In this document: piece by piece, positions 1 to 64,000 of the stretch | How positions within the stretch are numbered: the stretch's first letter is position 1 | Layout: every line of letters begins with the position of its first letter | NCBI RefSeq assembly: GCF_001517975.1 | Contig: NZ_KQ950183.1 | Location: 328,222-392,221, forward strand | Direction of reading: 5' to 3' | Length of the DNA: 64,000 nucleotides | Source: Thermobifida cellulosilytica TB100 | GTDB taxonomy: Bacteria > Actinomycetota > Actinomycetes > Streptosporangiales > Streptosporangiaceae | Translations under genes and position numbers: made by a program | Notes under the pieces: model-generated | The model's database searches: none | The model's input: only the letters and a program-made list of their open reading frames with translations | What the model was told of the DNA's origin: nothing

Positions 1-708
1 GCCGATGAAGCCGGCGACGAACAGGTTGACCGGGTGGTCGAAGAGGTTCTTGGGCGTGTCGACCTGCTGGAGCTTGCCGTCCTTGAGGACCGCCACGCGG
101 TCGCCCAGGGTCATCGCCTCGACCTGGTCGTGGGTGACGTAGATGGTGGTCACGCCCAGCCGCTCGTGCAACTGGTGTAGGGAGGCGCGCATCTGCACGC
201 GCAGCTTGGCGTCCAGGTTGGACAGCGGCTCGTCCATGAGGAACGCCTGCGGCTCGCGGACGATCGCGCGTCCCATCGCCACGCGCTGGCGCTGGCCGCC
301 GGAGAGGGCGGCGGGCTTGCGCTTGAGGTAGGGCTCCAGGCCGAGCATGGCCGCGGCCTCCTTGACCCGGCGCTCGATCTCGGGCTTGGGGGTCTTGCGC
401 AGCTTCAGGCCGAAGGCCAGGTTCTGCTCCACCGTCATGTGCGGGTAGAGCGCGTAGTTCTGGAAGACCATGGCGATGTCGCGGCTCTTGGGGGGCAGGT
501 CGTTGACGACCTTGCCGCCGATGGTCAGGGTGCCCGCGCTGATCTCCTCCAGACCCGCGATCATCCGCAGCGCGGTCGACTTGCCGCAGCCGGACGGGCC
601 GACGAGCACCATGAACTCGCCGTCCTTGATCTCCAGGTTGAGGTTGTCCACGGCTTTGACGCCGCCGCTGTAGATCTTGTCGACGCCGCTGAGGACGATC
701 TCGGCCAT
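1..708 (-). CDS. Sugar ABC transporter ATP-binding protein (MalK/MsmK/UgpC family), C-terminus beyond window
   Basis: This is the cytoplasmic ATPase that would energise one or more carbohydrate ABC importers. The first 236 residues are present: Walker A (GPSGCGKST) at about 37-45, signature LSGGQ at 135-139, Walker B FLMDEP at 156-161 and the H-loop histidine near 193. The start ATG (706-708 on the minus strand) has an AAGGAG ribosome binding site 8-9 nt upstream. The family normally runs to about 370 residues with a C-terminal OB-fold regulatory domain, which lies off the left edge. No permease or binding-protein gene is visible, which would fit a shared MsiK-type ATPase, but the unseen side could hold them. 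A cluster of identical boxes lies upstream at 772-832. Confidence 0.93.
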
Positions 709-1271
709 GAGTGCACAGCTCCTTATGTGACCGATAACGGATCGGTGTGTGACTTAGATCGAACACCAGATTGATCGATTTGTCTACCTGTCCGCAATGG
801 ATGATCGATTTCGTGATCGATTTGATCGATTTTTTCGGGCTGGGGTGGACTGGCGTCAGCGGCGGCGTTGCGTTAGCCTGACACGCGCCGTCAATCCAGA
901 CAGCGGCGTGACGGCCGTGCGCCGTCGGCGCCACCGCGCGCCGACACACGAGCGCGCACGGTGATGGACGAGTGCGTGAGTCTGGGTAGGCTGACGGCCA
1001 GTCCAGCGCTGGACGGACCGGTCTGCGGCCTGGAGACTCGCGCGTCGGACGCCGCGCCATGCACCAGGTTCGGCGCACGGCGTGGGAGGACCAGCACACC
1101 GCGGCCGGGCGGGGGGTTGGACCCGGAAAAGGCCCGAACATCCAGTAGACAACGGTCTCCGAGCTCGCCGCCTACGGGACGGAACCGGTCCGAAGGGTGT
1201 CCGGGCCTTTCTCCGCACTCCCCGCATCCCACGCGTTCCCCCGACCCCGCCGCACCCCGTAGGCTTCTCGC
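709..1271. other. Intergenic region, 563 bp, no gene recognised
   Basis: Apart from the box cluster at 772-832 the region is GC-rich. No open frame in it gives a recognisable protein. It separates two divergent genes, so it should hold the promoters of both the ABC ATPase gene and lnt. Confidence 0.5.
772..832. promoter_or_regulatory. Cluster of four TGATCGATTT boxes upstream of the ABC ATPase gene
   Basis: Four exact copies of TGATCGATTT start at 772, 802, 814 and 823, and a related AGATCGAAC lies at 756. They sit 64-124 bp upstream of the ATPase start codon in a stretch far more AT-rich than its surroundings. The core ATCGAT is self-complementary, as expected of a dimeric regulator's site. 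Operator function is inferred. Confidence 0.5.
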
Positions 1272-2846
1272 GTGACCCTCCTTCTCCGCGTCCTGGCCGC
1301 GGCCCTGTCGGGCCTGGCCCAGCTCGCCGCCCTGGAACCGTACGGACTGTGGCCGCTGGCCGTCCTCGGCCCGGCGCTCCTCCTCGCCGCGGTCCACGGC
1401 ACACGCCCGCGGCGGGCCGCCTGGCTCGGCGCGGTCAGCGGAGCCTGCCTCATGGTCCCGCTCATCAAGTGGCAGGAGGTCTTCGGCGTCGACGTGTGGC
1501 TGCTCATCGCCGCCGCCGAAACCGTCTACTTCGTCCCCATGGCCGCAGGAATCGCCCTGGTGGCGCGCCTGCCCGGCTGGCCGCTGTGGACCGCGGCACT
1601 GTGGGTGGCCCAGGAGTTCTGCCGCGCCCGCTTCCCCCTCGGCGGCTTCCCCTGGGGCAAACTGGCGTTCAGCCAGCCCGACACGCCCTTCGCCGGCTAC
1701 GCCGCCCTCGGCTCCTCCGCGCTGGTCACCTTCACGGTCGCACTGGTCGGCGCGGCCCTGGCGGCCGCGGCCCGCGCACTGTGGTCGGCCCGCCGCGGCA
1801 CCACCGCACGCCGCCTGCTGCCGCCGCTCCTGGGCGGCCTGGCCGCAACCGCCCTCGTCCCCCTCGGCGGCACCCTGGCGCTGCACGCCACCGCACTGGA
1901 GGAGGACCACACCGCCACCGTCGCCCTCGTCCAGGGCGACGTGCCCAACGCGGGAGAGATGAACATCCTGGGCGAGCGCATGCAGGTGCTGCGCAACCAC
2001 GTCGACGGCGTCCACGCACTGGCGCGCCTGGTACGCCAGGGCGAGGCCCCCCAACCCGACCTGGTGATCCTGCCGGAGAACGCCAGCGACATCGACGCCT
2101 ACACCGACCCGCAGGCGGCCGACCTCATCTCCGCCGCAGCCGACGACATCGGAGTGCCGCTGCTGTTCGGCATCACCCGCTACAGCCCCGACGGCACCGA
2201 ACGCGAGATCCGCAGCGTGGTGTGGCACCCCGCCAGCGGCCCGGGCGACCACTACACCAAGCGCTACCTGGTGCCCTTCGGCGAGTACGTGCCGATGCGC
2301 GACCTGTTCGCCACCGTCGTCACCCGCCTGGAGCAGGTCGGCAGCGACGCCGTCCCCGGCACCGAGCCCGGGGCGCTGGACATGAACGGCACCACGGTCG
2401 CCGCCGCCATCTGCTTCGACATCGCCTTCGACCTGCCGGTGCGCGAGTCGGTGGCCGCGGGCGGCCAGATCATCGTGGTGCCCACCAACAACGCCAACTA
2501 CAACTTCACCGGCCAGTCCGCCCAGCAGCTCGCGATCACCCGGCTGCGCGCCGTGGAGCACGGCAGGCCCGCCGTGGTCGCCGCCACCAGCGGCATCAGC
2601 GCCGTGGTCGACCAGCGCGGACACGTCCTCTACCGCTCCCCGGAGGCAGAACCGGCCGTCCACGTCGCCGAGGTCCCCGCCATGCGCGGCCTGACCCCCG
2701 CCACCCGGCTCGGCGCCCTCCCCGAGACCGCCCTGGCCCTGCTCGGCCTGGGCGCGGTCGCCGCAGCCCTGCTGCGCTCCCGCCGCAACCGCGCCCGGCA
2801 GGAGCAGCCGGACGGCCACGACACCGCGCCCCTGCCCACCGGCTGA
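1272..2846 (+). CDS. lnt: Apolipoprotein N-acyltransferase
   Basis: Lnt transfers a fatty acid from phospholipid to the N-terminal cysteine of membrane lipoproteins, the last step of lipoprotein maturation. The 524-residue product begins with several hydrophobic segments (residues 1-200) and ends with a nitrilase-type domain. The expected Glu-Lys-Cys triad is visible as LPEN (Glu near 269), YTKRY (Lys near 330) and AAICFD (Cys near 381). The start is GTG at 1272 with no strong ribosome binding site. A final hydrophobic stretch lies at about 475-500. It stands alone, divergent from the ABC ATPase and convergent with the aldo/keto reductase, with a long palindrome between the two stops. Confidence 0.9.
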   Translation: MTLLLRVLAAALSGLAQLAALEPYGLWPLAVLGPALLLAAVHGTRPRRAAWLGAVSGACLMVPLIKWQEVFGVDVWLLIAAAETVYFVPMAAGIALVARLPGWPLWTAALWVAQEFCRARFPLGGFPWGKLAFSQPDTPFAGYAALGSSALVTFTVALVGAALAAAARALWSARRGTTARRLLPPLLGGLAATALVPLGGTLALHATALEEDHTATVALVQGDVPNAGEMNILGERMQVLRNHVDGVHALARLVRQGEAPQPDLVILPENASDIDAYTDPQAADLISAAADDIGVPLLFGITRYSPDGTEREIRSVVWHPASGPGDHYTKRYLVPFGEYVPMRDLFATVVTRLEQVGSDAVPGTEPGALDMNGTTVAAAICFDIAFDLPVRESVAAGGQIIVVPTNNANYNFTGQSAQQLAITRLRAVEHGRPAVVAATSGISAVVDQRGHVLYRSPEAEPAVHVAEVPAMRGLTPATRLGALPETALALLGLGAVAAALLRSRRNRARQEQPDGHDTAPLPTG

Positions 2847-2854
2847 CCCCCACA

Positions 2855-2891
2855 CCCCGCCCGGGAGGGCCGCCGGCCCTCCCGGGCGGGG
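2855..2891. terminator. Bidirectional GC-rich hairpin between lnt and the aldo/keto reductase
   Basis: A perfect 17-bp inverted repeat (2855-2871 with 2875-2891, loop GCC) sits between two convergent stops. There is no U-tract, as is common in high-GC actinobacteria. Terminator function is inferred from position and stability. Confidence 0.7.
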
Positions 2892-2895
2892 AAGG

Positions 2896-3861
2896 TCAGG
2901 GCACCCGGGTGCCGGGCGGCACGATCGCGTCCAACGCCGCCAGGTCCTCGGCGGCGGGCTCCCAGCGCGCCGCCGCGGCATTGGCGCGGACCTGCTCGGC
3001 ACTGGTGGCCCCGGCGATCACCGACCCCACCACCGGCCGGGCCAGCAGCGCCGAGACCGCCACCTCCAGCAGGGTCAGCGAACGCTCCGCCGCGTAGGCG
3101 GTGAGCCGCTCCACCGCGTCGAACCGGGCCTCGGTGAGCCGGTCGGCGATCCCCCACGCCGCATACCGGCTGTCGGCCGCAGGCGCGACCCCCCGCCGGT
3201 ACTTGCCCGTCAACAGCCCGCTCGCCAGCGGGAAGTACGGCAGCACGCCCACCCCGAAACGCTCGGCGGCGGGCAGCAGCTCGGCCTCCACCCGCCGGTC
3301 GAGCAGGCTGTACTCGTTCTGCGCGCTCACGAACGGCACCAGCCCCCGCGAGCGGGCCGTCCACGCGGCGTCGGCGACCTGCCAGGCGGCCAGGTTGGAG
3401 GAGCCCACGTAGCGCACCTTGCCCTCGCGCACCAGCTCGGTGAGCGCCTCCAGGGTCTCCTCGACCGGAGTGAGCGGGTCGGGCCAGTGAAGCTGGTACA
3501 GGTCGATGTAGTCGGTGCGCAGGCGGCGCAGCGACCGCTCCACGGCCCTGCGGATGTAACGGCGGGAGCCGCGCGCCCCCCAGTCGGGGCCGTTGGCCCC
3601 CTTCAGGTCGCTGCCGAACTTGGTGGCCAGCACGAACTCGTCGCGGCGCCCCTGGAGCACCTCGCCGAGGATCTCCTCGGAGTCGCCGTAGGAGTCGGCG
3701 GTGTCGATGAGCGTGATCCCGGCCTCCTGGGCGGCGTCGACCACCTTGCGGGCGCCCTGGGCGTCCACCCGGCCCCGCCAGCCGAAGTTGTTGGTCCCCA
3801 GGCCCACCACGGACACGACCAGACCGGAGTCGCCGAGACGGCGGTATCGCATCGATGTCAT
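2896..3861 (-). CDS. Aldo/keto reductase
   Basis: A 321-residue NADPH-dependent oxidoreductase of the AKR superfamily. The catalytic tetrad is visible as Asp53 and Tyr58 (LIDTADSYGDSEE), Lys81 (LATKFG) and His125 (YQLHWPD). The N-terminus MRYRRLGDSGLVVS is the usual first strand, so I chose the ATG at 3861; an ATG at 3852 is equally possible and a GTG at 3903 looks too long. The sequence resembles the YajO/YghZ-like branch used in general carbonyl reduction. The substrate cannot be deduced. It is divergent from the FxsA gene. Confidence 0.88.
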   Translation of the reverse strand: MTSMRYRRLGDSGLVVSVVGLGTNNFGWRGRVDAQGARKVVDAAQEAGITLIDTADSYGDSEEILGEVLQGRRDEFVLATKFGSDLKGANGPDWGARGSRRYIRRAVERSLRRLRTDYIDLYQLHWPDPLTPVEETLEALTELVREGKVRYVGSSNLAAWQVADAAWTARSRGLVPFVSAQNEYSLLDRRVEAELLPAAERFGVGVLPYFPLASGLLTGKYRRGVAPAADSRYAAWGIADRLTEARFDAVERLTAYAAERSLTLLEVAVSALLARPVVGSVIAGATSAEQVRANAAAARWEPAAEDLAALDAIVPPGTRVP

Positions 3862-3971
3862 ACCACGATCGAATCGCGCACCGGGCCCGCTTATTCCCCG
3901 CACCGGGAACGCCGCGCGGGCGCGCCGCGTTGACAGGAGGAGAGTCGTTCCCGGCCGTTGGATGGGGCACC

Positions 3972-4514
3972 ATGCCGCTGTTGACCGTGATCGCGCTGAT
4001 CGCGCTGCCGTTCCTGGAGATCGGGCTGATGGTCCTGGTGGGCAGCCAGATCGGGGCCGCCTGGACGATCGTGGCGCTGGGCGCGCTGAGCCTCGCCGGC
4101 GTGCTGGTGGTGCGCCACGCCGGACGCGGCGCCTACGCCGACCTCCAGCGGGCGCTGCGCACCGGCGAGCCGCCGCGCGCCGACCTGCTGGACACGCTGA
4201 TGCTGCTGGCCGGCGGCGTCCTGCTGGCCGTCCCCGGCTTCCTCACCGGCCTGGCGGGCGCGCTCATGGCGCTGCCCCCCACCCGCCCCGCGCTGCGCTG
4301 GGCCGTCGACGGCTGGCTGCGCAGGCGCCTGGAGCGCGTGCGCGCCCAGATGGAGGCCGACCTGCTCACCCTGCGCGACTACGCCTCCGGCGCGGCCGGG
4401 CCCGACGGCGGCTTCCGCCCCGGCCGGGGCCGGGTCATCCAGGGCCGCGTCATCCACGACGAACCCGGCCAGGACGGCCCCGGGGAGGGCACGCCGCCCG
4501 TCCTGCGCGGCTAG
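3972..4514 (+). CDS. FxsA-family membrane protein
   Basis: A 180-residue cytoplasmic membrane protein. The N-terminal half has three or four hydrophobic segments including the typical FxsA start (LTVIALIALPFLEIGLM) and a glycine-rich second segment followed by RHAGRGAY. The C-terminal third (from about 115) is charged and probably cytoplasmic. In E. coli FxsA modulates exclusion of phage T7 by the F plasmid; a role in actinobacteria is not established. The start ATG at 3972 begins the conserved part. No operon partner is evident. Confidence 0.8.
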   Translation: MPLLTVIALIALPFLEIGLMVLVGSQIGAAWTIVALGALSLAGVLVVRHAGRGAYADLQRALRTGEPPRADLLDTLMLLAGGVLLAVPGFLTGLAGALMALPPTRPALRWAVDGWLRRRLERVRAQMEADLLTLRDYASGAAGPDGGFRPGRGRVIQGRVIHDEPGQDGPGEGTPPVLRG

Positions 4515-4553
4515 CCGTCCCCGGAACCCTCCCGGCCGCGGCCCGCCGCGGGC

Positions 4554-4838
4554 TCACGCCCCCGAGCCCGCCGGCTCCGGCAGCCCCAGCACCGCGCGGA
4601 CACGCCGGGCCAGCGCGGCCTCCTCGCCCGCCGGCAGCACCGGGTCGAGGGAGAAGTCCGCCTCCGGCCACACGAAGCACCACATGAGCCGGCGGTCGAA
4701 CGTGCGCAGCGCCACCGTCTGCGTCCTGCCCTCCAACACCCCGGTGACGGTCATGGTCGGCCCGTCGGGCAGCGGCCGCACCCCCAGCCGGTCCAGCTCC
4801 ACGCACAGCCTCCTGGCCGCCTCCTTGCGTTCGTTCAT
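4554..4838 (-). CDS. Small hypothetical protein
   Basis: A 94-residue protein starting at ATG 4838 with a GGGAGGAGACG stretch just upstream as ribosome binding site. It has no membrane segment. A charged N-terminal helix (residues 1-18) is followed by alternating strands around TMTVTGVLEGRTQTVALRTFD and a Trp-rich WCFVWPEADFSL. I do not recognise the family. It is convergent with fxsA (39-bp gap) and divergent from the HTH gene. Good coding bias and a clean ribosome binding site make it likely real. Confidence 0.6.
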   Translation of the reverse strand: MNERKEAARRLCVELDRLGVRPLPDGPTMTVTGVLEGRTQTVALRTFDRRLMWCFVWPEADFSLDPVLPAGEEAALARRVRAVLGLPEPAGSGA

Positions 4839-4910
4839 CGTCTCCTCCCGGGCGGGGCCGCGCCCCCGTCGGCAGCGGCCGAGAATCCTGAAACCCCCGC
4901 CTGGGATCCA

Positions 4911-4931
4911 CTGTCGCGTTACAAACGACAG
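4911..4931. promoter_or_regulatory. Inverted repeat CTGTCG-N9-CGACAG upstream of the HTH gene
   Basis: Perfect 6-bp arms (4911-4916, 4926-4931) around an AT-rich spacer lie 86-106 bp before the HTH start codon and 73-93 bp before the divergent small gene. The position suits an autoregulatory operator. This is inference. Confidence 0.35.
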
Positions 4932-5016
4932 GAGGAGACCGGAGCCACTGACCTGCCCATTCCATTCGTGCGGGGTGGCCGGTCGTGAAATCGGGGTGGA
5001 GGCTGGTGGAACCGTG

Positions 5017-5850
5017 GTGAAACGTCAGGTCCGCGCAGAAGGGATCAGGTTCGGGACGGAGCTGAGGAGGATCCGGCTCAACGCCGGGCTGACCCAGGGC
5101 CAACTGGCCCGGGCGGTCAACGTCTCGACCTCCCTGATGAGCTGCTTCGAACGGGGGACGCACTGGCCCAGACGGGACGTGGCCGAGGCCCTGGACCGCG
5201 CCACCGGCGCCTCGGGGCACCTGATACGGCTGTGGGTGGAGCTGAGCAACCGGCAGGCCTACCCCGGCTGGCTGGGCGAGCTGGTGGAGGCCGAACCCCA
5301 GGCCACGCTGATCCGCGACTACGCGCCGCTCGCCGTCCCGGGGCTGTTGCAGACGGAGGCCTACGCCCGGACGGTGATCGAGGCCGCCAACTCCCTGGCC
5401 ACCCCGCGCCAGATCGACGAGCTGGTGGCCGGACGCATGCGCCGGCAGCGGATCTGGGAGTCCGCCGAGCCGCCGGCGATGGTGACCGTCATCGCCGAAC
5501 CGGTGCTGACCAGCCCCATCGGTGGCCCAGTTGTTATGAACTCCCAGCTCGAACACCTGATCAGCCAGGTGGAGAAGCATAGAATCCGGTTGCAGGTGAT
5601 ACCGGCGGACACCCGGCTGCACCCGGGGCTGGCGGGGATGTTCCTGCTGCTGTCGTTCCGGGACAGAGCCGATGTCCTGTACGTGGAAAACGCCGTGTCG
5701 GGAACCATGATCCACGAACCCGACCAGGTGCGGCGCATGTCGATGCTGTTCGGGGACCTCCAGGCGGTCGCACTCTCGCCCGAACGGTCGCTGAACCGGC
5801 TCAACGAGATCAGGAGGCAGTTCCGTGGAACTCCGGAAGCAGTGGCGTAA
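5017..5850 (+). CDS. Helix-turn-helix (XRE) regulator with DUF5753 (Scr1-like)
   Basis: A 277-residue protein with an N-terminal HTH at about 13-66 (GTELRRIRLNAGLTQGQLA, VSTSLMSCFERG) and a C-terminal DUF5753 domain at about 90-260. Families of this kind, always paired with DUF397 proteins, are expanded in Streptomyces and control development or antibiotic production (WhiJ-like, AbaA-like). The start is one of two consecutive GTG codons; 5017 is better spaced from the GGTGGA stretch ending at 5010 than 5014. The last 26 bp overlap the DUF397 gene, implying translational coupling. Confidence 0.85.
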   Translation: MKRQVRAEGIRFGTELRRIRLNAGLTQGQLARAVNVSTSLMSCFERGTHWPRRDVAEALDRATGASGHLIRLWVELSNRQAYPGWLGELVEAEPQATLIRDYAPLAVPGLLQTEAYARTVIEAANSLATPRQIDELVAGRMRRQRIWESAEPPAMVTVIAEPVLTSPIGGPVVMNSQLEHLISQVEKHRIRLQVIPADTRLHPGLAGMFLLLSFRDRADVLYVENAVSGTMIHEPDQVRRMSMLFGDLQAVALSPERSLNRLNEIRRQFRGTPEAVA

Positions 5851-6013
5851 GTCCAGCTACAGCGCGGGCAACGGCGGGGCGTGCGTGGAGGTCGCCGAGA
5901 CGGCCTCGCGGGTGCTGGTCCGCGACACCCGCCACCGGGAGCTGGGCCACCTGGAGTTCGGGCACCGGGAGTGGGCCGGCCTGCTGCGCGCGGTCAAGAC
6001 CGGCCGGCTCTAG
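5825..6013 (+). CDS. DUF397 domain protein
   Basis: A 62-residue protein with the family hallmark WRKSSYS-GNGGACVEVA, the central VRDTR and the C-terminal EWAGLLRAVKTGRL helix. In actinomycetes these small proteins are encoded directly behind DUF5753 HTH regulators and are thought to act with them, possibly as antagonists. The ATG lies inside the HTH gene with GGAGG just upstream (GATCAGGAGGCAG). Partner binding is inferred from context. Confidence 0.88.
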   Translation: MELRKQWRKSSYSAGNGGACVEVAETASRVLVRDTRHRELGHLEFGHREWAGLLRAVKTGRL

Positions 6014-6100
6014 CGGCCTCCCGCCGACGGGACCGCCCGCGACGGCGACCCCGCCCGCGGCACGGCGTGTTTCACCGGTTACTGGTGGGACAATCGGTAC

Positions 6101-6910
6101 GTGATGCAAGAAACCGGTTACAACTACCTGATGGACATGGACGGTGTGCTCGTCCGCGAGGAGCACGCCGTCCCCGGGGCCGACCAGTTCATCGCCGAGC
6201 TGCGCGCCAACGGCACCCGCTTCATGGTGCTGACCAACAACTCCATCTACACCCCGCGCGACCTGCGGGCACGGCTGCTGCGCAGCGGACTGGACATCCC
6301 CGAGGAGGCCATCTGGACCTCGGCGCTGGCCACCGCGCGCTTCCTGCAGGAGCAGCGGCCCGGCGGATCGGCCTACGTCATCGGGGAGTCAGGGCTGACC
6401 ACCGCGCTCCACAACGCCGGCTACATCCTGACCGAACGCGACCCCGACTACGTGGTCCTGGGGGAGACCCGCACCTACAGCTTCGAGGCGATCACCCGGG
6501 CCATCCGCCTCGTCGAGAGCGGCGCCCGGTTCATCGCCACCAACCCCGACGAGAAGGGGCCCAGCCGGGAGGGGTCGCTGCCCGCCACCGGGGCGGTCGC
6601 CGCACTCATCGAGAAGGCCACCGGACGCGCCCCCTACTACGTGGGCAAGCCGAACCCGCTGATGATGCGCTCCGCGCTGCGCGCCCTGGGCACGCACTCG
6701 GAGAACACCGTGATGATCGGCGACCGGATGGACACCGACGTGCGCTCCGGACTGGAAGCGGGCATGAAGACCGTCCTGGTTCTCACCGGGATCTCCGACG
6801 CCACCACCGCGGAGCTCTTCCCCTACCGGCCCACCGCCGTCCTCGGATCCGTGGCCGACCTGGTCGGGCGCAGCCGCGACCCGTTCGCCCCGCAGCCCTG
6901 CGCCGACTGA
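6101..6910 (+). CDS. HAD-IIA family phosphatase (NagD-like)
   Basis: A 269-residue cytosolic hydrolase of the NagD/UmpH type. The nucleophile motif MDMDGVL places the catalytic Asp at 12 and the acid/base Asp at 14. The motif VLTNNS follows near 45, the conserved lysine in YYVGKPNP near 186, and the metal-binding MIGDRMDTD near 205. Likely substrates are nucleotide or sugar phosphates. The start can be GTG 6101 or ATG 6104. A -10-like GACAAT at 6089-6094 would place transcription start at the codon itself, so a leaderless mRNA is possible; GGTGGGA at 6084-6090 could alternatively serve as ribosome binding site. Confidence 0.85.
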
Positions 6911-6934
6911 CGTCGGCTCGGACACAGACGACCG

Positions 6935-6959
6935 CGGGGCGGCGCCAGGCGCCGCCCCG
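6935..6959. terminator. Bidirectional hairpin between the HAD gene and rbpA
   Basis: Perfect 12-bp arms 6935-6946 and 6948-6959 lie between the convergent stops at 6910 and 6978. There is no U-tract. Confidence 0.65.
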
Positions 6960-6977
6960 TGCCTCGTCGGACCGCGG

Positions 6978-7361
6978 TCAGGCGCTGCGCCGCTGCTCGG
7001 ACAGGGAGCGCATGTGCTTCTGCTCCTCGCGGCGGCGGGCACGCAGCAGCTCCAGACGCTCGGCCAGCACCTCCTCCAGGTCCTCCATGCTGCGCCGCTC
7101 CAGCAGCATGTCCCAGTGGGTGCGCGCGGGCTTGGTCTTCTTCGCCTGCGGCTGCTTGCCGTCGACCATCAGCGCGCTCTCCCCGCAGAAGCGGCACTCC
7201 CAGGTCGCGGGGATCTCCGCCTCCGAGGCGAAGGTGATGGCGAAGCGATGGCCCCGAGGGCAGTCGTAGGTCACCTCCTGGCGCGGAGCCAGGTCGGTGT
7301 TGCGGTCGTTTTCGTAGCTGGTCGCCCCGAGTCGGGTTCCGCGAAGTGCTCGCTCGGCCAT
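6978..7361 (-). CDS. rbpA: RNA polymerase-binding protein RbpA
   Basis: RbpA binds RNA polymerase and the principal sigma factor in actinobacteria, stabilises the open complex and affects rifampicin tolerance. The 127-residue product starts MAERALRGTRLGATSYE, the conserved N-terminal tail. Its core (residues 30-80) contains YDCPRGHRF and WECRFCG, the zinc-binding cysteine positions of the Streptomyces type. A basic C-terminal sigma-interacting helix (THWDMLLERRSMEDLEEVL) follows. ATG 7361 is preceded by GGAGG. A SigR-type promoter lies 43 nt upstream. Confidence 0.95.
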   Translation of the reverse strand: MAERALRGTRLGATSYENDRNTDLAPRQEVTYDCPRGHRFAITFASEAEIPATWECRFCGESALMVDGKQPQAKKTKPARTHWDMLLERRSMEDLEEVLAERLELLRARRREEQKHMRSLSEQRRSA

Positions 7362-7692
7362 CGTGTGGGTGCCTCCAGGCGCTCTTGCGGTCTCGTGGGT
7401 GTCAACGCAACAGTCGGTCTCAAGATTCCCCGGACGGTGAACGCCCAACCGTGCGACAATGATCCGTTTCACGGTGGTCCCGGATCCGGTCCACCGATCC
7501 CCGCATTGTGGCCTGGGCCACCTGCCCCGCGGGCCGTGAATCACCGCAGTTCGCCACCGTTTGGCACAGCCTTTGCGGAGCGGCCGCCGCCGCACGGCAC
7601 CACGCCGAAAACCCGTGCTTTCGCCGCGGAAGCATCCCTGAAACATTCCGCTCCTAGGCTTCGGAGGCGTTCCCCGCACAAGGAGCACTGCC
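7362..7692. other. Divergent intergenic region between rbpA and the P450 gene
   Basis: 331 bp holding the rbpA promoter near 7404-7430. I see no convincing promoter hexamers for the P450 on the plus strand and no gene. Confidence 0.5.
7404..7430 (-). promoter_or_regulatory. SigR-type promoter of rbpA
   Basis: On the minus strand GGGAAT (7430-7425) is followed after exactly 18 nt by GTT (7406-7404), which matches the Streptomyces SigR consensus GGGAAT-N18/19-GTT. It lies 43 nt before the rbpA start codon, giving a predicted leader of about 35 nt. rbpA is a known SigR target in S. coelicolor. The match is seen; its use in this organism is inferred. Confidence 0.75.
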
Positions 7693-9198
7693 GTGAACCA
7701 AGGTCCGAGCCGCCCCCGCCCCACGCCCGGAACACCCCCTCAGCCGCGCTGCCCTGTGCACGCCCAAGCCGTCCCCCTCTACCGGAACGCCCACCGCTCC
7801 GACCACGCGCTGCTGTGGGAGGAGCTGCGCGCCCGCTTCGGCGCGGTCGCCCCCGTGGAGATCAGCCCCGGAGTCCCCGGCTGGCTGCTGCTGGGCTACC
7901 ACGAGAACCTCAACGTGCTGCGCAACCCCGTCAGCTTCTCCACCGACCCGGCCCGGTGGCGCGAGGCACGCGAGGGACGGCAGGAGAACCGCGTCGGCGG
8001 CACCGCCCTGGCCGCGGACGGCGAACGCCACCGCCGGATGCGCACCCCCCTCGTCGAGGCGCTGCACGCACTCAGCGGACGCCGCCTCAGCAGGACCGTC
8101 ACCCGCCTGGCCTCCTCGCTCGTCGACCGGTTCGCCACCACCGGACGCGCCGACCTCATCGCCGACTACGCGGCGCCGCTGCCCGCCATGGTGCTCAACT
8201 TCCTGTTCGGCCTCGACGACCGGTACGGCGACCTGCTGGCCCGGCTGTGCGCGGCCCGCGACGGCGACGACCCCGACGCAGCCGAGCGCGCCACCGCCGA
8301 CCTGCGCCGCTACGTGCGCGCCCTGGTCGCCCGCCGCCGCGCCGAACCCGGCGACGACCTCGTCTCACGGCTGCTCGCCCACCCCGTCGCCCTCACCGAC
8401 GCCGAGGTCGCCACCGAAGTGGAGACGCTGCTGCGGCTCGGCGTGGAACCCACCGCACACCTCATCGGCAACGCGCTGCGGCTGCTGCTCACCCAGCCCG
8501 AGGTCGCCGCCGCCTACCGGGGCGCGGCGCTGCCCTCCGTCGACTTCCTCGACTACGTGATGTGGGCCGACCCGCCGTTGCAGGCCCTGCAAGCCCGCTA
8601 CCCCACCCACGACGTCCGCATCGGCGGCGCCGACATCAAGGAGGGCGAGGCCCTGGTCCTGGGATTCGCCCCCGCGCACGCCGACCCGGCGACCCGCCGC
8701 GGCCACGCCCTCGACGACCTCGCCGGCAACCGCTCCCACCTGATGTGGGGGGCCGGACCGCACGGCTGCCCCGCCCGGGCACTGGCCTCCGAGGTCGCGG
8801 CCACCGCCATCGACGTCCTCCTCGACCGCCTCGACCCGAAACTGGACGGGCCGCCCGAGCAGCTCCGCTGGCGCGCCTCGCTGTCGGTGCACGGACTGGC
8901 CGCGCTGCCCGTGGTCTTCCCCCCGGAACCGGCCCCCGCCGTGCCGCAGCAGCCCGCCCCCCGCCCCAGGCGCCGCCTGCTGGCACGCACCGCACGCCGC
9001 ACCGCCGCCCCGCGGGGAGCCCGCTACGGCGCCCCCGGCGACACCGCCGAACCCCCCGCGCCCCGCACACCGACCGCCCGCCACGCGCGCGTCCCCGCAC
9101 CCGCCTCCCGGGCGACCGGAGCCCGCTACCATGTGCCCGCCCCCGCCGACGAGCCGCGACCCGACCCCCTGGAGGGCCTGCTCGCCCAGTGGGCGTGA
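7693..9198 (+). CDS. Cytochrome P450, CYP157-like, lacking the ExxR motif, with long C-terminal tail
   Basis: A 501-residue protein starting at GTG 7693 behind AAGGAGCACTGCC. The heme-binding loop WGAGPHGCPAR has its Cys near 359, and GVEPT fits the I-helix. The K-helix, normally ExxR, reads LDYVMWADPP near 286, so neither Glu nor Arg is in place. S. coelicolor CYP157C1 is the known precedent for such loss. The N-terminal RFGAVAPVE and DPARWREAREGR are shared with the second P450 of this type at 27566-29002. Residues after about 407 form a Pro/Arg-rich tail of roughly 95 residues ending LEGLLAQWA, which is not part of the P450 fold. No ferredoxin gene is adjacent. Catalytic competence is uncertain. 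Confidence 0.85.
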   Translation: MNQGPSRPRPTPGTPPQPRCPVHAQAVPLYRNAHRSDHALLWEELRARFGAVAPVEISPGVPGWLLLGYHENLNVLRNPVSFSTDPARWREAREGRQENRVGGTALAADGERHRRMRTPLVEALHALSGRRLSRTVTRLASSLVDRFATTGRADLIADYAAPLPAMVLNFLFGLDDRYGDLLARLCAARDGDDPDAAERATADLRRYVRALVARRRAEPGDDLVSRLLAHPVALTDAEVATEVETLLRLGVEPTAHLIGNALRLLLTQPEVAAAYRGAALPSVDFLDYVMWADPPLQALQARYPTHDVRIGGADIKEGEALVLGFAPAHADPATRRGHALDDLAGNRSHLMWGAGPHGCPARALASEVAATAIDVLLDRLDPKLDGPPEQLRWRASLSVHGLAALPVVFPPEPAPAVPQQPAPRPRRRLLARTARRTAAPRGARYGAPGDTAEPPAPRTPTARHARVPAPASRATGARYHVPAPADEPRPDPLEGLLAQWA

Positions 9199-9202
9199 CC
9201 GG

Positions 9203-9228
9203 GGTTCCCGGGCCGCGGCCCGGGAACC
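9203..9228. terminator. Perfect 26-bp palindrome between the P450 and MFS stops
   Basis: A fully self-complementary sequence (arms of 13 bp, centre GCCGCGGC) fits exactly between convergent stops at 9198 and 9229. It is probably a bidirectional terminator. Confidence 0.65.
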
Positions 9229-10602
9229 TCAGACCCGCTCGGGCACCCGGTTGCCCGCCGCGCGGATCGCCGCCGGGACGTCCACGGCCAGCAGCAGCAC
9301 GAACCCCAGGGCGAAGAACACGATCATCGACAGGATCGCCAGCCGGTAGTCCCCGCCGGTGGCGTCCAGCACCACGCCCAGCGCGAGCGCCCCCAGAAAC
9401 GCCGACCCCTTGTCGCTGATCTCGTACAACCCGAAGTACTCCGCCTCCTTGCCCCTGGGGATGAGCTGAGAGAACAGGGAACGCGACAGCGCCTGGGTGC
9501 CGCCCAGCACGATCGCGATGAAGAAGGCCAGCGCGAAGAACTGCACGGCCGCGCCCTCCTGCAACAGCGGCGCCACCGCCACCACCGCGGTCCACACCAC
9601 GAGACTGCCCAGGACGGCTTTCTTCGCGCCCACACGCCGGGCGATCGCACCCAGCAGCAGCGCCCCGCCGAACGCCACGAACTGCACCATGAGGATCGTG
9701 CCGATCTGCACGGTCTGGTCCAGGCCCAGCGCCTGGTCGGCGAAGGTCGCCGAGAACCCGATGACGGTCTGGATGCCGTCGTTGAACAGGATGTAGGCGA
9801 CCAGGAACAGCAGCGTGCGCGGATAGGCGCGCAGACTCTTGACGGTCTGCCACAACTGGGTGAAGCTGCGGCCCACCGACAGGCGCCGCGGAGCGCCGTC
9901 CGGCTCCCCCCGGCGCCGGTTGCGCAGCCGGGCCAGCGGGATCAGGGTGAACACCGCCCACCACACGCCCGCCGACACCAGGCAGATGCGCACCGCGTGC
10001 CCCTCCTCCAGGCCCAGGCTCTCGTGGCTGAGGAACAGCGCCAGGTTGAGCGCGAGCAGCAGCGCGCCGCCCAGGTAGCCGGTCGCCCAGCCGCGGGACG
10101 ACACCGCGTCCCGCTCGTCCTCGGAGGCCAGGTCGGGCAGGAACGCGTTGGCGACCACCACCGAGGCGCCGAACGCGACGTTGGCCACCACGAACAGGCC
10201 CGCGCCGAGCACGTAGCGGTCCCCGTGCACGAAGTACAGGCCCATGGTGGCGAACGCGCCGAGGTAGGCGGTCACCCCGAGCAGCTCCCGCTTGCGCCCG
10301 CTGGTGTCGACGAACGCGCCGAGCACCGGCAGCAGCACCAGTTGGAGCAGCACCGACAGGGACGTGGCGTAGGGGTAGAGCGAGGCGGGCGTGACCAGCC
10401 AGCCGAACACGCTGATCCGGCCGTCGGCCCCGGCGCCGCCCTCGGCGAGCGCGGTCAGGTAGGGGCCGAGGAAGACGGTGATCACGGAGGTGGTGAAGAC
10501 CGACTGCGCCCAGTCGTACATGTACCAGGCGCGCCGCTCGGAGCGGCGGGCACGGTCCTCGCCGGGAGGGGCGGGGGGCGGCGCGGGAGTGGGGGACGAC
10601 AA
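9229..10602 (-). CDS. MFS transporter, UMF1 family
   Basis: A 457-residue membrane protein with 11-12 hydrophobic segments. It opens with the UMF1/Atg22-like YDWAQSVFTTSVITVFLGPYL near residue 35. The MFS loop motif between segments 2 and 3 reads GAFVDTSGRKRELL. UMF1 proteins are presumed exporters of small molecules; the substrate is unknown. I chose TTG 10602, which has GAGGAAG seven nt upstream; longer starts add an Arg-rich non-homologous segment. It lies 50 bp downstream of and co-directional with the GDPD gene, so the two probably form an operon. Confidence 0.85.
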   Translation of the reverse strand: MSSPTPAPPPAPPGEDRARRSERRAWYMYDWAQSVFTTSVITVFLGPYLTALAEGGAGADGRISVFGWLVTPASLYPYATSLSVLLQLVLLPVLGAFVDTSGRKRELLGVTAYLGAFATMGLYFVHGDRYVLGAGLFVVANVAFGASVVVANAFLPDLASEDERDAVSSRGWATGYLGGALLLALNLALFLSHESLGLEEGHAVRICLVSAGVWWAVFTLIPLARLRNRRRGEPDGAPRRLSVGRSFTQLWQTVKSLRAYPRTLLFLVAYILFNDGIQTVIGFSATFADQALGLDQTVQIGTILMVQFVAFGGALLLGAIARRVGAKKAVLGSLVVWTAVVAVAPLLQEGAAVQFFALAFFIAIVLGGTQALSRSLFSQLIPRGKEAEYFGLYEISDKGSAFLGALALGVVLDATGGDYRLAILSMIVFFALGFVLLLAVDVPAAIRAAGNRVPERV

Positions 10603-10652
10603 CGCGGTGCTTCCTCTCGTACGGGGACCGGCGTGCGGCGGCCGGCGGGTGG

Positions 10653-11453
10653 TCAGGACGAGGGGGCTGCGGGCCACAGCCCCCGGTCGGTCAGGACGCG
10701 GCGCAGCGCGGCGACGTCGTCGGTGACGATGCCGTCCACGCCCGCGTCCAGCAGGCGCCCCATCAGCGCGGGGTCGTTGACGGTCCACACGTGCACCTGG
10801 AGGCCCAGGCGGTGCGCGGCCGCCACCAGGTCCCGGGTGAGCAGCGGGAACCCCCGGTAGCGCAGGGGGATCTGCACGCAGGAGACGTCACGGCGGGCCA
10901 GCGGGAGCAGCAGCGGCACCAGGGAGGCCAGCCGCACCCGCAGCACGTCCACCGGGCCGCTGGACAGGGCCACCGGGCGGTCGAAGGTGCGGCGCACCCG
11001 CTCCAGACGCGCCTGGCTGAACGAGCCGACGCACACCCGGTGCCAGGCGTTGGTGCGGCGCAGCACCCGGCGCAGCGGCTCCACCGCCGCGTCGTCCTTG
11101 ACGTCGATGTTGAACCGCGCCTCGGGCAGGGCGCCCAGCAGGTCCTCCAGCAGCGGCACCGGCTCGCTGCCGCCGACGCGGGCGCGCGCCACCTCGGCGT
11201 AGGGCAGTTCGGCGACGGCGCCGGTGCGGTCGGTCACCCGGTCCAGGACGGGGTCGTGGAAGGCCAGCAGCACCCCGTCGGCGGTGGCGCGCACGTCCGT
11301 CTCCAGGTAGCGGTAGCCCAGGCGCACCGCGTGCTCGAAGGCCGCCGCGGTGTTCTCCAGGTCGGTGCGGACCCGGCCGTCCGGGCCGGTGATCCAGCCG
11401 CCCCGGTGCGCCAGGCCGATGGGGCCGGGGGCGGCGAGGTACACGTCGCTCAC
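10653..11453 (-). CDS. Glycerophosphodiester phosphodiesterase
   Basis: A 266-residue GDPD-family enzyme hydrolysing glycerophosphodiesters to glycerol 3-phosphate and an alcohol. The catalytic signature is present as AHRGG (residues 15-19), ETDVRATADGVLLAFHDPVLDR and FNIDVKDD. There is no signal peptide, so it should act in the cytoplasm. The GTG at 11453 begins VSDVYLAAPGPIGLAHRGG and fits the family length of 230-270. It is the first gene of a probable operon with the UMF1 transporter, which might import or export the related substrate. Confidence 0.88.
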   Translation of the reverse strand: MSDVYLAAPGPIGLAHRGGWITGPDGRVRTDLENTAAAFEHAVRLGYRYLETDVRATADGVLLAFHDPVLDRVTDRTGAVAELPYAEVARARVGGSEPVPLLEDLLGALPEARFNIDVKDDAAVEPLRRVLRRTNAWHRVCVGSFSQARLERVRRTFDRPVALSSGPVDVLRVRLASLVPLLLPLARRDVSCVQIPLRYRGFPLLTRDLVAAAHRLGLQVHVWTVNDPALMGRLLDAGVDGIVTDDVAALRRVLTDRGLWPAAPSS

Positions 11454-11628
11454 CCGACCAGTATGGCGGGGCGGGATAACGGCCGAGGTACAGAAAGGGG
11501 CAGATCGGGAAGCAGCGGGCGGGCAAGCGGGAAAATCCCGGTTCGCATGGTCGAACGGGGCGCGTGGCGACTCTGGAACGGGCGACGACTGTCCCCCCGA
11601 GAACCGGCTTCGAGCCGAAGGAGGCGTC

Positions 11629-12015
11629 ATGACTATCGCCACGGACGACCACCGGCGGGGACGCCGGGAACGGCGGCTGCCGGCCTGCCCCTCCCGCCGC
11701 CGTGTCCGCCCCGGACGCGACCTGCCGCTCCTCGCCCAACTCGTCGCCGAGGTGCTGGCCGGACAGCGCTCCCCCCGACAGTTGCGCCCCTGCCTGTCCG
11801 AGAGCGCCTACCGGAGCCTGCTGCTGCGCGCCGGCTGCTACACCATGCGGCAGCGGCCCCGCCTGCGCATGGTGGTGCTGGACGGCCCCGAACCGGGCGT
11901 CGCCGAGGTGAGCGGCGTCGTCGCCTACGGGGAGCGGCACCGCGCGCTGGCGCTACGGGTGGTCTACGCCGAATACCGTTGGGTGTGCACGCACATCGAG
12001 ACCGACGTGCGCTGA
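11629..12015 (+). CDS. Rv3235-like protein (DUF6459)
   Basis: A 128-residue protein with a basic N-terminus (residues 8-30), a helical LAQLVAEVLAGQRSPRQLRPCLSESAYRSLL segment and strands RPRLRMVVLDGPEPGVAEVSGVVAYGERHRALALRVV ending in W-V-C-T-H-I. This pattern matches the Rv3235-type small proteins often found near secA in actinobacteria; function is unknown. The ATG at 11629 has a strong GAAGGAGG. No secA is nearby. A strong hairpin follows. Confidence 0.75.
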   Translation: MTIATDDHRRGRRERRLPACPSRRRVRPGRDLPLLAQLVAEVLAGQRSPRQLRPCLSESAYRSLLLRAGCYTMRQRPRLRMVVLDGPEPGVAEVSGVVAYGERHRALALRVVYAEYRWVCTHIETDVR

Positions 12016-12019
12016 CCCG

Positions 12020-12059
12020 GGGTGGTTCGGGCGCGGCCGCGGCCACGCCCGAACCACCC
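12020..12059 (+). terminator. Rho-independent-like hairpin after the Rv3235-like gene
   Basis: Perfect 14-bp arms (12020-12033, 12046-12059) with a 12-nt GC-rich loop begin 5 nt after the stop codon. There is no U-tract. Confidence 0.65.
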
Positions 12060-12127
12060 GGAACAGGCGGTCGGTTTCGTTACTATCGGCAGGGTCGGAC
12101 GGCACGGCGTACTAGCGGAGGTCAAAC

Positions 12128-13894
12128 GTGGGCCCCTTGGAGAACGGCGATCCGGAACGGATCGGCCGCTATCGGCTGATCGGGCGGCTGGGCGCCGGAG
12201 GCATGGGCCAGGTCTACTTCGGTCGTTCCGCGGCCGGGCGGCCGGTGGCCGTCAAGCGCATCCACCCGCACATGGCCACCGACCGGTCGTTCCGCGAGCG
12301 CTTCGCCCGCGAGGTCACCGCCGCCCGCCGGGTCAGCGGGGCGTTCACCGCCCCGGTCATCGACGCCGACCCCGAGGGCGAGGTGCCGTGGCTGGTCACC
12401 GCCTACGTCCCCTCGCTCCCGCTGGACCAGGCGGTGCGCGACCACGGCCCGCTGCCGGAGCCGAGCCTGCGGGTGCTGGCCGCGAGCCTCGCCGAGGCGC
12501 TCACCGAGATCCACCGGGTCGGACTGATCCACCGCGACCTCAAGCCCGGCAACGTGCTGCTCGCCGAGGACGGGCCGCGCGTCATCGACTTCGGCATCGC
12601 CCGCGCCACCGAGGGCACGGCCGCCACCCAGTCGATCATCGGCACGCCCGGGTTCATGTCGCCCGAGCAGATCCAGGGCGCCCCCCTCACCCCCAAGAGC
12701 GACATGTTCGCCTACGGCGCGGTGCTGGTGTACGCCGCGGGCGGGGTGGGGCCGTTCGGCGAGGGCCCCATGCCCACCATGGTCATGCGGGTCCTGCACC
12801 ACGAGCCCGACCTGTCGTCGGTGCCGGCGTCGCTGCGCGGGCTGGTGGCGGCCTGCCTGGCCAAGGACGAGCGGAACCGCCCCGGGCCGGGGGAGGTGCT
12901 GGACGCGCTCGGCGACGTGCCCGCGGGCTCCTCCTGGCTGCCCCCGGTGTTCATGCGCGGCATCCAGGAACGGGTCGCCCAGGTCAACGCGGCGCTGAGC
13001 GGGGCGCTGCCCGCCGACGGCGGCGCGACCGCCGTGCTGGGAACGCAGGGCGCCGCCCACCCCGCGACCGAGGTGCTCGGCGACGACCAGCAGCGGACCT
13101 CGGTGCTGGGCGCGGACCCCGGCCCCGCCGGCGCGGCGCCCACCGCCGTCTACGGCCAGCCCAGCGGCGGCCAGGTCCCGCCCACCGCCGCCTACGGCCA
13201 GCCCAGCGGCGGCCAGGTCCCCCCCACCGCCGCCTACGGGCAGGGCGCACACCAGACGCCGCCCACCGCGGCGATGCCACCCGCCACCCAGGCCACCCCG
13301 CCCTCGCGCGACGACGCCTACGCCGACCTGTACCGCGGCTCCCCCGCCGAGGAGCAGCGCCGCCGCGAACGCGAGGAACTGCGCCGCCGCGAGGAGCGCA
13401 TGCGCCGGGAAGAGGAGGAGAGGCTGCGCCGCGCCCGCGAAAGGGAGCTGGAACGCCAGGAGGAGCTGCGCCGCCGCCAGGAGGCCGAGCGCGCCCACCG
13501 GGAGCGGCTGCGCGCCGAACGCGAGTACGAGCGGCGGGCCCGCGCCGCCCGCGCCGCCGCCGACCAGCCCAGCCTGTGGAGCTTCGTCAAACTGCTCCCG
13601 CTGCTGATCATCCCGATCATCCAGATCCCGCTGGGCTGGGGCGCCTCCATCGCCTGGGAGTGGTTCGCCACCACCGAGCTCTACACCGGGGACGGCTGGT
13701 ACTACCCTGGCCTGCTCACCGTCGACGGCTTCTTCCAGGCGCTGTACCTGGGCTACTTCCTGCTCAACAACGTCGTCGCCGCCGAGTACCTGGTCCGCTG
13801 CCTGCGCACGGGGTTCGTGACCGGGACGATGCTGGCCCTGGCGGCCGCCCTGGGCACCAACTGCGCCCTGTGGTACTTCGGGTTCTTCGGCTGA
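12128..13894 (+). CDS. Membrane Ser/Thr protein kinase with YGQ repeats and coiled coil
   Basis: A 588-residue PknB-type kinase. The kinase domain spans about 14-275: GAGGMG loop, Lys43 (VAVKRI), HRDLKPGN near 135 and DFG near 154. It is followed by 2.6 copies of a 14-residue repeat PTAxYGQPSGGQVP (about 338-378). A highly charged Arg/Glu coiled coil covers about 406-478. The C-terminus has three hydrophobic segments (about 486-510, 535-555, 565-588). The kinase is therefore cytoplasmic and membrane-anchored, with no extracellular PASTA sensor. GTG 12128 has GGAGGTCAAAC upstream. A -10-like TACTAT is at 12081. Substrates cannot be deduced. Confidence 0.9.
   Translation: MGPLENGDPERIGRYRLIGRLGAGGMGQVYFGRSAAGRPVAVKRIHPHMATDRSFRERFAREVTAARRVSGAFTAPVIDADPEGEVPWLVTAYVPSLPLDQAVRDHGPLPEPSLRVLAASLAEALTEIHRVGLIHRDLKPGNVLLAEDGPRVIDFGIARATEGTAATQSIIGTPGFMSPEQIQGAPLTPKSDMFAYGAVLVYAAGGVGPFGEGPMPTMVMRVLHHEPDLSSVPASLRGLVAACLAKDERNRPGPGEVLDALGDVPAGSSWLPPVFMRGIQERVAQVNAALSGALPADGGATAVLGTQGAAHPATEVLGDDQQRTSVLGADPGPAGAAPTAVYGQPSGGQVPPTAAYGQPSGGQVPPTAAYGQGAHQTPPTAAMPPATQATPPSRDDAYADLYRGSPAEEQRRREREELRRREERMRREEEERLRRARERELERQEELRRRQEAERAHRERLRAEREYERRARAARAAADQPSLWSFVKLLPLLIIPIIQIPLGWGASIAWEWFATTELYTGDGWYYPGLLTVDGFFQALYLGYFLLNNVVAAEYLVRCLRTGFVTGTMLALAAALGTNCALWYFGFFG
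13142..13264 (+). repeat. Tandem 42-bp coding repeat in the kinase gene
   Basis: Two near-identical 42-bp units (13142-13183, 13184-13225) and a partial third encode TA[VA]YGQPSGGQVPP. The nucleotide sequence is almost unchanged between units, which suggests recent or ongoing slippage. Confidence 0.7.
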
Positions 13895-14013
13895 CCGACC
13901 GCCCCGCAACCGGCATTCCCCCCAGTGGCCACAACAGGCCGCAACCTCGGACAAGCCCCTCCGGCCCGCTATGGTGCTGCCCCGACGCTGCCCGACACGG
14001 CGGAGGAGGCCCG

Positions 14014-14859
14014 GTGGGAGCACGACGGCGGCCCCTGGAGGCGGCACTGGACCGGGTCGAGGCGCACGGCCGCGCCGGACGCACCACCGCCCAGCTCATC
14101 CGCTTCGGCCTCGCCGAGGCGGCAGCGTGCGCGTTCGCGGCGTGCGTCTTCACCGGCCTGGCCCTGTCCACCGTGCTGCCGCTGCCCCTGCCCCGCTACG
14201 ACGCACTCCTGGTCTACCTGGTCGCGGTGACCGCGGTGTTCTGGGCGCTGCGCCTGGAGACCGGCCGGGAACTCCTCGCCGTCCTCGGCTTCCACGTGGT
14301 CGGCCTGGCCTTCGAACTGTTCAAGGTGCAGATGGGCTCCTGGACCTACCCCGAACCCGCCTGGACCAAGATCGCCGGCGTCCCCCTGTACAGCGGATTC
14401 ATGTACGCCGCGGTCGGCAGCTACGTGGCGCGCGCCTGGCGGCTGCTCGACCTGAGGCTCACCGGCTACCGGCGCGCCGCCACCGCCGCCGTGGCCGCCG
14501 CGGTCTACCTCAACTTCTTCGCCCACCACTGGCTGCCCGACCTGCGCGCCCTGCTCGCGGTCGCGGTGCTCGCGGTCACCTGGGGCACGTGGGTGCACTT
14601 CACCGTGGGACAGACCCGCTACCGCATGCCGCTGGCGCTGTCGTTCGTCCTCATCGGCTTCTTCCTGTGGGTCGCCGAGAACCTCGCCACCCTGCTGGGC
14701 GCCTGGAACTACCCCGACCAGACCGAGTCGTGGACGATGGTCTCGCCCAGCAAGTTCGGCTCCTGGGCGCTGCTGGTCACCGTGTCGTTCGTGCTGGTGG
14801 TCGCCTGGAAGCGCAGGCACGCACTGGAGGAGGGCGCCCCGGCCGCTCAGTCCGCGTAA
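14014..14859 (+). CDS. DUF817 family integral membrane protein
   Basis: A 281-residue polytopic protein with about eight hydrophobic segments. Conserved features of DUF817 are visible: FELFKVQMGSWTYPE, PLYSGFMYAAVGSY, NFFAHHW and WVAENLATLLGAWNYP. The function is unknown; the family has been noted near carotenoid or membrane genes. The start is GTG 14014 behind GGAGGAGG. Its last 13 bp overlap the 3' end of the convergent WYL regulator, so transcription of the two genes may interfere. Confidence 0.85.
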   Translation: MGARRRPLEAALDRVEAHGRAGRTTAQLIRFGLAEAAACAFAACVFTGLALSTVLPLPLPRYDALLVYLVAVTAVFWALRLETGRELLAVLGFHVVGLAFELFKVQMGSWTYPEPAWTKIAGVPLYSGFMYAAVGSYVARAWRLLDLRLTGYRRAATAAVAAAVYLNFFAHHWLPDLRALLAVAVLAVTWGTWVHFTVGQTRYRMPLALSFVLIGFFLWVAENLATLLGAWNYPDQTESWTMVSPSKFGSWALLVTVSFVLVVAWKRRHALEEGAPAAQSA

Positions 14860-15827
14860 CGGCGCACCATGGCCCGCGCCAGCGCCAGCAGCCGCTCCCG
14901 CAGCTCCCGCGGCTCCAGCACCTCCGCGTCGGGACCGCACTGGGCGAACTGCGCCACCGCCTGCTCCACGGTCTCGAACGGCACCCGCGCCAGCAGGCGC
15001 CCACCGGGCTGCGGCTCGGCCGCCGCCAACGCGTCGTGCAGCACGGGCGGCGAGGCGGCGCGCAACAGCTCCAGGCCCCGCTCGGTGAGCAGCACCCGCG
15101 CGGTGTGCCGGTACAGGCCCGCCTCGAACTCGCGGGACCACGCCTCCCAGTAGGCGGCCAGGTCGAAACCGTCGGGCCGGTCGAAACGCTCCCCGGTCAC
15201 GGTGAGCTCCTCCACCCGGGAGGCCCGGAAGGTCAGCGGCCCGCGGCCGGGCGCGGCCGGGTACGGCAGCGCCACGAAGTACCACAGCCCGCTCTTGAGG
15301 ACCACGCCCAGCGGCGCGAGGACGTGCACCACCGGCTCGGCCCGCCACCGCCGGTAGCGGACCTCCACCACCTGCTGCTCCCACACCGCCGAGGCGATCG
15401 CCGCCAGGTGCGGGGCCCGGTCGGGGTCGCGGAACCAGGCGGGCGCGTCCAGGTGGAACCGGTCGCGCACCCGCTGGGCGCGCTCACGCATGCCCTCGGG
15501 CAGGGCCGCCAGGAGCTTGCGGTGGGCGGCGGCCATCTCCGCGCCCAGGCCCAGCTCCGCGGCGGCCTGCGGCACCGCAGCCAGGAACACCGAGTCGGCC
15601 TCCCCGCTGTTGAGCCCGGTCAGCCGGGTGCGGTAGCCGTCCACCAGCCGGTACCCGCCGCCCGCGCCGCGCTCGGCGTACACGGGCACGCCCGCAGCGC
15701 TCAGCGACTCCACGTCGCGGTAGACGGTGCGTTCGGAGACCTCCAGCTCGGCGGCGATCTGCGCGGCCGTCAACCGGCCGCGGTTCTGCAACAGCAGGAG
15801 CAGGGAGAGCAAGCGGCTGGCGCGCAT
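14847..15827 (-). CDS. WYL-domain transcriptional regulator (YafY-like)
   Basis: A 326-residue regulator: HTH_11 DNA-binding domain at 1-55 (RLTAAQIAAELEVSERTVYRDVESL), a WYL ligand-binding domain at about 135-210 and a WCX C-terminal extension to 326. WYL regulators often sense nucleotides or DNA fragments and many control neighbouring genes. ATG 15827 lies at the start of the helix-turn-helix. It is divergent from the alcohol dehydrogenase gene across 156 bp, so that gene is the likely target. Confidence 0.88.
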   Translation of the reverse strand: MRASRLLSLLLLLQNRGRLTAAQIAAELEVSERTVYRDVESLSAAGVPVYAERGAGGGYRLVDGYRTRLTGLNSGEADSVFLAAVPQAAAELGLGAEMAAAHRKLLAALPEGMRERAQRVRDRFHLDAPAWFRDPDRAPHLAAIASAVWEQQVVEVRYRRWRAEPVVHVLAPLGVVLKSGLWYFVALPYPAAPGRGPLTFRASRVEELTVTGERFDRPDGFDLAAYWEAWSREFEAGLYRHTARVLLTERGLELLRAASPPVLHDALAAAEPQPGGRLLARVPFETVEQAVAQFAQCGPDAEVLEPRELRERLLALARAMVRRYAD

Positions 15828-15983
15828 ACCCCCATTCTCGCCCGCTCCCCGCCCCGGCTTTCTCCCGGACAGAGGGGTTGAGGGCGGCCGCCTCGGATAG
15901 AGGGCACCCGCGACGGGACGACAGCACAGCACGCGCCGGCGCGCCGTGGAGCAGTCCCGCCGCCGGCGCGAGAAGGAGACGAC

Positions 15984-17192
15984 ATGAGAGCCGTGGTGTG
16001 GCACGGAGTGGGGGACATCCGGGTGGAGGAGGTCGCCGAACCGGCCGTCCAGGACCCCCAGGACGCGATCGTCCAGATCACCACCAGCGCGATCTGCGGC
16101 ACCGACCTGCGCCTGCTGCGCGGCACCCTGCCCGGCATGCAACCGGGCACGGTGATGGGCCACGAGGGGGTGGGGGTGGTCACCGAGGTCGGCCCCGGGG
16201 TGCGCAACTTCCGGCCCGGGGACCGGGTGGTGGTCCCCGCCACGATCGGCTGCGGGACGTGCAGCTACTGCCGCGCCGGCTACTTCGCCCAGTGCGACAA
16301 CGCCAACCCGGGCGGCCGCCGCGCCGGGACCGCCTACTTCGGCGGCCCGCGCGCCACCGGCTCCTTCCACGGCACGCAGGCCGAACGGGTCCGCGTGCCC
16401 TACGCCAACGTCGGCCTCGTGGGCCTGCCCGAACGGGTCAGCGACGAAGAGGGCATCCTGCTCTCCGACATGTTCCCCACCGGCTGGTTCGCCGCCCGGC
16501 TCGCCGAGGTCACCAGCGGCGACACCGTCGCCGTCTTCGGCTGCGGACCGGTGGGCCTGTTCACGGTCCTCAGCGCCTGGCAGCAGGGCGCGGGCCGGGT
16601 GCTGGCCGTCGACGGGGCGCCCGACCGCCTGGAGCAGGCGCGCGCCCTGCACGCCGAGGTCGTCGACTACACCGCCGAGGACCCGGTGGCGGCCCTGGTC
16701 GAGCTGACCGGCGGCATCGGCCCCGACCGGGTGGTCGACGCGGTCGGCGCGGACGCCCACCGGCCCGCCGGCGGAGCCGCCGCCGCGGCCGAGGACGACG
16801 TGCACCGCCTGGAGAAGGAGCACGCGGCCACCGTGCCCAGCGCCCGCACCGGGGACGGGCAGACCGTCGGCGGGGGAGGAGCCCAGGCCCTGCACTGGGC
16901 CGTGGACGCGGTGGCCAAGGCGGGGACGGTCGCGGTCGTCGGCAGCTACCCGCCCGACGCCGACGCCTTCCCCGTCGGCCGGGCCATGAACAAGAACCTC
17001 ACGGTCAACGCGGGCCACTGCAACCACCGCGCCTACATCCCGCAACTGCTGGACATGGTCGCCTCCAAGCAGCTCGACATCACCTCGGTGCTCACCCGGG
17101 AAGAACCCGTCACCGGTGACGTCCTGCACGCCTACGAGGCGTTCGACCGGCACGAGCCCGGCTGGACCAAGGTGGCGCTCACCGCCGTGTGA
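15984..17192 (+). CDS. Zinc-dependent alcohol dehydrogenase
   Basis: A 402-residue medium-chain dehydrogenase/reductase. Catalytic zinc ligands are suggested by CGTDLR near 38 and GHEG near 60. The structural zinc cluster is CGTCSYCRAGYFAQC near 90-104. The Rossmann motif is FGCGPVGLF near 189. The long insertion near 255-300 and the LSDMFPTGW segment resemble glutathione-independent formaldehyde dehydrogenases and their relatives. The ATG at 15984 has AGAAGGAGACGAC upstream. Substrate is uncertain; control by the divergent WYL regulator is likely. Confidence 0.88.
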   Translation: MRAVVWHGVGDIRVEEVAEPAVQDPQDAIVQITTSAICGTDLRLLRGTLPGMQPGTVMGHEGVGVVTEVGPGVRNFRPGDRVVVPATIGCGTCSYCRAGYFAQCDNANPGGRRAGTAYFGGPRATGSFHGTQAERVRVPYANVGLVGLPERVSDEEGILLSDMFPTGWFAARLAEVTSGDTVAVFGCGPVGLFTVLSAWQQGAGRVLAVDGAPDRLEQARALHAEVVDYTAEDPVAALVELTGGIGPDRVVDAVGADAHRPAGGAAAAAEDDVHRLEKEHAATVPSARTGDGQTVGGGGAQALHWAVDAVAKAGTVAVVGSYPPDADAFPVGRAMNKNLTVNAGHCNHRAYIPQLLDMVASKQLDITSVLTREEPVTGDVLHAYEAFDRHEPGWTKVALTAV

Positions 17193-17217
17193 CCGCGACG
17201 ACGAACGAGGAGGCCCG

Positions 17218-17571
17218 ATGCCGTCACTACGTCGCGACGACCTGATGATCCCCGACTACGAGTACCTGCCGCTGGGCACGCTGCAACACCGCATCCGCGC
17301 CCTGGACCAGGAGCAGATGCGCCAGCTCATCGCCTACGAGGAGGCGCACGCCCGGCGCACCCCGGTGCTGGAGCTGATGTACCAGCGGCTCCGGAGCCTC
17401 CAGGAGGGGGCGCAGCCCTCCTCCGGGGACCAGACGGCCGCCCCCGAGGTGCCGCCGCCCGCCTCGGGCGACTCCCCGGTGAGCCGGGCCGGGCAGGCGC
17501 CCGCCGCCGGCCCGCCGCCGCACGGAAACCCCGCCCAGCCGGGCAGGGCCAAGGGCGACCGCCGGACCTGA
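17218..17571 (+). CDS. Conserved actinobacterial small protein (DUF8129-like)
   Basis: A 117-residue protein starting at ATG 17218 behind GAGGAGGCCCG, 25 bp after the alcohol dehydrogenase stop, so probably co-transcribed. The first 65 residues carry the recognisable PDYEYLPLGTLQHRIRALD and YEEAHARRTPVLE pattern, two predicted helices. The remainder is Pro/Ala-rich and probably disordered. Similar short proteins are widespread in actinobacteria without known function; assignment to DUF8129 is from memory and uncertain. Confidence 0.7.
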   Translation: MPSLRRDDLMIPDYEYLPLGTLQHRIRALDQEQMRQLIAYEEAHARRTPVLELMYQRLRSLQEGAQPSSGDQTAAPEVPPPASGDSPVSRAGQAPAAGPPPHGNPAQPGRAKGDRRT

Positions 17572-17579
17572 CCACCAGG

Positions 17580-17621
17580 GCACCGCCCGGCGCGGGCCGA
17601 CCGGCCCGCGCCGGGCGGTGC
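17580..17621 (+). terminator. Strong hairpin terminator
   Basis: A perfect 19-bp stem (17580-17598 with 17603-17621) and tetraloop GACC begin 8 nt after the stop. A short pyrimidine-rich TGTCCTTC follows. Confidence 0.75.
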
Positions 17622-17712
17622 TGTCCTTCGCACTCCCGGAACGGACACCGCCCCGGTTGGGTACCGTCGGCGGTGTCCCCTGTCCACCCCGACCGTCCGG
17701 GAGGTGCCCCCC

Positions 17713-19944
17713 ATGGCGTCCGGTGAACCGTTCCGCCTGTCGGTGCTGGAAGGAGTGCTGGAGCGCGTCACCTACGCCAACGAGGAGACCGGCTACACCG
17801 TGGCCCGCGTCGACACCGGACGCGGCGGCGACCTGGTGACCGTGGTCGGCGCGCTGCTGGGCGCCCACCCCGGCGAGTCGCTGCGCATGGAGGGCCGCTG
17901 GACCTCCCACCCCCAGTACGGGCGGCAGTTCCAGGTGGAGAACTACACCACGGTCCTGCCCGCCACCGTGCAGGGCATCCGCCGCTACCTGGGCTCCGGC
18001 CTGGTCAAGGGCGTGGGGCCGCGGCTGGCCGAGCACATCGTCAACCACTTCGGCGCCGAGGCGCTCGACATCATCGAGCACACCCCCGAACGGCTCATGG
18101 AGGTCCCCAAGCTCGGCCCCAAACGCACCAAGATCATCACCGAGGCCTGGGAGGAGCAGAAGGCCATCAAGGAGGTGATGGTCTTCCTGCAGACCGTCCG
18201 GGTCTCCACCTCCCTGGCGGTGCGCATCTACAAGAAGTACGGCGACGACGCGATCCGCGTGGTGCGCGAGGAGCCCTACTCGCTGGCCGCCGACGTGTGG
18301 GGCATCGGCTTCAAGACCGCCGACGCCATCGCCCAGGCCGTCGGCATCCCGCACGACAGCCCCCAGCGCGTCAAGGCCGGCATCCAGTTCACCCTGTCGG
18401 AGTCCACCGGCGACGGCCACTGCTACCTGCCCGAGGAGACGCTGATCAGCGAGGCCGTCAAGATCCTCCAGGTGGACTCCGCCCTGGTGATCGACTGCCT
18501 GGCCGAACTCGTCGCCGAGGAGGGGGTGGTGCGCGAGAAGCTGCCCGACCGCGACGGCGAGACGGTGACGGGCATCTACCTGCTCCCCTTCCACCGCGCC
18601 GAGACGGCACTGGCCAACCAGTTGCGCGCCCTGCTCAACGCCGACCAGGACCGGCTGGGCGCCTTCGCCGACGTCGACTGGGACCGGGCACTGTCGTGGC
18701 TGCGCTCCCGCACCGGCGCCGAACTGGCCCCCGAACAGGAGAAGGCGGTCAAACTCGCCCTGACCAGCAAGGTCGCGGTCCTCACCGGCGGCCCCGGCTG
18801 CGGCAAGTCCTTCACCGTCTCCTCCATCATCACCCTGGCCGCCGCCAAACGCGCCAAGATCGTGCTGGCCGCCCCCACCGGGCGCGCCGCCAAACGGCTC
18901 ACCGAGCTGACCGGCCACGAAGCCTCCACCGTGCACCGGCTGCTGGAGCTCAAGCCCGGCGGCGACGCCTCCTACGACCGCGACAACCCCCTCGACTGCG
19001 ACCTGCTCGTCGTCGACGAGGCGTCCATGCTCGACCTGCTGCTCGCCAACAAACTGGCCAAGGCCGTGCCGCCCGGCGCGCACCTGCTCCTCGTCGGCGA
19101 CGTCGACCAGTTGCCGTCGGTGGGCGCCGGACAGGTGCTGCGCGACCTGCTGGCGGAGGGCTCGCCGGTGCCCAGCGTCCGCCTCACCCAGGTGTTCCGC
19201 CAGGCCGCCAAGTCCGGCGTGGTCACCAACGCGCACCGCGTCAACACCGGCAGGCCCCTGCTGCTGGAGGGCATGTCGGACTTCTTCCTCTTCCCCTGCG
19301 AGGACGCCGAGGCCGCCGCCGAGCTCACCGTGGACGTGGTCGCCCGGCGCATCCCGCGCCGCTTCGGCCTGGACCCGCGCCGCGACGTCCAGGTGCTCAC
19401 CCCCATGCACCGCGGCCCGGCGGGCGCGGGCAACCTCAACGCGCTGTTGCAGGAGGCGCTCACCCCGGCCCGCCCCGGCGCGCCCGAGCGGCGCGTGGGC
19501 GGCCGCGTCTTCCGGGTCGGCGACAAGGTGGTGCAGATCCGCAACAACTACGACAAGGGCGCCAACGGGGTGTTCAACGGCACCCTCGGCACCGTCACCG
19601 CCATCGACCCGGTCGAGCAGGAGCTGACGGTCCTCACCGACGAGAACGAGGAGGTCGGCTACGACTTCGCGGAACTCGACGAGCTGACCCACGCCTACGC
19701 GCTGACCGTCCACCGCTCCCAGGGCAGCGAGTACCCGTGCGTGGTCGTGCCGATGACCACCAGCGCCTGGATGATGCTGCAACGCAACCTGCTGTACACC
19801 GCGATCACCCGCGCCAAGAAGCTGGTGGTCCTGGTCGGGTCGCGGCGGGCGATCGCCCAGGCGGTGCGCAGCACCGCCGCCGGACGCCGCCACACCGCGC
19901 TGGACCACCGGCTGGGCCGGTGGAGTCAGTCCGCTTCCGCGTAG
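17713..19944 (+). CDS. recD2: ATP-dependent RecD-like DNA helicase (RecD2)
   Basis: A 743-residue SF1B 5'-3' helicase. The N-terminal OB-like part and helix-hairpin-helix region (KGVGPRLAEHIVNHFG near 98, VPKLGPKRTKI near 133) are characteristic of RecD2 rather than RecD of RecBCD. Motor motifs are GGPGCGKS at 359-366, VVDEAS near 434, VGDVDQLPSVG near 460, and VHRSQGSEYP with YTAITRAK near the C-terminus. RecD2 acts in DNA repair and replication stress. ATG 17713 has GGGAGG nine nt upstream. Its 3' end overlaps the convergent phosphatase gene by 19 bp. Confidence 0.92.
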   Translation: MASGEPFRLSVLEGVLERVTYANEETGYTVARVDTGRGGDLVTVVGALLGAHPGESLRMEGRWTSHPQYGRQFQVENYTTVLPATVQGIRRYLGSGLVKGVGPRLAEHIVNHFGAEALDIIEHTPERLMEVPKLGPKRTKIITEAWEEQKAIKEVMVFLQTVRVSTSLAVRIYKKYGDDAIRVVREEPYSLAADVWGIGFKTADAIAQAVGIPHDSPQRVKAGIQFTLSESTGDGHCYLPEETLISEAVKILQVDSALVIDCLAELVAEEGVVREKLPDRDGETVTGIYLLPFHRAETALANQLRALLNADQDRLGAFADVDWDRALSWLRSRTGAELAPEQEKAVKLALTSKVAVLTGGPGCGKSFTVSSIITLAAAKRAKIVLAAPTGRAAKRLTELTGHEASTVHRLLELKPGGDASYDRDNPLDCDLLVVDEASMLDLLLANKLAKAVPPGAHLLLVGDVDQLPSVGAGQVLRDLLAEGSPVPSVRLTQVFRQAAKSGVVTNAHRVNTGRPLLLEGMSDFFLFPCEDAEAAAELTVDVVARRIPRRFGLDPRRDVQVLTPMHRGPAGAGNLNALLQEALTPARPGAPERRVGGRVFRVGDKVVQIRNNYDKGANGVFNGTLGTVTAIDPVEQELTVLTDENEEVGYDFAELDELTHAYALTVHRSQGSEYPCVVVPMTTSAWMMLQRNLLYTAITRAKKLVVLVGSRRAIAQAVRSTAAGRRHTALDHRLGRWSQSASA

Positions 19945-21659
19945 GCGCTGCCGTCGGGCAGGTCCAGCTCGAACCAGACCACCTTGCCGGTCGTCTTGGC
20001 GCTGGCGCCCCACCGCCGCGACAGGTGGCTGACGAGTTGCAGGCCGCGCCCGCCCTCGTCGGTGGTGGACGCCCGGCGCAGCACCGGACGGTGCTGGTCG
20101 TCGTCGGTGACCTCGCACAGCAGGATGTCGGTGCGCAGCAGCCGCAGTTCGATCGGCCGGGACGCATAGCGGACGGCGTTGGTGATCAGCTCGGTCGCCA
20201 ACAGCTCGACCAGGTCGGTCATCTCCGCCAGGCCCCACTCGGCGAGCGTGGTGCGCAGCAGGCGGCGGGCCAGCGCGGGCGTGGTGGGCCGCGGTTGCAG
20301 CATCCACTGCGCGAAGTCGCCGCTGGAGATGCCGCGCAGCCGCGCCACCAGCAGCGCCACGTCGTCCTCCTGCTCGGCGGTGTTCAGCGCCTGGAGCAGC
20401 GTCTGGCACTGCTCCTCCAGCGGCAGGTCCGGGTCGCTGAGGTGGGCGCGCAGCTCCTCCAGCCCGGACTCCACGTCCCGGGTGCGCGTCTCCACCAGCC
20501 CGTCGGTGCACAGCACCAGCACGTCGCCGTCGGCGACGCTGAACTCGAAGGACTCGAAGGCCACCCCGCCCAGCCCGATGGGCGCCCCGGTGGGCGGGCG
20601 CAGCACCTCGGTGCTGCCGTCGCCGCGCAGCAGCACCGGCGGCACGTGCCCGGCGCTGGCGATCGTGCACAGGTGGATGACCGGGTCGTAGACCGCGTAC
20701 AGGCAGGTGGCCAGGTAGGTGTCGCCGAGCTGGTGGGCCAGGTCGTCCAGGTGGCGCAGCACCTGGTCGGGCGGCAGGTCCATGGCGGCCAGGGTCTGCA
20801 CCGCGGTGCGGAACTGGCCCATGACCGCGGCGGAGCGCAGCCCGTGCCCCATGACGTCGCCCACGACGAGCGCCACCCGGTTGCCCGGCAGCGGGATCGC
20901 GTCGAACCAGTCGCCGCCGACCTGGGCGGTGTGGCTGCTGCTGACGTACCGGGAGGCGATGTCCACGCTGGACAGCCGGGAGGGCAGGGTCGGCAGCATG
21001 CTGTGTTGCAGGGAGTCGCCGACGCTGGCCTGCACCTGGTACAGGTAGCCGTTGTCGACGCCGAGGCTGGCCTGGGCGGTCAGTTGGCGCGCGGTGAGCA
21101 CGTCGACCTCGTCGAAGCCGGGCCGGTCGGGGTGGCGGGCCAGGACGGCGGCGCCCAGCTTGCGCCCCCGCACCGTCAGCGGCACGACGAGCAGCGGACA
21201 GCCCGACAGGTTGCGCCCGCCCGGACCGTCGCCCAGGACCGCCGCGGTCACGGGGTCCACGGAGCAGACCACGGGCTGCCCCTCGGCCATCGCCCGGTGC
21301 ACCGGGTGGGCGGGCACGGGTGTCCAGGTGTCGCCCGTGACGGCGAGGGCGCGCCAGCGGGGGTGGTCGTCGTGGGTGACCGCGGTCTGCCACAGGGTCC
21401 GCGACGACGGAGGAGCGGGCTCGGGAGGCCCCACCTCCAGGCGGTGCGGCAGGCGCAGGGCGTCCACCAGGTGCACCGCGGCGAAGTCCGCCAGGGTGGG
21501 CACCAGCGCGTCGGCCAGACCCCAGGTGGTCTTCTCCGGGTCGAGGCTGGCGCCGATCGCCATGGTCGCCTCGTTGAGGAAGCCGAGGCGGTCCCGGAGC
21601 AGTGCCCGCGGCTCCGGGACGTCGGGAGAGGTGCTGCGCCTGTGTGGTCTCGGTTCCAT
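19926..21659 (-). CDS. GAF-SpoIIE phosphatase-HATPase protein
   Basis: A 577-residue cytoplasmic signalling protein. A GAF-like sensor domain covers about 25-205. A PP2C/SpoIIE phosphatase domain covers about 225-425, with VGGDWFD, VVGDVMGHG, CTDGLVE and DDVALLVAR supplying the metal-binding aspartates. A C-terminal GHKL ATPase of the anti-sigma kinase type covers about 445-570 (ELITNAVRYA, DEGGRGLQLV). Phosphatase and kinase activities towards an anti-anti-sigma factor in one chain are typical of Streptomyces stress and development networks. No anti-anti-sigma gene is adjacent. The ATG is at 21659. Confidence 0.9.
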   Translation of the reverse strand: MEPRPHRRSTSPDVPEPRALLRDRLGFLNEATMAIGASLDPEKTTWGLADALVPTLADFAAVHLVDALRLPHRLEVGPPEPAPPSSRTLWQTAVTHDDHPRWRALAVTGDTWTPVPAHPVHRAMAEGQPVVCSVDPVTAAVLGDGPGGRNLSGCPLLVVPLTVRGRKLGAAVLARHPDRPGFDEVDVLTARQLTAQASLGVDNGYLYQVQASVGDSLQHSMLPTLPSRLSSVDIASRYVSSSHTAQVGGDWFDAIPLPGNRVALVVGDVMGHGLRSAAVMGQFRTAVQTLAAMDLPPDQVLRHLDDLAHQLGDTYLATCLYAVYDPVIHLCTIASAGHVPPVLLRGDGSTEVLRPPTGAPIGLGGVAFESFEFSVADGDVLVLCTDGLVETRTRDVESGLEELRAHLSDPDLPLEEQCQTLLQALNTAEQEDDVALLVARLRGISSGDFAQWMLQPRPTTPALARRLLRTTLAEWGLAEMTDLVELLATELITNAVRYASRPIELRLLRTDILLCEVTDDDQHRPVLRRASTTDEGGRGLQLVSHLSRRWGASAKTTGKVVWFELDLPDGSAYAEAD

Positions 21660-21782
21660 CGGTGTGGGCTCTCCGCGTTCGACGGACGGTCCTGGGAGGG
21701 TGGGGCTGCGCGGCCGGGAAGCGGAGCAGGGCCGCCCGGCGGCGGCCTGCCCGCTTCCGCGACGCAGCGGCCCGGAGGAGTG

Positions 21783-22451
21783 TCAGTCGATGCGGCGACA
21801 GGTGAGGAAGAGCTGGACTTCGGGGTAGGCCTGGGAGCTGGCCGGGGCGTAGGAGAAGGCGTTCTGGTGCTCGACGGAGAAGCCGGCGTCCTCGACCACG
21901 GCGCGCAGTTCGTCGCGCAGGTAGCCGCTGACGTGGACCAGGTTGCCCAGGAAGGGGATGGGCTCGTCGTCGATGTCGGCCTCCACCATGGACAGGCAGA
22001 ACCAGCCGCCGGGCACCAGCGCGCGGTGGATCGACCTGAGGACCTCGGGGATGCGCGCGCGGGGCAGCATCAGCAGCGCGAAGAACGCGACCACGGCGTC
22101 GTATTCCTGCTCCGCCTTCAGGTCGACGATGTCGGCGACGTGGAACTCCCCCTCGGGGACGTTGCGGCGGGCCAGGTCCACCATGGCGGGGGAGATGTCG
22201 GTGCCGGTGACCCGGAACCCGGCGTCGACGAGCTGTCGGCTGGTCGGTATCCCGGTGCCGCAGCCGAGGTCGAGCACGTGGGCGCCCTTCGGCAGGTGGG
22301 CGGCGAGCCGCTGCACGGTCTCGATCTGCCCCTCCTTGTGCGGGAACGCCTCGTCGTAGTTCTGCCCGATGTTGTCGAACGCCGCCGCGTGGCTGGCCGC
22401 CCGTTCCTTCCACGCCTCGGCGGAGGTGATGTCCTGCGTTTCGCCAGTCAT
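21783..22451 (-). CDS. Class I SAM-dependent methyltransferase
   Basis: A 222-residue cytosolic methyltransferase. Motif I is HVLDLGCGTGIPT near 53-65, the acidic residue ending strand 2 is in VTGTDISPAMVDLA, and motif post-I is FHVADIVDL. The C-terminus returns to the usual seven-stranded fold (EVQLFLTCRR). Small-molecule methylation is likely; the substrate is unknown. ATG 22451 has AAAGGGGC upstream. The leader is unusually AT-rich (22452-22640). It is not obviously in an operon. Confidence 0.85.
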   Translation of the reverse strand: MTGETQDITSAEAWKERAASHAAAFDNIGQNYDEAFPHKEGQIETVQRLAAHLPKGAHVLDLGCGTGIPTSRQLVDAGFRVTGTDISPAMVDLARRNVPEGEFHVADIVDLKAEQEYDAVVAFFALLMLPRARIPEVLRSIHRALVPGGWFCLSMVEADIDDEPIPFLGNLVHVSGYLRDELRAVVEDAGFSVEHQNAFSYAPASSQAYPEVQLFLTCRRID

Positions 22452-22878
22452 CGTGATGTGCCCCTTTGACTTTCGCCAGAGTTTTCGGCTGGCCGGAAAG
22501 TACAGTTCCCCGGAAAGGGGATGCGATCCTACCCCGTTTATGATCATGTGGCCACGCGCGAGGAAAAAACGGATGCGAATGATTCATGTAACGGATCGAC
22601 CGTTGCATTTTGGGGCTTAAGGCCTAATTCAGACGCTACCTGGCAAACGCGACAAAAGGGTGTTGTGGGTGTGGTGGGTCCGGAGCGGGTGCGCCTCCCC
22701 TCACGGCCTGCGCGGCCGCGAGCAGCCCCGGCGCACTCCGCACGGGCCGGCCCCGTACCACCCCGCTCCGACGCGCCGCGAACAGGGCGGGCAGCGGCAG
22801 CACGGGCGCGGTACGCCGAGAGCGCGCCCCCTCACGGCCTGCGCGGCCGCGAGCGCCCTCTGGCGCGGCTTTCGCGGC
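22452..22878. other. Intergenic region with AT-rich promoter zone and repeated hairpin
   Basis: The first 190 bp are markedly AT-rich for this genome and should hold the methyltransferase promoter. The rest is GC-rich and contains two copies of a 27-bp hairpin-forming sequence. No gene is recognised. Confidence 0.5.
22697..22854. repeat. Direct repeat of a 27-bp hairpin-forming sequence
   Basis: Identical 27-bp copies lie at 22697-22723 and 22828-22854. Each contains CTCACGGC and GCCGCGAG arms (one mismatch) around a CTGCGCG loop. They lie just downstream of the glycosidase gene, which ends at 22879 on the minus strand, so they may be tandem terminators. Confidence 0.55.
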
Positions 22879-24258
22879 TCAGCCCTCGTACAGCCAGTCC
22901 AGCACGACCGCGGCCGTCCACGACTGGCTGAGACTGCCCAGCGGGGCGCCGGTGAGCGGGTGGTAGTACTCGGCGAAGGTGCCGTCGGAGACCAGGCGCA
23001 GCGTCTCGGCGCGGATGTCGGCGGCCGTGTCGTACATGCCGCCCCGGCGCATCGCCCAACTGAACAGCCAACTGATCACCGGCCACTGCGGCCCCCGCCA
23101 GTACTGCTTGGGCATGAAGTGGGGGGAGGAGGGGGAGACCGTGGGCGGGGTGGCGACGACCAGGTCGGGGTGGCCCATCCAGTCCGGGCCCTCCAGGACG
23201 GCCAGCATCTCCGCCTGCTGCTGCGGGTCCAGCCCGCCGCACAGCAGCGGGGCGAAACCGGCGATGCTGGGAGTGGAGACCCACTGCCCGGCGCGCACGT
23301 CGTAGTCGCGCGCCAGCCCGGTCACCGGGTCGCGGGTGTCCAGCACCGCGGCCCGCGAGCGCGCCGCCCACCGCCGCAACTGCGCGATCTGCTCCTCGGG
23401 CTGGCCCCCCTCCTCGCCGAGCTCGGCCAGCACCTCGCAGGAGAGCGCGAACAGCGCGGTCATGAACACGTCGCCCACCAGGAAGCTGCCGGTGCGCACG
23501 ACCTCGTCGGGGCGGTAGCCGACGCGCCGCATCTCCTCGATCAGCCACAGGTAGCGGTCGTACTCGGCGTCGGTGGGCCGCTCGCCCTCGTCGCCCACCT
23601 TGTCGAGGTCCTTGCGCACGTACGGCGGCAGGTCCGCACCCGGCTGCACCGCCGCGTAGGCGGAGTCCCAGCGGGGCGAGTTGTCCATGCCGGACTCCCA
23701 GCCGTGCGTCACCGCGATCAGGCCGGTGCCCAGCGGGTCGCGGTAGGTGGCCAGCCACCGCTGCCAGGCGAACAGCCGGGGCCAACTGTAGTGCAGCAGC
23801 GACTCGGCGCGGCGGCGGTCCGCACCGGAGCGCCGCCGCCCGGCGTCCACGATCTTGCGCAGCGCGATGGCGTGGACCGGGGGCTGGCAGATGCCGGAGG
23901 TGTGCGGGCGGGCCGGCGCGTGCTCGCACACCACCGCCGTCTGCCAGCGGTCGGGACCGGGGAAGTAGCCGTTCTCCTCGCTGAACACGATGTGCGGGAT
24001 CATGCCGTCGGCCCACTGCCCGCTCAGCAGGGTCTCCATCTCCCGGGCGGCACGGTCCACGTCCAACTGGGCCAGGCCCACCATGATGAACGCGGCGTCC
24101 CAGCTCCACATGTGGGGGTAGAGGCGCGGCGAGGCCGTCACCATGGTTCCGGTGTCGTTGCCGGCCAGGACCCAGGCCGCACCCGAGGCGAGCGCGACGG
24201 ATCCCAGCCGGGGGCGCTGTGGTTGGGGCGCGAACAGGCCGATGGGGCCCGTGGTCAT
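22879..24258 (-). CDS. GH63/MGH1-like glycoside hydrolase
   Basis: A 459-residue (alpha/alpha)6-barrel glycosidase. Recognisable family segments are YPHMWSWDAAF near 45, the WADGMIPHIVF loop near 82, THGWESGMDNSPRWD near 180 and the C-terminal QYWRGPQWPVISW and YYHPLTGAPLGSLSQSWTAA. These resemble mannosyl/glucosylglycerate hydrolases and related GH63 enzymes acting on compatible solutes. The aspartate in GMDNSPRWD and a C-terminal glutamate (EYYHPLTG) are the likely acid/base pair. There is no signal peptide, so the enzyme is cytoplasmic. ATG 24258 has GGAG upstream. Confidence 0.82.
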   Translation of the reverse strand: MTTGPIGLFAPQPQRPRLGSVALASGAAWVLAGNDTGTMVTASPRLYPHMWSWDAAFIMVGLAQLDVDRAAREMETLLSGQWADGMIPHIVFSEENGYFPGPDRWQTAVVCEHAPARPHTSGICQPPVHAIALRKIVDAGRRRSGADRRRAESLLHYSWPRLFAWQRWLATYRDPLGTGLIAVTHGWESGMDNSPRWDSAYAAVQPGADLPPYVRKDLDKVGDEGERPTDAEYDRYLWLIEEMRRVGYRPDEVVRTGSFLVGDVFMTALFALSCEVLAELGEEGGQPEEQIAQLRRWAARSRAAVLDTRDPVTGLARDYDVRAGQWVSTPSIAGFAPLLCGGLDPQQQAEMLAVLEGPDWMGHPDLVVATPPTVSPSSPHFMPKQYWRGPQWPVISWLFSWAMRRGGMYDTAADIRAETLRLVSDGTFAEYYHPLTGAPLGSLSQSWTAAVVLDWLYEG

Positions 24259-24701
24259 GGAAGTCTCCAAAGGGACGAGGTGCTGCCGGGTAGAGACGGG
24301 TTCGGTCCGATGCTCGCGCGCCTGTTGCGGGTGCGGGAGAGGAGCAACGAGCGTGTTAATAAAATGTTACAGCCACGGTCAGGGAAGAGCCATCCTTCTG
24401 GCGAATGCCGGGCTGCCCCGAAACAGGTTTTCTGCGCGCCTTTGCGCCGACGCCCGAGCCTCGTGTGCGGACCCGTTTCCGCTATGGTGCCGCGCTTCCC
24501 GCGCGGAACCGAGCCTCCTGGTCGAATGTGTCTCGCGTCACGTCCGCCGGTAAAGTGCGGTTTGTCCGGGCGTGGGCTCCAACCGCAGGTCACCGCCGTC
24601 GCCGCGCACCACAAGCGGAGGAAAGCCGCAAAAGACGCCAGAACACCGCCACCGACAGGCCGATACCGGCACCGACCGGATCCCGTAGTTCCAGACGTCC
24701 C
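24259..24701. other. Intergenic region upstream of the glycosidase gene
   Basis: 443 bp with no recognisable gene. An AT-rich block at 24354-24374 (TGTTAATAAAATGTTACA) with imperfect dyad symmetry lies about 100 bp before the glycosidase start and could be a promoter or operator. Confidence 0.45.
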
Positions 24702-25721
24702 TTAACCGGCGGGCCGTTCGGCCCCGCACCGCCCGGCCCGCGCCTCACCGCGCCCCGCCCGACCACGCGTCCCCGACGCCGCACACCCCCGCCCGACGGG
24801 CACCGCAGGAGAGGGCACCCGAAAGACCCGGGTCACCGGCACACCGCTGCCCCGCAGCAGGTGCACACACGCCCGCACCCGCTCGGCCAGGTCCGGCACC
24901 GCGGCGTCGAAGAGCACACCCGCCACGTTGCCGCTGTGCGCGACCTGCACCCCCGTGCCGCCGCTGCCGCGGGCCGCCTCCTCCACCGCGGGCAGCTCCG
25001 GCTTGGGCACGGCGCGCTGGTTGCGCCGGGCACTCTCGGTGGCGACCCGGCCCAGCAGCACCGGATCGGCCTCGGCCACCGCCCGCCGCAGCAGCGCGCG
25101 CAGCTCCTCGAACGCCGCCAGGTCCGCCGCCCCGTAGCGGACGGGCGCCAGCCGCAGCGTGTCCACCGCACGCCCCCCGCCGGTCAGACAGCCCACCACC
25201 ACGCTCGCGGGCAGGGCCGCGCCGAACTCCTCCAGGACGCGCCCCTCGCGCTGCGCGAACAGCACCGGACGCTCCCCGAGCATGGTCGGGTCGGCCGCGG
25301 TCTCGGCGCGCACCGCGATCCGCGCCACCTCCCGCGCGGACAGCTCCACGGCGAAGCACGCCGCCACCGCGCGCACGGCCGCGATGACGTCACTGGTGGA
25401 AGAACCCATGCCCAGGCCCACCGGCGCGCCGCCGCGCAGCACCAGCCGCCCACCGCACACGGCACGTCCCGACCGCCGGGCGCACTCGGCGACGGCCAGC
25501 CGCGCGGCCCGCGCGGCCTTGACCCGACCGGCGGGGACCACCGCGATCCGGTGGGCGGGCGCGTGGGGCAGGGGCACGAACACGGCGCGCGTCACGGGCG
25601 CGGCCAGCGGCAGGGTGACCAGGCCCCGGCAGGGCCTGCCCCCGCCGTCGCGGAAGACGCCCTGGAGGATCTCCCCGTGGTGGCAGGGCGCCGACCCCCG
25701 GCCCAGGGTCACGGCCCGCAC
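24702..25721 (-). CDS. GHMP family kinase (PduX-like, putative L-threonine kinase)
   Basis: A 339-residue GHMP-fold kinase. The ATP-binding motif is GLGMGSSTSDV near 102-112, the serine-rich form with SSTSD used by PduX, which phosphorylates L-threonine for cobalamin side-chain synthesis. The N-terminus VTLGRGSAPCHHGEILQGVF is also PduX-like. The C-terminal GHMP motif appears as GTGVQVAHSGNVAGVLFD. The start is GTG 25721, with GTG 25712 an alternative. No cobalamin gene or B12 riboswitch was seen nearby, so the threonine assignment rests on similarity alone. Confidence 0.72.
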   Translation of the reverse strand: MRAVTLGRGSAPCHHGEILQGVFRDGGGRPCRGLVTLPLAAPVTRAVFVPLPHAPAHRIAVVPAGRVKAARAARLAVAECARRSGRAVCGGRLVLRGGAPVGLGMGSSTSDVIAAVRAVAACFAVELSAREVARIAVRAETAADPTMLGERPVLFAQREGRVLEEFGAALPASVVVGCLTGGGRAVDTLRLAPVRYGAADLAAFEELRALLRRAVAEADPVLLGRVATESARRNQRAVPKPELPAVEEAARGSGGTGVQVAHSGNVAGVLFDAAVPDLAERVRACVHLLRGSGVPVTRVFRVPSPAVPVGRGCAASGTRGRAGRGEARAGRCGAERPAG

Positions 25722-26051
25722 CCCGCGCCGGGCACGGCCGCACCACAGCCCCGGCACGGCGGGGCGGCACAACTCTGGGCGGGCACGACGCGAGCCTAGC
25801 CCCCGGCCCCGCCGCCCCGGCAGGCGGGGCCGCCTCCCACCGGGAACACCCCCACGGCCACCCGCCGACACGGGGCCGCACCCCCGCCCCCCAAGACAAC
25901 AAACCAGCGAAAAACAGGATTTTTCGTGAAGACGCTATTATCGTCGCGAAACGACAGACCGGACCTTTCCCACATCCGTCGGCTCCACCGCGAAGACCGG
26001 CGACACGCCGCAGTCCACGCCGACAGCCCGACGGCTCCCACGAGACAAGCG
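25722..26051. other. Divergent intergenic region between the GHMP kinase and the short XRE gene
   Basis: 330 bp. A 9-bp stem (25805-25813 with 25823-25831) lies in the GHMP kinase leader. An AT-rich block at 25915-25950 contains GTCG-CGAAA-CGAC, a candidate promoter/operator for the XRE gene. No gene is recognised. Confidence 0.45.
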
Positions 26052-26375
26052 ATGAGCGACTACATCCCCCCGGCGGCCCTCCCGGAAGACTTCCTGCAGC
26101 GCGCCGACGTCCAGGAAGCCCTGGCCCGCAGGGACTTCGGACAGCTCTTCCACCTCGCGCGGAAGTGGGCGGGCATCAGCTACAGCAAGATCGCCGCCTC
26201 CTGCGGCATCAAACCCGAACGGGTGGGACGGCTGGCCCGCGGCACCGGCTCCATCACCACCTACGACAAGATCGTCCAGATCTGCGACGGCATGCGCATC
26301 CCCGGCCACTTCCTCGGCCTGCTGCCCCGCCCCTGGGAGAACCAGCAGGACCCCGCCGGCAGCACCCGCCCCTGA
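26052..26375 (+). CDS. Short XRE-type helix-turn-helix protein
   Basis: A 107-residue protein beginning at ATG 26052. Residues 12-90 match the N-terminal DNA-binding segment of actinomycete XRE regulators (FHLARKWAGISYSKIAASCGIKPERVGRLARGTGSITTYDKI), ending at the usual boundary RIPGHFLGLLPRPWE. In most relatives this is followed by several hundred residues of TPR-like repeats, absent here. It is thus either a natural DNA-binding-only version or a truncated gene. An in-frame GTG at 25926 would add 42 residues of no recognisable type. Confidence 0.7.
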   Translation: MSDYIPPAALPEDFLQRADVQEALARRDFGQLFHLARKWAGISYSKIAASCGIKPERVGRLARGTGSITTYDKIVQICDGMRIPGHFLGLLPRPWENQQDPAGSTRP

Positions 26376-26477
26376 GACCGCCCGGACCCGCCGCCGACCG
26401 GCGGACGGACGGACCGGCCCCGGGGCACCGCCCCGCGCCGGACCCGCCCGCCGCCGGCCGACCTCACACCCGCACCG

Positions 26478-27689
26478 TCACGCCGCGGCCCGCTGCGCGC
26501 TCAACCGCACCGGCAGCGACGCCGGGGAGTTGATGAACACCGACCCCAGCCGCGGCACGTCCCCCTCCACCAGGGAGACCTCCGGGAACCGGGTGAACAG
26601 CGCCTTCAGGGCCACCTCCAGCTCCAGGCGGGCCAGCGCAGCACCCAGGCAGGTGTGCGGGCCGTGCCCGAAGGCCAGGTGCCGGGGACGCGACCGGGTC
26701 AGGTCGAACTCCGCGGCATCCGCACCGTAGCGGTCGGTGTCGAGGTTGGCCGCCAGGTAGGCGAGCAGCACCGGCTCCCCGGCCCGCACCGTCCGCCCGC
26801 CGATCTCCACGTCCTCGGCGGCGAACAGGAACGGCAGCGTCGCCACGCTCCCCGCCTGCCGCAGCACCTCCTCCACCGCGTCCGTCCACGCCGCCGACCC
26901 CGACCGCAGCAGCGCCAACTGCTCCGGGTGCGACAGCAGCGCCTGCACACCGTTGACCAGCGCAGACGACGTCGTCTCGAACCCGGCGGTCACCAGCAGC
27001 CACAGCGTGTCACGCAGCTCGGCGTCGCTGAGCTGGTGCTCCTCGTCGGTCGCCGACACCAGCGCCGACGTCAGGTCCTCGCCCGGCTCGCTGCGCTTGT
27101 CCGAGATCAGCTCGGTGAGGAACGCGTCCAACTGCTCACGCATGGCGCGCACCTCCTCCGGCGTGGACGGCGAGAACGCCGTGGCCACCATCTGCCGCAT
27201 CCGGTCGTGGTCGCGCTCGGGAATCCCGAACAGCTCGCTGAACACCCGCATCGACAGCGGATAGGCGAACTCGGCCTTGAGGTCGACCGGGCCGTCCCGC
27301 TCGGCCAGCTCCTCCAGCAGGGAGTCCACGACCGCGCCGACCGCCGGGCGCAGCGCCTCCACCCGCCGCGGGGTGAACGCCTTGGAGACCGGGCCGCGCA
27401 TCCGCCGGTGCGCCTCACCGTCCACGGTGAGCATGTTGTCCAGGTACACCATCGCCGCCACCGGGTGGTCGGTGGCGACCTCCCCCTCCGACAGGGCACG
27501 CCAGGTGCGCCAGTTGCGGCGGAACCGGGTGTCGACCAGCGCCTCGCGCAACTCCCGGTCGTGGGTCAGCGCCCAAACCTCCAGACCTTCCACCACCACG
27601 CGGGCAAGCGGCCCCGCTTCACGGAGCCGGAGGGCTTGGTCGTGGGCGTCTGAGGGGACGAGGACGATGGGTTCGGGGACTGCGGCCAT
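26478..27689 (-). CDS. Cytochrome P450, CYP154-like
   Basis: A 403-residue class I bacterial P450 with all canonical motifs: I-helix AGFETT near 240, K-helix EEVLR near 270, and heme loop FGHGPHTCLGAAL with Cys near 346. CYP154 enzymes hydroxylate steroids, macrolides and other bulky substrates in actinomycetes and are commonly paired with CYP157. The start ATG 27689 has TGGAGAAG upstream and lies inside the coding sequence of the preceding P450, overlapping it by 124 bp. The pair is surely co-transcribed. Redox partners are not encoded nearby. Confidence 0.9.
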   Translation of the reverse strand: MAAVPEPIVLVPSDAHDQALRLREAGPLARVVVEGLEVWALTHDRELREALVDTRFRRNWRTWRALSEGEVATDHPVAAMVYLDNMLTVDGEAHRRMRGPVSKAFTPRRVEALRPAVGAVVDSLLEELAERDGPVDLKAEFAYPLSMRVFSELFGIPERDHDRMRQMVATAFSPSTPEEVRAMREQLDAFLTELISDKRSEPGEDLTSALVSATDEEHQLSDAELRDTLWLLVTAGFETTSSALVNGVQALLSHPEQLALLRSGSAAWTDAVEEVLRQAGSVATLPFLFAAEDVEIGGRTVRAGEPVLLAYLAANLDTDRYGADAAEFDLTRSRPRHLAFGHGPHTCLGAALARLELEVALKALFTRFPEVSLVEGDVPRLGSVFINSPASLPVRLSAQRAAA

Positions 27690-29002
27690 GAGGCTTCTCC
27701 AGGTGGGGTGATGTCAACGGGGTAGAAGGTGACGGGCAGGGACTTCAGGCCGTGCGCGAACAGCGACCTGCGCCACTCCAGCGTCTCGGCGGGCACCGCC
27801 AGCCGCACGTCCGGCAGCAGGTCCAGCAGCGCCTCCACGGCGTCCACCGCGATCTGGCGGGCGATCTGCTGGGCCGGACACGCGTGCGGGCCGGTGCCCC
27901 ACGCCAGGTGGGCACGCATCCCCGACAGGCTGAGCGGGTCGATGTAGGGGGCCACCGTCGGATCGGCGTGCGCCGGACCGTAACCGATGATCAGACAGTC
28001 GCCCTCGGACAGGCGGGCCCCCTCCAACACGGTGTCGCGCACCGGGTAGCGGCCCGGAAGCAGCGTGATCGGCGGAGACCGCCACAGCACCGTGTCGACC
28101 ACGTCCTCCACCCGCAGGTGCGCCCCCGCCACGTCGTGCCGGACCTGCTGGTCCGTCATCAGCGTGTACACCGTGTTGGCGATCAGGTTCATCAACGGGT
28201 CGTGCGCCGCCGAGATCAACAGGATGAGCTGGTGCGCGATCTCCTCGTCGTCCAACGCGTTGGGGTGGACGACCATCCGCGACACGATGTCGGACCCCGG
28301 CTCCTCCCGCCTGCGGGCGGTCACCGCCTGGGCGTAGGAGAACAGGCCCAGCCGCGCCGCCTCCGCCTGCTCACCGCCGTCCCACACCTGCCGCATCAGG
28401 TCCACCAGGTCGGCGCCCTCCTGCGGCGGCAGGCCGAAGTAGCGGTTGAGCACCAGCAGCGGCACCCGGAACGCAAAGTCGGACACCAGGTCGGCACGCC
28501 CCGACTGCGCCACCGGCGCCAGCAGCTCGGTGGAGATCCGCCGCACCGCCAGCCGCGTGCCGTCGGCGGTGATCCCGCTGAGCGCGTCCACGATCACCGG
28601 ACGGTAGCGGCTGTGGTCGGGATCGTCGGAGGCCAGCGCGTTGCGGAAGTACCAGAACGGACCCGGCACCTTCTCCGGGGTGGCCCGCCCCTCCCGGGCC
28701 TCCCGCCACCGCCGCGGATCACGCGCGAACTCCGTGGAATCCTGCAACACCCGGCGGTTGGCGTCGTAGCCCAGCAGGATCCACGCGGCCACCCCCGGCG
28801 CCACCTCCACGGGCGCCACGGCACCGAACCGCTTGCGCAGCCGCTCCAACAGCTCCGGAAGGTTGGTGTCCAACTCCCCGTGCACGGGCACCGCCAGACG
28901 GTGCAACGCCTCCGGATGGGACAGGTCGACAGGGCAGCCGCCGGGGGGCCCCTCCCCAGTGCGGGACTCCGGACGGTCTGCCGGAAAGAGTGGCTGGTTC
29001 AC
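27566..29002 (-). CDS. Cytochrome P450, CYP157-like, lacking the ExxR motif
   Basis: A 478-residue P450 starting at GTG 29002. The heme loop WGTGPHACPAQ has its Cys near 373. The K-helix reads VVDTVLWRSPP near 301: Asp replaces Glu and Trp the Arg of ExxR, as in Streptomyces CYP157 proteins. The I-helix SAAHDPLMN lacks the usual Thr. It shares RFGAVAPVE and DPRRWREAREGR with the P450 at 7693. The C-terminus runs 41 codons into the downstream CYP154-like gene and is a Ser/Pro/Thr-rich tail of about 49 residues, perhaps created by loss of an earlier stop. Upstream lies a palindrome and the divergent MpaB-type gene. Confidence 0.85.
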   Translation of the reverse strand: MNQPLFPADRPESRTGEGPPGGCPVDLSHPEALHRLAVPVHGELDTNLPELLERLRKRFGAVAPVEVAPGVAAWILLGYDANRRVLQDSTEFARDPRRWREAREGRATPEKVPGPFWYFRNALASDDPDHSRYRPVIVDALSGITADGTRLAVRRISTELLAPVAQSGRADLVSDFAFRVPLLVLNRYFGLPPQEGADLVDLMRQVWDGGEQAEAARLGLFSYAQAVTARRREEPGSDIVSRMVVHPNALDDEEIAHQLILLISAAHDPLMNLIANTVYTLMTDQQVRHDVAGAHLRVEDVVDTVLWRSPPITLLPGRYPVRDTVLEGARLSEGDCLIIGYGPAHADPTVAPYIDPLSLSGMRAHLAWGTGPHACPAQQIARQIAVDAVEALLDLLPDVRLAVPAETLEWRRSLFAHGLKSLPVTFYPVDITPPGEASWPQSPNPSSSSPQTPTTKPSGSVKRGRLPAWWWKVWRFGR

Positions 29003-29116
29003 GAACCACCGCCCGCAGACAGGATCCAGCGGGAACGAAGAAAACGAGAAGACATCAGACTCATAACGCCAAGATCGTGAACAACCCTCCGCCCGTTTGT
29101 CATGCCCATGACGGAT

Positions 29117-29133
29117 ATCCCCATGATGGGGAT
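29117..29133. promoter_or_regulatory. 17-bp palindromic operator candidate between the P450 operon and the MpaB-type gene
   Basis: ATCCCCAT-G-ATGGGGAT has perfect 8-bp arms around one central base. It lies midway in the 156-bp divergent gap (29003-29158), 25 bp before the preferred MpaB start. A dimeric repressor controlling both directions is the simplest reading; no regulator gene is adjacent. Confidence 0.55.
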
Positions 29134-29158
29134 GCCCCGTGTCGGTACCATCGGACCT

Positions 29159-30121
29159 GTGACGGTCCACGAGCAGGCAGACGCCGCAGAACCGAGACCG
29201 ACCTTCGCCCTGCCCGAGGAGGTCACCTGGCGGCTGCACCTCGACCGCGCCATGTGGGTGGCAGGCGTACGCGCCCTCATGCTCCAAGCCCTGCACCCCG
29301 TCGCCCTCCAAGGCGTCTGGCAGCGCTCCGACTTCCGCACCGACCCCACCGGACGCCTCCTGCGCACCGCCGACTACGTCGCCGTCACCACCTACGGCAG
29401 CCCCGCCGAGGTCGAACAGGCCGCCGCCCGCGTCCGACACGTCCACGCCCGACTGTCCTTCACCGACCCGGCCACCGGCCGCCGCCACCGCGTCGACGAA
29501 CCCGACCTGCTGCTGTGGGTGCACTGCGCCGAAGTCGTCTCCTACCTGGAAGTGGTGGCCCGCGCGGGACTCCCGCTCACCCGCGCCGACGCCGACCGCT
29601 ACCTCGCCGAACAGGTTCGCACCGCCACCCTCGTCGGACTCGACCCCGCCGACGTGCCCGCCTCCGTCGCACAGATGCGCCGCTACCTCGCCGCGATCCG
29701 CCCCCGCCTGCGCGCCGGACCCCAGGCCCGCGCCGTGGCCCGCTACCTGCTGTGGCCCGCCCTGCCCGACCGGCTCGCCCCACTGCGCCCCCTGCGACCG
29801 CTGTGGCTGCCCGTCGGCGCCCTCGCCTACTACACGCTGCCGGACTGGGCACGCCGCGCCTACCGGCTGCTGCCCGAACCACCCGGCACCCAGACCGCCG
29901 TCACCGCCGCCCTCGGCGCGCTGCGCACCGCCCTCAACGCCCTGCCCACCACCGTCTACAACCTCCTCTTCGACGAAGCCACCGTGCGCCGCGCCGACGC
30001 CGCCAGACACCGGCTCGCCGCAGCCGGATACGACGTCAGCCGCGGCCTGCAAGGCCTGCGCCGCCCCGCCTCCCGGCCACCCGGCCGCACCCACCCGAAT
30101 CAGCCCGCCCCGCACGGGTAG
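29159..30121 (+). CDS. MpaB/Lcp-type oxygenase (DUF2236)
   Basis: A 320-residue protein of the oxygenase MpaB family, distant relatives of the b-type heme rubber oxygenase Lcp and fungal MpaB. Conserved elements are HLDRAMWVAGVRALMLQALHPVALQGV (residues 25-51), DYVAVTTYGS and LLWVHCAEVVSYL, whose histidines are candidate heme ligands. A Pro-rich basic tail ends the protein. The GTG at 29159 is preferred because upstream ATG codons (from 29102) would place the palindrome inside the gene. The substrate is unknown; divergence from two P450 genes suggests a shared oxidative role. Confidence 0.8.
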   Translation: MTVHEQADAAEPRPTFALPEEVTWRLHLDRAMWVAGVRALMLQALHPVALQGVWQRSDFRTDPTGRLLRTADYVAVTTYGSPAEVEQAAARVRHVHARLSFTDPATGRRHRVDEPDLLLWVHCAEVVSYLEVVARAGLPLTRADADRYLAEQVRTATLVGLDPADVPASVAQMRRYLAAIRPRLRAGPQARAVARYLLWPALPDRLAPLRPLRPLWLPVGALAYYTLPDWARRAYRLLPEPPGTQTAVTAALGALRTALNALPTTVYNLLFDEATVRRADAARHRLAAAGYDVSRGLQGLRRPASRPPGRTHPNQPAPHG

Positions 30122-30156
30122 CAGCCCCCACGAGGACACCCGCCGGGAGGGCCGAG

Positions 30157-31482
30157 ATGACCTACATCAACCGGACGGACGCGGGACGACGCCTCGCCGC
30201 ACAGACGGCACGCCGACTCGGCGGCCAGGACACCGTCGTCCTCGGCCTGCCGCGCGGCGGCGTCCCCGTCGCCCACGAGGTCGCCACCGCGCTCGACGCA
30301 CCCCTGGACGTCATCGTGGTCCGCAAGATCGGCGTCCCCTACCAGCCGGAACTCGCCATGGGCGCGATCGGCGAAGACGACGTCCGCGTCGTCGACCGGC
30401 GCGTCCGCGCCATGACCGGCCTCGGCGACGACGACTTCGCCGCCGTGGAACGCCGCGAACGCGCAGAACTGCACCGCCGCGTCCACCGCTTCCGCGCAGG
30501 ACGCCCCAGGACACCACTGCACGGCCGCACCGCCGTCGTCGTCGACGACGGCATCGCCACCGGCTCCACCGCACGCGCCGCCTGCCAGGTCGCCCGACGC
30601 CTGGGCGCACGCCGCGTCGTCCTGGCCGCCCCGGTCGGCTCACCCGACGCGGTCGCCCGACTGCACGACGACGCCGACGAGGTGATCTGCCCGCTGGTCC
30701 CCGACGGCTTCTCCGCGATCGGCGAGTGGTACACCGACTTCACCCAGACCACCGACGACGAGGTCACCGCACTCCTCGCCCGAGCAGCCGCCCGCCCCCG
30801 CACCGAACACACCCCCTCGCACGGCCCCGCCGTCGACGAGGTCGAGATCCAGGCCGGACCCGTCCGCCTGCCCGGACACCTGACCGTGCCGCAACGGGCC
30901 GTGGGCATCGTGGTGTTCGCCCACGGCAGCGGCAGCGGACGGAACTCGCCGCGCAACCGCGCCGTCGCCGAGGAACTGCACCGGGGCGGACTGGCCACCC
31001 TCCTGTTCGACCTGCTCGACGACGCCGAAGCCGAGGAACGGGCCAACGTGTTCGACATCGCCCTGCTCGCCGGACGGCTCGCCGTGGCCGCCGAGTGGGT
31101 GCGCGAACGCCCCGACACCGCCCGACTGCCCCTCGGCTACTTCGGCGCCAGCACCGGAGCCGCCGCCGCACTCGCCGCCGCCGCCCGACCGGACAGCGAC
31201 GCCCAGGCCGTCGTGTCCCGCGGCGGCCGCCCCGACCTCGCCGGAGAGGCCCTGGAATCGGTGCGCGCCGCCACCCTGCTCGTCGTCGGCGGCGACGACC
31301 AGACCGTCCTCGACCTCAACCGCAGGGCCCGGGTGCGGCTGCGCTGCGAGCACCGGCTCACCGTGATCCCCGGCGCAGGCCACCTCTTCGAGGAGCCGGG
31401 CGCGCTGACCACCGTCGCAGAACTGGCCCGCGACTGGTTCACCACCCACCTGGCCGCGGCCCCGCGCCCGGCCCGGCGCTGA
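30157..31482 (+). CDS. Phosphoribosyltransferase-alpha/beta hydrolase fusion protein
   Basis: A 441-residue two-domain protein. The N-terminal PRTase domain (about 1-205) has the PRPP loop TAVVVDDGIATGST at 125-138 and VLGLPRGGVPVAHEVA. The C-terminal dienelactone-hydrolase-like domain (about 225-441) has nucleophile elbow GASTG with Ser near 332, acid GGDDQTV near 379 and GAGHLFEE with His near 409. Each domain is known as separate adjacent genes in many actinobacteria and proteobacteria; here they are one chain. The function is unknown. ATG 30157 has GGGAGGGCCGAG upstream. A DUF3099 gene follows after 41 bp. Confidence 0.85.
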   Translation: MTYINRTDAGRRLAAQTARRLGGQDTVVLGLPRGGVPVAHEVATALDAPLDVIVVRKIGVPYQPELAMGAIGEDDVRVVDRRVRAMTGLGDDDFAAVERRERAELHRRVHRFRAGRPRTPLHGRTAVVVDDGIATGSTARAACQVARRLGARRVVLAAPVGSPDAVARLHDDADEVICPLVPDGFSAIGEWYTDFTQTTDDEVTALLARAAARPRTEHTPSHGPAVDEVEIQAGPVRLPGHLTVPQRAVGIVVFAHGSGSGRNSPRNRAVAEELHRGGLATLLFDLLDDAEAEERANVFDIALLAGRLAVAAEWVRERPDTARLPLGYFGASTGAAAALAAAARPDSDAQAVVSRGGRPDLAGEALESVRAATLLVVGGDDQTVLDLNRRARVRLRCEHRLTVIPGAGHLFEEPGALTTVAELARDWFTTHLAAAPRPARR

Positions 31483-31523
31483 ACCGCCCGGACCGCCCGA
31501 CCAGAAGGAGGAGGCGAAGGACC

Positions 31524-31793
31524 GTGGCCGTGCACCGGTGGAGCAGCACCGCGCTACGGCGCTGGCGCGGCCAGCCGCGCCGCAGACGGCGCTACGAGGC
31601 GCTGATGGCGGCATGCCTGCTGCTGTTCGCACTGTCCGCGCCGGTCGGCATGCTGCTCGGCGCGGGCTGGGGCCTGGCGATGTGCGTGGCCGCAACCGCC
31701 ATCCCGCCCGTCGCCGTGGTCATCGCCAACACCGCCGACCCCCGCGACCCCAAGGACCACGACGCCCGGTACGGCCCCAACGCGCCCCGCTGA
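31524..31793 (+). CDS. DUF3099-like small membrane protein
   Basis: An 89-residue protein: a basic N-terminus (RRWRGQPRRRRRYE) then two hydrophobic segments (about 27-45 and 48-68) and a charged end DPRDPKDHDARYG. Size and layout match DUF3099 proteins of actinobacteria, of unknown function. The start is GTG 31524 behind GGAGGCGAAGG. It is probably co-transcribed with the PRTase-hydrolase gene. Confidence 0.7.
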   Translation: MAVHRWSSTALRRWRGQPRRRRRYEALMAACLLLFALSAPVGMLLGAGWGLAMCVAATAIPPVAVVIANTADPRDPKDHDARYGPNAPR

Positions 31794-31892
31794 GCCGGGG
31801 ACCGGACGCGGCCGACCTCCGGCTCAGCGCACCATCGGCCATGGCACCAGGGCCGTTTGCGGCACCGGCCATGGCCACGGGGCAGACGGCGC

Positions 31893-34800
31893 TCAGGAAG
31901 GCACGGCCGTCGCCTCTATACGGCCCAGCACCTCCACCAGCGCCTCCATGCCGTCCTCGTCGAACAGGTCCTCGGGGCCGTTGGGGGCCAGCTCTGCGAA
32001 CGGCGACTCGTACAGCGCGCCGACCTCCAGCACCCCGTTGCGCTCCAGGTAGTCGACCATCCTCACCACGAACCGCGTCTGCGCGGCGCTGAGGGAGCGG
32101 CCGTGCCGGAACGCGGAGAAGGCCGCCTCGACCGCGTCGCGGTCCAGACCGAGCTGGAGCCGCACCAGACGGCCGAGGCCGCCCCCGTGCTCCTGCTCCG
32201 CCTCCCGCAACTCCTCCGCGGTGCACACCTGCGCCTCCAGCAGCGCCCCCTCCAGGGCGGCCAGGTCGGCGGCATCGACCTGCACCGCCGAACGCAGCTT
32301 CCGCACCGCAGGAAGGTCCTCGTGGCCGCGCAGGAAGCGCCGCAGCCGCCCCTCCAACCGGTCGCGTGCGGCGTCCGCCGGCACACCCCGCAGCACGGCC
32401 TCCGCGACCTCGCCGAGCTCGTCCTCGAAGTCGGTGTAGACCACCGTCCGCTGCACGGGGTCGACGAACCGCACCAGGGAGCGCATGCGGCGGCGCATCG
32501 ACTCCAGCATCGGTGCGGTCACGTCCACCCACCACTCGTCCCCGGCGACCTCCTCCAGGAACTCCTGCTGCCGACGCACGTCGGGAATGGAGGTCTTCCC
32601 CAGCAGCGCCGATGCGAGCTCCTGGATCCTGCCGCGGAGCCGCTCCTCGCCCGTCAGGTCGCCCGTGAGCCGCCCCAGTTGCAGGCGCAGCGACCACAGG
32701 TCGAAACGCCTGGCCTCCTCGGTGTCGTCGTCGGAGCGGTACTCGCTGGGCAGGCCCGCCAGGTGCTCGGTGATCTCGTCGTAGTCCTCCGGGCGCAGAC
32801 GGCGCCAGTGCGCGTAGTCGCTGTAGAACTCGACCTGGCGCAGGTGCGGGCGGACCAGGAAGCTGTCGCGGTTCATGCCCGCTACCGTGCGGTGCAGGTG
32901 GTGGGCCAGCTCACGGCGCAGGCCCGCCTCGCTGCGGGTGCCGTCCTCCTGCGGCTCCTCCTCACCCGCGGCGGCACCGCGCTCGTCGAGGACACGCAGC
33001 ACCTCCAGACGCTGCCGCATCAGCCGCTCGCCCAGCGACGGGGCCACGTGCCCCTCCGAGGAGGGCAGGTCCTGGTTGAAGAACTCGACGTTGCCGCACA
33101 GGTCGAAGACGAGGAAGTCCTCCTTGTCGCGGCCGGGACCGAACAGGTCGGGGCACAGCCGGGTGCCCCGACCGATCATCTGCCAGAACTTGGTCTTGGA
33201 CCGCACCAGTTTGAACAGCACCAGGTTGACGACCTCGGGTACGTCGATGCCGGTGTCGAGCATGTCCACCGAGATCGCGATGTGCGGAGCCCGGTCGGAG
33301 GCGGCGAACCGGTCGATGAGGTCCTGGGCGTACTCGCTGCGGTGGGTGACGACCCGGGCGAATTCGCCCCGGTACTCGGGATAGTTGGCGTTGAACCGCT
33401 CCTCGATGAACTCGGCGTGCGCCTGGTTCTTCGCGAAGATGATGGTCTTACCGAGCCGGTCGCCGCCCGCGACCCGGTGGCCGCGGGTCATCAGCACCTC
33501 AAGCGCCTTGTCCACGGTGTCGGCGTTGAACAGGAACTTGTTGACCGCCTCGGAGTCCACCTCGTCGGGCGGACCCTCCTCACCCCAGTCGAGGGCGTCC
33601 CACTCGGCCTTCTCCTCCTCGCTGAGGTCGTCGTAGCGGATGCCCTCGCGCTGGAACCGCAGCGGCACCGCCACGGTCTTGGGCAGCACCAGGTAGCCGT
33701 CGTGGGCGGCGTCCTCCAGGCTGTAGACGTAGGTGGGGTTCCCGGCCTCCAGCTCGAACAGGCGGTAGGTGTTGCGGTCCACCTCGTCCTTGGGGGTGGC
33801 GGTCAGGCCCAGCAGCAGCGCGTCGAAGTAGGCGAAGATCTCCCGGTACTTCTGGTAGACCGAGCGGTGCGCCTCGTCGACGACGACCAGGTCGAAGAAG
33901 CCGGGACCGAACCGGCGCACCCCCTCGTCGGTGCGGTCGATGAGGTTCATCATGGTCGGGTAGGTCGACACGTACACCCGGCCGTCGGCGTCCCGCTCGG
34001 TGACCAGGTTCACCGGGTTGGAGGCGCCCAGGTGGTTTTTGAACGCGTTCACGGCCTGGGTGACCAGCGCGGTGCGGTCGGCCAGGAACAGCACCCGCTT
34101 GACCCACCCGGCGCGCATGAGCTGGTCGACGAGGGCGACCGTGGTGCGGGTCTTGCCCGCGCCGGTGGCCATCACCACCAGGGCCTTGCGCCGCCCCGAC
34201 TCGAACGCTTCGCCGATGCGGCGGATCGCCTCCTTCTGGTAGGGGCGGCCCGCGATGTCGGAGTTGACCGGGACGCCCGCGAGGGCCTGGCGGGCGCGGC
34301 GCTGGACGAGCAGCCGCAGTTCGTCCTTGGTGTAGAAACCGCGCACCTGCCGGGGCGGGTACACAGTGTCGTCCCACAGGTAGGTGTCGTAGCCGCTGGT
34401 GTAGAAGATCACGGGACGGCGGCCGAACCTGGCTTCCAGGGCGTCAGCGTACAGCTTGGCCTGCTGCTGGCCCTCGGCGGGGCTGCGCCGGGCGCGTTTG
34501 GCCTCGACCACGGCGAGCGGGCGGCCGTCGTCGTCCCACAGCACGTAGTCGACCCGGCCGTTGCCGGAGGCGTTGGGCATGCCGGAGACCGGGTACTCGC
34601 GGTCGTGTTCGCCGTCGAGGCTCCAGCCCGCCTCCCGCAGCATCAGGTCGATGAGCAGGGCGCGGGTCTGCGCCTCGTCGTAGTCGTGCCGGTCGGCGCG
34701 CGCGGAGTTGGCGGCCTTGGCCTCGGCGACCTCGGCGCGCAGCCGCTGGAGTTCGGCGTTGAGCGCTTCGTTGTTCGCGCGGGCCTCGGCGAGTTCGGCG

Positions 34801-35306
34801 TCCCGGCGGGCGTGCTCCTGCTCCAGCCTCTTGAGTTCGGCCTGCCGCTTGATCCGCTCGGCGGGGGTGGCGGGGCGTTTGATGACGCCCGCGTCGAAGA
34901 CGAGGGTGTCGGCGGGCAGGTGGGCGGGGTCACGGGTGTAGGTGCGGGCCACCCAGTACAGCACGTGGAACAGTTCGGCCGCGACCTTCACAGCGTCCGA
35001 GGCGTGCACCGGCTCGGGCCGGTGCACCGCCCGGTTGCCGATACGCCGGATCACGTCCATCTTCCGCTGGAGAGCAGCACCGACCAGGGCGACCAGCGTC
35101 GGCTCGGTGATCAGCCCGTGCAGGTCGTCCCTGGCCGGTCGACGGAGAGAGGCGTCGTACCGGTACAGCCAGTCGACGGTCAGCTCCAGCGCACGCCGCG
35201 CGTAGAAGCACGACGTGCGCGGATCGACCCGCGCGAGCCGTTCGGCCCGCACAGCCTCGTCGTACAGTTCCGGCCACTCAGCGGAGAGGAACGCAAAGTT
35301 GGACAT
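31893..35306 (-). CDS. hsdR: Type I restriction endonuclease subunit R (EcoEI-like, with DUF4145)
   Basis: The translocase and nuclease subunit of a type I restriction-modification system, 1137 residues. In order: DUF4145 (about 20-115), a charged coiled coil (about 140-205), the nuclease domain with GRVDYVLW and VVEAKRA (PD-ExK, about 245-270), then SF2 motor motifs ATGAGKT near 378, DEAHRS near 470, LTATP near 493 and QMIGRGTRL near 700, and an EcoEI-type C-terminal helical domain. All key residues appear intact. ATG 35306 lies 86 bp after the hsdS stop. The order hsdM-hsdS-hsdR on one strand implies an operon. Confidence 0.93.
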   Translation of the reverse strand: MSNFAFLSAEWPELYDEAVRAERLARVDPRTSCFYARRALELTVDWLYRYDASLRRPARDDLHGLITEPTLVALVGAALQRKMDVIRRIGNRAVHRPEPVHASDAVKVAAELFHVLYWVARTYTRDPAHLPADTLVFDAGVIKRPATPAERIKRQAELKRLEQEHARRDAELAEARANNEALNAELQRLRAEVAEAKAANSARADRHDYDEAQTRALLIDLMLREAGWSLDGEHDREYPVSGMPNASGNGRVDYVLWDDDGRPLAVVEAKRARRSPAEGQQQAKLYADALEARFGRRPVIFYTSGYDTYLWDDTVYPPRQVRGFYTKDELRLLVQRRARQALAGVPVNSDIAGRPYQKEAIRRIGEAFESGRRKALVVMATGAGKTRTTVALVDQLMRAGWVKRVLFLADRTALVTQAVNAFKNHLGASNPVNLVTERDADGRVYVSTYPTMMNLIDRTDEGVRRFGPGFFDLVVVDEAHRSVYQKYREIFAYFDALLLGLTATPKDEVDRNTYRLFELEAGNPTYVYSLEDAAHDGYLVLPKTVAVPLRFQREGIRYDDLSEEEKAEWDALDWGEEGPPDEVDSEAVNKFLFNADTVDKALEVLMTRGHRVAGGDRLGKTIIFAKNQAHAEFIEERFNANYPEYRGEFARVVTHRSEYAQDLIDRFAASDRAPHIAISVDMLDTGIDVPEVVNLVLFKLVRSKTKFWQMIGRGTRLCPDLFGPGRDKEDFLVFDLCGNVEFFNQDLPSSEGHVAPSLGERLMRQRLEVLRVLDERGAAAGEEEPQEDGTRSEAGLRRELAHHLHRTVAGMNRDSFLVRPHLRQVEFYSDYAHWRRLRPEDYDEITEHLAGLPSEYRSDDDTEEARRFDLWSLRLQLGRLTGDLTGEERLRGRIQELASALLGKTSIPDVRRQQEFLEEVAGDEWWVDVTAPMLESMRRRMRSLVRFVDPVQRTVVYTDFEDELGEVAEAVLRGVPADAARDRLEGRLRRFLRGHEDLPAVRKLRSAVQVDAADLAALEGALLEAQVCTAEELREAEQEHGGGLGRLVRLQLGLDRDAVEAAFSAFRHGRSLSAAQTRFVVRMVDYLERNGVLEVGALYESPFAELAPNGPEDLFDEDGMEALVEVLGRIEATAVPS

Positions 35307-35392
35307 GCCCGGGATCTTATAGCGGGCGATCTAGAAAAAACGGGCATTTCATCAGAATTGGCTACGAGGCTGGCGGGATACGGCCGCTGCGG

Positions 35393-36598
35393 CTACGCGG
35401 CGTCGGAGAAGAGTTCCCCGCGGAAAGCCCGGTGCTGGAGGGAGGCGAACAGCTCGTCCAGGCGGGCGAGATGGGCGCGGTGGGCCTCCTTGAGGGAGTT
35501 GATGGCGGAGACCTGTGAGAGGTAAGCCTGCTGGTTGGCGATCGGGGGAATGTTTACCTGAATTCCTCGCACGTCGCGCTGGTTGATGCTGGACTGGTTG
35601 ACCGCGTTTTTCGCTGCGGACATGATCTGTGACTTGACGTATCTTGTCTGCAAGAATTGAACAAGATATCCGGGTTCGACTACATCGCGTTTCAGGCTGA
35701 ACCTCATCATGTTCGACTCGAACACGGTTGGCTCCGGAAGGTGAGGAACCAGGGCGCACTTTCCCAGGTATTCAAGGCTGTTGACCCTGTTGATCAGGAC
35801 GTCGCCTGGGTGGAGGAGATAACGATCAATTTCGTTGGCTTCGAGTTCAACGCGTTTAAGGGAAGAGGGGTTCTTGATGACTCCGTCGTAGAACGCATCA
35901 ATCCGGACAATAGGGGTGCCTGTCCCGTACCTGCTCGATGGCTTGTATATCCCGTTCTGGGGGCCGTTGTTGATTAGTTCTCCCAGAGAAACCCTTGTCC
36001 AGTTTTTAGTATTTCTTTGGGGGTCGCCGAACATGTCGAGGAAGACGGACTGGATGAGATCGTCGAGGAGGGCGATGGACTCGCGGCGCTTGGCGCGCAG
36101 GGCGTCGACCTTGTCGAGGACAGCGGCGATCCGGCGTTGTTCGTTGAGCGGAGGGAGGGGGACGGGAAGTTTCTTTAGATTGTCAATAGGAAAGTTGTCC
36201 GCAGTGGTGGCTCGGACCCATTGCAGAATATGCCCTGATCGCTCCTTGATGAATCGGGCTAGATAGTTTGGATCTATGCGATCTGAACAGACCAGGGCCT
36301 TCATGTCTTGATTGATGGCGACCGGCCTGCGGTTTAGGCTGACTGGGAGAGTGTGTTTCAGAACTCCAGAGCGAACGACAATTAGGACAGAATTTGCAGG
36401 AACGAGTCGGGTGCTGCTGTGCTCAAGTCCTTCCTGGGTGATATTTACTTGAGCCTTGTCTATGTGCCATGATTTCATGTCCTTGGGGGTCACCCAAGGG
36501 ATGTCGCCACCATAGTAGTCGGGATTGGTTCGGGCTGGGGTTCCGCCGCCGACCACACGGACTACTTCGCCGATGAGAGCTCTGTCCCATTCATTCAT
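35393..36598 (-). CDS. hsdS: Type I restriction-modification specificity subunit S
   Basis: The 401-residue DNA-recognition subunit. Two target recognition domains (about 1-150 and 205-360) alternate with conserved helices (PPLNEQRRIAAVLDKVDALRAKRRESIALLDDLIQSVF near 150-190, and IANQQAYLSQVSAINSLKEAHRAHLARLDELFASLQHRAF at the end). The start ATG overlaps the hsdM stop as ATGA (36595-36598), so translation is coupled. Base composition in the recognition domains (35500-36000 and 36150-36500) is far more AT-rich than the rest of the window. This is common for horizontally shuffled specificity domains. The target sequence cannot be predicted here. Confidence 0.93.
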   Translation of the reverse strand: MNEWDRALIGEVVRVVGGGTPARTNPDYYGGDIPWVTPKDMKSWHIDKAQVNITQEGLEHSSTRLVPANSVLIVVRSGVLKHTLPVSLNRRPVAINQDMKALVCSDRIDPNYLARFIKERSGHILQWVRATTADNFPIDNLKKLPVPLPPLNEQRRIAAVLDKVDALRAKRRESIALLDDLIQSVFLDMFGDPQRNTKNWTRVSLGELINNGPQNGIYKPSSRYGTGTPIVRIDAFYDGVIKNPSSLKRVELEANEIDRYLLHPGDVLINRVNSLEYLGKCALVPHLPEPTVFESNMMRFSLKRDVVEPGYLVQFLQTRYVKSQIMSAAKNAVNQSSINQRDVRGIQVNIPPIANQQAYLSQVSAINSLKEAHRAHLARLDELFASLQHRAFRGELFSDAA

Positions 36599-38115
36599 TC
36601 CAGTAGTCCTTTCAGATCCGACATGCTTTCTTGGATTTCTGTTTCAATTCGGGTCAGATCATTCATGATCTCGGCTGGAGCGCGGTGCTTGACTTCCTCG
36701 TAAACGACTTCCTTGTACCGGTTGAGGCTCAGGTCGTAGCCGTTCTCAGCGATCTCGTCCTTAGGGACGCAGAAGCTTTGTTCGGTGCGGGCTCTGTCTT
36801 GCTCGTCTGCATTACGCCGGTTCCAGCGAGCGAGTACATCGGGCAGGTTGTTCTTGGCGTGCTCGTCCTCGCTCAACTCTCCGGCTGCGGGAACCGGGCC
36901 GAGTTTGTCTTCGGGGAGCAGCGGGTTCCGCTTGTCGTCCAGGCTCAGCCCGTCGGCGGTGACCTCGTAGAACCACACGTTGTCGGTGCCGCCGCTGTTG
37001 GTCTTGGTGAACAGCAGGATCGCGGTGGACACCCCTGCGTACGGTTTGAACACCCCGCTGGGCAGCTTGACCACGCCGTCCAGCTTGTGCTCCTCCACCA
37101 GGATGCGGCGGATCTCCTTGTGCGCCTTGGTGGACCCGAACAGCACACCGTCCGGCACGATCACCGCTGCCCGGCCGCCCGGCTTGAGCAGGCGCAGGAA
37201 CAGCGCGAGGAAGAGCAGTTCGGTCTTCTTGGTCTTGACGATCCGCTGGAGGTCCTTGGCGGTGCTCTCGTAGTCGAGACTGCCCGCGAACGGCGGGTTG
37301 GCCAGGATCAGGGAGTACTTCTCGGCCTCACCGCTGGCGCTCTCGGCCAGGGAGTCGCGGTAGCGGATGTCGGGGTTCTCCACCCCGTGCAACAGCATGT
37401 TCATGCTGCCGATGCGCAGCATGGTGGAGTCGAAGTCGAACCCGTGGAACATGCTGTTGTTGAAGTGCCGGGTCTGCTCGGGGCCGAGCAGAGCGTCGGC
37501 ATGGGTACGGCGCACGTAGGAGGCCGCCTCCATGAGGAAGCCCGCTGTGCCGCACGCCGGGTCGCAGATCTCGTCATCCGGTCCGGGGGCCGTCATCTCG
37601 ACCATGAGCTGGATGATGTGGCGGGGCGTGCGGAACTGGCCGTTGTGCCCGGCGGTGGCGATCTTGCTGAGCATGTACTCGTACAGGTCGCCCTTGGTGT
37701 CGCCCGCCTCCAGGTCAACTTCGTCGAGCATGTCCACCACCCGGGCCAACAGGCCGGGAGTGGGGATGGTGAACCGGGCATCCCCCATGTGCTCCGAGTA
37801 GGTGGAGCCTCCTCCACCGAGGACGCGCAGGAAGGGGAAGACGCCCTTGTCCACGATCTCGTACATGACCTCGGGGGCGTAGCCCTTGAAGACCGACCAG
37901 CGGAGGTCCTGCTGGTCGTCGGTGAAGATCGGGTTCTCGATCGGCCGTCTGGTGCGGTTGGCCTTGCGCTCCTTGCGGGTGTGGATCTCGTCCAGCCGCT
38001 TGATGAACATCAAGTAGGTGATCTGCTCGATCACCTCCAGGGGGTTGGAGATGCCTCCCGACCAGAAGGCGTCCCACACGCGGTCGATCTTGTTCTTCAG
38101 TTCTCCGGTGATCAC
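36595..38115 (-). CDS. hsdM: Type I restriction-modification DNA methyltransferase subunit M
   Basis: A 506-residue N6-adenine methyltransferase. An N-terminal helical domain (KNKIDRVWDAFWSGGISNPLEVIEQITYLMFIKRLDE) precedes the catalytic domain with SAM motif DPACGTAGFL near 186 and catalytic NPPFAG near 272. With HsdS it modifies host DNA; with HsdR it restricts foreign DNA. The start is GTG 38115. No ribosome binding site is visible, and a TACGGT seven to twelve nt upstream could be a -10 of a leaderless mRNA. An upstream in-frame extension to 38220 looks non-homologous. Confidence 0.93.
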   Translation of the reverse strand: MITGELKNKIDRVWDAFWSGGISNPLEVIEQITYLMFIKRLDEIHTRKERKANRTRRPIENPIFTDDQQDLRWSVFKGYAPEVMYEIVDKGVFPFLRVLGGGGSTYSEHMGDARFTIPTPGLLARVVDMLDEVDLEAGDTKGDLYEYMLSKIATAGHNGQFRTPRHIIQLMVEMTAPGPDDEICDPACGTAGFLMEAASYVRRTHADALLGPEQTRHFNNSMFHGFDFDSTMLRIGSMNMLLHGVENPDIRYRDSLAESASGEAEKYSLILANPPFAGSLDYESTAKDLQRIVKTKKTELLFLALFLRLLKPGGRAAVIVPDGVLFGSTKAHKEIRRILVEEHKLDGVVKLPSGVFKPYAGVSTAILLFTKTNSGGTDNVWFYEVTADGLSLDDKRNPLLPEDKLGPVPAAGELSEDEHAKNNLPDVLARWNRRNADEQDRARTEQSFCVPKDEIAENGYDLSLNRYKEVVYEEVKHRAPAEIMNDLTRIETEIQESMSDLKGLLE

Positions 38116-38232
38116 GCGGCGACCGTACCAGGGTTGGAGGACATATCGGGCCTGTTCTTGCCGTATCGGCGCCGGTGGGAGCGGGAAGTGAGGCCGCGCT
38201 CCCACCGGCGCCCCGATCACGGCCGTGCGGTG

Positions 38233-38778
38233 TCAGAGGGCGGGCCAGGCGCTTCCGGCCAGGTCGTAGTCGAGGGTGAACCAGACGCGGCGGAAGGACT
38301 GGCGGCCGTCGTCGCCCCAGGAGGTGGCCAGGGCGTCCACCAGGGCCAGGCCGCGGCCGTGCTCGCGCTCGGGGTCGAGGGGGAGCACGGCCAGGTACTC
38401 GGGGTCGCGGATCGGGGTGATGCGGCCGTCGCCGGAGTCGGAGCAGGTGAGTTTCATGTGGGTGGGGGTGCGCACCACGTGCAGGGTGAAGGTGCCGCCC
38501 GCACGGCCGGAGTTGGTGTGGCGGATGGCGTTGGTGGCCAGCTCCACGCCGAGTAGGCGGAACAGGTGGACGTAGTCGGGGTCGCGTCCGGCCGCGCACG
38601 TGGCCAGGAAGGCGTGGACGAGGGGGAGGAAGGCGCGTTCGCCGCGGAACTCGAAGGAGCGGCGGGTGTAGGGGACGGGCTCGGCTGTGGTGTCGAAGTA
38701 GTGCTCCTTGCCGGGCGGGATCACCAGCCCCAGCGGGACGGTGACGGAGGGGAGCGGCGGAGGGGCGAGCAGCGGCAT
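38233..38778 (-). CDS. ATP-binding protein, anti-sigma-factor-kinase type (HATPase_c_2)
   Basis: A 181-residue GHKL-fold protein. Visible motifs are the N-box VELATNAIRHTNSG near 88-101, the G1-like CSDSGDGRITP and the G2-like HGRGLALVDALATSWG near 141-156. Proteins of this type are regularly encoded beside DUF5753/DUF397 genes in Streptomyces, as here, where the HTH gene starts divergently 192 bp away. ATG 38778 has GAGGAG upstream. It is probably an anti-sigma or serine kinase-like regulator; the partner is unknown. It lies 117 bp upstream of hsdM on the same strand. Confidence 0.85.
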   Translation of the reverse strand: MPLLAPPPLPSVTVPLGLVIPPGKEHYFDTTAEPVPYTRRSFEFRGERAFLPLVHAFLATCAAGRDPDYVHLFRLLGVELATNAIRHTNSGRAGGTFTLHVVRTPTHMKLTCSDSGDGRITPIRDPEYLAVLPLDPEREHGRGLALVDALATSWGDDGRQSFRRVWFTLDYDLAGSAWPAL

Positions 38779-38877
38779 GGCGAACTCCTCGGAAGACGAC
38801 GTGGCTGTGCGGTGAGATGCCCGTGAACAGTGCGGTTTGCGGGACAGGGACGGCAGACGCCTCATAAGTTCGGTCGA

Positions 38878-38898
38878 CAGACAGTCCGTAGCTGTCTG
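38878..38898. promoter_or_regulatory. Inverted repeat CAGACAG-N7-CTGTCTG in the ATPase/HTH divergent region
   Basis: Perfect 7-bp arms lie 100 bp upstream of the ATPase start and 73 bp upstream of the HTH start. They are just before a -10-like CATAGT at 38907-38912 reading towards the HTH gene. A regulator site is inferred. Confidence 0.45.
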
Positions 38899-38912
38899 AC
38901 CACTCCCATAGT

Positions 38913-38964
38913 AAACTCAGAATCCCAATCCACAAGCGAAAAACTCAGATTCCCAAAGTTGGGA
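38913..38964. promoter_or_regulatory. Direct repeats AAACTCAGAWTCCCAA and TCCCAA-AG-TTGGGA palindrome before the HTH gene
   Basis: Two 16-bp direct repeats at 38913-38928 and 38941-38956 differ at one base and are exactly 28 bp apart. The second runs into the palindrome TCCCAAAGTTGGGA (38951-38964), ending 6 bp before the HTH start codon. Autoregulation by the HTH protein is the likely use. Confidence 0.55.
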
Positions 38965-38970
38965 TGGTTC

Positions 38971-39828
38971 ATGGACTACCGCAGCCCCAACGTCCGTCGC
39001 CGACGTCTTGGCCAAGTCCTACGAGGACTCCGCGAACAGGCCGGGATGACACTGGAGGAAGCCGCCCAGAAGGCCAACGTGCCCCGCTCCACCCTGGGAC
39101 GCATCGAAACCGCTGACGCCCGACGCCTCCGTGCGAGTGATCTTGATGCGCTCGCCGACCTCTACAAGGTGGACCAGAAGACACGCGAGGCGATGCACCA
39201 GCTCGCTCAGCAGTCCAAGGAGCGCGGCTGGTGGTCCAAGTACCGGGATGTCTTCGGCGATCAGGCGCTTCCCGACTGGGAGGCGGAGGCGTCGATGATT
39301 CGGACCTTCGAGGCGCTGACCATTCCCGGCCTGTTCCAGACTCCCGAATACGCCACCGCTGTCTTCCAGGCTGGCCGTGCCATTAGGGAAGAGGATGTGG
39401 TCCGCCGTGTCGAGGCGCGCATGAAGCGTCGCGAGATCTTCAACTGGATCAAGCCGCCGCACATGGTGGCGGTCATCGACGAAGGGGCACTGCGCCGCCT
39501 TGTCGGTGGTCCCGAGGTGATGCGTGAGCAGCTTGTTCACCTGAAGAACATGGCCCACCGTCACCACATCGACATCCAAGTACTTCCTTACGCAGCAGGA
39601 GCACACCTCGCCCTGGCCGGACCGTTCACTATCCTCGACTTCCCAAGTCCGAAAGACCAGCCGATCGTCTACGTTGGCACTGCCGCAGACGACCTGTTCC
39701 TGGAGCAACCAGACGAAATCGAGCGGTATAACGTGGCATTCAGTAACGTTCAGGGCGTGGCGCTGTCCACAGCTCTGTCGGTTGAGTTCATCGACGACGT
39801 TCTGAAATCCCTGGGGAGCGCATCATGA
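38971..39828 (+). CDS. Helix-turn-helix (XRE) regulator with DUF5753
   Basis: A 285-residue protein with the same architecture as the one at 5017: HTH at about 11-66 (LGQVLRGLREQAGMTLEEAAQKANVPRSTLGRIE) and DUF5753 at about 100-280 (EALTIPGLFQTPEYA, QVLPYAAGAH). It is clearly diverged in sequence from that copy. ATG 38971 follows a palindrome without a strong ribosome binding site. The stop overlaps the start of the DUF397 gene as ATGA (39825-39828). Codon use is less GC-biased than in core genes. The three-gene set with the divergent ATPase is a typical actinomycete developmental-regulator module. Confidence 0.88.
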   Translation: MDYRSPNVRRRRLGQVLRGLREQAGMTLEEAAQKANVPRSTLGRIETADARRLRASDLDALADLYKVDQKTREAMHQLAQQSKERGWWSKYRDVFGDQALPDWEAEASMIRTFEALTIPGLFQTPEYATAVFQAGRAIREEDVVRRVEARMKRREIFNWIKPPHMVAVIDEGALRRLVGGPEVMREQLVHLKNMAHRHHIDIQVLPYAAGAHLALAGPFTILDFPSPKDQPIVYVGTAADDLFLEQPDEIERYNVAFSNVQGVALSTALSVEFIDDVLKSLGSAS

Positions 39829-40079
39829 CCGTCAGACTGGAGTTCCGGAAGAGCAGCTACAGCGCTCAGAATCAGAACTGCGTAGAGGTAGCCTCAGTGC
39901 TTCCCGACTTGCGCAAGAGCAGCTACAGCAGACAGGAACCCAACTGCGTCGAAGTCGCCCCTCTGCCTGCCCCCGGCGCAGCGGTGCGGGACTCCAAGCA
40001 CCCTGGTGCCGGGTACCTCGCCTTCCCCGCCACCGAGTGGGAGGCGTTCCTCGCCACCGCGCGCCGCGGCGCACTCTGA
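39825..40079 (+). CDS. DUF397 protein with duplicated N-terminal motif
   Basis: An 84-residue protein translationally coupled to the HTH gene. The family motif occurs twice: FRKSSYSAQNQNCVEVA (residues 7-23) and LRKSSYSRQEPNCVEVA (29-45). A single C-terminal part VRDSKHPGAGYLAFPATEWEAFLATARRG follows. Ordinary DUF397 proteins, such as the one at 5825, have one copy in about 60 residues, so this is an internal tandem duplication. It is expected to act with the HTH partner. Confidence 0.88.
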   Translation: MTVRLEFRKSSYSAQNQNCVEVASVLPDLRKSSYSRQEPNCVEVAPLPAPGAAVRDSKHPGAGYLAFPATEWEAFLATARRGAL

Positions 40080-40672
40080 TCCGCATGGGGCTGCCGCCTG
40101 CGGGGCGGACTACAGAAGGCGGCCGTGGTTGGTGCCGGCCTTCGCCGTGAGGGGTGTGTTTCGGCCGGGGAGGCCCGGCAGCCTTCACCTCTCCCTGGGT
40201 GGGGGAGGAGTTATCACCTTTGCGCCTGTGAGTGGTTTCTCGAGGGCGCAGGGGAGAGGGCTTCCCCTTCGGGGCGGGGGAAGTGACCCCGAGCTCACGA
40301 GGGCGGGGCAGGGGCTTTCACCTTTCTGGCCGAGGGCGGCTTTCCCAGCGCCCGGGAGCGGCGGAAGGGCCTCCCCGCGGCCGGGCGGCTTCCTGGGGCG
40401 TAGGAGCTTCGCTGTCCCTCCGGTACCAGGAGTCTCCTCGGGGCTGTCGCGTCTCGTGGTCGAAGGACGCCCTGGTCGGGCGGTGGCGGTCCTCGGCCGA
40501 GGAGCTTCCCCTCCCGCGGTGGCCGTGGGGGCATGGGTGCTCGTGCGGGGAAGGCCGCCCCGCGGGCGTCGCGGCTGCCGGGAGGGCGCCCGAGCTGCCT
40601 GCTCCTAGCATGGGAAGCAGGACCGCCCCGCCGGGGTTGACACAGGGTGGAGACGTGACGAGGAGGGCAGCC
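40080..40672. other. 593-bp intergenic region, no gene recognised
   Basis: GC-rich, strongly G-biased on the plus strand (for example 40195-40330), with recurring short TCACCTTT-like words at 40186, 40214 and 40318. Open frames through it give low-complexity protein with no recognisable domain. It marks the right edge of the R-M/regulator island and may be decayed sequence. Confidence 0.45.
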
Positions 40673-42199
40673 GTGACCGAGCAGCAGTACTCCGAAGGAC
40701 AGCGGGACCGCGACGGCCAGGAGCGGGACACGACCGCGGAACCGCAGTTCAAGGGACGCAAGAACGGCCCCTACAAGGACGTCTCCCCGGAACTCGCCGA
40801 GTGGATGCGCACCGGGTGGGCCGACACCGAGCGGCGCGACCTGGAGCCGATCGAGCAGGCCGCCTACACCGCCAAGCGGCGCGCCGCGCTCAGCGCCCGC
40901 TTCCCCGGCGAGCGGCTGGTGATCCCCGCGGGCAACCTGAAGACCCGCTCCAACGACACCGACTACCCGTTCCGCGCGGCCAGCGACTACGTGTACCTGA
41001 CCGGCGACCAGTCCGAGGACGGCTGCCTGGTGCTGGAGCCGCGCGCCGGCGGCGGCCACGACGCCGCGCTGTACCTGCGGCCCCGCTCCAGCCGGGAGAA
41101 CGGCGAGTTCTGGCTGGACGGGTACGGCGAGCTGTGGGTGGGGCGGCGCAACAGCCTGGCCGAGGCCTCCGCGCTGTACGGGCTGCCCACCCGCGACATC
41201 CGCACCCTGGCCGACGTGCTGCGCGAGGCCCCCGAAGCACCCACCCGGATCGTGTGCGGCCACGACGCCGGCCTGGAGGCGGTCCTCACCCTGCGCCGCT
41301 CCACGGGGGACGCCCGCGACGCCGAGGAGGCCGCGGAGCGCGACGCCGAGCTCGCGGTCTTCCTGCACGACCAGCGCCTCGTCAAGGACGAGTGGGAGAT
41401 CGGCCAGCTCCAGCGGGCCGTGGACTCCACCGTGCGCGGCTTCGAGGACGTGGTGCGGGCGCTGCCGCAGGCGCAGGCCACCTCCGAACGCTACATCGAG
41501 GGCACGTTCTTCCTGCGCGCCCGCGTGGAGGGCAACGACGTCGGCTACGGCACGATCGCCGCGGCCGGGCCGCACGCCACCACGCTGCACTGGGTACGCA
41601 ACGACGGCCCGGTGCGCCCCGGCGACCTGCTGCTGCTGGACGCGGGCGTGGAGACCACCACCCTCTACACGGCCGACGTCACCCGCACCATCCCCGTCAG
41701 CGGGCGCTTCAGCGGCGTGCAGCGGCGCGTCTACGACCTGGTGTACGCCGCGCAGGAGGCGGGCATCGCCGAGGTGCGGCCGGGGCGGCCGTTCCGCGCC
41801 TACCACGACGCCGCCCAGCGGGTGCTCGCCGAGGGCCTGGTCGAGTGGGGCCTGCTGGAGGGGCCGGTCGACCGCGTCCTGGAGCTGGGGTTGCAGCGCC
41901 GCTACACCCTGCACGGCACCGGGCACATGCTCGGCCTGGACGTGCACGACTGCGCGGTGGCGCGCACCGAGGCCTACGTCGACGGCACCCTGGAGCCCGG
42001 CATGGTGCTGACCGTGGAGCCGGGCCTGTACTTCCAGCCCGACGACCTGACCGTGCCCGAGGAGCTGCGCGGCATCGGGGTGCGCATCGAGGACGACATC
42101 CTCGTCACCCCCGACGGCAACCGGAACCTGTCGGCGGCGCTGCCCCGCACCTCCGCCGACGTGGAGGCGTGGCTGGCCGAGCTGCTGCCCCGCTCCTGA
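40673..42199 (+). CDS. pepP: Xaa-Pro aminopeptidase (M24B family)
   Basis: A 508-residue cytosolic metallopeptidase releasing N-terminal residues before proline. The N-terminal AMP_N domain (about 60-200) precedes the pita-bread catalytic domain, with metal ligands in LLLDAGVE and YTADVTRTIP (two Asp), GTGHMLGLDVHD (His), TVEPGLY (Glu) and IGVRIEDDILVT (Glu). The first 40 residues are charged and disordered. GTG 40673 has GAGGAGG six nt upstream; GTG 40655 is an alternative. A hairpin with a U-tract follows the gene. Confidence 0.92.
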   Translation: MTEQQYSEGQRDRDGQERDTTAEPQFKGRKNGPYKDVSPELAEWMRTGWADTERRDLEPIEQAAYTAKRRAALSARFPGERLVIPAGNLKTRSNDTDYPFRAASDYVYLTGDQSEDGCLVLEPRAGGGHDAALYLRPRSSRENGEFWLDGYGELWVGRRNSLAEASALYGLPTRDIRTLADVLREAPEAPTRIVCGHDAGLEAVLTLRRSTGDARDAEEAAERDAELAVFLHDQRLVKDEWEIGQLQRAVDSTVRGFEDVVRALPQAQATSERYIEGTFFLRARVEGNDVGYGTIAAAGPHATTLHWVRNDGPVRPGDLLLLDAGVETTTLYTADVTRTIPVSGRFSGVQRRVYDLVYAAQEAGIAEVRPGRPFRAYHDAAQRVLAEGLVEWGLLEGPVDRVLELGLQRRYTLHGTGHMLGLDVHDCAVARTEAYVDGTLEPGMVLTVEPGLYFQPDDLTVPEELRGIGVRIEDDILVTPDGNRNLSAALPRTSADVEAWLAELLPRS

Positions 42200-42213
42200 G
42201 GCCGCCTGCTGCC

Positions 42214-42250
42214 CGCGCCCCGGCGCCCGCGCGCCGGGGCGCGTCCTTTT
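42214..42250 (+). terminator. Rho-independent terminator after pepP
   Basis: A perfect 13-bp stem (42214-42226 with 42231-42243), loop CCGC, followed by TCCTTTT, 14 nt after the stop. Confidence 0.8.
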
Positions 42251-42438
42251 CCCGGCAAACGGAAAAAGATTATGTAATGCGGACAAGTCCGAAACAATGG
42301 AATTCGCACGCCGGAAGTCGACACAGCCCACTGAGTGACAAACCACTCAACCGGTCTGTCCTGTGCTTTTTCAGTAAGGAGACGTCGACTTACGGCAAAA
42401 TGTGCCGAACGGGGATCAAACCACGATAGAAATGTCCG

Positions 42439-42804
42439 GTGATCTATCACGTGGCACCGATCGAGAGATGGCGGTCCAACCCCGACCGCCCGTATGCGCC
42501 CGCCTCGCTGCAGCGGGACGGATTCATACACGGCGTCGCCGACGAGGAGATGACCCTTCGGGTCGCCAACGCGTTCTTCCGCAACCCGCCCAGTCCGGTG
42601 ATCGCCCTCGTCATCGACGAGGCAGGACTCGGCGACGAGGTGGAGGTCCGCGACGAGAAAGCCGTCCCCACCCCGCCGGGATTCGACGACGGAGTCGTGT
42701 TCCGACACGTCTACGGCCCCATCGACCGCTCCGCCGTGGTGGCACTGCTCGACCTCGAACGGGACGAGCACGGCCGCTACACCGCACTCGTCCCCCGCCG
42801 CTGA
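42439..42804 (+). CDS. DUF952 family protein
   Basis: A 121-residue cytosolic protein. The family pattern is visible: IYHVAPIERW at the start, YAPASLQRDGFIHGVADEEM near 20-40, LVIDEAGL near 56 and VFRHVYGPIDRSAVV near 86. DUF952 proteins are small ADP-ribosyltransferase-fold-like proteins of unknown function. The start is GTG 42439; no strong ribosome binding site is seen. The 239-bp gap before it is AT-rich and includes TGAGTG-N6-CACTCA, a possible operator. Confidence 0.82.
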   Translation: MIYHVAPIERWRSNPDRPYAPASLQRDGFIHGVADEEMTLRVANAFFRNPPSPVIALVIDEAGLGDEVEVRDEKAVPTPPGFDDGVVFRHVYGPIDRSAVVALLDLERDEHGRYTALVPRR

Positions 42805-43090
42805 CCGCCACCGCACCCGCCGACCGGTTCCCCCGCACCGGGGTCTCGTGCTCCGGACGGGTTCGGGATACTTTGACCACGGCGGGAGAAGGCTTCGCCC
42901 GCGGTCCATGCGGCGTTCGGATCCGTCCGGCAGTCTTTTCTCCCGTCCCGGCAGAACCGGGGCCGGTCCCGGCGGATCCGACCGGGCGGGCGCGGTACGG
43001 CTCGACGGGCCCCGGTCCCGGCGGCGGGAACCGGAGGCGCTCCGCCGACCGGGGCCCGGCAACCGAACCAACCTGGACGATGGGGAGAAG

Positions 43091-43936
43091 ATGAAGATCT
43101 CGGTGGTGGTGCCCGCCTACAACGAGGAGGCGGCCATCGGGCACTGCCTGGACGCACTCGTGAACCAGATCGTGCCGGTCGACGAGATCCTGGTCGTCGA
43201 CAACAACTCCACCGACCGGACCGCCGAGATCGCGGAGAAGTACCGCGACCACGGCGTCCGGGTGATCCGCGAGACGGTCCAGGGGCTGATCCCGGCGCGC
43301 AACCGCGGATTCGACGAGGCCACCGGCGACATCCTGGGACGCATCGACGCCGACACCCGGGTCGAACCGGACTGGTCGCAGCGCCTCGCCGAGGCGTTCG
43401 CCGACCCGACGGTCTCGGCGGCCACCGGCCCCTCCTGGTTCTACGACGCACCGCTGCACCGCACCGGCCTGGCCGCCCAGCGCCTCTTCTGCCACCGCGT
43501 CAACCGGATGCTGTCGGGCCACCCCATGCTGTGGGGCTCCAACATGGCGCTGACCAAGGAGTGCTGGCAGGAGCTGCGCCACCACGCCTGCCCCGGCCCC
43601 GACATCTTCGAAGACCTCGACCTGGCTATCCACCTGCACCGGCTGGGCCGCAAAGTGCACTACGCCGACCGGCTGCGCGCCCCCGTCTCGGCCCGCCGCA
43701 TCGCCGGGTCACTGCGCGACCTCCACCGCTACCTGCGCACCTGGCACCGCACCTACGCCCTGCACGGCCAGCGCAAGGCCGCGGTGGGCGCACGGGCCTT
43801 CAAACTCGCCGGACTGGTCTTCCTGTTCCCCTCGGTCGCGCTGATGCTGCGCGCCTACACCCCCGACGAGGGCAGGCTGTCGCTGCGCAAACTGCTCTCC
43901 CGCTCCTCCTCGGCCGAGGCGCGGCCCATCCCCTGA
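43091..43936 (+). CDS. Glycosyltransferase family 2
   Basis: A 281-residue GT-A fold enzyme with N-terminal SVVVPAYNEEAAIGHCLDAL, DNNSTDRTAEIAE and the metal-binding IDADTR near 81-86. FEDLDLAIHLHRLG near 177 contains the acceptor-side acidic residues. One hydrophobic segment near 240-258 may anchor it to the membrane. It probably glycosylates a lipid or envelope polymer; donor and acceptor are unknown. ATG 43091 has GGGGAGAAG directly upstream. It is convergent with the threonine dehydratase gene. Confidence 0.86.
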   Translation: MKISVVVPAYNEEAAIGHCLDALVNQIVPVDEILVVDNNSTDRTAEIAEKYRDHGVRVIRETVQGLIPARNRGFDEATGDILGRIDADTRVEPDWSQRLAEAFADPTVSAATGPSWFYDAPLHRTGLAAQRLFCHRVNRMLSGHPMLWGSNMALTKECWQELRHHACPGPDIFEDLDLAIHLHRLGRKVHYADRLRAPVSARRIAGSLRDLHRYLRTWHRTYALHGQRKAAVGARAFKLAGLVFLFPSVALMLRAYTPDEGRLSLRKLLSRSSSAEARPIP

Positions 43937-43943
43937 CCCGCAC

Positions 43944-43971
43944 CGGGCGGGCGGCGCGCGCCGCCCGCCCG
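43944..43971. terminator. Perfect 28-bp palindrome between convergent genes
   Basis: Fully self-complementary, GC only, ending at the base before the dehydratase stop codon. It is a likely bidirectional terminator for the GT2 and dehydratase genes. Confidence 0.65.
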
Positions 43972-44904
43972 CTAGTCCACGGCCCGCCAGTCGGCGTTGG
44001 CCCCGCAGACCACCACGCACGGCAGCTCCCCGGGGACCCGCCCGGCCAGCCACGCCGCCAACGGCACGGCCGCGGCCGGCTCCGCCGCGATCCGGAACTC
44101 CTCCCACAGCAGGTCCCGCGCGGCCAGGATCTCCTCGTCCGACACCAGCGCCGTGGCCACACGCCGACCGCGCACCACCGCGAACGGGACCTCGCCCACC
44201 CGGGAGGCGCCCAGCGCCGAGGCCGCCACCGAGTCCACGGGCGCGTCCACCGGTCCGCCCGCCGCCAGCGCGGCGTGCAGGCTCGCGCAGCCGTGCGGCT
44301 CCACGCCGACCGCGGTACGCTCCTCGCCGATGCCCAGGCTCACCCCGGCGAGCAGCCCGCCGCCGCCCACGGCCACCGCCACGGCGTCGCACTCGGGCGC
44401 GTCGGCGACGATCTCGTAGCCGATCGTGCCCTGCCCCGCCACCACGTCCGGGTCGTCGAAGGCGTGCACGTAGCGCACCCCCTCGTCGGCGGCGCGCGCC
44501 AGGGCCGCCGACGCGGCCGCGGCGTAGTCCCGGCCCGCGCGCACCACCTCGGCCCCGGCATCGCGCAGCCGCCGCTCCTTGACCCCGGGGACGGTCTCGG
44601 GCACGTACACGGTGGCCGCCACGCCGAGCATCCGGGCGGCCGTGGCCACCCCCAGGCCGTGGTTGCCGCCCGACGCGGTGACCACCCGCCCCGCGGCCCC
44701 GCCCGCCAGCAGCGCGTTGAGCGCGCCGCGCAGCTTGAACGCGCCCGTGGCCTGCAGGTGCTCCAGCTTCAACAGCAGGGGGCGGCCGTGCAGGCTCGCC
44801 CGCAGCAGCGGGGTACGACGCAGGTACGGGGCGGTGCGCTCGGCGGCCCGACGCACGTCGAGGGCCGTGGGAACCGGACGGGGCACGGTGATGCTGGACG
44901 TCAT
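43972..44904 (-). CDS. Threonine/serine dehydratase-like PLP enzyme
   Basis: A 310-residue fold-type II PLP enzyme. The cofactor lysine lies in ATGAFKLRGA near 50-59, the phosphate-side ASGGNHGLGVA near 80, and the glycine loop VAVGGGGLLAG near 170-180. It lacks the C-terminal ACT regulatory domains, so it belongs with catabolic or biosynthetic-like short forms acting on Thr/Ser or hydroxyaspartate. ATG 44904. It is divergent from a LysR regulator across 80 bp, which suggests regulation by that protein. Confidence 0.86.
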   Translation of the reverse strand: MTSSITVPRPVPTALDVRRAAERTAPYLRRTPLLRASLHGRPLLLKLEHLQATGAFKLRGALNALLAGGAAGRVVTASGGNHGLGVATAARMLGVAATVYVPETVPGVKERRLRDAGAEVVRAGRDYAAAASAALARAADEGVRYVHAFDDPDVVAGQGTIGYEIVADAPECDAVAVAVGGGGLLAGVSLGIGEERTAVGVEPHGCASLHAALAAGGPVDAPVDSVAASALGASRVGEVPFAVVRGRRVATALVSDEEILAARDLLWEEFRIAAEPAAAVPLAAWLAGRVPGELPCVVVCGANADWRAVD

Positions 44905-44984
44905 GGTTCCACTCTGCCCCCGACACACGTTAAGTTAAAGTTGCCTTTTCTAAAGATGTTTAAGTAATTCTTATCTTTGGGGGT
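44905..44984. promoter_or_regulatory. AT-rich divergent promoter region with LysR-type sites
   Basis: This 80-bp gap is very AT-rich for the genome (44930-44978). It contains TTAAGTTAAAG and AAGTAATTCTTATCTT, interrupted dyads of the T-N11-A kind bound by LysR regulators. It should hold both promoters. Confidence 0.5.
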
Positions 44985-45893
44985 GTGGTGCTCGACGCCA
45001 ACCGGCTGCGGGTCCTGGTGGAGGTGGCACGCGCGGGATCGATCACGGCGGCCGCCGAACGCCTGTCCTTCACCCCGCCCGCGCTCTCCCAGCAGCTCGC
45101 CAAACTGGAACGGGAACTCGGCTGCGTCCTGCTGGAACGCGGCCGCAACGGGGTGCGCCTCACCGAAGCCGGACGGGTCCTGCTCGACCACGGCGAACGC
45201 GTCCTGGGGGAGCTGCGCGACGCCGAACGGGCCGTGCGCGCCACCCTCGGCCAGCACCCGCCGACCCTGGCCCTGGGCGCGTTCGCCAGCGCCGGAAAGA
45301 CCCTGCTGCCCGGCGCCCTCGCCGCCTTCCGCCACGCCCACCCGCACGTGCGCCTGGCCCTCAGCGACGTCGAACCCCCCGACGGCTACGGCCCCGTCAC
45401 CTCCGGCGACCTCGACCTGCTCATCACCCACCGCTACCCCGGAACCGAACTGCCCCCCGCACCCGGACTGCACCGCGAACCACTGCTCACCGACCCGCTG
45501 CTGCTGGTCCTGCCCGCCACCCACCCCGCCGCCCACCGGCCCCGCCTCACCCTCGCCGACCTCGCCGACGAAGAATGGATCTGCGGCGCGCCCGGCATCC
45601 ACAACCGCATCGCCCTGGACACCGCCGCACAACAGGCCGGAGTGGACGTCACCGTCGCCTACGAGACCCGCGACTACGAGGTCACCCTCGCCCTCATCCG
45701 CGCCGGCGTCGGCATCGGCCTGGTCCCCGCCACCATCCTGCGCTCCCACCCCGAAAAAGGCTGGAAGGCCCGCCGCCTGCACGGCACCGACCTGGCCCGG
45801 CAGATCTTCGTCGTGCACCGGCCCCGCCTGCACGACCCGGTGCCCGCCATGGTCGCCACCCTGCGCGAGGCCGCCCGCACCGCCCTGGACTGA
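44985..45893 (+). CDS. LysR family transcriptional regulator
   Basis: A 302-residue regulator: winged HTH at 1-62 (LRVLVEVARAGSITAAAERLSFTPPALSQQLAKLE) and a periplasmic-binding-like effector domain at about 90-295 (LALGAFASAGKTLLPGAL, GDLDLLITH, GVGIGLVPA). The start may be GTG 44985 or 44988. It probably controls the divergent dehydratase gene and itself; the effector is unknown. It is convergent with the phosphatase gene, 10 bp between stops. Confidence 0.9.
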   Translation: MVLDANRLRVLVEVARAGSITAAAERLSFTPPALSQQLAKLERELGCVLLERGRNGVRLTEAGRVLLDHGERVLGELRDAERAVRATLGQHPPTLALGAFASAGKTLLPGALAAFRHAHPHVRLALSDVEPPDGYGPVTSGDLDLLITHRYPGTELPPAPGLHREPLLTDPLLLVLPATHPAAHRPRLTLADLADEEWICGAPGIHNRIALDTAAQQAGVDVTVAYETRDYEVTLALIRAGVGIGLVPATILRSHPEKGWKARRLHGTDLARQIFVVHRPRLHDPVPAMVATLREAARTALD

Positions 45894-45903
45894 ACCGCCC
45901 CGC

Positions 45904-48372
45904 TCACGCCGGGACAGGCTGCCGGTCCGGCAGATCCTGCTCGGCCCAGATGGTCTTGCCGTCGCTGCGGTGCCGCGTCCCCCAGCGCCGACTGAGCTGC
46001 GCCACCAGGAACAGGCCGCGCCCGCCCTCGTCGAAGGTGCGCGCCCGCCGCAGGTGCGGCGCCGTGTTGCTGGCGTCCGACACCTCGCAGATCAGCGTCC
46101 CGTCCCTGATCAACCGCAGCTCGATAGGCGCCCGCGCATACCGGATGGCGTTGGTCACCAGCTCACTCACCACCAGCTCGGTGGTGAACGACAACTCCTC
46201 CAACCCCCACTCGGCGAGCCGCTCCGACGCCCAGGACCGCGCCTCGCCCACCACCGCCGGATCCGCGGGCAGGTCCCGGGTGGCCACCCGGTGCGCGTCC
46301 AGGGCACGCGTCCGCGCCACCAACAGCGCCGCGTCGTCGGGAGCACCCCCCGGAAGCATGGTGCGCACCACCGCGTCGCACACCCCCTCCAGCGTCTGCG
46401 CCGGACGGGCCAGCACACCGCGCAGCCGCTCCAACCCCAGCCGCATGTCGTGGTCCTGCGCCTCCAACAGCCCGTCGGTGTAGAGCACCAGCAGACTGCC
46501 CGACGGCACCTCGAACTCCACCGACTCGAACGGCAGCCCGCCCACCCCCAGCGGCGGCCCGGCAGGCACCTCCACGAACTCGACCCGCCCGTCGGGATGC
46601 ACCACCGCGGGCGGCGGATGCCCCGCCCGCGCCATCACACAACTGCGCGACACCGGGTCGTAGATCGCATACAGACACGTCGCGCCGATCTCCGACATCA
46701 GGTCCAGCCGCTCCTCCGTCGCCGGCGAAGGGTGGGACACCTCCTCCGCGTTCAGATGCGTCACCAGGTCGTCCAGGTAGGTGAGCAGCTCCTCCGGGGC
46801 CAGCTCCACGTCCGACAGCGCCCGCACGGCCGTACGCAGCCGCCCCATCGTCGCCGACGCGTGCAGGCCGTGCCCGGTCACGTCCCCCACCACCAGCGCC
46901 ACGCGCGCCCCCGACAACTGGATGACGTCGTACCAGTCGCCGCCCACACCGAACCGGAAACCCGCAGGCAGGTAGCGGGTGGCGACCTCCACCGCCGAGT
47001 TGTGTGGCAGCCGCTGCGGCAGCAGGCTGCGTTGCAGGGTCAGCGCCGCGGTGCGCTCCCGCGAGTAGCGGCGCGCGTTGTCGATACGCACCGCCGCCTT
47101 GACCGCGATGTCCTGGGCCAGCAGCAGGTCGTCGTCGGTGAACGGCGTGGTGCGCTCATGCCGCATGAGCAGGGCCAGCCCGAACAGCTTGCCGCCGATC
47201 AGCAGCGGAAGCATCATCAGCGACTGCACCCCGTGGGTGCGCAGCGCCGACCCCTGCCCGGGCTTCTCCTCCAACCACCGGGCCAGACGCGGGTCGTCGA
47301 TCCGGTACCGCACCGGGCTGCGCCGCGCCAGACAGTCCCCGATCGGCGAGTCCAACGGATAGTCGAACAGGTCGCCCGGAGAGGGAACCCCCTCCAACGG
47401 CCCCTCCAGCACCGAGTGGCGGGCCAGACAGCGCAACCCCACCGGATCGGGCAGCGGCGCGAACGTCGGCTCCGCCCCCTGGTACACCGACTCCAGCAGC
47501 GACACCACCACCGAGTCGGCGAACCGGGGGACCAGCACCTCCGCGGCCTCCTCCGCGGTGCGCGCCATGTCCAGAGTGGTGCCCAGACGCGTGTTGGCGT
47601 CGTCCAGCACGGCCAGGCGGCGGCGCGCCCAGTGCTGCTCGGAGTTGTCGAGCACCGTGCAGGCCACGCCGTGGATCCGCCCCGCAGGATCCCGCAGCGG
47701 CGCGAAGAACACCGTCCAGGCGCGCTCGCGGCCCCCCTCGCCCACTTGACCGTGGACCTCGTGGCGCACCATCCGCCCCGTGCCCAGCGTCTGCTCCACC
47801 AGCCGGTCGAACTCGGCGAAGACCGCCAGCGGGACCAGCTCCCGCAGCCGCATCCCCACCGCCTGCTCCGCGGAGATCCCCGAGATACGGACCATGGCCT
47901 CGTTCATCTCCGCGATCCGCCCCTTGTGGTCCAACAGCGTCACCGGCAGCGGCGACTGGGCCAGGGCCCACTCCCGCAGCAGCGGCAGATCGGCGTCGTC
48001 CACGGCCGGCAGCGACTCCACGGAGAGATTCGGACGGGTGACCGTCAGATGCCACTGGAGCGACCCCTGCCCCCCGAAAAGCGGCTGGGCGTACAACCGC
48101 AGCCGCAGCGGGGCGCCGTCACGGTCGTGCACGGACACCTCCCCGGTCCACGCCGCCGGATACCGCGCGAAGTCGACCGGCGCGGACGCCCCCAGACCGA
48201 ACACCTCGACCACCGGACGGCCCACAGCCTCCTCGGGCGAGTAGCCGAACAGCCACTGGGCCCCCGCACTCCACGCCAGCACGGTGCCGTGCCCGTCCAC
48301 CGTGGCCGAAACCGTACTCCCACCGGGAGTCGGTCCGTAGGAGGCATCCCCGAAGGTGTTGTCGCTGTCCAT
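45904..48372 (-). CDS. PAS-PAS-GAF-SpoIIE phosphatase-HATPase protein
   Basis: An 822-residue cytoplasmic signalling protein. In order: PAS (about 15-110), PAS with PAC-like segment (about 130-245), GAF (about 255-415), SpoIIE/PP2C phosphatase (about 430-660; GVGGDWYDV, VVGDVTGHG, YTDGLLEA, DDAALLVAR) and a GHKL ATPase (about 690-815; ELVTNAIRYA, DEGGRGLFLV). It resembles the 577-residue protein at 19926 but adds PAS sensors. Such multi-sensor proteins usually regulate anti-anti-sigma factors by phosphatase/kinase balance. No such partner is adjacent. ATG 48372. Confidence 0.9.
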   Translation of the reverse strand: MDSDNTFGDASYGPTPGGSTVSATVDGHGTVLAWSAGAQWLFGYSPEEAVGRPVVEVFGLGASAPVDFARYPAAWTGEVSVHDRDGAPLRLRLYAQPLFGGQGSLQWHLTVTRPNLSVESLPAVDDADLPLLREWALAQSPLPVTLLDHKGRIAEMNEAMVRISGISAEQAVGMRLRELVPLAVFAEFDRLVEQTLGTGRMVRHEVHGQVGEGGRERAWTVFFAPLRDPAGRIHGVACTVLDNSEQHWARRRLAVLDDANTRLGTTLDMARTAEEAAEVLVPRFADSVVVSLLESVYQGAEPTFAPLPDPVGLRCLARHSVLEGPLEGVPSPGDLFDYPLDSPIGDCLARRSPVRYRIDDPRLARWLEEKPGQGSALRTHGVQSLMMLPLLIGGKLFGLALLMRHERTTPFTDDDLLLAQDIAVKAAVRIDNARRYSRERTAALTLQRSLLPQRLPHNSAVEVATRYLPAGFRFGVGGDWYDVIQLSGARVALVVGDVTGHGLHASATMGRLRTAVRALSDVELAPEELLTYLDDLVTHLNAEEVSHPSPATEERLDLMSEIGATCLYAIYDPVSRSCVMARAGHPPPAVVHPDGRVEFVEVPAGPPLGVGGLPFESVEFEVPSGSLLVLYTDGLLEAQDHDMRLGLERLRGVLARPAQTLEGVCDAVVRTMLPGGAPDDAALLVARTRALDAHRVATRDLPADPAVVGEARSWASERLAEWGLEELSFTTELVVSELVTNAIRYARAPIELRLIRDGTLICEVSDASNTAPHLRRARTFDEGGRGLFLVAQLSRRWGTRHRSDGKTIWAEQDLPDRQPVPA

Positions 48373-48490
48373 GCCTCACCTCGCTGACGCCGATCGCCGA
48401 GCCGCCGCCTCCCAGGCAACTTCCCAGATCAGGGCGGATTCACCGGAGACGGTCCGATCCGCGGCCACAACCGACCCGGCCCGCGCCGCC

Positions 48491-48910
48491 TCACGCGGCC
48501 AGTGCCGGCACGGCCGAGCACACCCCGCCCCACCCGCCCCGGGCGACCACGAGCACGGGAGCGGCCACCCGCACACCCCCGGCCGCCGCGTCGAGGAACA
48601 CACCGCCCGCCCCCACGTCCACCCGGTGCCCCGGCGGCGCGATCCGCCCCGCCAGCTCCGTCACGGCCGACAGCACCTCCTCGGCCGAGGACGCACGCCC
48701 CGGCAGGACGGCCAACGCCTCGCCCCGGCTGATCAGCGGCAGCCACAGCCGGGAGGCGACCGGCTGCACGGACACCAGGTAGCGGTCGTGCCAGGCCGCG
48801 CACAGCGCCGCCTCGCCCGGGCAGCGGCCCACAGCGGCGTCACCGACCAACGCGATGATCCCCACGGCGAAGGCGTCGAGACGGAACGGTCGCAGAGCGG
48901 TCGCGGACAT
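48491..48910 (-). CDS. Hypothetical protein
   Basis: A 139-residue protein from ATG 48910. It is rich in Ala/Val and contains short hydrophobic stretches (FAVGIIALVGDAAVG near 12-26; VRVAAPVLVVARGGWGGV at the end) but no clear membrane topology. I do not recognise the family. Codon bias is good and it lies between two minus-strand genes, 177 bp downstream of the FdhF/YdeP stop. A regulatory or sensor-like role cannot be judged. Confidence 0.5.
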   Translation of the reverse strand: MSATALRPFRLDAFAVGIIALVGDAAVGRCPGEAALCAAWHDRYLVSVQPVASRLWLPLISRGEALAVLPGRASSAEEVLSAVTELAGRIAPPGHRVDVGAGGVFLDAAAGGVRVAAPVLVVARGGWGGVCSAVPALAA

Positions 48911-49087
48911 CGTCGTCCTCCACACGGAACAGCCGGGCACCCTCCTCGGCACCCCCACCGGCTCTGATGCGCACACAACGGCCCGAGGGCGCACCGTGGC
49001 CGCACCCGGCCACCGCGCGCCCTCCTTCGCGGTTACCCACCAGGCCCGCCCCGAACCGGGACGCCGCGCAAAAACGCGGCCCGCGGA

Positions 49088-51406
49088 TCAGGCCGACGCG
49101 GGCAGGCCGCTGTCCGGCTCGAACCGCACCACCACCGACTTCGACGTGGGAGTGTTGGACACCTCGGCCGTGGAGTCCAACGGCACCAGCACGTTGGTCT
49201 CCGGGTAGTAGGCGGCCGCGCACCCCCGCGCCGTCGGATAGTGCACCACCATGTAGTGGGCGGCGCGCCGCTCCACCCCGTCGGGCCACTCGCTGACGAT
49301 GTCGGTGTAGGACCCGTCGGCCAGCCCCAGCTCCGCGGCGTCCTCCGGGTTGACCAGCACCACGCGGCGCCCGTTGCGCACCCCCCGGTACCGGTCGTCC
49401 AGCCCGTAGATCGTCGTGTTGTACTGGTCGTGCGAGCGCAGCGTCTGCAACAGCAGCCGCCCCTCAGGCACCCGCAGCACCTGCGTCGGGTTCACCGTGA
49501 AATTCGCCCTGCCGGTGGCCGTGGGAAAACGGCGCTCGTCGCGCGGCGCGTGCGGCAGCGTGAACCCGCCCGGGCGGCGCACCCGCGCGTTGAAGTCCGC
49601 AAACCCCGGCACCACCCGCTCGATACGGTCACGGATCAGGTCGTAGTTGCCGGCGAACTCCTCCCACGGCACCGGGTCGTCCTCGCCCAGCACCCGCCGG
49701 GCCAGACCCGCCACGATCGCCACCTCCGAACGCATCTGGTCCGACAGCGGCTGCACCGACCCGCGCGAGGCGTGCACCATGCCCATGGAGTCCTCCACGG
49801 TCACGAACTGCTCCACCCCGCCCGACAAGTCCCGGTCGGTGCGGCCCAGCGCGGGCAGGATCAGCGCCCGCGCCCCGGTGACCACGTGCGACCGGTTCAA
49901 CTTCGTGGACACGTGCACCGTCAGCCGGCACCGCCGCATGGCGTCCTCGGTGACCAGGGTGTCGGGCGACGCCGCCACGAAGTTGCCGCCCATCGCGAAG
50001 AACACCCGCACCCGGCCGTCGCGCATCGCGCGGATCGTGCGCACCGTGTCGTAGCCGTGCCTGCGCGGCGGCTCGAAACCGAACTCCGCGCCCAACGCGT
50101 CGAGGAACTCCTCGCTCGGCCGCTCGAAGATGCCCATGGTGCGGTCGCCCTGCACGTTGCTGTGCCCGCGCACCGGGCACACACCCGCACCCGGACGGCC
50201 CACGTTGCCGCGCAGCAGCAGGAAGTTGACGACCTCGCGGATGGTGGGCACCGAGTGCCGGTGCTGGGTCAGGCCCATCGCCCAGCACACCACGATCCGC
50301 CTGCTGGCCAGGATCATCGCCAGCGCCTCGTCGATCTGCTCCCGCGGCAGACCGGTGGCGGCGTCCACGTCCGCCCAGAACGCGTCGTCGTCGCCCGAGC
50401 ACAGCTCCTCGGCGAAGGCGTCGAAGCCGTGCGTGTACTCGGCGATGAAGTCGCGGTCCAGCACCGAACCGGGGGAGCGCCGGTCCGCCTCCAGCATCAT
50501 CCGGTTCCAGGCACGAAACAGCGCCAGGTCCCCGCCCAGGCGGATCTGCAGGAACAGGTCGGTCAGGCGGGTGCCGCCGCCGACGACGCCACGCACCTTC
50601 TGCGGGTTCTTGAACCGCTGCAAGCCCGCCTCCGGCAGCGGGTTGACCGTGATGATGCGGGTCCCGCCGCGCTTGGCCCGCTCCAGCGCCGACAGCATCC
50701 GCGGATGGTTGGTGCCCGGATTCTGCCCGGCCACGATGATCAGGTCGGCCTGGTACAGGTCCTCCAGCAGCACGCTGCCCTTGCCCACGCCCAGCGTCTC
50801 GGTCAGCGCCGACCCCGACGACTCGTGGCACATGTTGGAGCAGTCCGGCAGGTTGTTGGTGCCGAACTTGCGCGCGAACAACTGGTAGAGGAACGCCGCC
50901 TCGTTGCTGGTGCGGCCCGACGTGTAGAACGCCGCCCCGTCGGGGGAGTCCAGCGCCGCCAGCTCCTCGGCGACCAGGTCGAAGGCCCGCTCCCACGACA
51001 CCGGCACGTAGTGGGTGGCGCCCTCGTCCAGGAACACCGGGTGGGTCAGCCGCCCCTGCTGGCCCAGCCAGTACCCGGACCTCTCGGCCAGCTCGGCCAC
51101 CGAGTGCCGGGCGAAGAACTCGGGGGTGACGGCGCGGCGCGTGGCCTCCTCGGCCACCGCCTTGGCGCCGTTCTCGCAGAACTCCGCGGTGTGCCGGTGC
51201 TCCCCCTCCGGCCAGGCACACCCCGGGCAGTCGAACCCCTTCTTCTGGTTGACGTTCAGCAGGGTCAGCACGCCGCGGGCGGCACCCGCCTGCCGGCCGA
51301 CCACCCGCAGACTGTTGACGACGGCGGGAACACCCGCGGCCGAGTCCTTGGGAGCGCCGATCTCGGGCGTGTCCTGACGGGGGTCCTCCTGCGGCGCGCG
51401 TGACAT
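49088..51406 (-). CDS. FdhF/YdeP family molybdopterin oxidoreductase
   Basis: A 772-residue bis-MGD enzyme related to formate dehydrogenase alpha chains. The N-terminal FDCPGCAWPEG (Cys60, Cys63) is the reduced metal site typical of the YdeP branch, which lacks the full four-Cys Fe-S motif of FdhF. NMCHESSG near 191 supplies a Cys as the probable molybdenum ligand. A C-terminal molydop-binding domain covers about 640-765. It is cytoplasmic, without Tat signal. In E. coli YdeP is linked to acid resistance. Electron partner unknown. ATG 51406; a longer upstream reading is rejected. Confidence 0.88.
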   Translation of the reverse strand: MSRAPQEDPRQDTPEIGAPKDSAAGVPAVVNSLRVVGRQAGAARGVLTLLNVNQKKGFDCPGCAWPEGEHRHTAEFCENGAKAVAEEATRRAVTPEFFARHSVAELAERSGYWLGQQGRLTHPVFLDEGATHYVPVSWERAFDLVAEELAALDSPDGAAFYTSGRTSNEAAFLYQLFARKFGTNNLPDCSNMCHESSGSALTETLGVGKGSVLLEDLYQADLIIVAGQNPGTNHPRMLSALERAKRGGTRIITVNPLPEAGLQRFKNPQKVRGVVGGGTRLTDLFLQIRLGGDLALFRAWNRMMLEADRRSPGSVLDRDFIAEYTHGFDAFAEELCSGDDDAFWADVDAATGLPREQIDEALAMILASRRIVVCWAMGLTQHRHSVPTIREVVNFLLLRGNVGRPGAGVCPVRGHSNVQGDRTMGIFERPSEEFLDALGAEFGFEPPRRHGYDTVRTIRAMRDGRVRVFFAMGGNFVAASPDTLVTEDAMRRCRLTVHVSTKLNRSHVVTGARALILPALGRTDRDLSGGVEQFVTVEDSMGMVHASRGSVQPLSDQMRSEVAIVAGLARRVLGEDDPVPWEEFAGNYDLIRDRIERVVPGFADFNARVRRPGGFTLPHAPRDERRFPTATGRANFTVNPTQVLRVPEGRLLLQTLRSHDQYNTTIYGLDDRYRGVRNGRRVVLVNPEDAAELGLADGSYTDIVSEWPDGVERRAAHYMVVHYPTARGCAAAYYPETNVLVPLDSTAEVSNTPTSKSVVVRFEPDSGLPASA

Positions 51407-51589
51407 GTGTCGAGCTCTTTCCGTCTCAAATCGTCCAGTCGCGGACCCTGCGGTGAGGGCCGCCTTCCCCTCCCCACCCGGCGTGACCTGGGTGAAGGGC
51501 GCTGACCCAGGATAGTGAGCGCAGATACGGGCCGCCCAGGAGGGTCGTGTGGTAGCGTGGAACACGGGTTGCAGTCGTTGATTTCTCCT

Positions 51590-51635
51590 GATCGTTCGCG
51601 ATCGCCCGCGGAGTGGTTGACCGGCGGGCGTTTTT
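51590..51635 (+). promoter_or_regulatory. Attenuator-like double hairpin in the cold-shock gene leader
   Basis: A GATCG-TTCG-CGATC hairpin (51590-51603) adjoins a second stem CGCCCGC/GCGGGCG (51603-51609, 51624-51630) that ends in TTTTTCCTT. The stop-like structure lies 78 nt before the csp start codon, inside its transcript if the -10-like TAGCGT at 51553 is used. It may be a terminator/attenuator or a temperature-responsive fold. Confidence 0.55.
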
Positions 51636-51712
51636 CCTTGTCGAAGAAGGTTCGCAGCACCCGCAGATCCGCACGGTGCGGGTCTGGACCCGATTCGCAG
51701 AAGGAAGATCGC

Positions 51713-51916
51713 ATGTCCCAGGGGACCGTCAAGTGGTTCAACGGTGAGAAGGGCTACGGCTTCATCAGCCAGGACACCGGAGGACCCGACGTTTTCGTGC
51801 ACTACAGCAACATCGAAGGGCGCGGGTTCCGCAGCCTCGAGGAGAACCAGCGCGTCGAGTACACCGTCGCGCAGGGCCCCCGAGGCCTACAGGCCGAGAA
51901 CGTGCACGTTCTCTGA
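51713..51916 (+). CDS. Cold-shock protein (CspA family)
   Basis: A 67-residue single cold-shock domain. RNP1 KGYGFISQ and RNP2 VFVHYSNI are intact, so it should bind single-stranded RNA/DNA as a chaperone. The family start [17 protein letters not shown] is exact. ATG 51713 has AAGGAAGA upstream. A leader of about 150 nt with an attenuator-like structure precedes it. The gene is divergent from the FdhF/YdeP gene. Confidence 0.95.
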
Positions 51917-51928
51917 CCTCCGAACCCC

Positions 51929-51960
51929 ACGGGGCCGCCCGGACCACCGGACGGCCCCGT
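51929..51960. terminator. Hairpin between the cold-shock gene and the AGE epimerase gene
   Basis: 14-bp arms with one mismatch (51929-51942 with 51947-51960), loop ACCA, lie between convergent stops at 51916 and 51982. Confidence 0.65.
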
Positions 51961-51981
51961 CCGCGTCCCACCGGCGCGCCG

Positions 51982-53208
51982 TCAGCCCCCCGAGGCCAGC
52001 GCCCCCGCCAGGCTCGGCGCGACCGGCAGCAGCGGCAACCGCGTCGCCTGGTAGGCGTGGTACACGTCCGGCTTGCCGCTCCACGTGCCGCCCCGCGGCG
52101 GGCACAGCGACGCGTCCAGCTCGTGGTGCCAACTGCCGCCCACGGCGTCCACGAAGTACGCGGCGGCGTGGTCCCACCACTCCCGGTACCACCGCTCGTA
52201 GCGGCCCTCCCCGGTCCGCCGCCCCAGCACGGCCGCCGCCGAGATCGCCTCGGCCACCACCCAGTGCATACGGGCCCGCACCACGGGCGTGTCGTCGTAG
52301 TCCAGCGTGTAGACGAACCCCGCCGAGCCGTCCACCGACCAGCCGCGCTCCACCGCCGCGGCGAACATCGCCTCGGCGTCGGCCAGCAGCCACCCCGGAG
52401 CGTCCGGCAGCGCCGCCTCCAGGTGCACCAGCAGCCGCGCCCACTCCAGCACGTGGCCCACCGTCACCCCGTAGGGGCGGAACGGATGGGCCCGGTCCTG
52501 CGCGTTGTAGTCCGCCACCACCCGCCAGTCCACGTCGAAGTGCTCGGGCAGCCGCCAGTCGCGGGCCGCCGCCACCTCGTGCACGAAGAACCGCGCCACG
52601 CGCAGCGCCCGCTCCGCCCACACCCGCTCCCCGGTGGCGTCGAAGACCGCCAGAAACGCCTCCACCAGGTGCATGTTGCTGTTGGCGCCCCGGTAGGGCT
52701 CGTCGGCGCTCCAGTCCCGCTCCCAGCTCTCCCGGCAGCGGCCCGCCTCCTCGTCCCAGAAGTACCGCTCCACCACGTCCGCGGCCTCGGCCAGCAGCTC
52801 CCGCGCGCCCGGACGCCCGGCGACCGCGGCGCTGGCCGCGGCCAGCAGCACGAAAGCGTGCTGGTAGGCGTCCTTGCGGGTCTCGGCGGGACGGCCGCGC
52901 GCGTCCAGCGCGGCAAACCAGCCGCCGTGCTCGCGGTCGCGCAGCGGCCCCGCCAGCGCCCGCAGCCCGTGGTCGGCGAGCAGCCCCGCCCCGGGCACCC
53001 CCTCCAGGTGCGCCAACGCCGCCACGTGGGCGACCCGGCAGGTGATCCAGGTCCGCGTGCCCTGCTCCGGCACCGGCGCACCCCCGGCGTCCAGCCAGGC
53101 GAAGCCGTGCGCGGGGTGCGCTGCCGCGGACACGAAACCCAGCAGGCGCCGGGCCTCGGCGTCCAGCCAGGCCCGGTGCGCACTTCGTACGGTCCATGAG
53201 GTCGTCAT
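51982..53208 (-). CDS. AGE-family sugar epimerase/isomerase (D-mannose isomerase-like)
   Basis: A 408-residue (alpha/alpha)6-barrel enzyme of the N-acylglucosamine 2-epimerase superfamily. Expected active-site segments are RTWITCRVAHVAAL near 52-65 (Arg), KDAYQHAFVLLAAA near 113 (His), NSNMHLVEAFLA near 178 (His), GVTVGHVLEWARLL near 247 (His) and MHWVVAEA near 313. A D-mannose isomerase of this family has been described from Thermobifida. It is likely to interconvert mannose and fructose, or lyxose and xylulose. Cytoplasmic. ATG 53208. Confidence 0.83.
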   Translation of the reverse strand: MTTSWTVRSAHRAWLDAEARRLLGFVSAAAHPAHGFAWLDAGGAPVPEQGTRTWITCRVAHVAALAHLEGVPGAGLLADHGLRALAGPLRDREHGGWFAALDARGRPAETRKDAYQHAFVLLAAASAAVAGRPGARELLAEAADVVERYFWDEEAGRCRESWERDWSADEPYRGANSNMHLVEAFLAVFDATGERVWAERALRVARFFVHEVAAARDWRLPEHFDVDWRVVADYNAQDRAHPFRPYGVTVGHVLEWARLLVHLEAALPDAPGWLLADAEAMFAAAVERGWSVDGSAGFVYTLDYDDTPVVRARMHWVVAEAISAAAVLGRRTGEGRYERWYREWWDHAAAYFVDAVGGSWHHELDASLCPPRGGTWSGKPDVYHAYQATRLPLLPVAPSLAGALASGG

Positions 53209-53345
53209 GGCGTTCCCCTCGGTCGTGCGGACATCGGGACGCCGCCCTCCCTCCGTGCCGTCGGCGTGTGGGTGCGGCACGCGCACACGGCGCCGCGTGG
53301 AGGATACCGGCCGAACCGCCCCCGCACGCTCCCCGGCCGCGGCGC

Positions 53346-54035
53346 TCACCCAGGGCCCGCGCGGCGGCACAGCCGCGCATACAGCGGGGCCAGCGCACCG
53401 TCGGACGCGCCCGGCGCGGGCGGCCCGGCCACCGCCGGCAGCGCCGGCAGGGCAGGGGCGGCCCAGAACGCCGCGGGATCGGCGGGCAGGGGAGCAGCCG
53501 CCACCCGCACCGGCGGCACCGCGTCGCCGCCGTCGGCCGCCCGCCCGGCCCGGGCCTGCCCGCGCACCGCGGCCACCAGCGCACCCCGCTCCATCCCCCG
53601 CCACGCCGCCAGCACGAACGGGTCGGCGTCCACCCGCTCCGCCACAGCCTCCAGCACCGCCGACACGTGGTCGCACACCTCCCCCCACTCCGGGCACGAA
53701 CAGGACACCACCAGCTCGTCCAGCCCCCGCGGCAGCAGCGCCAGCCCCAGCACGTCGAACACCCGCACCACCTCGACCGGCAGCCGCCCGGCGAGCAGAC
53801 GGGCACGAAACAGCGGCTGGCCGCCCAACGCCGCCGCCACCGTGTCCCACTGGGCGGCATCCAGCACGGGCAGGATCAGGCTCACCCGATGCACCCGGCC
53901 GCGCGCCGCCACCCGGGCCGACACCTCGCCCGCGGTGACGCGCAGCCCCGCCACCGCGCCGACCGGCACCCGACGGGCAGCGGACAGCCCCAGCACCGCA
54001 CGGAACAGACGCGACCAACCCTCCCGGCGGCTCAC
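53346..54035 (-). CDS. SWIM zinc finger protein
   Basis: A 229-residue protein. The SWIM motif is CSCPEWGEVCDH near 120-131 (CxCxnCxH). A beta-rich N-terminal part (residues 20-110) precedes it and a Pro/Ala-rich tail follows. Such proteins are regularly encoded directly after SNF2-type helicases in actinobacteria, as here: the GTG start overlaps the helicase stop in GTGA (54032-54035), so translation is coupled. The two proteins probably work as a unit in DNA transactions; the role is undefined. Confidence 0.88.
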   Translation of the reverse strand: MSRREGWSRLFRAVLGLSAARRVPVGAVAGLRVTAGEVSARVAARGRVHRVSLILPVLDAAQWDTVAAALGGQPLFRARLLAGRLPVEVVRVFDVLGLALLPRGLDELVVSCSCPEWGEVCDHVSAVLEAVAERVDADPFVLAAWRGMERGALVAAVRGQARAGRAADGGDAVPPVRVAAAPLPADPAAFWAAPALPALPAVAGPPAPGASDGALAPLYARLCRRAGPG

Positions 54036-57019
54036 CCCACCACCGCCTCCGGCGACAGCCGCACCACCTCCCGCAGCTCGGCCACCGACAGCTCCGCCAG
54101 CCACTCCTCCCCGCTGCCCACCACGCTCTCGGCCAGCGCCTTCTTCCGCTCGATCAGCTCGTCCACCCGCTCCTCCACCGTGCCCACGCACACCAGCTTG
54201 CGGACCTGCACGTCACGCCGCTGCCCGATCCGGAACGCACGGTCGGTGGCCTGGTCCTCCACGGCCGGGTTCCACCACCGGTCCACGTGCACCACATGGT
54301 TGGCGGCGGTCAGGTTCAACCCGGTGCCCGCCGCCTTCAACGACAGCAGGAACACCATCGGCTCCGCCGACTCCTGGAAGCGCCGCGTCATCTCCTCGCG
54401 GCGGGACCGGGGCGTGCCGCCGTGCAGCCACAGCACCTCACAGCCCAGCACCTCCGCCAGGTAGGGGGCGAGCCGGTCCCCGAACGCGGTGTACTGGGTG
54501 AAGCACAGCGCCTTGTCGCCCACCGCGACCGCCTCGCCCAGCAGATGCTCCAGCCGCTCCAGCTTGCCGGAGCGGCCCGCCAGCGCCGAACCGTCGCCGA
54601 GGAACTGCGCCGGATGGTTGCAGATCTGCTTCAGCTTCGACAACGCCCCCAGCACCACGCCCCGCCGCCGCACGCGGTCGGCGCCGTCCAGCCGCTCGGC
54701 CATCTCGTCCACCACCGCCCGGTACAGCGACGCCTGCTCGGGAGTGAGCGTGCACCAGGCCCGCATCTCCTGCTTGTCGGGCAGGTCCGCGATGATCGAC
54801 CGGTCCGTCTTGAGCCGCCGCAGCAGAAACGGGCCGACCCGGCGGCGCAGCAGGGCCGCGGCCCGCGCACCGTCCTCCCCCTCGGCCGACGCGGCCGCGA
54901 AAGCACGCTCGAACTGGGCGGCCGGCCCCAGCAGCCCCGGATTGGCGAACTCCATGATCGACCACAGCTCGCCCAGGTTGTTCTCGACCGGCGTGCCCGT
55001 CAACGCGATCCGGGTGTCGGCCGGCAGCGCACGCACCGCCCGCGCCTGCCGGGTCGTGCTGTTCTTGATCGCCTGCGCCTCGTCGCAGACCACCCGCCGC
55101 CACGGCACCGCCGCCAGCTCCTCCACGTCGCGGGACACCACCCCGTAGGTCGTGACCAGCAGGTCGGTCGACCCCAGCAGGCGGGCCAGGTCGTTGCCGT
55201 GCGGCCGGTCCGGGCCGTGGTGCAGCCGCACCCGCAGCCCGGGCGCGAACCGGGCCGCCTCACGCAGCCAGTTGCCGGTGAGCGACACCGGGCAGACCAT
55301 CAGCGTCGGCCCGGACACGCCGCGGGCGCGCTCATCGGCCAGCAACGCCAGCAACTGCACGGTCTTGCCCAGCCCCATGTCGTCGGCGAGGATCGCGCCG
55401 AACCCCAGGTCGCCGAGGAAACGCAGCCAGGCCGCACCACGCCGCTGGTAGGGGCGCAGCTCCCCCTCGAAGCCGGGCGGGGTCTCCAACGGGGTCAGGC
55501 GGTGCTCGCAGTCACCGCCCAGCAGCGCGCCCAGCGCGCCGTCGGCCCGCACCGACTCCACCGGAACCGGCAGGCCGGCGGACGGCGCCACCGCCAACGC
55601 CACGGCACGGGAGCGGCGCATCCGGCCGCGGCCCCGCAGCCGCAGCAGCTCCAGGGTCCGCTGCAACGCGCCCGGGTCGACCATCGTCCACCGGCCCCGC
55701 AACCGCACCAGCGGCTGCTTGAGCCGGGCCAGCTCGGCCAGCTCCTCCAGGTCGACGCGCTGCCCGCCCAGCACCGCCTCCAACGAGAAGTCCACCAGGT
55801 CGTCCACGCCCAGGCCGCCGCGCCCCGCGGGAACACGGTCGTGCACGGTCAGCTCCAGCGCCAGCGCGGACCGGCCGCTCCACGCGGGCAGCAGCACGGT
55901 CACCCCGGCCGCGTCCAGACGGGGCGCGGCCTCCCGGACGAACGCGTGGGCCTCCCGCAGCGACAACCGCACCGTGTCGGGGGCCAGCTCCTCCACCGCC
56001 CGCGCCAGCGGGGAGAAGACCCGGGCCGCACGGTCCAGCTCGCGCAGCGCGGCCGCCTCCGCCTCGGGCCCCAGCCAGGCCCCGCCCTCCCCCCGCCACA
56101 GGTCCCGCAACGGCAGCCGCAGACTCGGATCGACCGCGGACTGCACCCACAGCTCCAGCGACCACGCGTCCCCGCCCGCCTCCTCCTCCGGCTCCACCAG
56201 GCGCAGCAGCAGCCGGGGACGGCCCACACGGTGGGCGGCGTCGAACGCCTCCCGCAGCTCCCCGGCAAGCCGCGCACCGGCACCCCGCAGCCGCGCATCC
56301 GGGCCCGTCAGCGCGGCCGTCCACGGGGCCGCTCCCGGCGGCACGGCAGAGCCGAGCCGCTCGCGCGCCACCTCGTCGACGAGCGCGCACAGCACGGCGT
56401 GCACCTGCACGTCGGCCGAGGGCGGCTCCCCCGGGTCGAGGTGGGCGTGCGCGGACGGCGGAAGAGCCGCGCACAGCTCGGCGAAGTACGCGGCGTCGGC
56501 ACCGGCCAGCAGGGGACGCCAGCGCAGGCACGGCGGCACGCCCACGACCAGCGGAGCCACGCGGGCCGCGGCCACCAGGTGCTCGGCGAAGGCGTGCACC
56601 GCACACAGGTGGGCCAGGCCCGGACCGACCGCCAGGCCGTCCGCGGCGCAGTCGCGCAACGCCGCCAGCAGCCCGGCAGCACCCGCCCGCACCGCCACGC
56701 CCGCCACACGCCAGCGGCGCAGCACCGGGGACGGCACGGCGGGGCTCCCCGCGGGCGGCACCAGCGCGGGGGAGGGCAGCGGATGCCGATCGGAGCCGGG
56801 CAGGCTCACCACCAGCGACACCGGCTCGACCGCGGCGGCCGCACGACCGACCGCCCCGACCAGCGCGGCCCGCAGGGAGTCGGCGTCGGCCGAGAAAGGA
56901 TGCGCAGGCACGGCGGCACGCGACCCGGTGACGGCACGGCCGGCCGAGTCCTCCGCCCACAGCACGAGCGCGCCCTCCGCCCACACCGCGTGCACCACCA
57001 GCACGGTCCACCCCCGCAT
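54032..57019 (-). CDS. SNF2-family DEAD/DEAH helicase
   Basis: A 995-residue SWI2/SNF2 ATPase. The N-terminal half (1-500) is a bacterial SNF2-specific region with little recognisable motif. The motor has DDMGLGKT near 544-551, DEAQ near 645, LTGTPVENN near 670 and ATDRAFRIGQRRDVQV near 925. It is expected to be a double-stranded DNA translocase rather than a strand separator. ATG 57019 begins MRGWTVLVVHAVW. It forms a coupled pair with the SWIM gene and is divergent from the DUF5685 gene. Confidence 0.92.
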   Translation of the reverse strand: MRGWTVLVVHAVWAEGALVLWAEDSAGRAVTGSRAAVPAHPFSADADSLRAALVGAVGRAAAAVEPVSLVVSLPGSDRHPLPSPALVPPAGSPAVPSPVLRRWRVAGVAVRAGAAGLLAALRDCAADGLAVGPGLAHLCAVHAFAEHLVAAARVAPLVVGVPPCLRWRPLLAGADAAYFAELCAALPPSAHAHLDPGEPPSADVQVHAVLCALVDEVARERLGSAVPPGAAPWTAALTGPDARLRGAGARLAGELREAFDAAHRVGRPRLLLRLVEPEEEAGGDAWSLELWVQSAVDPSLRLPLRDLWRGEGGAWLGPEAEAAALRELDRAARVFSPLARAVEELAPDTVRLSLREAHAFVREAAPRLDAAGVTVLLPAWSGRSALALELTVHDRVPAGRGGLGVDDLVDFSLEAVLGGQRVDLEELAELARLKQPLVRLRGRWTMVDPGALQRTLELLRLRGRGRMRRSRAVALAVAPSAGLPVPVESVRADGALGALLGGDCEHRLTPLETPPGFEGELRPYQRRGAAWLRFLGDLGFGAILADDMGLGKTVQLLALLADERARGVSGPTLMVCPVSLTGNWLREAARFAPGLRVRLHHGPDRPHGNDLARLLGSTDLLVTTYGVVSRDVEELAAVPWRRVVCDEAQAIKNSTTRQARAVRALPADTRIALTGTPVENNLGELWSIMEFANPGLLGPAAQFERAFAAASAEGEDGARAAALLRRRVGPFLLRRLKTDRSIIADLPDKQEMRAWCTLTPEQASLYRAVVDEMAERLDGADRVRRRGVVLGALSKLKQICNHPAQFLGDGSALAGRSGKLERLEHLLGEAVAVGDKALCFTQYTAFGDRLAPYLAEVLGCEVLWLHGGTPRSRREEMTRRFQESAEPMVFLLSLKAAGTGLNLTAANHVVHVDRWWNPAVEDQATDRAFRIGQRRDVQVRKLVCVGTVEERVDELIERKKALAESVVGSGEEWLAELSVAELREVVRLSPEAVVG

Positions 57020-57189
57020 CGCCTCCGCTGCCGCGCGGCACCCAGTATGGCGAGCCGCGACGACAGGACGCGCCGCAGCCGCGGACCCGGCCCACCCCGC
57101 GGAAAACACCCGGGCGGGGAACCGGCCGCACCGGGACGGGATCCAAGACAGCGGCCCCCACACCCCTCGAACGAAAGCGACGGACCGCG

Positions 57190-58416
57190 TTGTTCGGAAT
57201 CCTGCGGCCGTGCCGGCACTCCCTGCCCGGCGACCTGGCCACCCAGTGGATGTCCCACCTGTGCGGACTGTGCCTGGCCCTGCGCGACGAGCACGGCCAG
57301 ACCGCACGGGTCGCCACCAACTACGACGGCCTCGTGGTCTCGGCCCTGGCCGCCGCCCAGACCACGCCCGGCAGCAGCACCCGCACCGCAGGCCCCTGCC
57401 CGCTGCGGGGCATGCGTTCCGCCCAGGTCGCCGACGGCGCGGGCGCCAGGCTCGCCGCGTCGGTGTCGCTGCTGCTGGCCGCCGCCAAGGTCGACGACCA
57501 CGTCGCCGACGGGGACGGCGTCTACGGCCGCACCCCGGTGCGCGGCGCGGCACGCCGACTCGCCCGCCGCTGGGCGGAGGACGCCCGCGCCTCCGGCCGA
57601 CGACTGGGGTTCGACGCGCAAGCCCTGCTGGCCGCCGCCGACCGGCAGACCACGGTCGAGGAGGCCCTCGGCCCCGGCGACGACCTGCTCGCCGCCACCG
57701 CCCCCACCGAGGAGGCCACCGGCGAGGCGTTCGCGCACACCGCGCTGCTGGCGGGCAGGCCCGGCAACGAGGCGCCGCTGCGCGAGGCCGGGCGGCTGTT
57801 CGGCCGGGTCGCGCACCTGCTGGACGCCGTCGAGGACCAGGCGGCCGACCGCGCCCGCGGCGCGTGGAACCCGATCACCGCCACCGGAACGGACATCACC
57901 CGGGTACGGCAACTGTGCGACGACGCGGTGCTGGGCGTGCGGCTGGCCCTCGCCGAAGCCGAGTTCACCGACGGCCGACTGGTCCACGCCCTGCTGGTCC
58001 ACGAACTGGACCGCGCGGTACGGCGGGTCTTCGCCGCCTCCGGACACGGGGACGAGCACCCGCACTGCTCGGCCCGCCACCCCGGCCCCCGCACCGGCAC
58101 GCCGCACGAGGACGACCGCCACGACACCCGGGACAAGCCGGTCGACCAGGGCGGGTGGTGCTGCACCACGCCCCGCGCCGAGCGGCCGCCGCGGCGCCGC
58201 GGCCTGTGGGCGGGCTGCGCGGTGGCGCTGTTCATGACCTGCACCGGCCAGGTGTGCTGCCGCGACCCCTACCCCGGCCCGTGGCGGGGAGAGCCCCGCG
58301 AGGCGTGCTGCTCCTCGTGCGGGGACTGCGTCCCCGACTGCGGCTGCGACTCCTTCGGGGACTGCTGCAAGGCCTGCGGCCGATGCGACTGCGACTGCTG
58401 CCCGTGCGACTGCTGA
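57190..58416 (+). CDS. DUF5685 family protein with Cys-rich C-terminus
   Basis: A 408-residue protein starting at TTG 57190 (MFGILRPCRHSL). The N-terminal domain has WMSHLCGLCLALRDEHGQTARVATNYDGLVVS, the hallmark of DUF5685 proteins of Streptomyces. Residues 30-290 are helical with conserved His/Asp. The last 70 residues hold about 19 Cys, many as CC and CxC, after a short hydrophobic GLWAGCAVALFMTC. Metal or cofactor binding is likely. The function is unknown. Its stop lies 9 bp from the convergent DUF3037 gene. Confidence 0.82.
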   Translation: MFGILRPCRHSLPGDLATQWMSHLCGLCLALRDEHGQTARVATNYDGLVVSALAAAQTTPGSSTRTAGPCPLRGMRSAQVADGAGARLAASVSLLLAAAKVDDHVADGDGVYGRTPVRGAARRLARRWAEDARASGRRLGFDAQALLAAADRQTTVEEALGPGDDLLAATAPTEEATGEAFAHTALLAGRPGNEAPLREAGRLFGRVAHLLDAVEDQAADRARGAWNPITATGTDITRVRQLCDDAVLGVRLALAEAEFTDGRLVHALLVHELDRAVRRVFAASGHGDEHPHCSARHPGPRTGTPHEDDRHDTRDKPVDQGGWCCTTPRAERPPRRRGLWAGCAVALFMTCTGQVCCRDPYPGPWRGEPREACCSSCGDCVPDCGCDSFGDCCKACGRCDCDCCPCDC

Positions 58417-58425
58417 CGGTCCGGC

Positions 58426-58806
58426 TCAGCGCACCAGCAGGTCCAGCAGGCGGGCCGCCTCGGCCGCCGGGTCGAGGGTGAGACCGGTGTGCACCGGCCC
58501 GGGCTGCACCACGGTGCTGCGGGGCGCGGTGAGCCACCGGAACCGGCGGCCGACGTCCTCGGCCGCCGCCGGACCCGCCCCCGGGGCGGCGGCGCACACG
58601 GCCTCCACGGCGCGCAGCGCCGACCGCACGGCCTCGGCGTCGGCGTCGGGGGCCAGCGCGTGCAGCCGGTCCACGTCGAGGTGGACGTGCGCGGCCAGGA
58701 AGCGGCGGTCCTGGCAGTACAGGACCACCCCGGCGTTGATGCACTCGCCGCGGCGCAGGTCGGGGACGACGCGCAGCAGCGCGTACTCGTAGGGGAGGCG
58801 GGTCAT
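58426..58806 (-). CDS. DUF3037 domain protein
   Basis: A 126-residue protein. The family motif is YEYALLRVVPDLRRGECINAGVVLYCQDRRFLAA (residues 6-39). It is coupled to the HipA-like gene: ATG 58806 overlaps that gene's stop as ATGA. DUF3037 and HipA-like kinases occur together very widely, so the two products probably act together. No toxin-antitoxin activity is demonstrated for this pair that I know of. Confidence 0.88.
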   Translation of the reverse strand: MTRLPYEYALLRVVPDLRRGECINAGVVLYCQDRRFLAAHVHLDVDRLHALAPDADAEAVRSALRAVEAVCAAAPGAGPAAAEDVGRRFRWLTAPRSTVVQPGPVHTGLTLDPAAEAARLLDLLVR

Positions 58807-59558
58807 CGGACGGTCTCCGGAAGCCAGGAGCGGTCGGCGACACGGGCCAGCAGGTGGCGCACGTAGGCGTCGCGCACCTCGTCGGGCGAGGCGAAGCCGG
58901 GCTCGTCGGCGAGCCACCGGTCGGGGACGAGCGCGGTGACCTCGGCCAGCAGCGCACGGGTGATGCGGGGGGCGAGCGCGGCGTCGGCGGAGGCCAGGTC
59001 GGGGCGGGCGGTGGCCAGCACGTGGTCGTCGGCGTTGTAGGGGCGCAGCACCGCCCCCTCGGCGCCCGGCCAGTTGTGGTGGAAGATCAGGCTGGCCCCG
59101 TGGTCGATGAGGTAGGGGCTGCCATGCCACAGCAGCAGGTTGGGGTTGCGCCAGGTGCGGTCCACGTTGCTGGTGAAGGCGTCGAACCACAGGATGCGCC
59201 CGGCCAGGTCCGGGCCGAGGGAGTGGACCGCGGGGTCGTAGCCGATGGAGCCCGGCAGGTAGTCCATGGCGAGGTTGAGTCCGGCGCTGGCGCGCAGCAG
59301 CTCCTGGATCTCGGGGTCGGGCTCGGCGCGGGCGACCAGCGGGTCGAGGTGGATGAGCGCCAGGTCGGGGACGGGCAGGCCGAGGCGGCGGGCCAGCTCC
59401 CCGGAGACGATCTCGGCGACGAGGGACTTGCGGCCCTGACCCGCGCCGACGAACTTGATGACGTAGGTCCCCAGGTCGTCGGCCTCGACGACCGCGGGAA
59501 GGGAGCCGCCCTCCCGCAGGGGCGTGACATAGCGGGTGAGGGTGATTTCCGGGAGCAC
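58803..59558 (-). CDS. HipA-like kinase family protein
   Basis: A 251-residue protein of the HipA/PI4K-like kinase fold. Visible elements are TYVIKFVGAGQGRKSLVAEIVSGELARRLGLPVPD (ATP-site Lys and Glu, residues 31-65), WFDAFTSNVDRTWRNPNLL (Asp and Asn of the catalytic loop, near 123) and YLIDHGASLIFHH (metal-binding Asp, near 148). It lacks the HipA N-terminal subdomain and is much shorter than E. coli HipA. It starts at GTG 59558. It is translationally coupled to the DUF3037 gene. Confidence 0.85.
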   Translation of the reverse strand: MLPEITLTRYVTPLREGGSLPAVVEADDLGTYVIKFVGAGQGRKSLVAEIVSGELARRLGLPVPDLALIHLDPLVARAEPDPEIQELLRASAGLNLAMDYLPGSIGYDPAVHSLGPDLAGRILWFDAFTSNVDRTWRNPNLLLWHGSPYLIDHGASLIFHHNWPGAEGAVLRPYNADDHVLATARPDLASADAALAPRITRALLAEVTALVPDRWLADEPGFASPDEVRDAYVRHLLARVADRSWLPETVR

Positions 59559-59754
59559 GGACCGATCCTAGTGCGCGGCCGCCGCGCCGCCCGCCGCGCG
59601 GGACAGCAGGAACACGGGCCCCCGGTGTAACAGAGATCACATCATCCGACAATATTTTTGTGGATTTTTTACGCCGCACGGCGTGTTCGCACCGTTCGGT
59701 GTCCCATCCTCCGCTCTTCTGTTGTCGGGTCATCCCATGCTTCGAAGGAGTGCA

Positions 59755-61038
59755 GTGACGCGCAGCGAGGCCGAGCCCCCCGTGCCGACTCCCCCCGAAA
59801 CCCCCGGCCCCCACCACCCGGCCCCCGCGAAGCGGCGACGGCGGTCCGTCCTGCTGCTGGCCGTGGTCCTCGGCGTGCTCGCCGCCGCGGGCCCCCTGGC
59901 CACCGACCTGTACCTCCCCGCGTTCCCGATGATCGCCGAGGACCTGGGCACCACCGAGGCGCGCGTCCAACTGACCCTGACCTCCTCCCTCCTGGGCCTG
60001 GCCGTGGGACAACTGGCCGTGGGGCCGATGAGCGACGCGTGGGGACGGCGCGGACCGCTGCTGGCGGGCACCGCCCTGTTCTGCGTCACCTCACTGCTGT
60101 GCATGCTCGTCACCTCCGTGGAGGCGTTCGTCGCCATCCGGTTCGTCCAGGGACTGGCCGGCTCGGCGGGCGCGGTCGTCTCCCACGCGGTGGTCCGCGA
60201 CCTCTACGAGGGCGACGAGGCGGCACGGTTCTTCTCCCGCCTGATGCTCGTGTCGGGCATGGCCCCGATCCTCGGACCGCTCCTGGGCGGCCAACTGCTG
60301 CTCGTGGGCCCCTGGCCGCTGGCCTTCGCCCTGCTGGCCGCGGTCAACGGACTGGGATTCCTGGCGGTGCTGCTCCTCCTGCCCGAGACCCTGCCGCGCG
60401 GCGACCGCCGGCCGCTGCGCCCGGGAGCACTGCTGGCCACCGTGGCACACCTCCTGCGCGACCTGCGCTTCCTCGGTCCCATGCTGGCGCTCAGCCTGAA
60501 CTTCGGAATGATGTTCACCTACATCTCCTCCTTCTCCTTCGTGTCGCAGAACGAACTGGGCGCCTCCCCCCAGACCTTCGGCCTGCTGTTCGCGCTCAAC
60601 GCGGTCGGCATGATGGCCGGCACCCAGCTCAACGGGCTGCTCATCGGCCGCATCGACACCACGCGGCGGCTGCTGGCCGGCCTGCTCCTCGGCTTCGGCA
60701 GCGTGGCGGCCATGGTCGTCCTGGAACTCACCGACACCGCCGCACTGCCCGCCCTCACCGCCGCCCTGGCGGTCATGATGTTCGGCATGGGCGTGGTCTT
60801 CCCCAACGCGACCACACTGGCGCTGTCCTCGCAGCCGCCGTCCGTGGCCGGAACCGCCTCCGCACTCTCCGGCTCCTCCCGCTTCGTGTTCGGCGGAATC
60901 CTGGCCGCACTCACCGGGATCGCCGCCGGAGGCCACGCGTCGCTGGCGAGCATGGTCTGGGTCATGGCGGCCACCGCGGTACTCGCCCTGGGCGTCTTCA
61001 CGGCCACCGCCTGGCTGGGACGCAGCCCGGCCACCTGA
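59755..61038 (+). CDS. Bcr/CflA-type multidrug efflux MFS transporter
   Basis: A 427-residue polytopic membrane protein with about 12 hydrophobic segments. The first segment ends in the family signature TDLYLPAFPMIAEDL near 45-59. The MFS loop motif GPMSDAWGRRGPLL is near 88-101, and the segment-5 motif SGMAPILGPLLGGQLL near 166. It should export drugs by proton antiport. A Pro-rich cytoplasmic N-terminus precedes it. GTG 59755 has GAAGGAG upstream; an ATG at 59737 is possible. An AT-rich promoter region lies at 59640-59680. Confidence 0.9.
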   Translation: MTRSEAEPPVPTPPETPGPHHPAPAKRRRRSVLLLAVVLGVLAAAGPLATDLYLPAFPMIAEDLGTTEARVQLTLTSSLLGLAVGQLAVGPMSDAWGRRGPLLAGTALFCVTSLLCMLVTSVEAFVAIRFVQGLAGSAGAVVSHAVVRDLYEGDEAARFFSRLMLVSGMAPILGPLLGGQLLLVGPWPLAFALLAAVNGLGFLAVLLLLPETLPRGDRRPLRPGALLATVAHLLRDLRFLGPMLALSLNFGMMFTYISSFSFVSQNELGASPQTFGLLFALNAVGMMAGTQLNGLLIGRIDTTRRLLAGLLLGFGSVAAMVVLELTDTAALPALTAALAVMMFGMGVVFPNATTLALSSQPPSVAGTASALSGSSRFVFGGILAALTGIAAGGHASLASMVWVMAATAVLALGVFTATAWLGRSPAT

Positions 61039-61130
61039 CCAGCCCCGCCAACACAGGACCGGACCAGCGACAAGACCCGCGACGGACTAGACTCGTCGCC
61101 CCCTGAGACCTGTTGCGCAAGGAGGCGACG

Positions 61131-61913
61131 ATGGCGTTACGGCGGCTGCTGGCCGGACTGGGATTCGGCGGCGCCTCGGTGGAGACGGTCCTGGACGACG
61201 CCGTCGCCGTGCCCGGCGGCGTGATCCGCGGCCGGGTGCACATCGAAGGCGGCACGGTCGACCAGCACGTCCAGGAACTCACCGTGGGCCTGCAGACCCG
61301 CGTGGAGGTCGAAGCGGGCGACAGCGAGTACACCCGCGACATGGAGTTCACCCGCCAGCAGCTCGGCGGCGCACTGCACCTGGCCCCCGGAGCACGCCAC
61401 ACGGTCCCCTTCGAACTGCGGATCCCCTTCGAAGCCCCGCTGAACTGGTACCGCGGCACCCTGCTCCACCCGATGCGGCTGGGCGTCAACACCCGGCTGA
61501 GCATCGCCGGAGCCGTCGACCCCGGCGACCTCGACCCGGTCCGCATCGCACCGCTGCCCTCCCAGCAGGCGATCCTGGACGCCCTGGCCGCCCTCGGCTT
61601 CGTCGTCAAACACACCGACACCGAACAGGGACACCTGCGCGGCACCCGCCAGCGGCTGCCGTTCTACCAGGAGATCGAGTTCCACGCCCCGCCCCGCTAC
61701 CGCGGCCTCAACGACCTGGAACTGTCGTTCGCCACCGACGAACGCGGCGCCGACGTCGTCCTCGAACTGGACCGCAAGTCCGGCCTGCTGACCGAACGCT
61801 CCGACACCTACTTCAGCTTCTCCTTCGACCACGCCACCGCGACCCAGCAGGACTGGACCGGCTACCTGCACACCCGGATCGACGCGATCGCGGGACGGCG
61901 CGGCTGGCTGTGA
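61131..61913 (+). CDS. Spo0M-like sporulation-control protein
   Basis: A 260-residue arrestin-fold protein of the SpoOM family. The opening GASVETVLDDAVAVPGGVIRGRVHIEGG (residues 15-42) is characteristic, and beta-rich sequence continues to YFSFSFDHATATQ near 229. In Bacillus Spo0M affects sporulation and the cytoskeleton; homologues are common in actinobacteria without a defined role. It is cytoplasmic. ATG 61131 has AAGGAGG. It follows the MFS gene after 92 bp and may have its own promoter. Confidence 0.88.
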   Translation: MALRRLLAGLGFGGASVETVLDDAVAVPGGVIRGRVHIEGGTVDQHVQELTVGLQTRVEVEAGDSEYTRDMEFTRQQLGGALHLAPGARHTVPFELRIPFEAPLNWYRGTLLHPMRLGVNTRLSIAGAVDPGDLDPVRIAPLPSQQAILDALAALGFVVKHTDTEQGHLRGTRQRLPFYQEIEFHAPPRYRGLNDLELSFATDERGADVVLELDRKSGLLTERSDTYFSFSFDHATATQQDWTGYLHTRIDAIAGRRGWL

Positions 61914-62025
61914 CGGACCGTGAGCTTGCCCGAAGGTAACGATTCAGTGCACAGTAGGGCACGTTCGGATGACCGGGGACAACGGGGGGAGCTTCTCCGG
62001 CCCTGCTGCGAGGAGTGGGAAGGTA

Positions 62026-63885
62026 ATGCGCCAGTCACGAATCCCTGATTCACCGCTGTCGCGCCCGGACGTGCTGGGCGAGTTGGCGTACCTGTGCGCC
62101 GAACGTGACGGCGACCGTGTGGTCCTGCAACTCCCCACCGAGGACGGCTGGCGGGACGTGACCGCCACCGAACTCCTCACCTCGGTGACCAAACTGGCCA
62201 AAGGCCTGATCGCCGCGGGCGTCGCCCACGGAGACTGGGTCCTCCTCACCGCGCCCGACGGCCACGAGCGGACACTGCTCACCCTCGCCGTGTGGGCCGT
62301 GGGAGGAGCCGCGGTGTGGGTGCCGTCGCGCTGCTCGCCCAAACTGCTGCAATGGACGCTGCGCGACAGCCGCCCCGTCGCAGCGGTGCTGCGCGACCAG
62401 CGGCAGGCCCGCGTGGCCGCCCCGCTGCAACGCGAACTGGTGGACCTGGGACGCATCTGGACCCTCGACGAGGCCGACCTGGACGCCATCGCCAAACCCG
62501 GCGCCTACATGGACGGCACCGCCGTACGGTTCCGCATCGAGGAGACCAGCGCCCAGGCGCCCGCACTCCTCCACTACACGGCCACCGCACGGCGACGGGT
62601 GCGCGCCGCCGTGCTCACCCACCGCAACCTGCTGTCCGCCGCCTCGGCGACCCTGGCCCGCCTCTCCCCGCTCCTGCAGAGCATCCCACCCGGCGAGGCC
62701 TCCACCCTCCTGGGACCCCAGACCCAGGGCTTCGCCGCCTGCGCCACCGTCGTCGCCGCACTCCTGGGAGGCGTGCGCACCGCCTTCGCCCGCCCCGACC
62801 GGCCCTTCGCCCACCAGGTCCGCGACTACGCGCCCACCCTGCTCGTGACCGACGCCGCCTTCCTGACCCGCGTCTACGAGGTGGAACGCTCCCGCGCCCA
62901 GCAGCAGGGCGGCTGGGACGGCGCCCAGGGCTTCGAAGCCGCCACCCGGCTCGCGGTGGACCTGGGACAGAAGAAGCGGCGGCCGTGGCAGCGGATGTCG
63001 CGCGCCATCTACGACTGGGCGTTCGCCCGGGTCCGCGACGCCCTCGGCGGCCGACTGCGCGCCGCCGTGTGCCTACAGGGCGGACTGGAACCGCGGATGG
63101 CCTACTACTACGCCGGCCTGGGCATCCCCGTCCTCGAAGGATTCGGACTGGTGGAGACCGGCGGCCTGGCGACCCTGGCCGCCCCGGGCGAACCCCGGCC
63201 CGGCACGGCGGGACCCGCACTCGACGGAACCGAGGTGAAGACCACCGCCGACGGCGAGGTGCTGCTCCGCGGCCCCGGCGTGTTCACCGGGTACCACGGC
63301 GCGGTACGCGAGAACGACCAGGCGCCGGCGGACGGCTGGCTGGCCACGGGATGGCTGGGAGAAGTGGACGACCACGGCTACCTGGCCCTGCGGGGCCGCC
63401 GCAGGGGCGCCCCCCACCGCGGAGCCGAACTCCCCCCGGTGGTCGGAGTCGTCACCGACGCCTCCGCACGGCCCGCGACCCCCGACTACGCGGACCTGGA
63501 GGCGCAACTGCTCGCGCACCCGCTGATCAGCCAGGCCCTCGTGCTGGGCGAGGGACGCCCCTACGCGACCGCGCTGATCACCCTGAAACGCGACCAGCTC
63601 GAGTACTGGCGGCTGGTCAACAACCTGCCGCTGTCCGTCCCCCTGGAACAGGTCGCACTGACCCCCGAAGTGGGAGCGGAGATCCGCCGCGCGGTGGAGG
63701 AGGTCAACAACGGACTGCCCGCCGAGATGGCGATCCGCGCCTTCCACGTGCTCCCCGAGGAGTTCAGCCAGGCCAGCGGACTGCTGCTGCCGTCGGGACG
63801 GCTGCGCCGCGACGCGGTGCTGCGCGCGTTCGCCGAGGAGATCGAGGCGCTGTACACGCCCCCGTCGATCGAGGGCGGCCGCTGA
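62026..63885 (+). CDS. AMP-binding enzyme homologue (FAA1/FadD15-like) with degenerate core motifs
   Basis: A 619-residue relative of long-chain acyl-CoA synthetases. The overall fold is clear (EDGWRDVTATELLTSVTKLAKGL near 43; PVLEGFGLVETGG near 367; C-terminal DYADLEAQLLAHPLISQALVLGEGRPYATALITL). The phosphate-binding loop, normally YTSGTTGxPKG, reads YTATARRRVRA near 183. The motif TGDLG is TGWLG, and the conserved loop after GR is AT-variant without the usual lysine context. Catalysis of adenylation is doubtful. ATG 62026 has GGAGTGGGAAGG upstream. It may act as a non-catalytic paralogue; frameshift is not indicated. Confidence 0.82.
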   Translation: MRQSRIPDSPLSRPDVLGELAYLCAERDGDRVVLQLPTEDGWRDVTATELLTSVTKLAKGLIAAGVAHGDWVLLTAPDGHERTLLTLAVWAVGGAAVWVPSRCSPKLLQWTLRDSRPVAAVLRDQRQARVAAPLQRELVDLGRIWTLDEADLDAIAKPGAYMDGTAVRFRIEETSAQAPALLHYTATARRRVRAAVLTHRNLLSAASATLARLSPLLQSIPPGEASTLLGPQTQGFAACATVVAALLGGVRTAFARPDRPFAHQVRDYAPTLLVTDAAFLTRVYEVERSRAQQQGGWDGAQGFEAATRLAVDLGQKKRRPWQRMSRAIYDWAFARVRDALGGRLRAAVCLQGGLEPRMAYYYAGLGIPVLEGFGLVETGGLATLAAPGEPRPGTAGPALDGTEVKTTADGEVLLRGPGVFTGYHGAVRENDQAPADGWLATGWLGEVDDHGYLALRGRRRGAPHRGAELPPVVGVVTDASARPATPDYADLEAQLLAHPLISQALVLGEGRPYATALITLKRDQLEYWRLVNNLPLSVPLEQVALTPEVGAEIRRAVEEVNNGLPAEMAIRAFHVLPEEFSQASGLLLPSGRLRRDAVLRAFAEEIEALYTPPSIEGGR

Positions 63886-63991
63886 CCCGGGCACGCGATG
63901 TGTGGACGCCGACCCGCCGGGTAGCGGTGGTCCCGGGCGCGCCCGCCCCGCGGCGGCGCGCACCGGCACCGTCGACCAGGGAGGACACCGC

Positions 63992-64000
63992 ATGTCTCAG
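63992..64000 (+). CDS. Start of a gene truncated by the window edge
   Basis: An ATG at 63992 follows AGGGAGGACACCGC, a good ribosome binding site. Only three codons (MSQ) remain in the window, so no function can be given. Confidence 0.4.

What the first reader, a model, noticed from the sequence alone, without database searches (positions are those of the whole stretch)
7693..9198. CYP157-like P450 without ExxR and with a 95-residue disordered tail
The K-helix Glu and Arg, otherwise nearly universal in P450s, are replaced (LDYVMW), while the heme Cys is kept. The Pro/Arg-rich tail is not part of the fold and could tether a partner. Unlike typical CYP157 genes this copy has no CYP154 neighbour.
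Basis: partly seen in the sequence, partly recalled or inferred. Interest (0 to 1): 0.6.

Follow-up and report, generated by a model that had tools for sequence, protein, structure and literature searches.

The report
Orphan CYP157-like P450 with docking tail
This is a member of a known odd branch of cytochrome P450 enzymes that lost a nearly universal salt-bridge motif; what is less expected is that its long floppy tail carries two short repeated motifs and an end helix kept by evolution, which suggests the tail docks the enzyme onto something still unknown.

Summary
The gene is real (window 7693-9198 +, 501 aa). ExxR is gone: by alignment it reads Y288-V-M-W291; haem Cys359 is kept. This is no private oddity: Trp replaces the ExxR Arg in 33 of 34 CYP157-like proteins gathered here, Glu survives in 3 of 34, Cys in 34 of 34, and ExxR loss in CYP157 is published (PMC3599690, passages). 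Lack of a CYP154 neighbour is common too (23 of 34); a CYP157/CYP154-like pair lies 18 kb away in the same window.

The less expected part is the 92-residue tail. In 9 of 9 intact orthologs it holds an arginine-rich stretch, two G[A/V]RYxxP boxes 26-34 residues apart and a terminal DxLExL[L/V]xxW segment; the rest drifts. A linker with a hydrophobic end is common in the branch (31 of 34); the boxes mark this clade. Seven of ten copies lie beside rbpA; ten of ten share an upstream GAAACA-N7-C[C/A]TA element. Best reading: a haem-thiolate P450 docked by its tail to an unidentified partner; docking and partner are inferred. New variant of a known kind, moderate interest.

The parts
7693..9198 (+). 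orphan CYP157-like P450, 501 aa, GTG start
   Evidence: open frame; P450 matches
8449..8451 (+). Pro253 in the I-helix at the position of the usual catalytic Thr
   Evidence: alignment; Pro in 29 of 34 CYP157-like, Thr in 3 of 3 CYP154-like
8551..8565 (+). K-helix D287-Y-V-M-W291; ExxR positions are Y288 and W291
   Evidence: alignments; coordinates checked
8767..8769 (+). haem-ligand Cys359, followed by Pro-Ala instead of x-Gly
   Evidence: alignment; Cys in 34 of 34
8920..9195 (+). C-terminal tail, residues 410-501
   Evidence: core end set by alignment; mostly pLDDT below 50
8962..9015 (+). arginine-rich segment before box 1 (residues 424-441)
   Evidence: tail alignment, by eye
9016..9036 (+). 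box 1, GARYGAP (residues 442-448)
   Evidence: GARYxAP in 9 of 9 intact orthologs
9118..9138 (+). box 2, GARYHVP (residues 476-482)
   Evidence: G[A/V]RYxxP in 9 of 9 intact orthologs
9163..9195 (+). terminal segment DPLEGLLAQWA (residues 491-501)
   Evidence: kept in 9 of 9; modelled helix 492-500, block mean pLDDT 92
7629..7660 (+). promoter-like element: GAAGCAT and GAAACAT 11 bp apart, then CCTAGGCT
   Evidence: GAAACA-N7-C[CA]TA-NNN-T in 10 of 10 clade genes, the GAAGCA unit in 6 of 10
7404..7430 (-). GGGAAT-N18-GTT upstream of the divergent rbpA gene (SigR-type pattern; consensus recalled)
6978..7361 (-). rbpA, RNA polymerase-binding protein, divergent neighbour, 127 aa
   Evidence: Pfam RbpA 1.7e-46; reading checked
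9229..10788 (-). Atg22-type MFS transporter, convergent neighbour
   Evidence: Pfam ATG22 7.8e-99
27566..28957 (-). second CYP157-like P450 (K-helix VDTVLW), paired with a CYP154-like gene; gene start not fixed
26478..27689 (-). CYP154-like P450 (K-helix EEVLR, ExxR intact)

Best explanation
An orphan member of the CYP157-like branch. Shown by sequence and model: a P450 fold, the haem Cys kept, Trp in place of the ExxR Arg as in the rest of the branch, and a clade-specific tail made of an arginine-rich segment, two GARYxxP boxes and a terminal segment modelled as a helix, all kept while the linker drifts. Inferred: the core holds haem through Cys359, Trp291 and neighbours replace the ExxR salt bridge structurally, and the tail docks the P450 onto a protein partner through the end helix and the paired boxes, bringing its ligand-binding or oxidising chemistry to one place. 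No neighbouring gene suggests itself as the partner, so it would be supplied from elsewhere in the genome.
For: Tail motifs in 9 of 9 intact orthologs; 15 of the 20 invariant tail columns lie in the boxes and the end segment, and 18 of the 20 use more than one codon. Box spacing 26-34 aa, box-to-helix 7-10 aa. In the own genome the box pattern has four matches, two of them in this gene, against 0 for the reversed pattern; the other two lie in a 17-residue open frame and in a frame that looks wrong for its locus, by my reading. Block 491-500 is modelled at mean pLDDT 92 inside a low-confidence tail. The nine form one branch, support 100/99. Ten of ten clade genes share the upstream element.
Against: No partner was found. 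The boxes themselves lie in low-confidence stretches of the model (box 1 within 423-453, box 2 mostly within 477-481), and the model rests on 10 sequences. The end segment is not an outstanding amphipathic helix: by hydrophobic moment the query's is 31st of 96 ten-residue stretches of its tail, the orthologs' 1st to 27th. Many relatives outside the clade end in basic, Trp-bearing segments, which would suit a membrane surface as well. The sister clade is followed by an aldehyde dehydrogenase gene in 6 of 6 loci, which points to plain enzymology. Genome G003 of the same genus has no copy.
Confidence: 0.45

Rival explanations
1. The tail is a membrane-surface anchor: the arginine-rich segment and the Trp-bearing end lie on the inner leaflet and hold a P450 near lipophilic substrates; the GARYxxP boxes are part of that or act as spacers.
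For: Ends of many relatives are rich in Trp and Arg/Lys; the last 105 residues of the query have a net charge of +8.
Against: The end segment of this clade is short, acidic at its start and has one Trp; a lipid anchor would not need two nearly exact GARYxxP boxes (argument, not test).
Confidence: 0.2
2. An ordinary catalytic monooxygenase; the tail tunes it from within, for instance by folding back on the core, and has no outside partner.
For: The sister clade is directly followed by an aldehyde dehydrogenase gene in 6 of 6 loci; Cys is kept in 34 of 34; the end helix is modelled with confidence in a single chain. A published survey counts CYP157 among the P450 families most often found in Streptomyces biosynthetic gene clusters (PMC7369989, passages).
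Against: That dehydrogenase is in none of the other loci of the same search, the clade's own included; the I-helix Thr position is Pro and the Gly after Cys is Ala, so standard oxygen activation is doubtful.
Confidence: 0.2
3. An in-trans CvnE: the P450 senses a small molecule and modulates a conservon histidine kinase that has no sensory domain of its own.
For: P450 accessory proteins (CvnE) go with kinases lacking sensory domains, and one was modelled at the kinase ATPase domains (PMC13343842, passages and one section). The own genome has 8 DUF742 hits over the cut-off, one of them followed by a P450 (L044); two conservon kinase genes that by eye lack a membrane-spanning sensory part have no P450 beside them (L144, L146).
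Against: None of the 10 copies has a conservon homolog in the DNA held around it. Three of the six conservon-linked CYP157-like proteins lack the long tail (L037, L044, L131). One of the two kinase operons is followed by a putative flavoprotein gene instead (by eye).
Confidence: 0.12
4. A degenerate P450 on its way out, with the tail a leftover of composition.
For: Three textbook motifs are altered; no copy in one of the four genomes of the genus; one of ten copies (L013) is frameshifted.
Against: Core and tail motifs are kept across 9 intact orthologs, the other eight 49-78% identical to the query.
Confidence: 0.03

Closest known systems
CYP157 family of Streptomyces (EVLW and EQSLW motifs, from PMC3599690 passages)
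   Same: Trp in place of the ExxR Arg and Cys kept; conservon-linked relatives in genome G220, of another family, also have tails with a Trp-bearing end (L129, L130)
   Different: ExxR Glu position is Tyr; no CYP154-like gene and no conservon beside it; two GARYxxP boxes; 36-38% identity to the two G220 relatives
CvnE accessory P450s of conservons (actinobacterial G protein systems)
   Same: same P450 branch by sequence, judged from conservon-linked relatives found here
   Different: not encoded behind cvnA-D
P450-derived glycosyltransferase activators (NCBIfam TIGR04515)
   Same: P450 fold with altered motifs
   Different: 72.5 bits against a cut-off of 343; these activators lack the haem Cys (recalled), which is kept here
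CYP154
   Same: closest solved fold (1gwi); the gene beside 11 of 34 CYP157-like genes here
   Different: ExxR, I-helix Thr and the Gly after Cys intact, and no tail, in 3 of 3 CYP154-like proteins here

Membership tests
CYP157 | P450 fold with Cys haem ligand | tested here: met
   Cys359 aligned in 34 of 34. Haem binding itself not tested
CYP157 | K-helix ExxR Arg replaced by Trp | tested here: met
   W291; motifs EVLW and EQSLW for named CYP157s from PMC3599690 passages
CYP157 | at least 40% identity to named CYP157 proteins | tested here: inconclusive
   40-43% to the paired CYP157-like protein of the same window, 36-38% to the G220 relatives; no named CYP157 sequence was at hand
CYP157 | CYP154 gene directly beside it (frequent, not defining) | tested here: not met
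   nearest CYP154-like gene 17 kb away
CvnE (conservon accessory P450) | encoded directly behind cvnA-cvnD | tested here: not met
   no CvnA-D homolog in the window or in the DNA held around the orthologs
P450-derived glycosyltransferase activator | score over the curated cut-off of TIGR04515 | tested here: not met
   72.5 of 343 bits
functional P450 monooxygenase | 450 nm ferrous-CO band and turnover | not testable with these tools
   needs purified protein

The most novel reading that the evidence does not exclude
A P450 domain used as a cargo or sensor module: a clade-specific insertion of two GARYxxP docking boxes ahead of an older end helix frees a CYP157-type haem protein from conservon and CYP154 partners and plugs it, in trans, into another complex (a conservon kinase without its own sensor, or a polar or membrane scaffold), so that the haem pocket reports a ligand rather than, or as well as, oxidising it.
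Probability: 0.12. Interest if true: 0.75.

Novelty: new variant of a known kind. Interest (0 to 1): 0.4.

Why it matters
CYP157 occurs in most or all Streptomyces surveyed (PMC6408508, PMC7369989; passages) and I met no assigned function for it in the passages read. A conserved tail with repeated boxes gives a concrete handle: it can serve as bait for the partner, in organisms where the gene stands alone. If the tail recruits the protein to a signalling or other complex, that would help explain why a P450 branch lost the usual motifs but not its haem cysteine.

Tried and rejected
Correlation of a kept ExxR Glu with conservon linkage: it looked perfect on 30 proteins (the 3 with Glu are the 3 conservon-linked ones) but failed when four more were added (L129, L130, L131 are conservon-linked without Glu); dropped.

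Tail as a peculiarity of this protein: rejected after seeing a linker with a hydrophobic end in 31 of 34 relatives.

Dependence on the CYP157/CYP154-like pair of the window: unlikely; in the same genus G001 has the orphan and no second match at E<=1e-70, and G003 has the pair but not the orphan.

The box pattern, loosened to G[A/V]RY, as a family-wide DNA search was too noisy to use: 172 of 200 genomes have a match, and the reversed control also rings in many; the match list was cut. ECF-sigma reading of the upstream element: spacing does not fit; left open. Hydrophobic moment of the end segment: not outstanding in the query. Second model, of the paired CYP157-like protein: its end helix 473-480 has low confidence (block mean 39), so a confident end helix is not shown for the branch.

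Rows dropped before counts: L013, a tenth ortholog with a frameshift, is in the promoter and locus counts but not in the tree, tail or residue counts; it has both boxes in its later frame. The 34 proteins are those that searches returned and I fetched, not a random sample; 32 of them come from genomes of the window's family or from Nocardiopsidaceae. L132 is the one of 34 without Trp at the Arg position (Leu, in a poorly aligned stretch). The tail was part of the alignment behind the tree, so the clade's support is not fully independent of it.

Full report
What is there. Window 7693-9198 (+) is one open frame of 501 aa with a good ribosome-binding site (AAGGAG at 7680-7685). It is a cytochrome P450 by Pfam (3e-06), by 359 distinct PDB sequences at E<=0.001, of which the 60 listed are nearly all named P450s, and by fold: the model's best match is CYP154C1, 1gwi, TM-score 0.83 over the target.

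The K-helix. Against three CYP154-like proteins (EEVLR, EESLR, EECLR) the query reads DYVMW, so the ExxR Glu is Tyr288 and the Arg is Trp291, with Asp287 one position before. Over 34 CYP157-like proteins collected here the Arg position is Trp in 33 (Leu in one poorly aligned stretch), the Glu position is Glu in 3, the I-helix Thr position is Pro in 29, the residue two after Cys is Ala in 27, Gly in 5 and Ser in 2, and Cys is Cys in 34; the 3 CYP154-like proteins have Arg, Glu, Thr, Gly and Cys at these places. The same is in print for named CYP157s (EVLW, EQSLW; PMC3599690, passages, which cites Rupasinghe et al. 2006; that paper I did not see). One survey states that all 1625 Streptomyces P450s it kept have the Glu of ExxR (PMC6408508, passages), which does not fit the alignment here and may rest on reading the Glu of EQSLW as that of ExxR. 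So the finding is correct but describes the family's trademark. Two surveys find CYP157 in most or all Streptomyces (PMC6408508, PMC7369989; passages).

The tail. It is mostly so in the model (pLDDT under 50 for 418-421, 423-453, 461-473, 477-481) but ends in helix 492-500, block mean 92. Nine intact orthologs (own, G001, G002, L008-L012, L070) were compared: all nine have two G[A/V]RYxxP boxes, 26-34 residues apart, the second 7-10 residues before D[PAS]LExL[LV]xxW. In the tail alignment 20 of 127 columns are invariant, 15 of them in the boxes and the end segment, and 18 of the 20 use more than one codon (the exceptions are a Tyr and the Trp column): the protein motif, not the DNA, is kept. 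The own genome holds four matches of the box pattern, two of them here, against none for the reversed pattern; the other two sit in a 17-residue open frame and in a frame that looks wrong for its locus, by my reading.

Branch view of the tail. After the core, 31 of 34 CYP157-like proteins have 43-106 further residues ending in a hydrophobic segment, with Trp in 30 of the 31; the three short ones (L037, L044, L131) are conservon-linked, while L043, L129 and L130 are conservon-linked with a tail. The closest sister clade (6 proteins) has tails of 45-54 residues ending in forms such as DPLTRLLRWW or DLLSRVLRWW; the query clade has 89-106. The simplest reading is an older linker plus end helix, into which the query clade gained the arginine-rich segment and the two boxes. 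The tree supports both clades (100/99 and 100/100) and their union (98/97); the tail was part of the alignment used, so this is not fully independent.

Locus. Ten copies are known here: the nine and the frameshifted L013. In seven (own, G001, G002, L008, L009, L010, L011) the gene stands beside rbpA, divergent from it, with the HAD hydrolase and FxsA genes beyond. The Atg22-type transporter is its direct other neighbour in three (own, G001, G002), lies further on behind other genes in two (L009, L011) and is not seen in the DNA held for two (L008, L010). L012, L013 and L070 have other neighbours. Of seven rbpA loci taken from genomes chosen because they lack the clade, none has a P450 match; in G003, of the same genus, rbpA and the transporter are about 676 bases apart. 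Upstream of the gene ten of ten copies carry GAAACA-N7-C[CA]TA-NNN-T, seven found by pattern and three recognised by eye and then checked; a second unit GAAGCA lies 11 bp before it in six of ten. The 18 other CYP157-like genes scanned lack the pattern in the 260 bases before their match start, which is not always the gene start. This element is apart from the likely rbpA promoter (7404-7430, minus strand).

Neighbours in kin. A CYP154-like gene lies beside 11 of 34 CYP157-like genes, and six of 34 follow cvnA-D (L037, L043, L044, L129, L130, L131); L040 has a CvnB-like match behind its pair. The query clade (9 of 9) and its sister (6 of 6) have neither in the DNA held next to them; flanks held vary from about 2 to 10 kb. 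The sister is directly followed by an aldehyde dehydrogenase gene in 6 of 6 loci, and that gene matches none of the other loci of the search. That is an argument for real oxidation chemistry in the sister.

How it most likely works. Shown: the anatomy and its conservation. Inferred: haem binding through Cys359, structural replacement of the salt bridge by Trp, and docking by the tail. A published model puts a conservon P450 (CvnE11) at the ATPase domains of its kinase, with biochemistry untested (PMC13343842, passages and section 15). The own genome has two conservon kinases that by eye lack membrane-spanning sensory parts and have no P450 beside them (L144, L146), so an in-trans partner of that kind is possible but nothing here shows it.

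Verdict. My literature searches were few and cover open-access papers only: none paired CYP157 with Nocardiopsis, none matched the four terms for a disordered P450 extension in actinobacteria, and the two that hold CYP157 and 'C-terminal' are by title and abstract about other matters (listing only). Absence from print is not established.

Noticed in passing
window 26478-28957 (-): A CYP157-like/CYP154-like gene pair without any conservon gene in the window; its CYP157-like member ends in PAWWWKVWRFGR. An MpaB-type oxygenase gene (29102-30121, +) is divergent from it.
   Followed up: partly
window 7629-7660: Conserved promoter-like element, GAAACA-N7-C[CA]TA-NNN-T in 10 of 10 genes of the orphan clade whether or not they lie at rbpA; a GAAGCA unit 11 bp before it in 6 of 10.
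   Followed up: partly
L038, L039, L072, L073, L075, L077: Sister-clade P450 followed by an aldehyde dehydrogenase gene in 6 of 6. An M50-protease-like gene and the gene before it (possibly dxr) are nearby in 5 of 6, an ispG-like gene in 4 of 6 (names by eye from protein starts, not tested).
   Followed up: partly
L146:7111-8337: In the own genome a conservon without P450 is followed by a gene whose start looks like an FAD-dependent monooxygenase, possibly another kind of accessory protein (by eye).
   Followed up: no
L142-L146 and L044: CvnA-like kinases also carry long Pro-rich tails, several with a recurring LP[RKV]R motif (by eye), an architecture like that of the CYP157 tails.
   Followed up: no
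L013:6001-7457: The ortholog of Nocardiopsis sp. CNR-923 is split over two reading frames near 6216-6254; draft error or broken gene.
   Followed up: no
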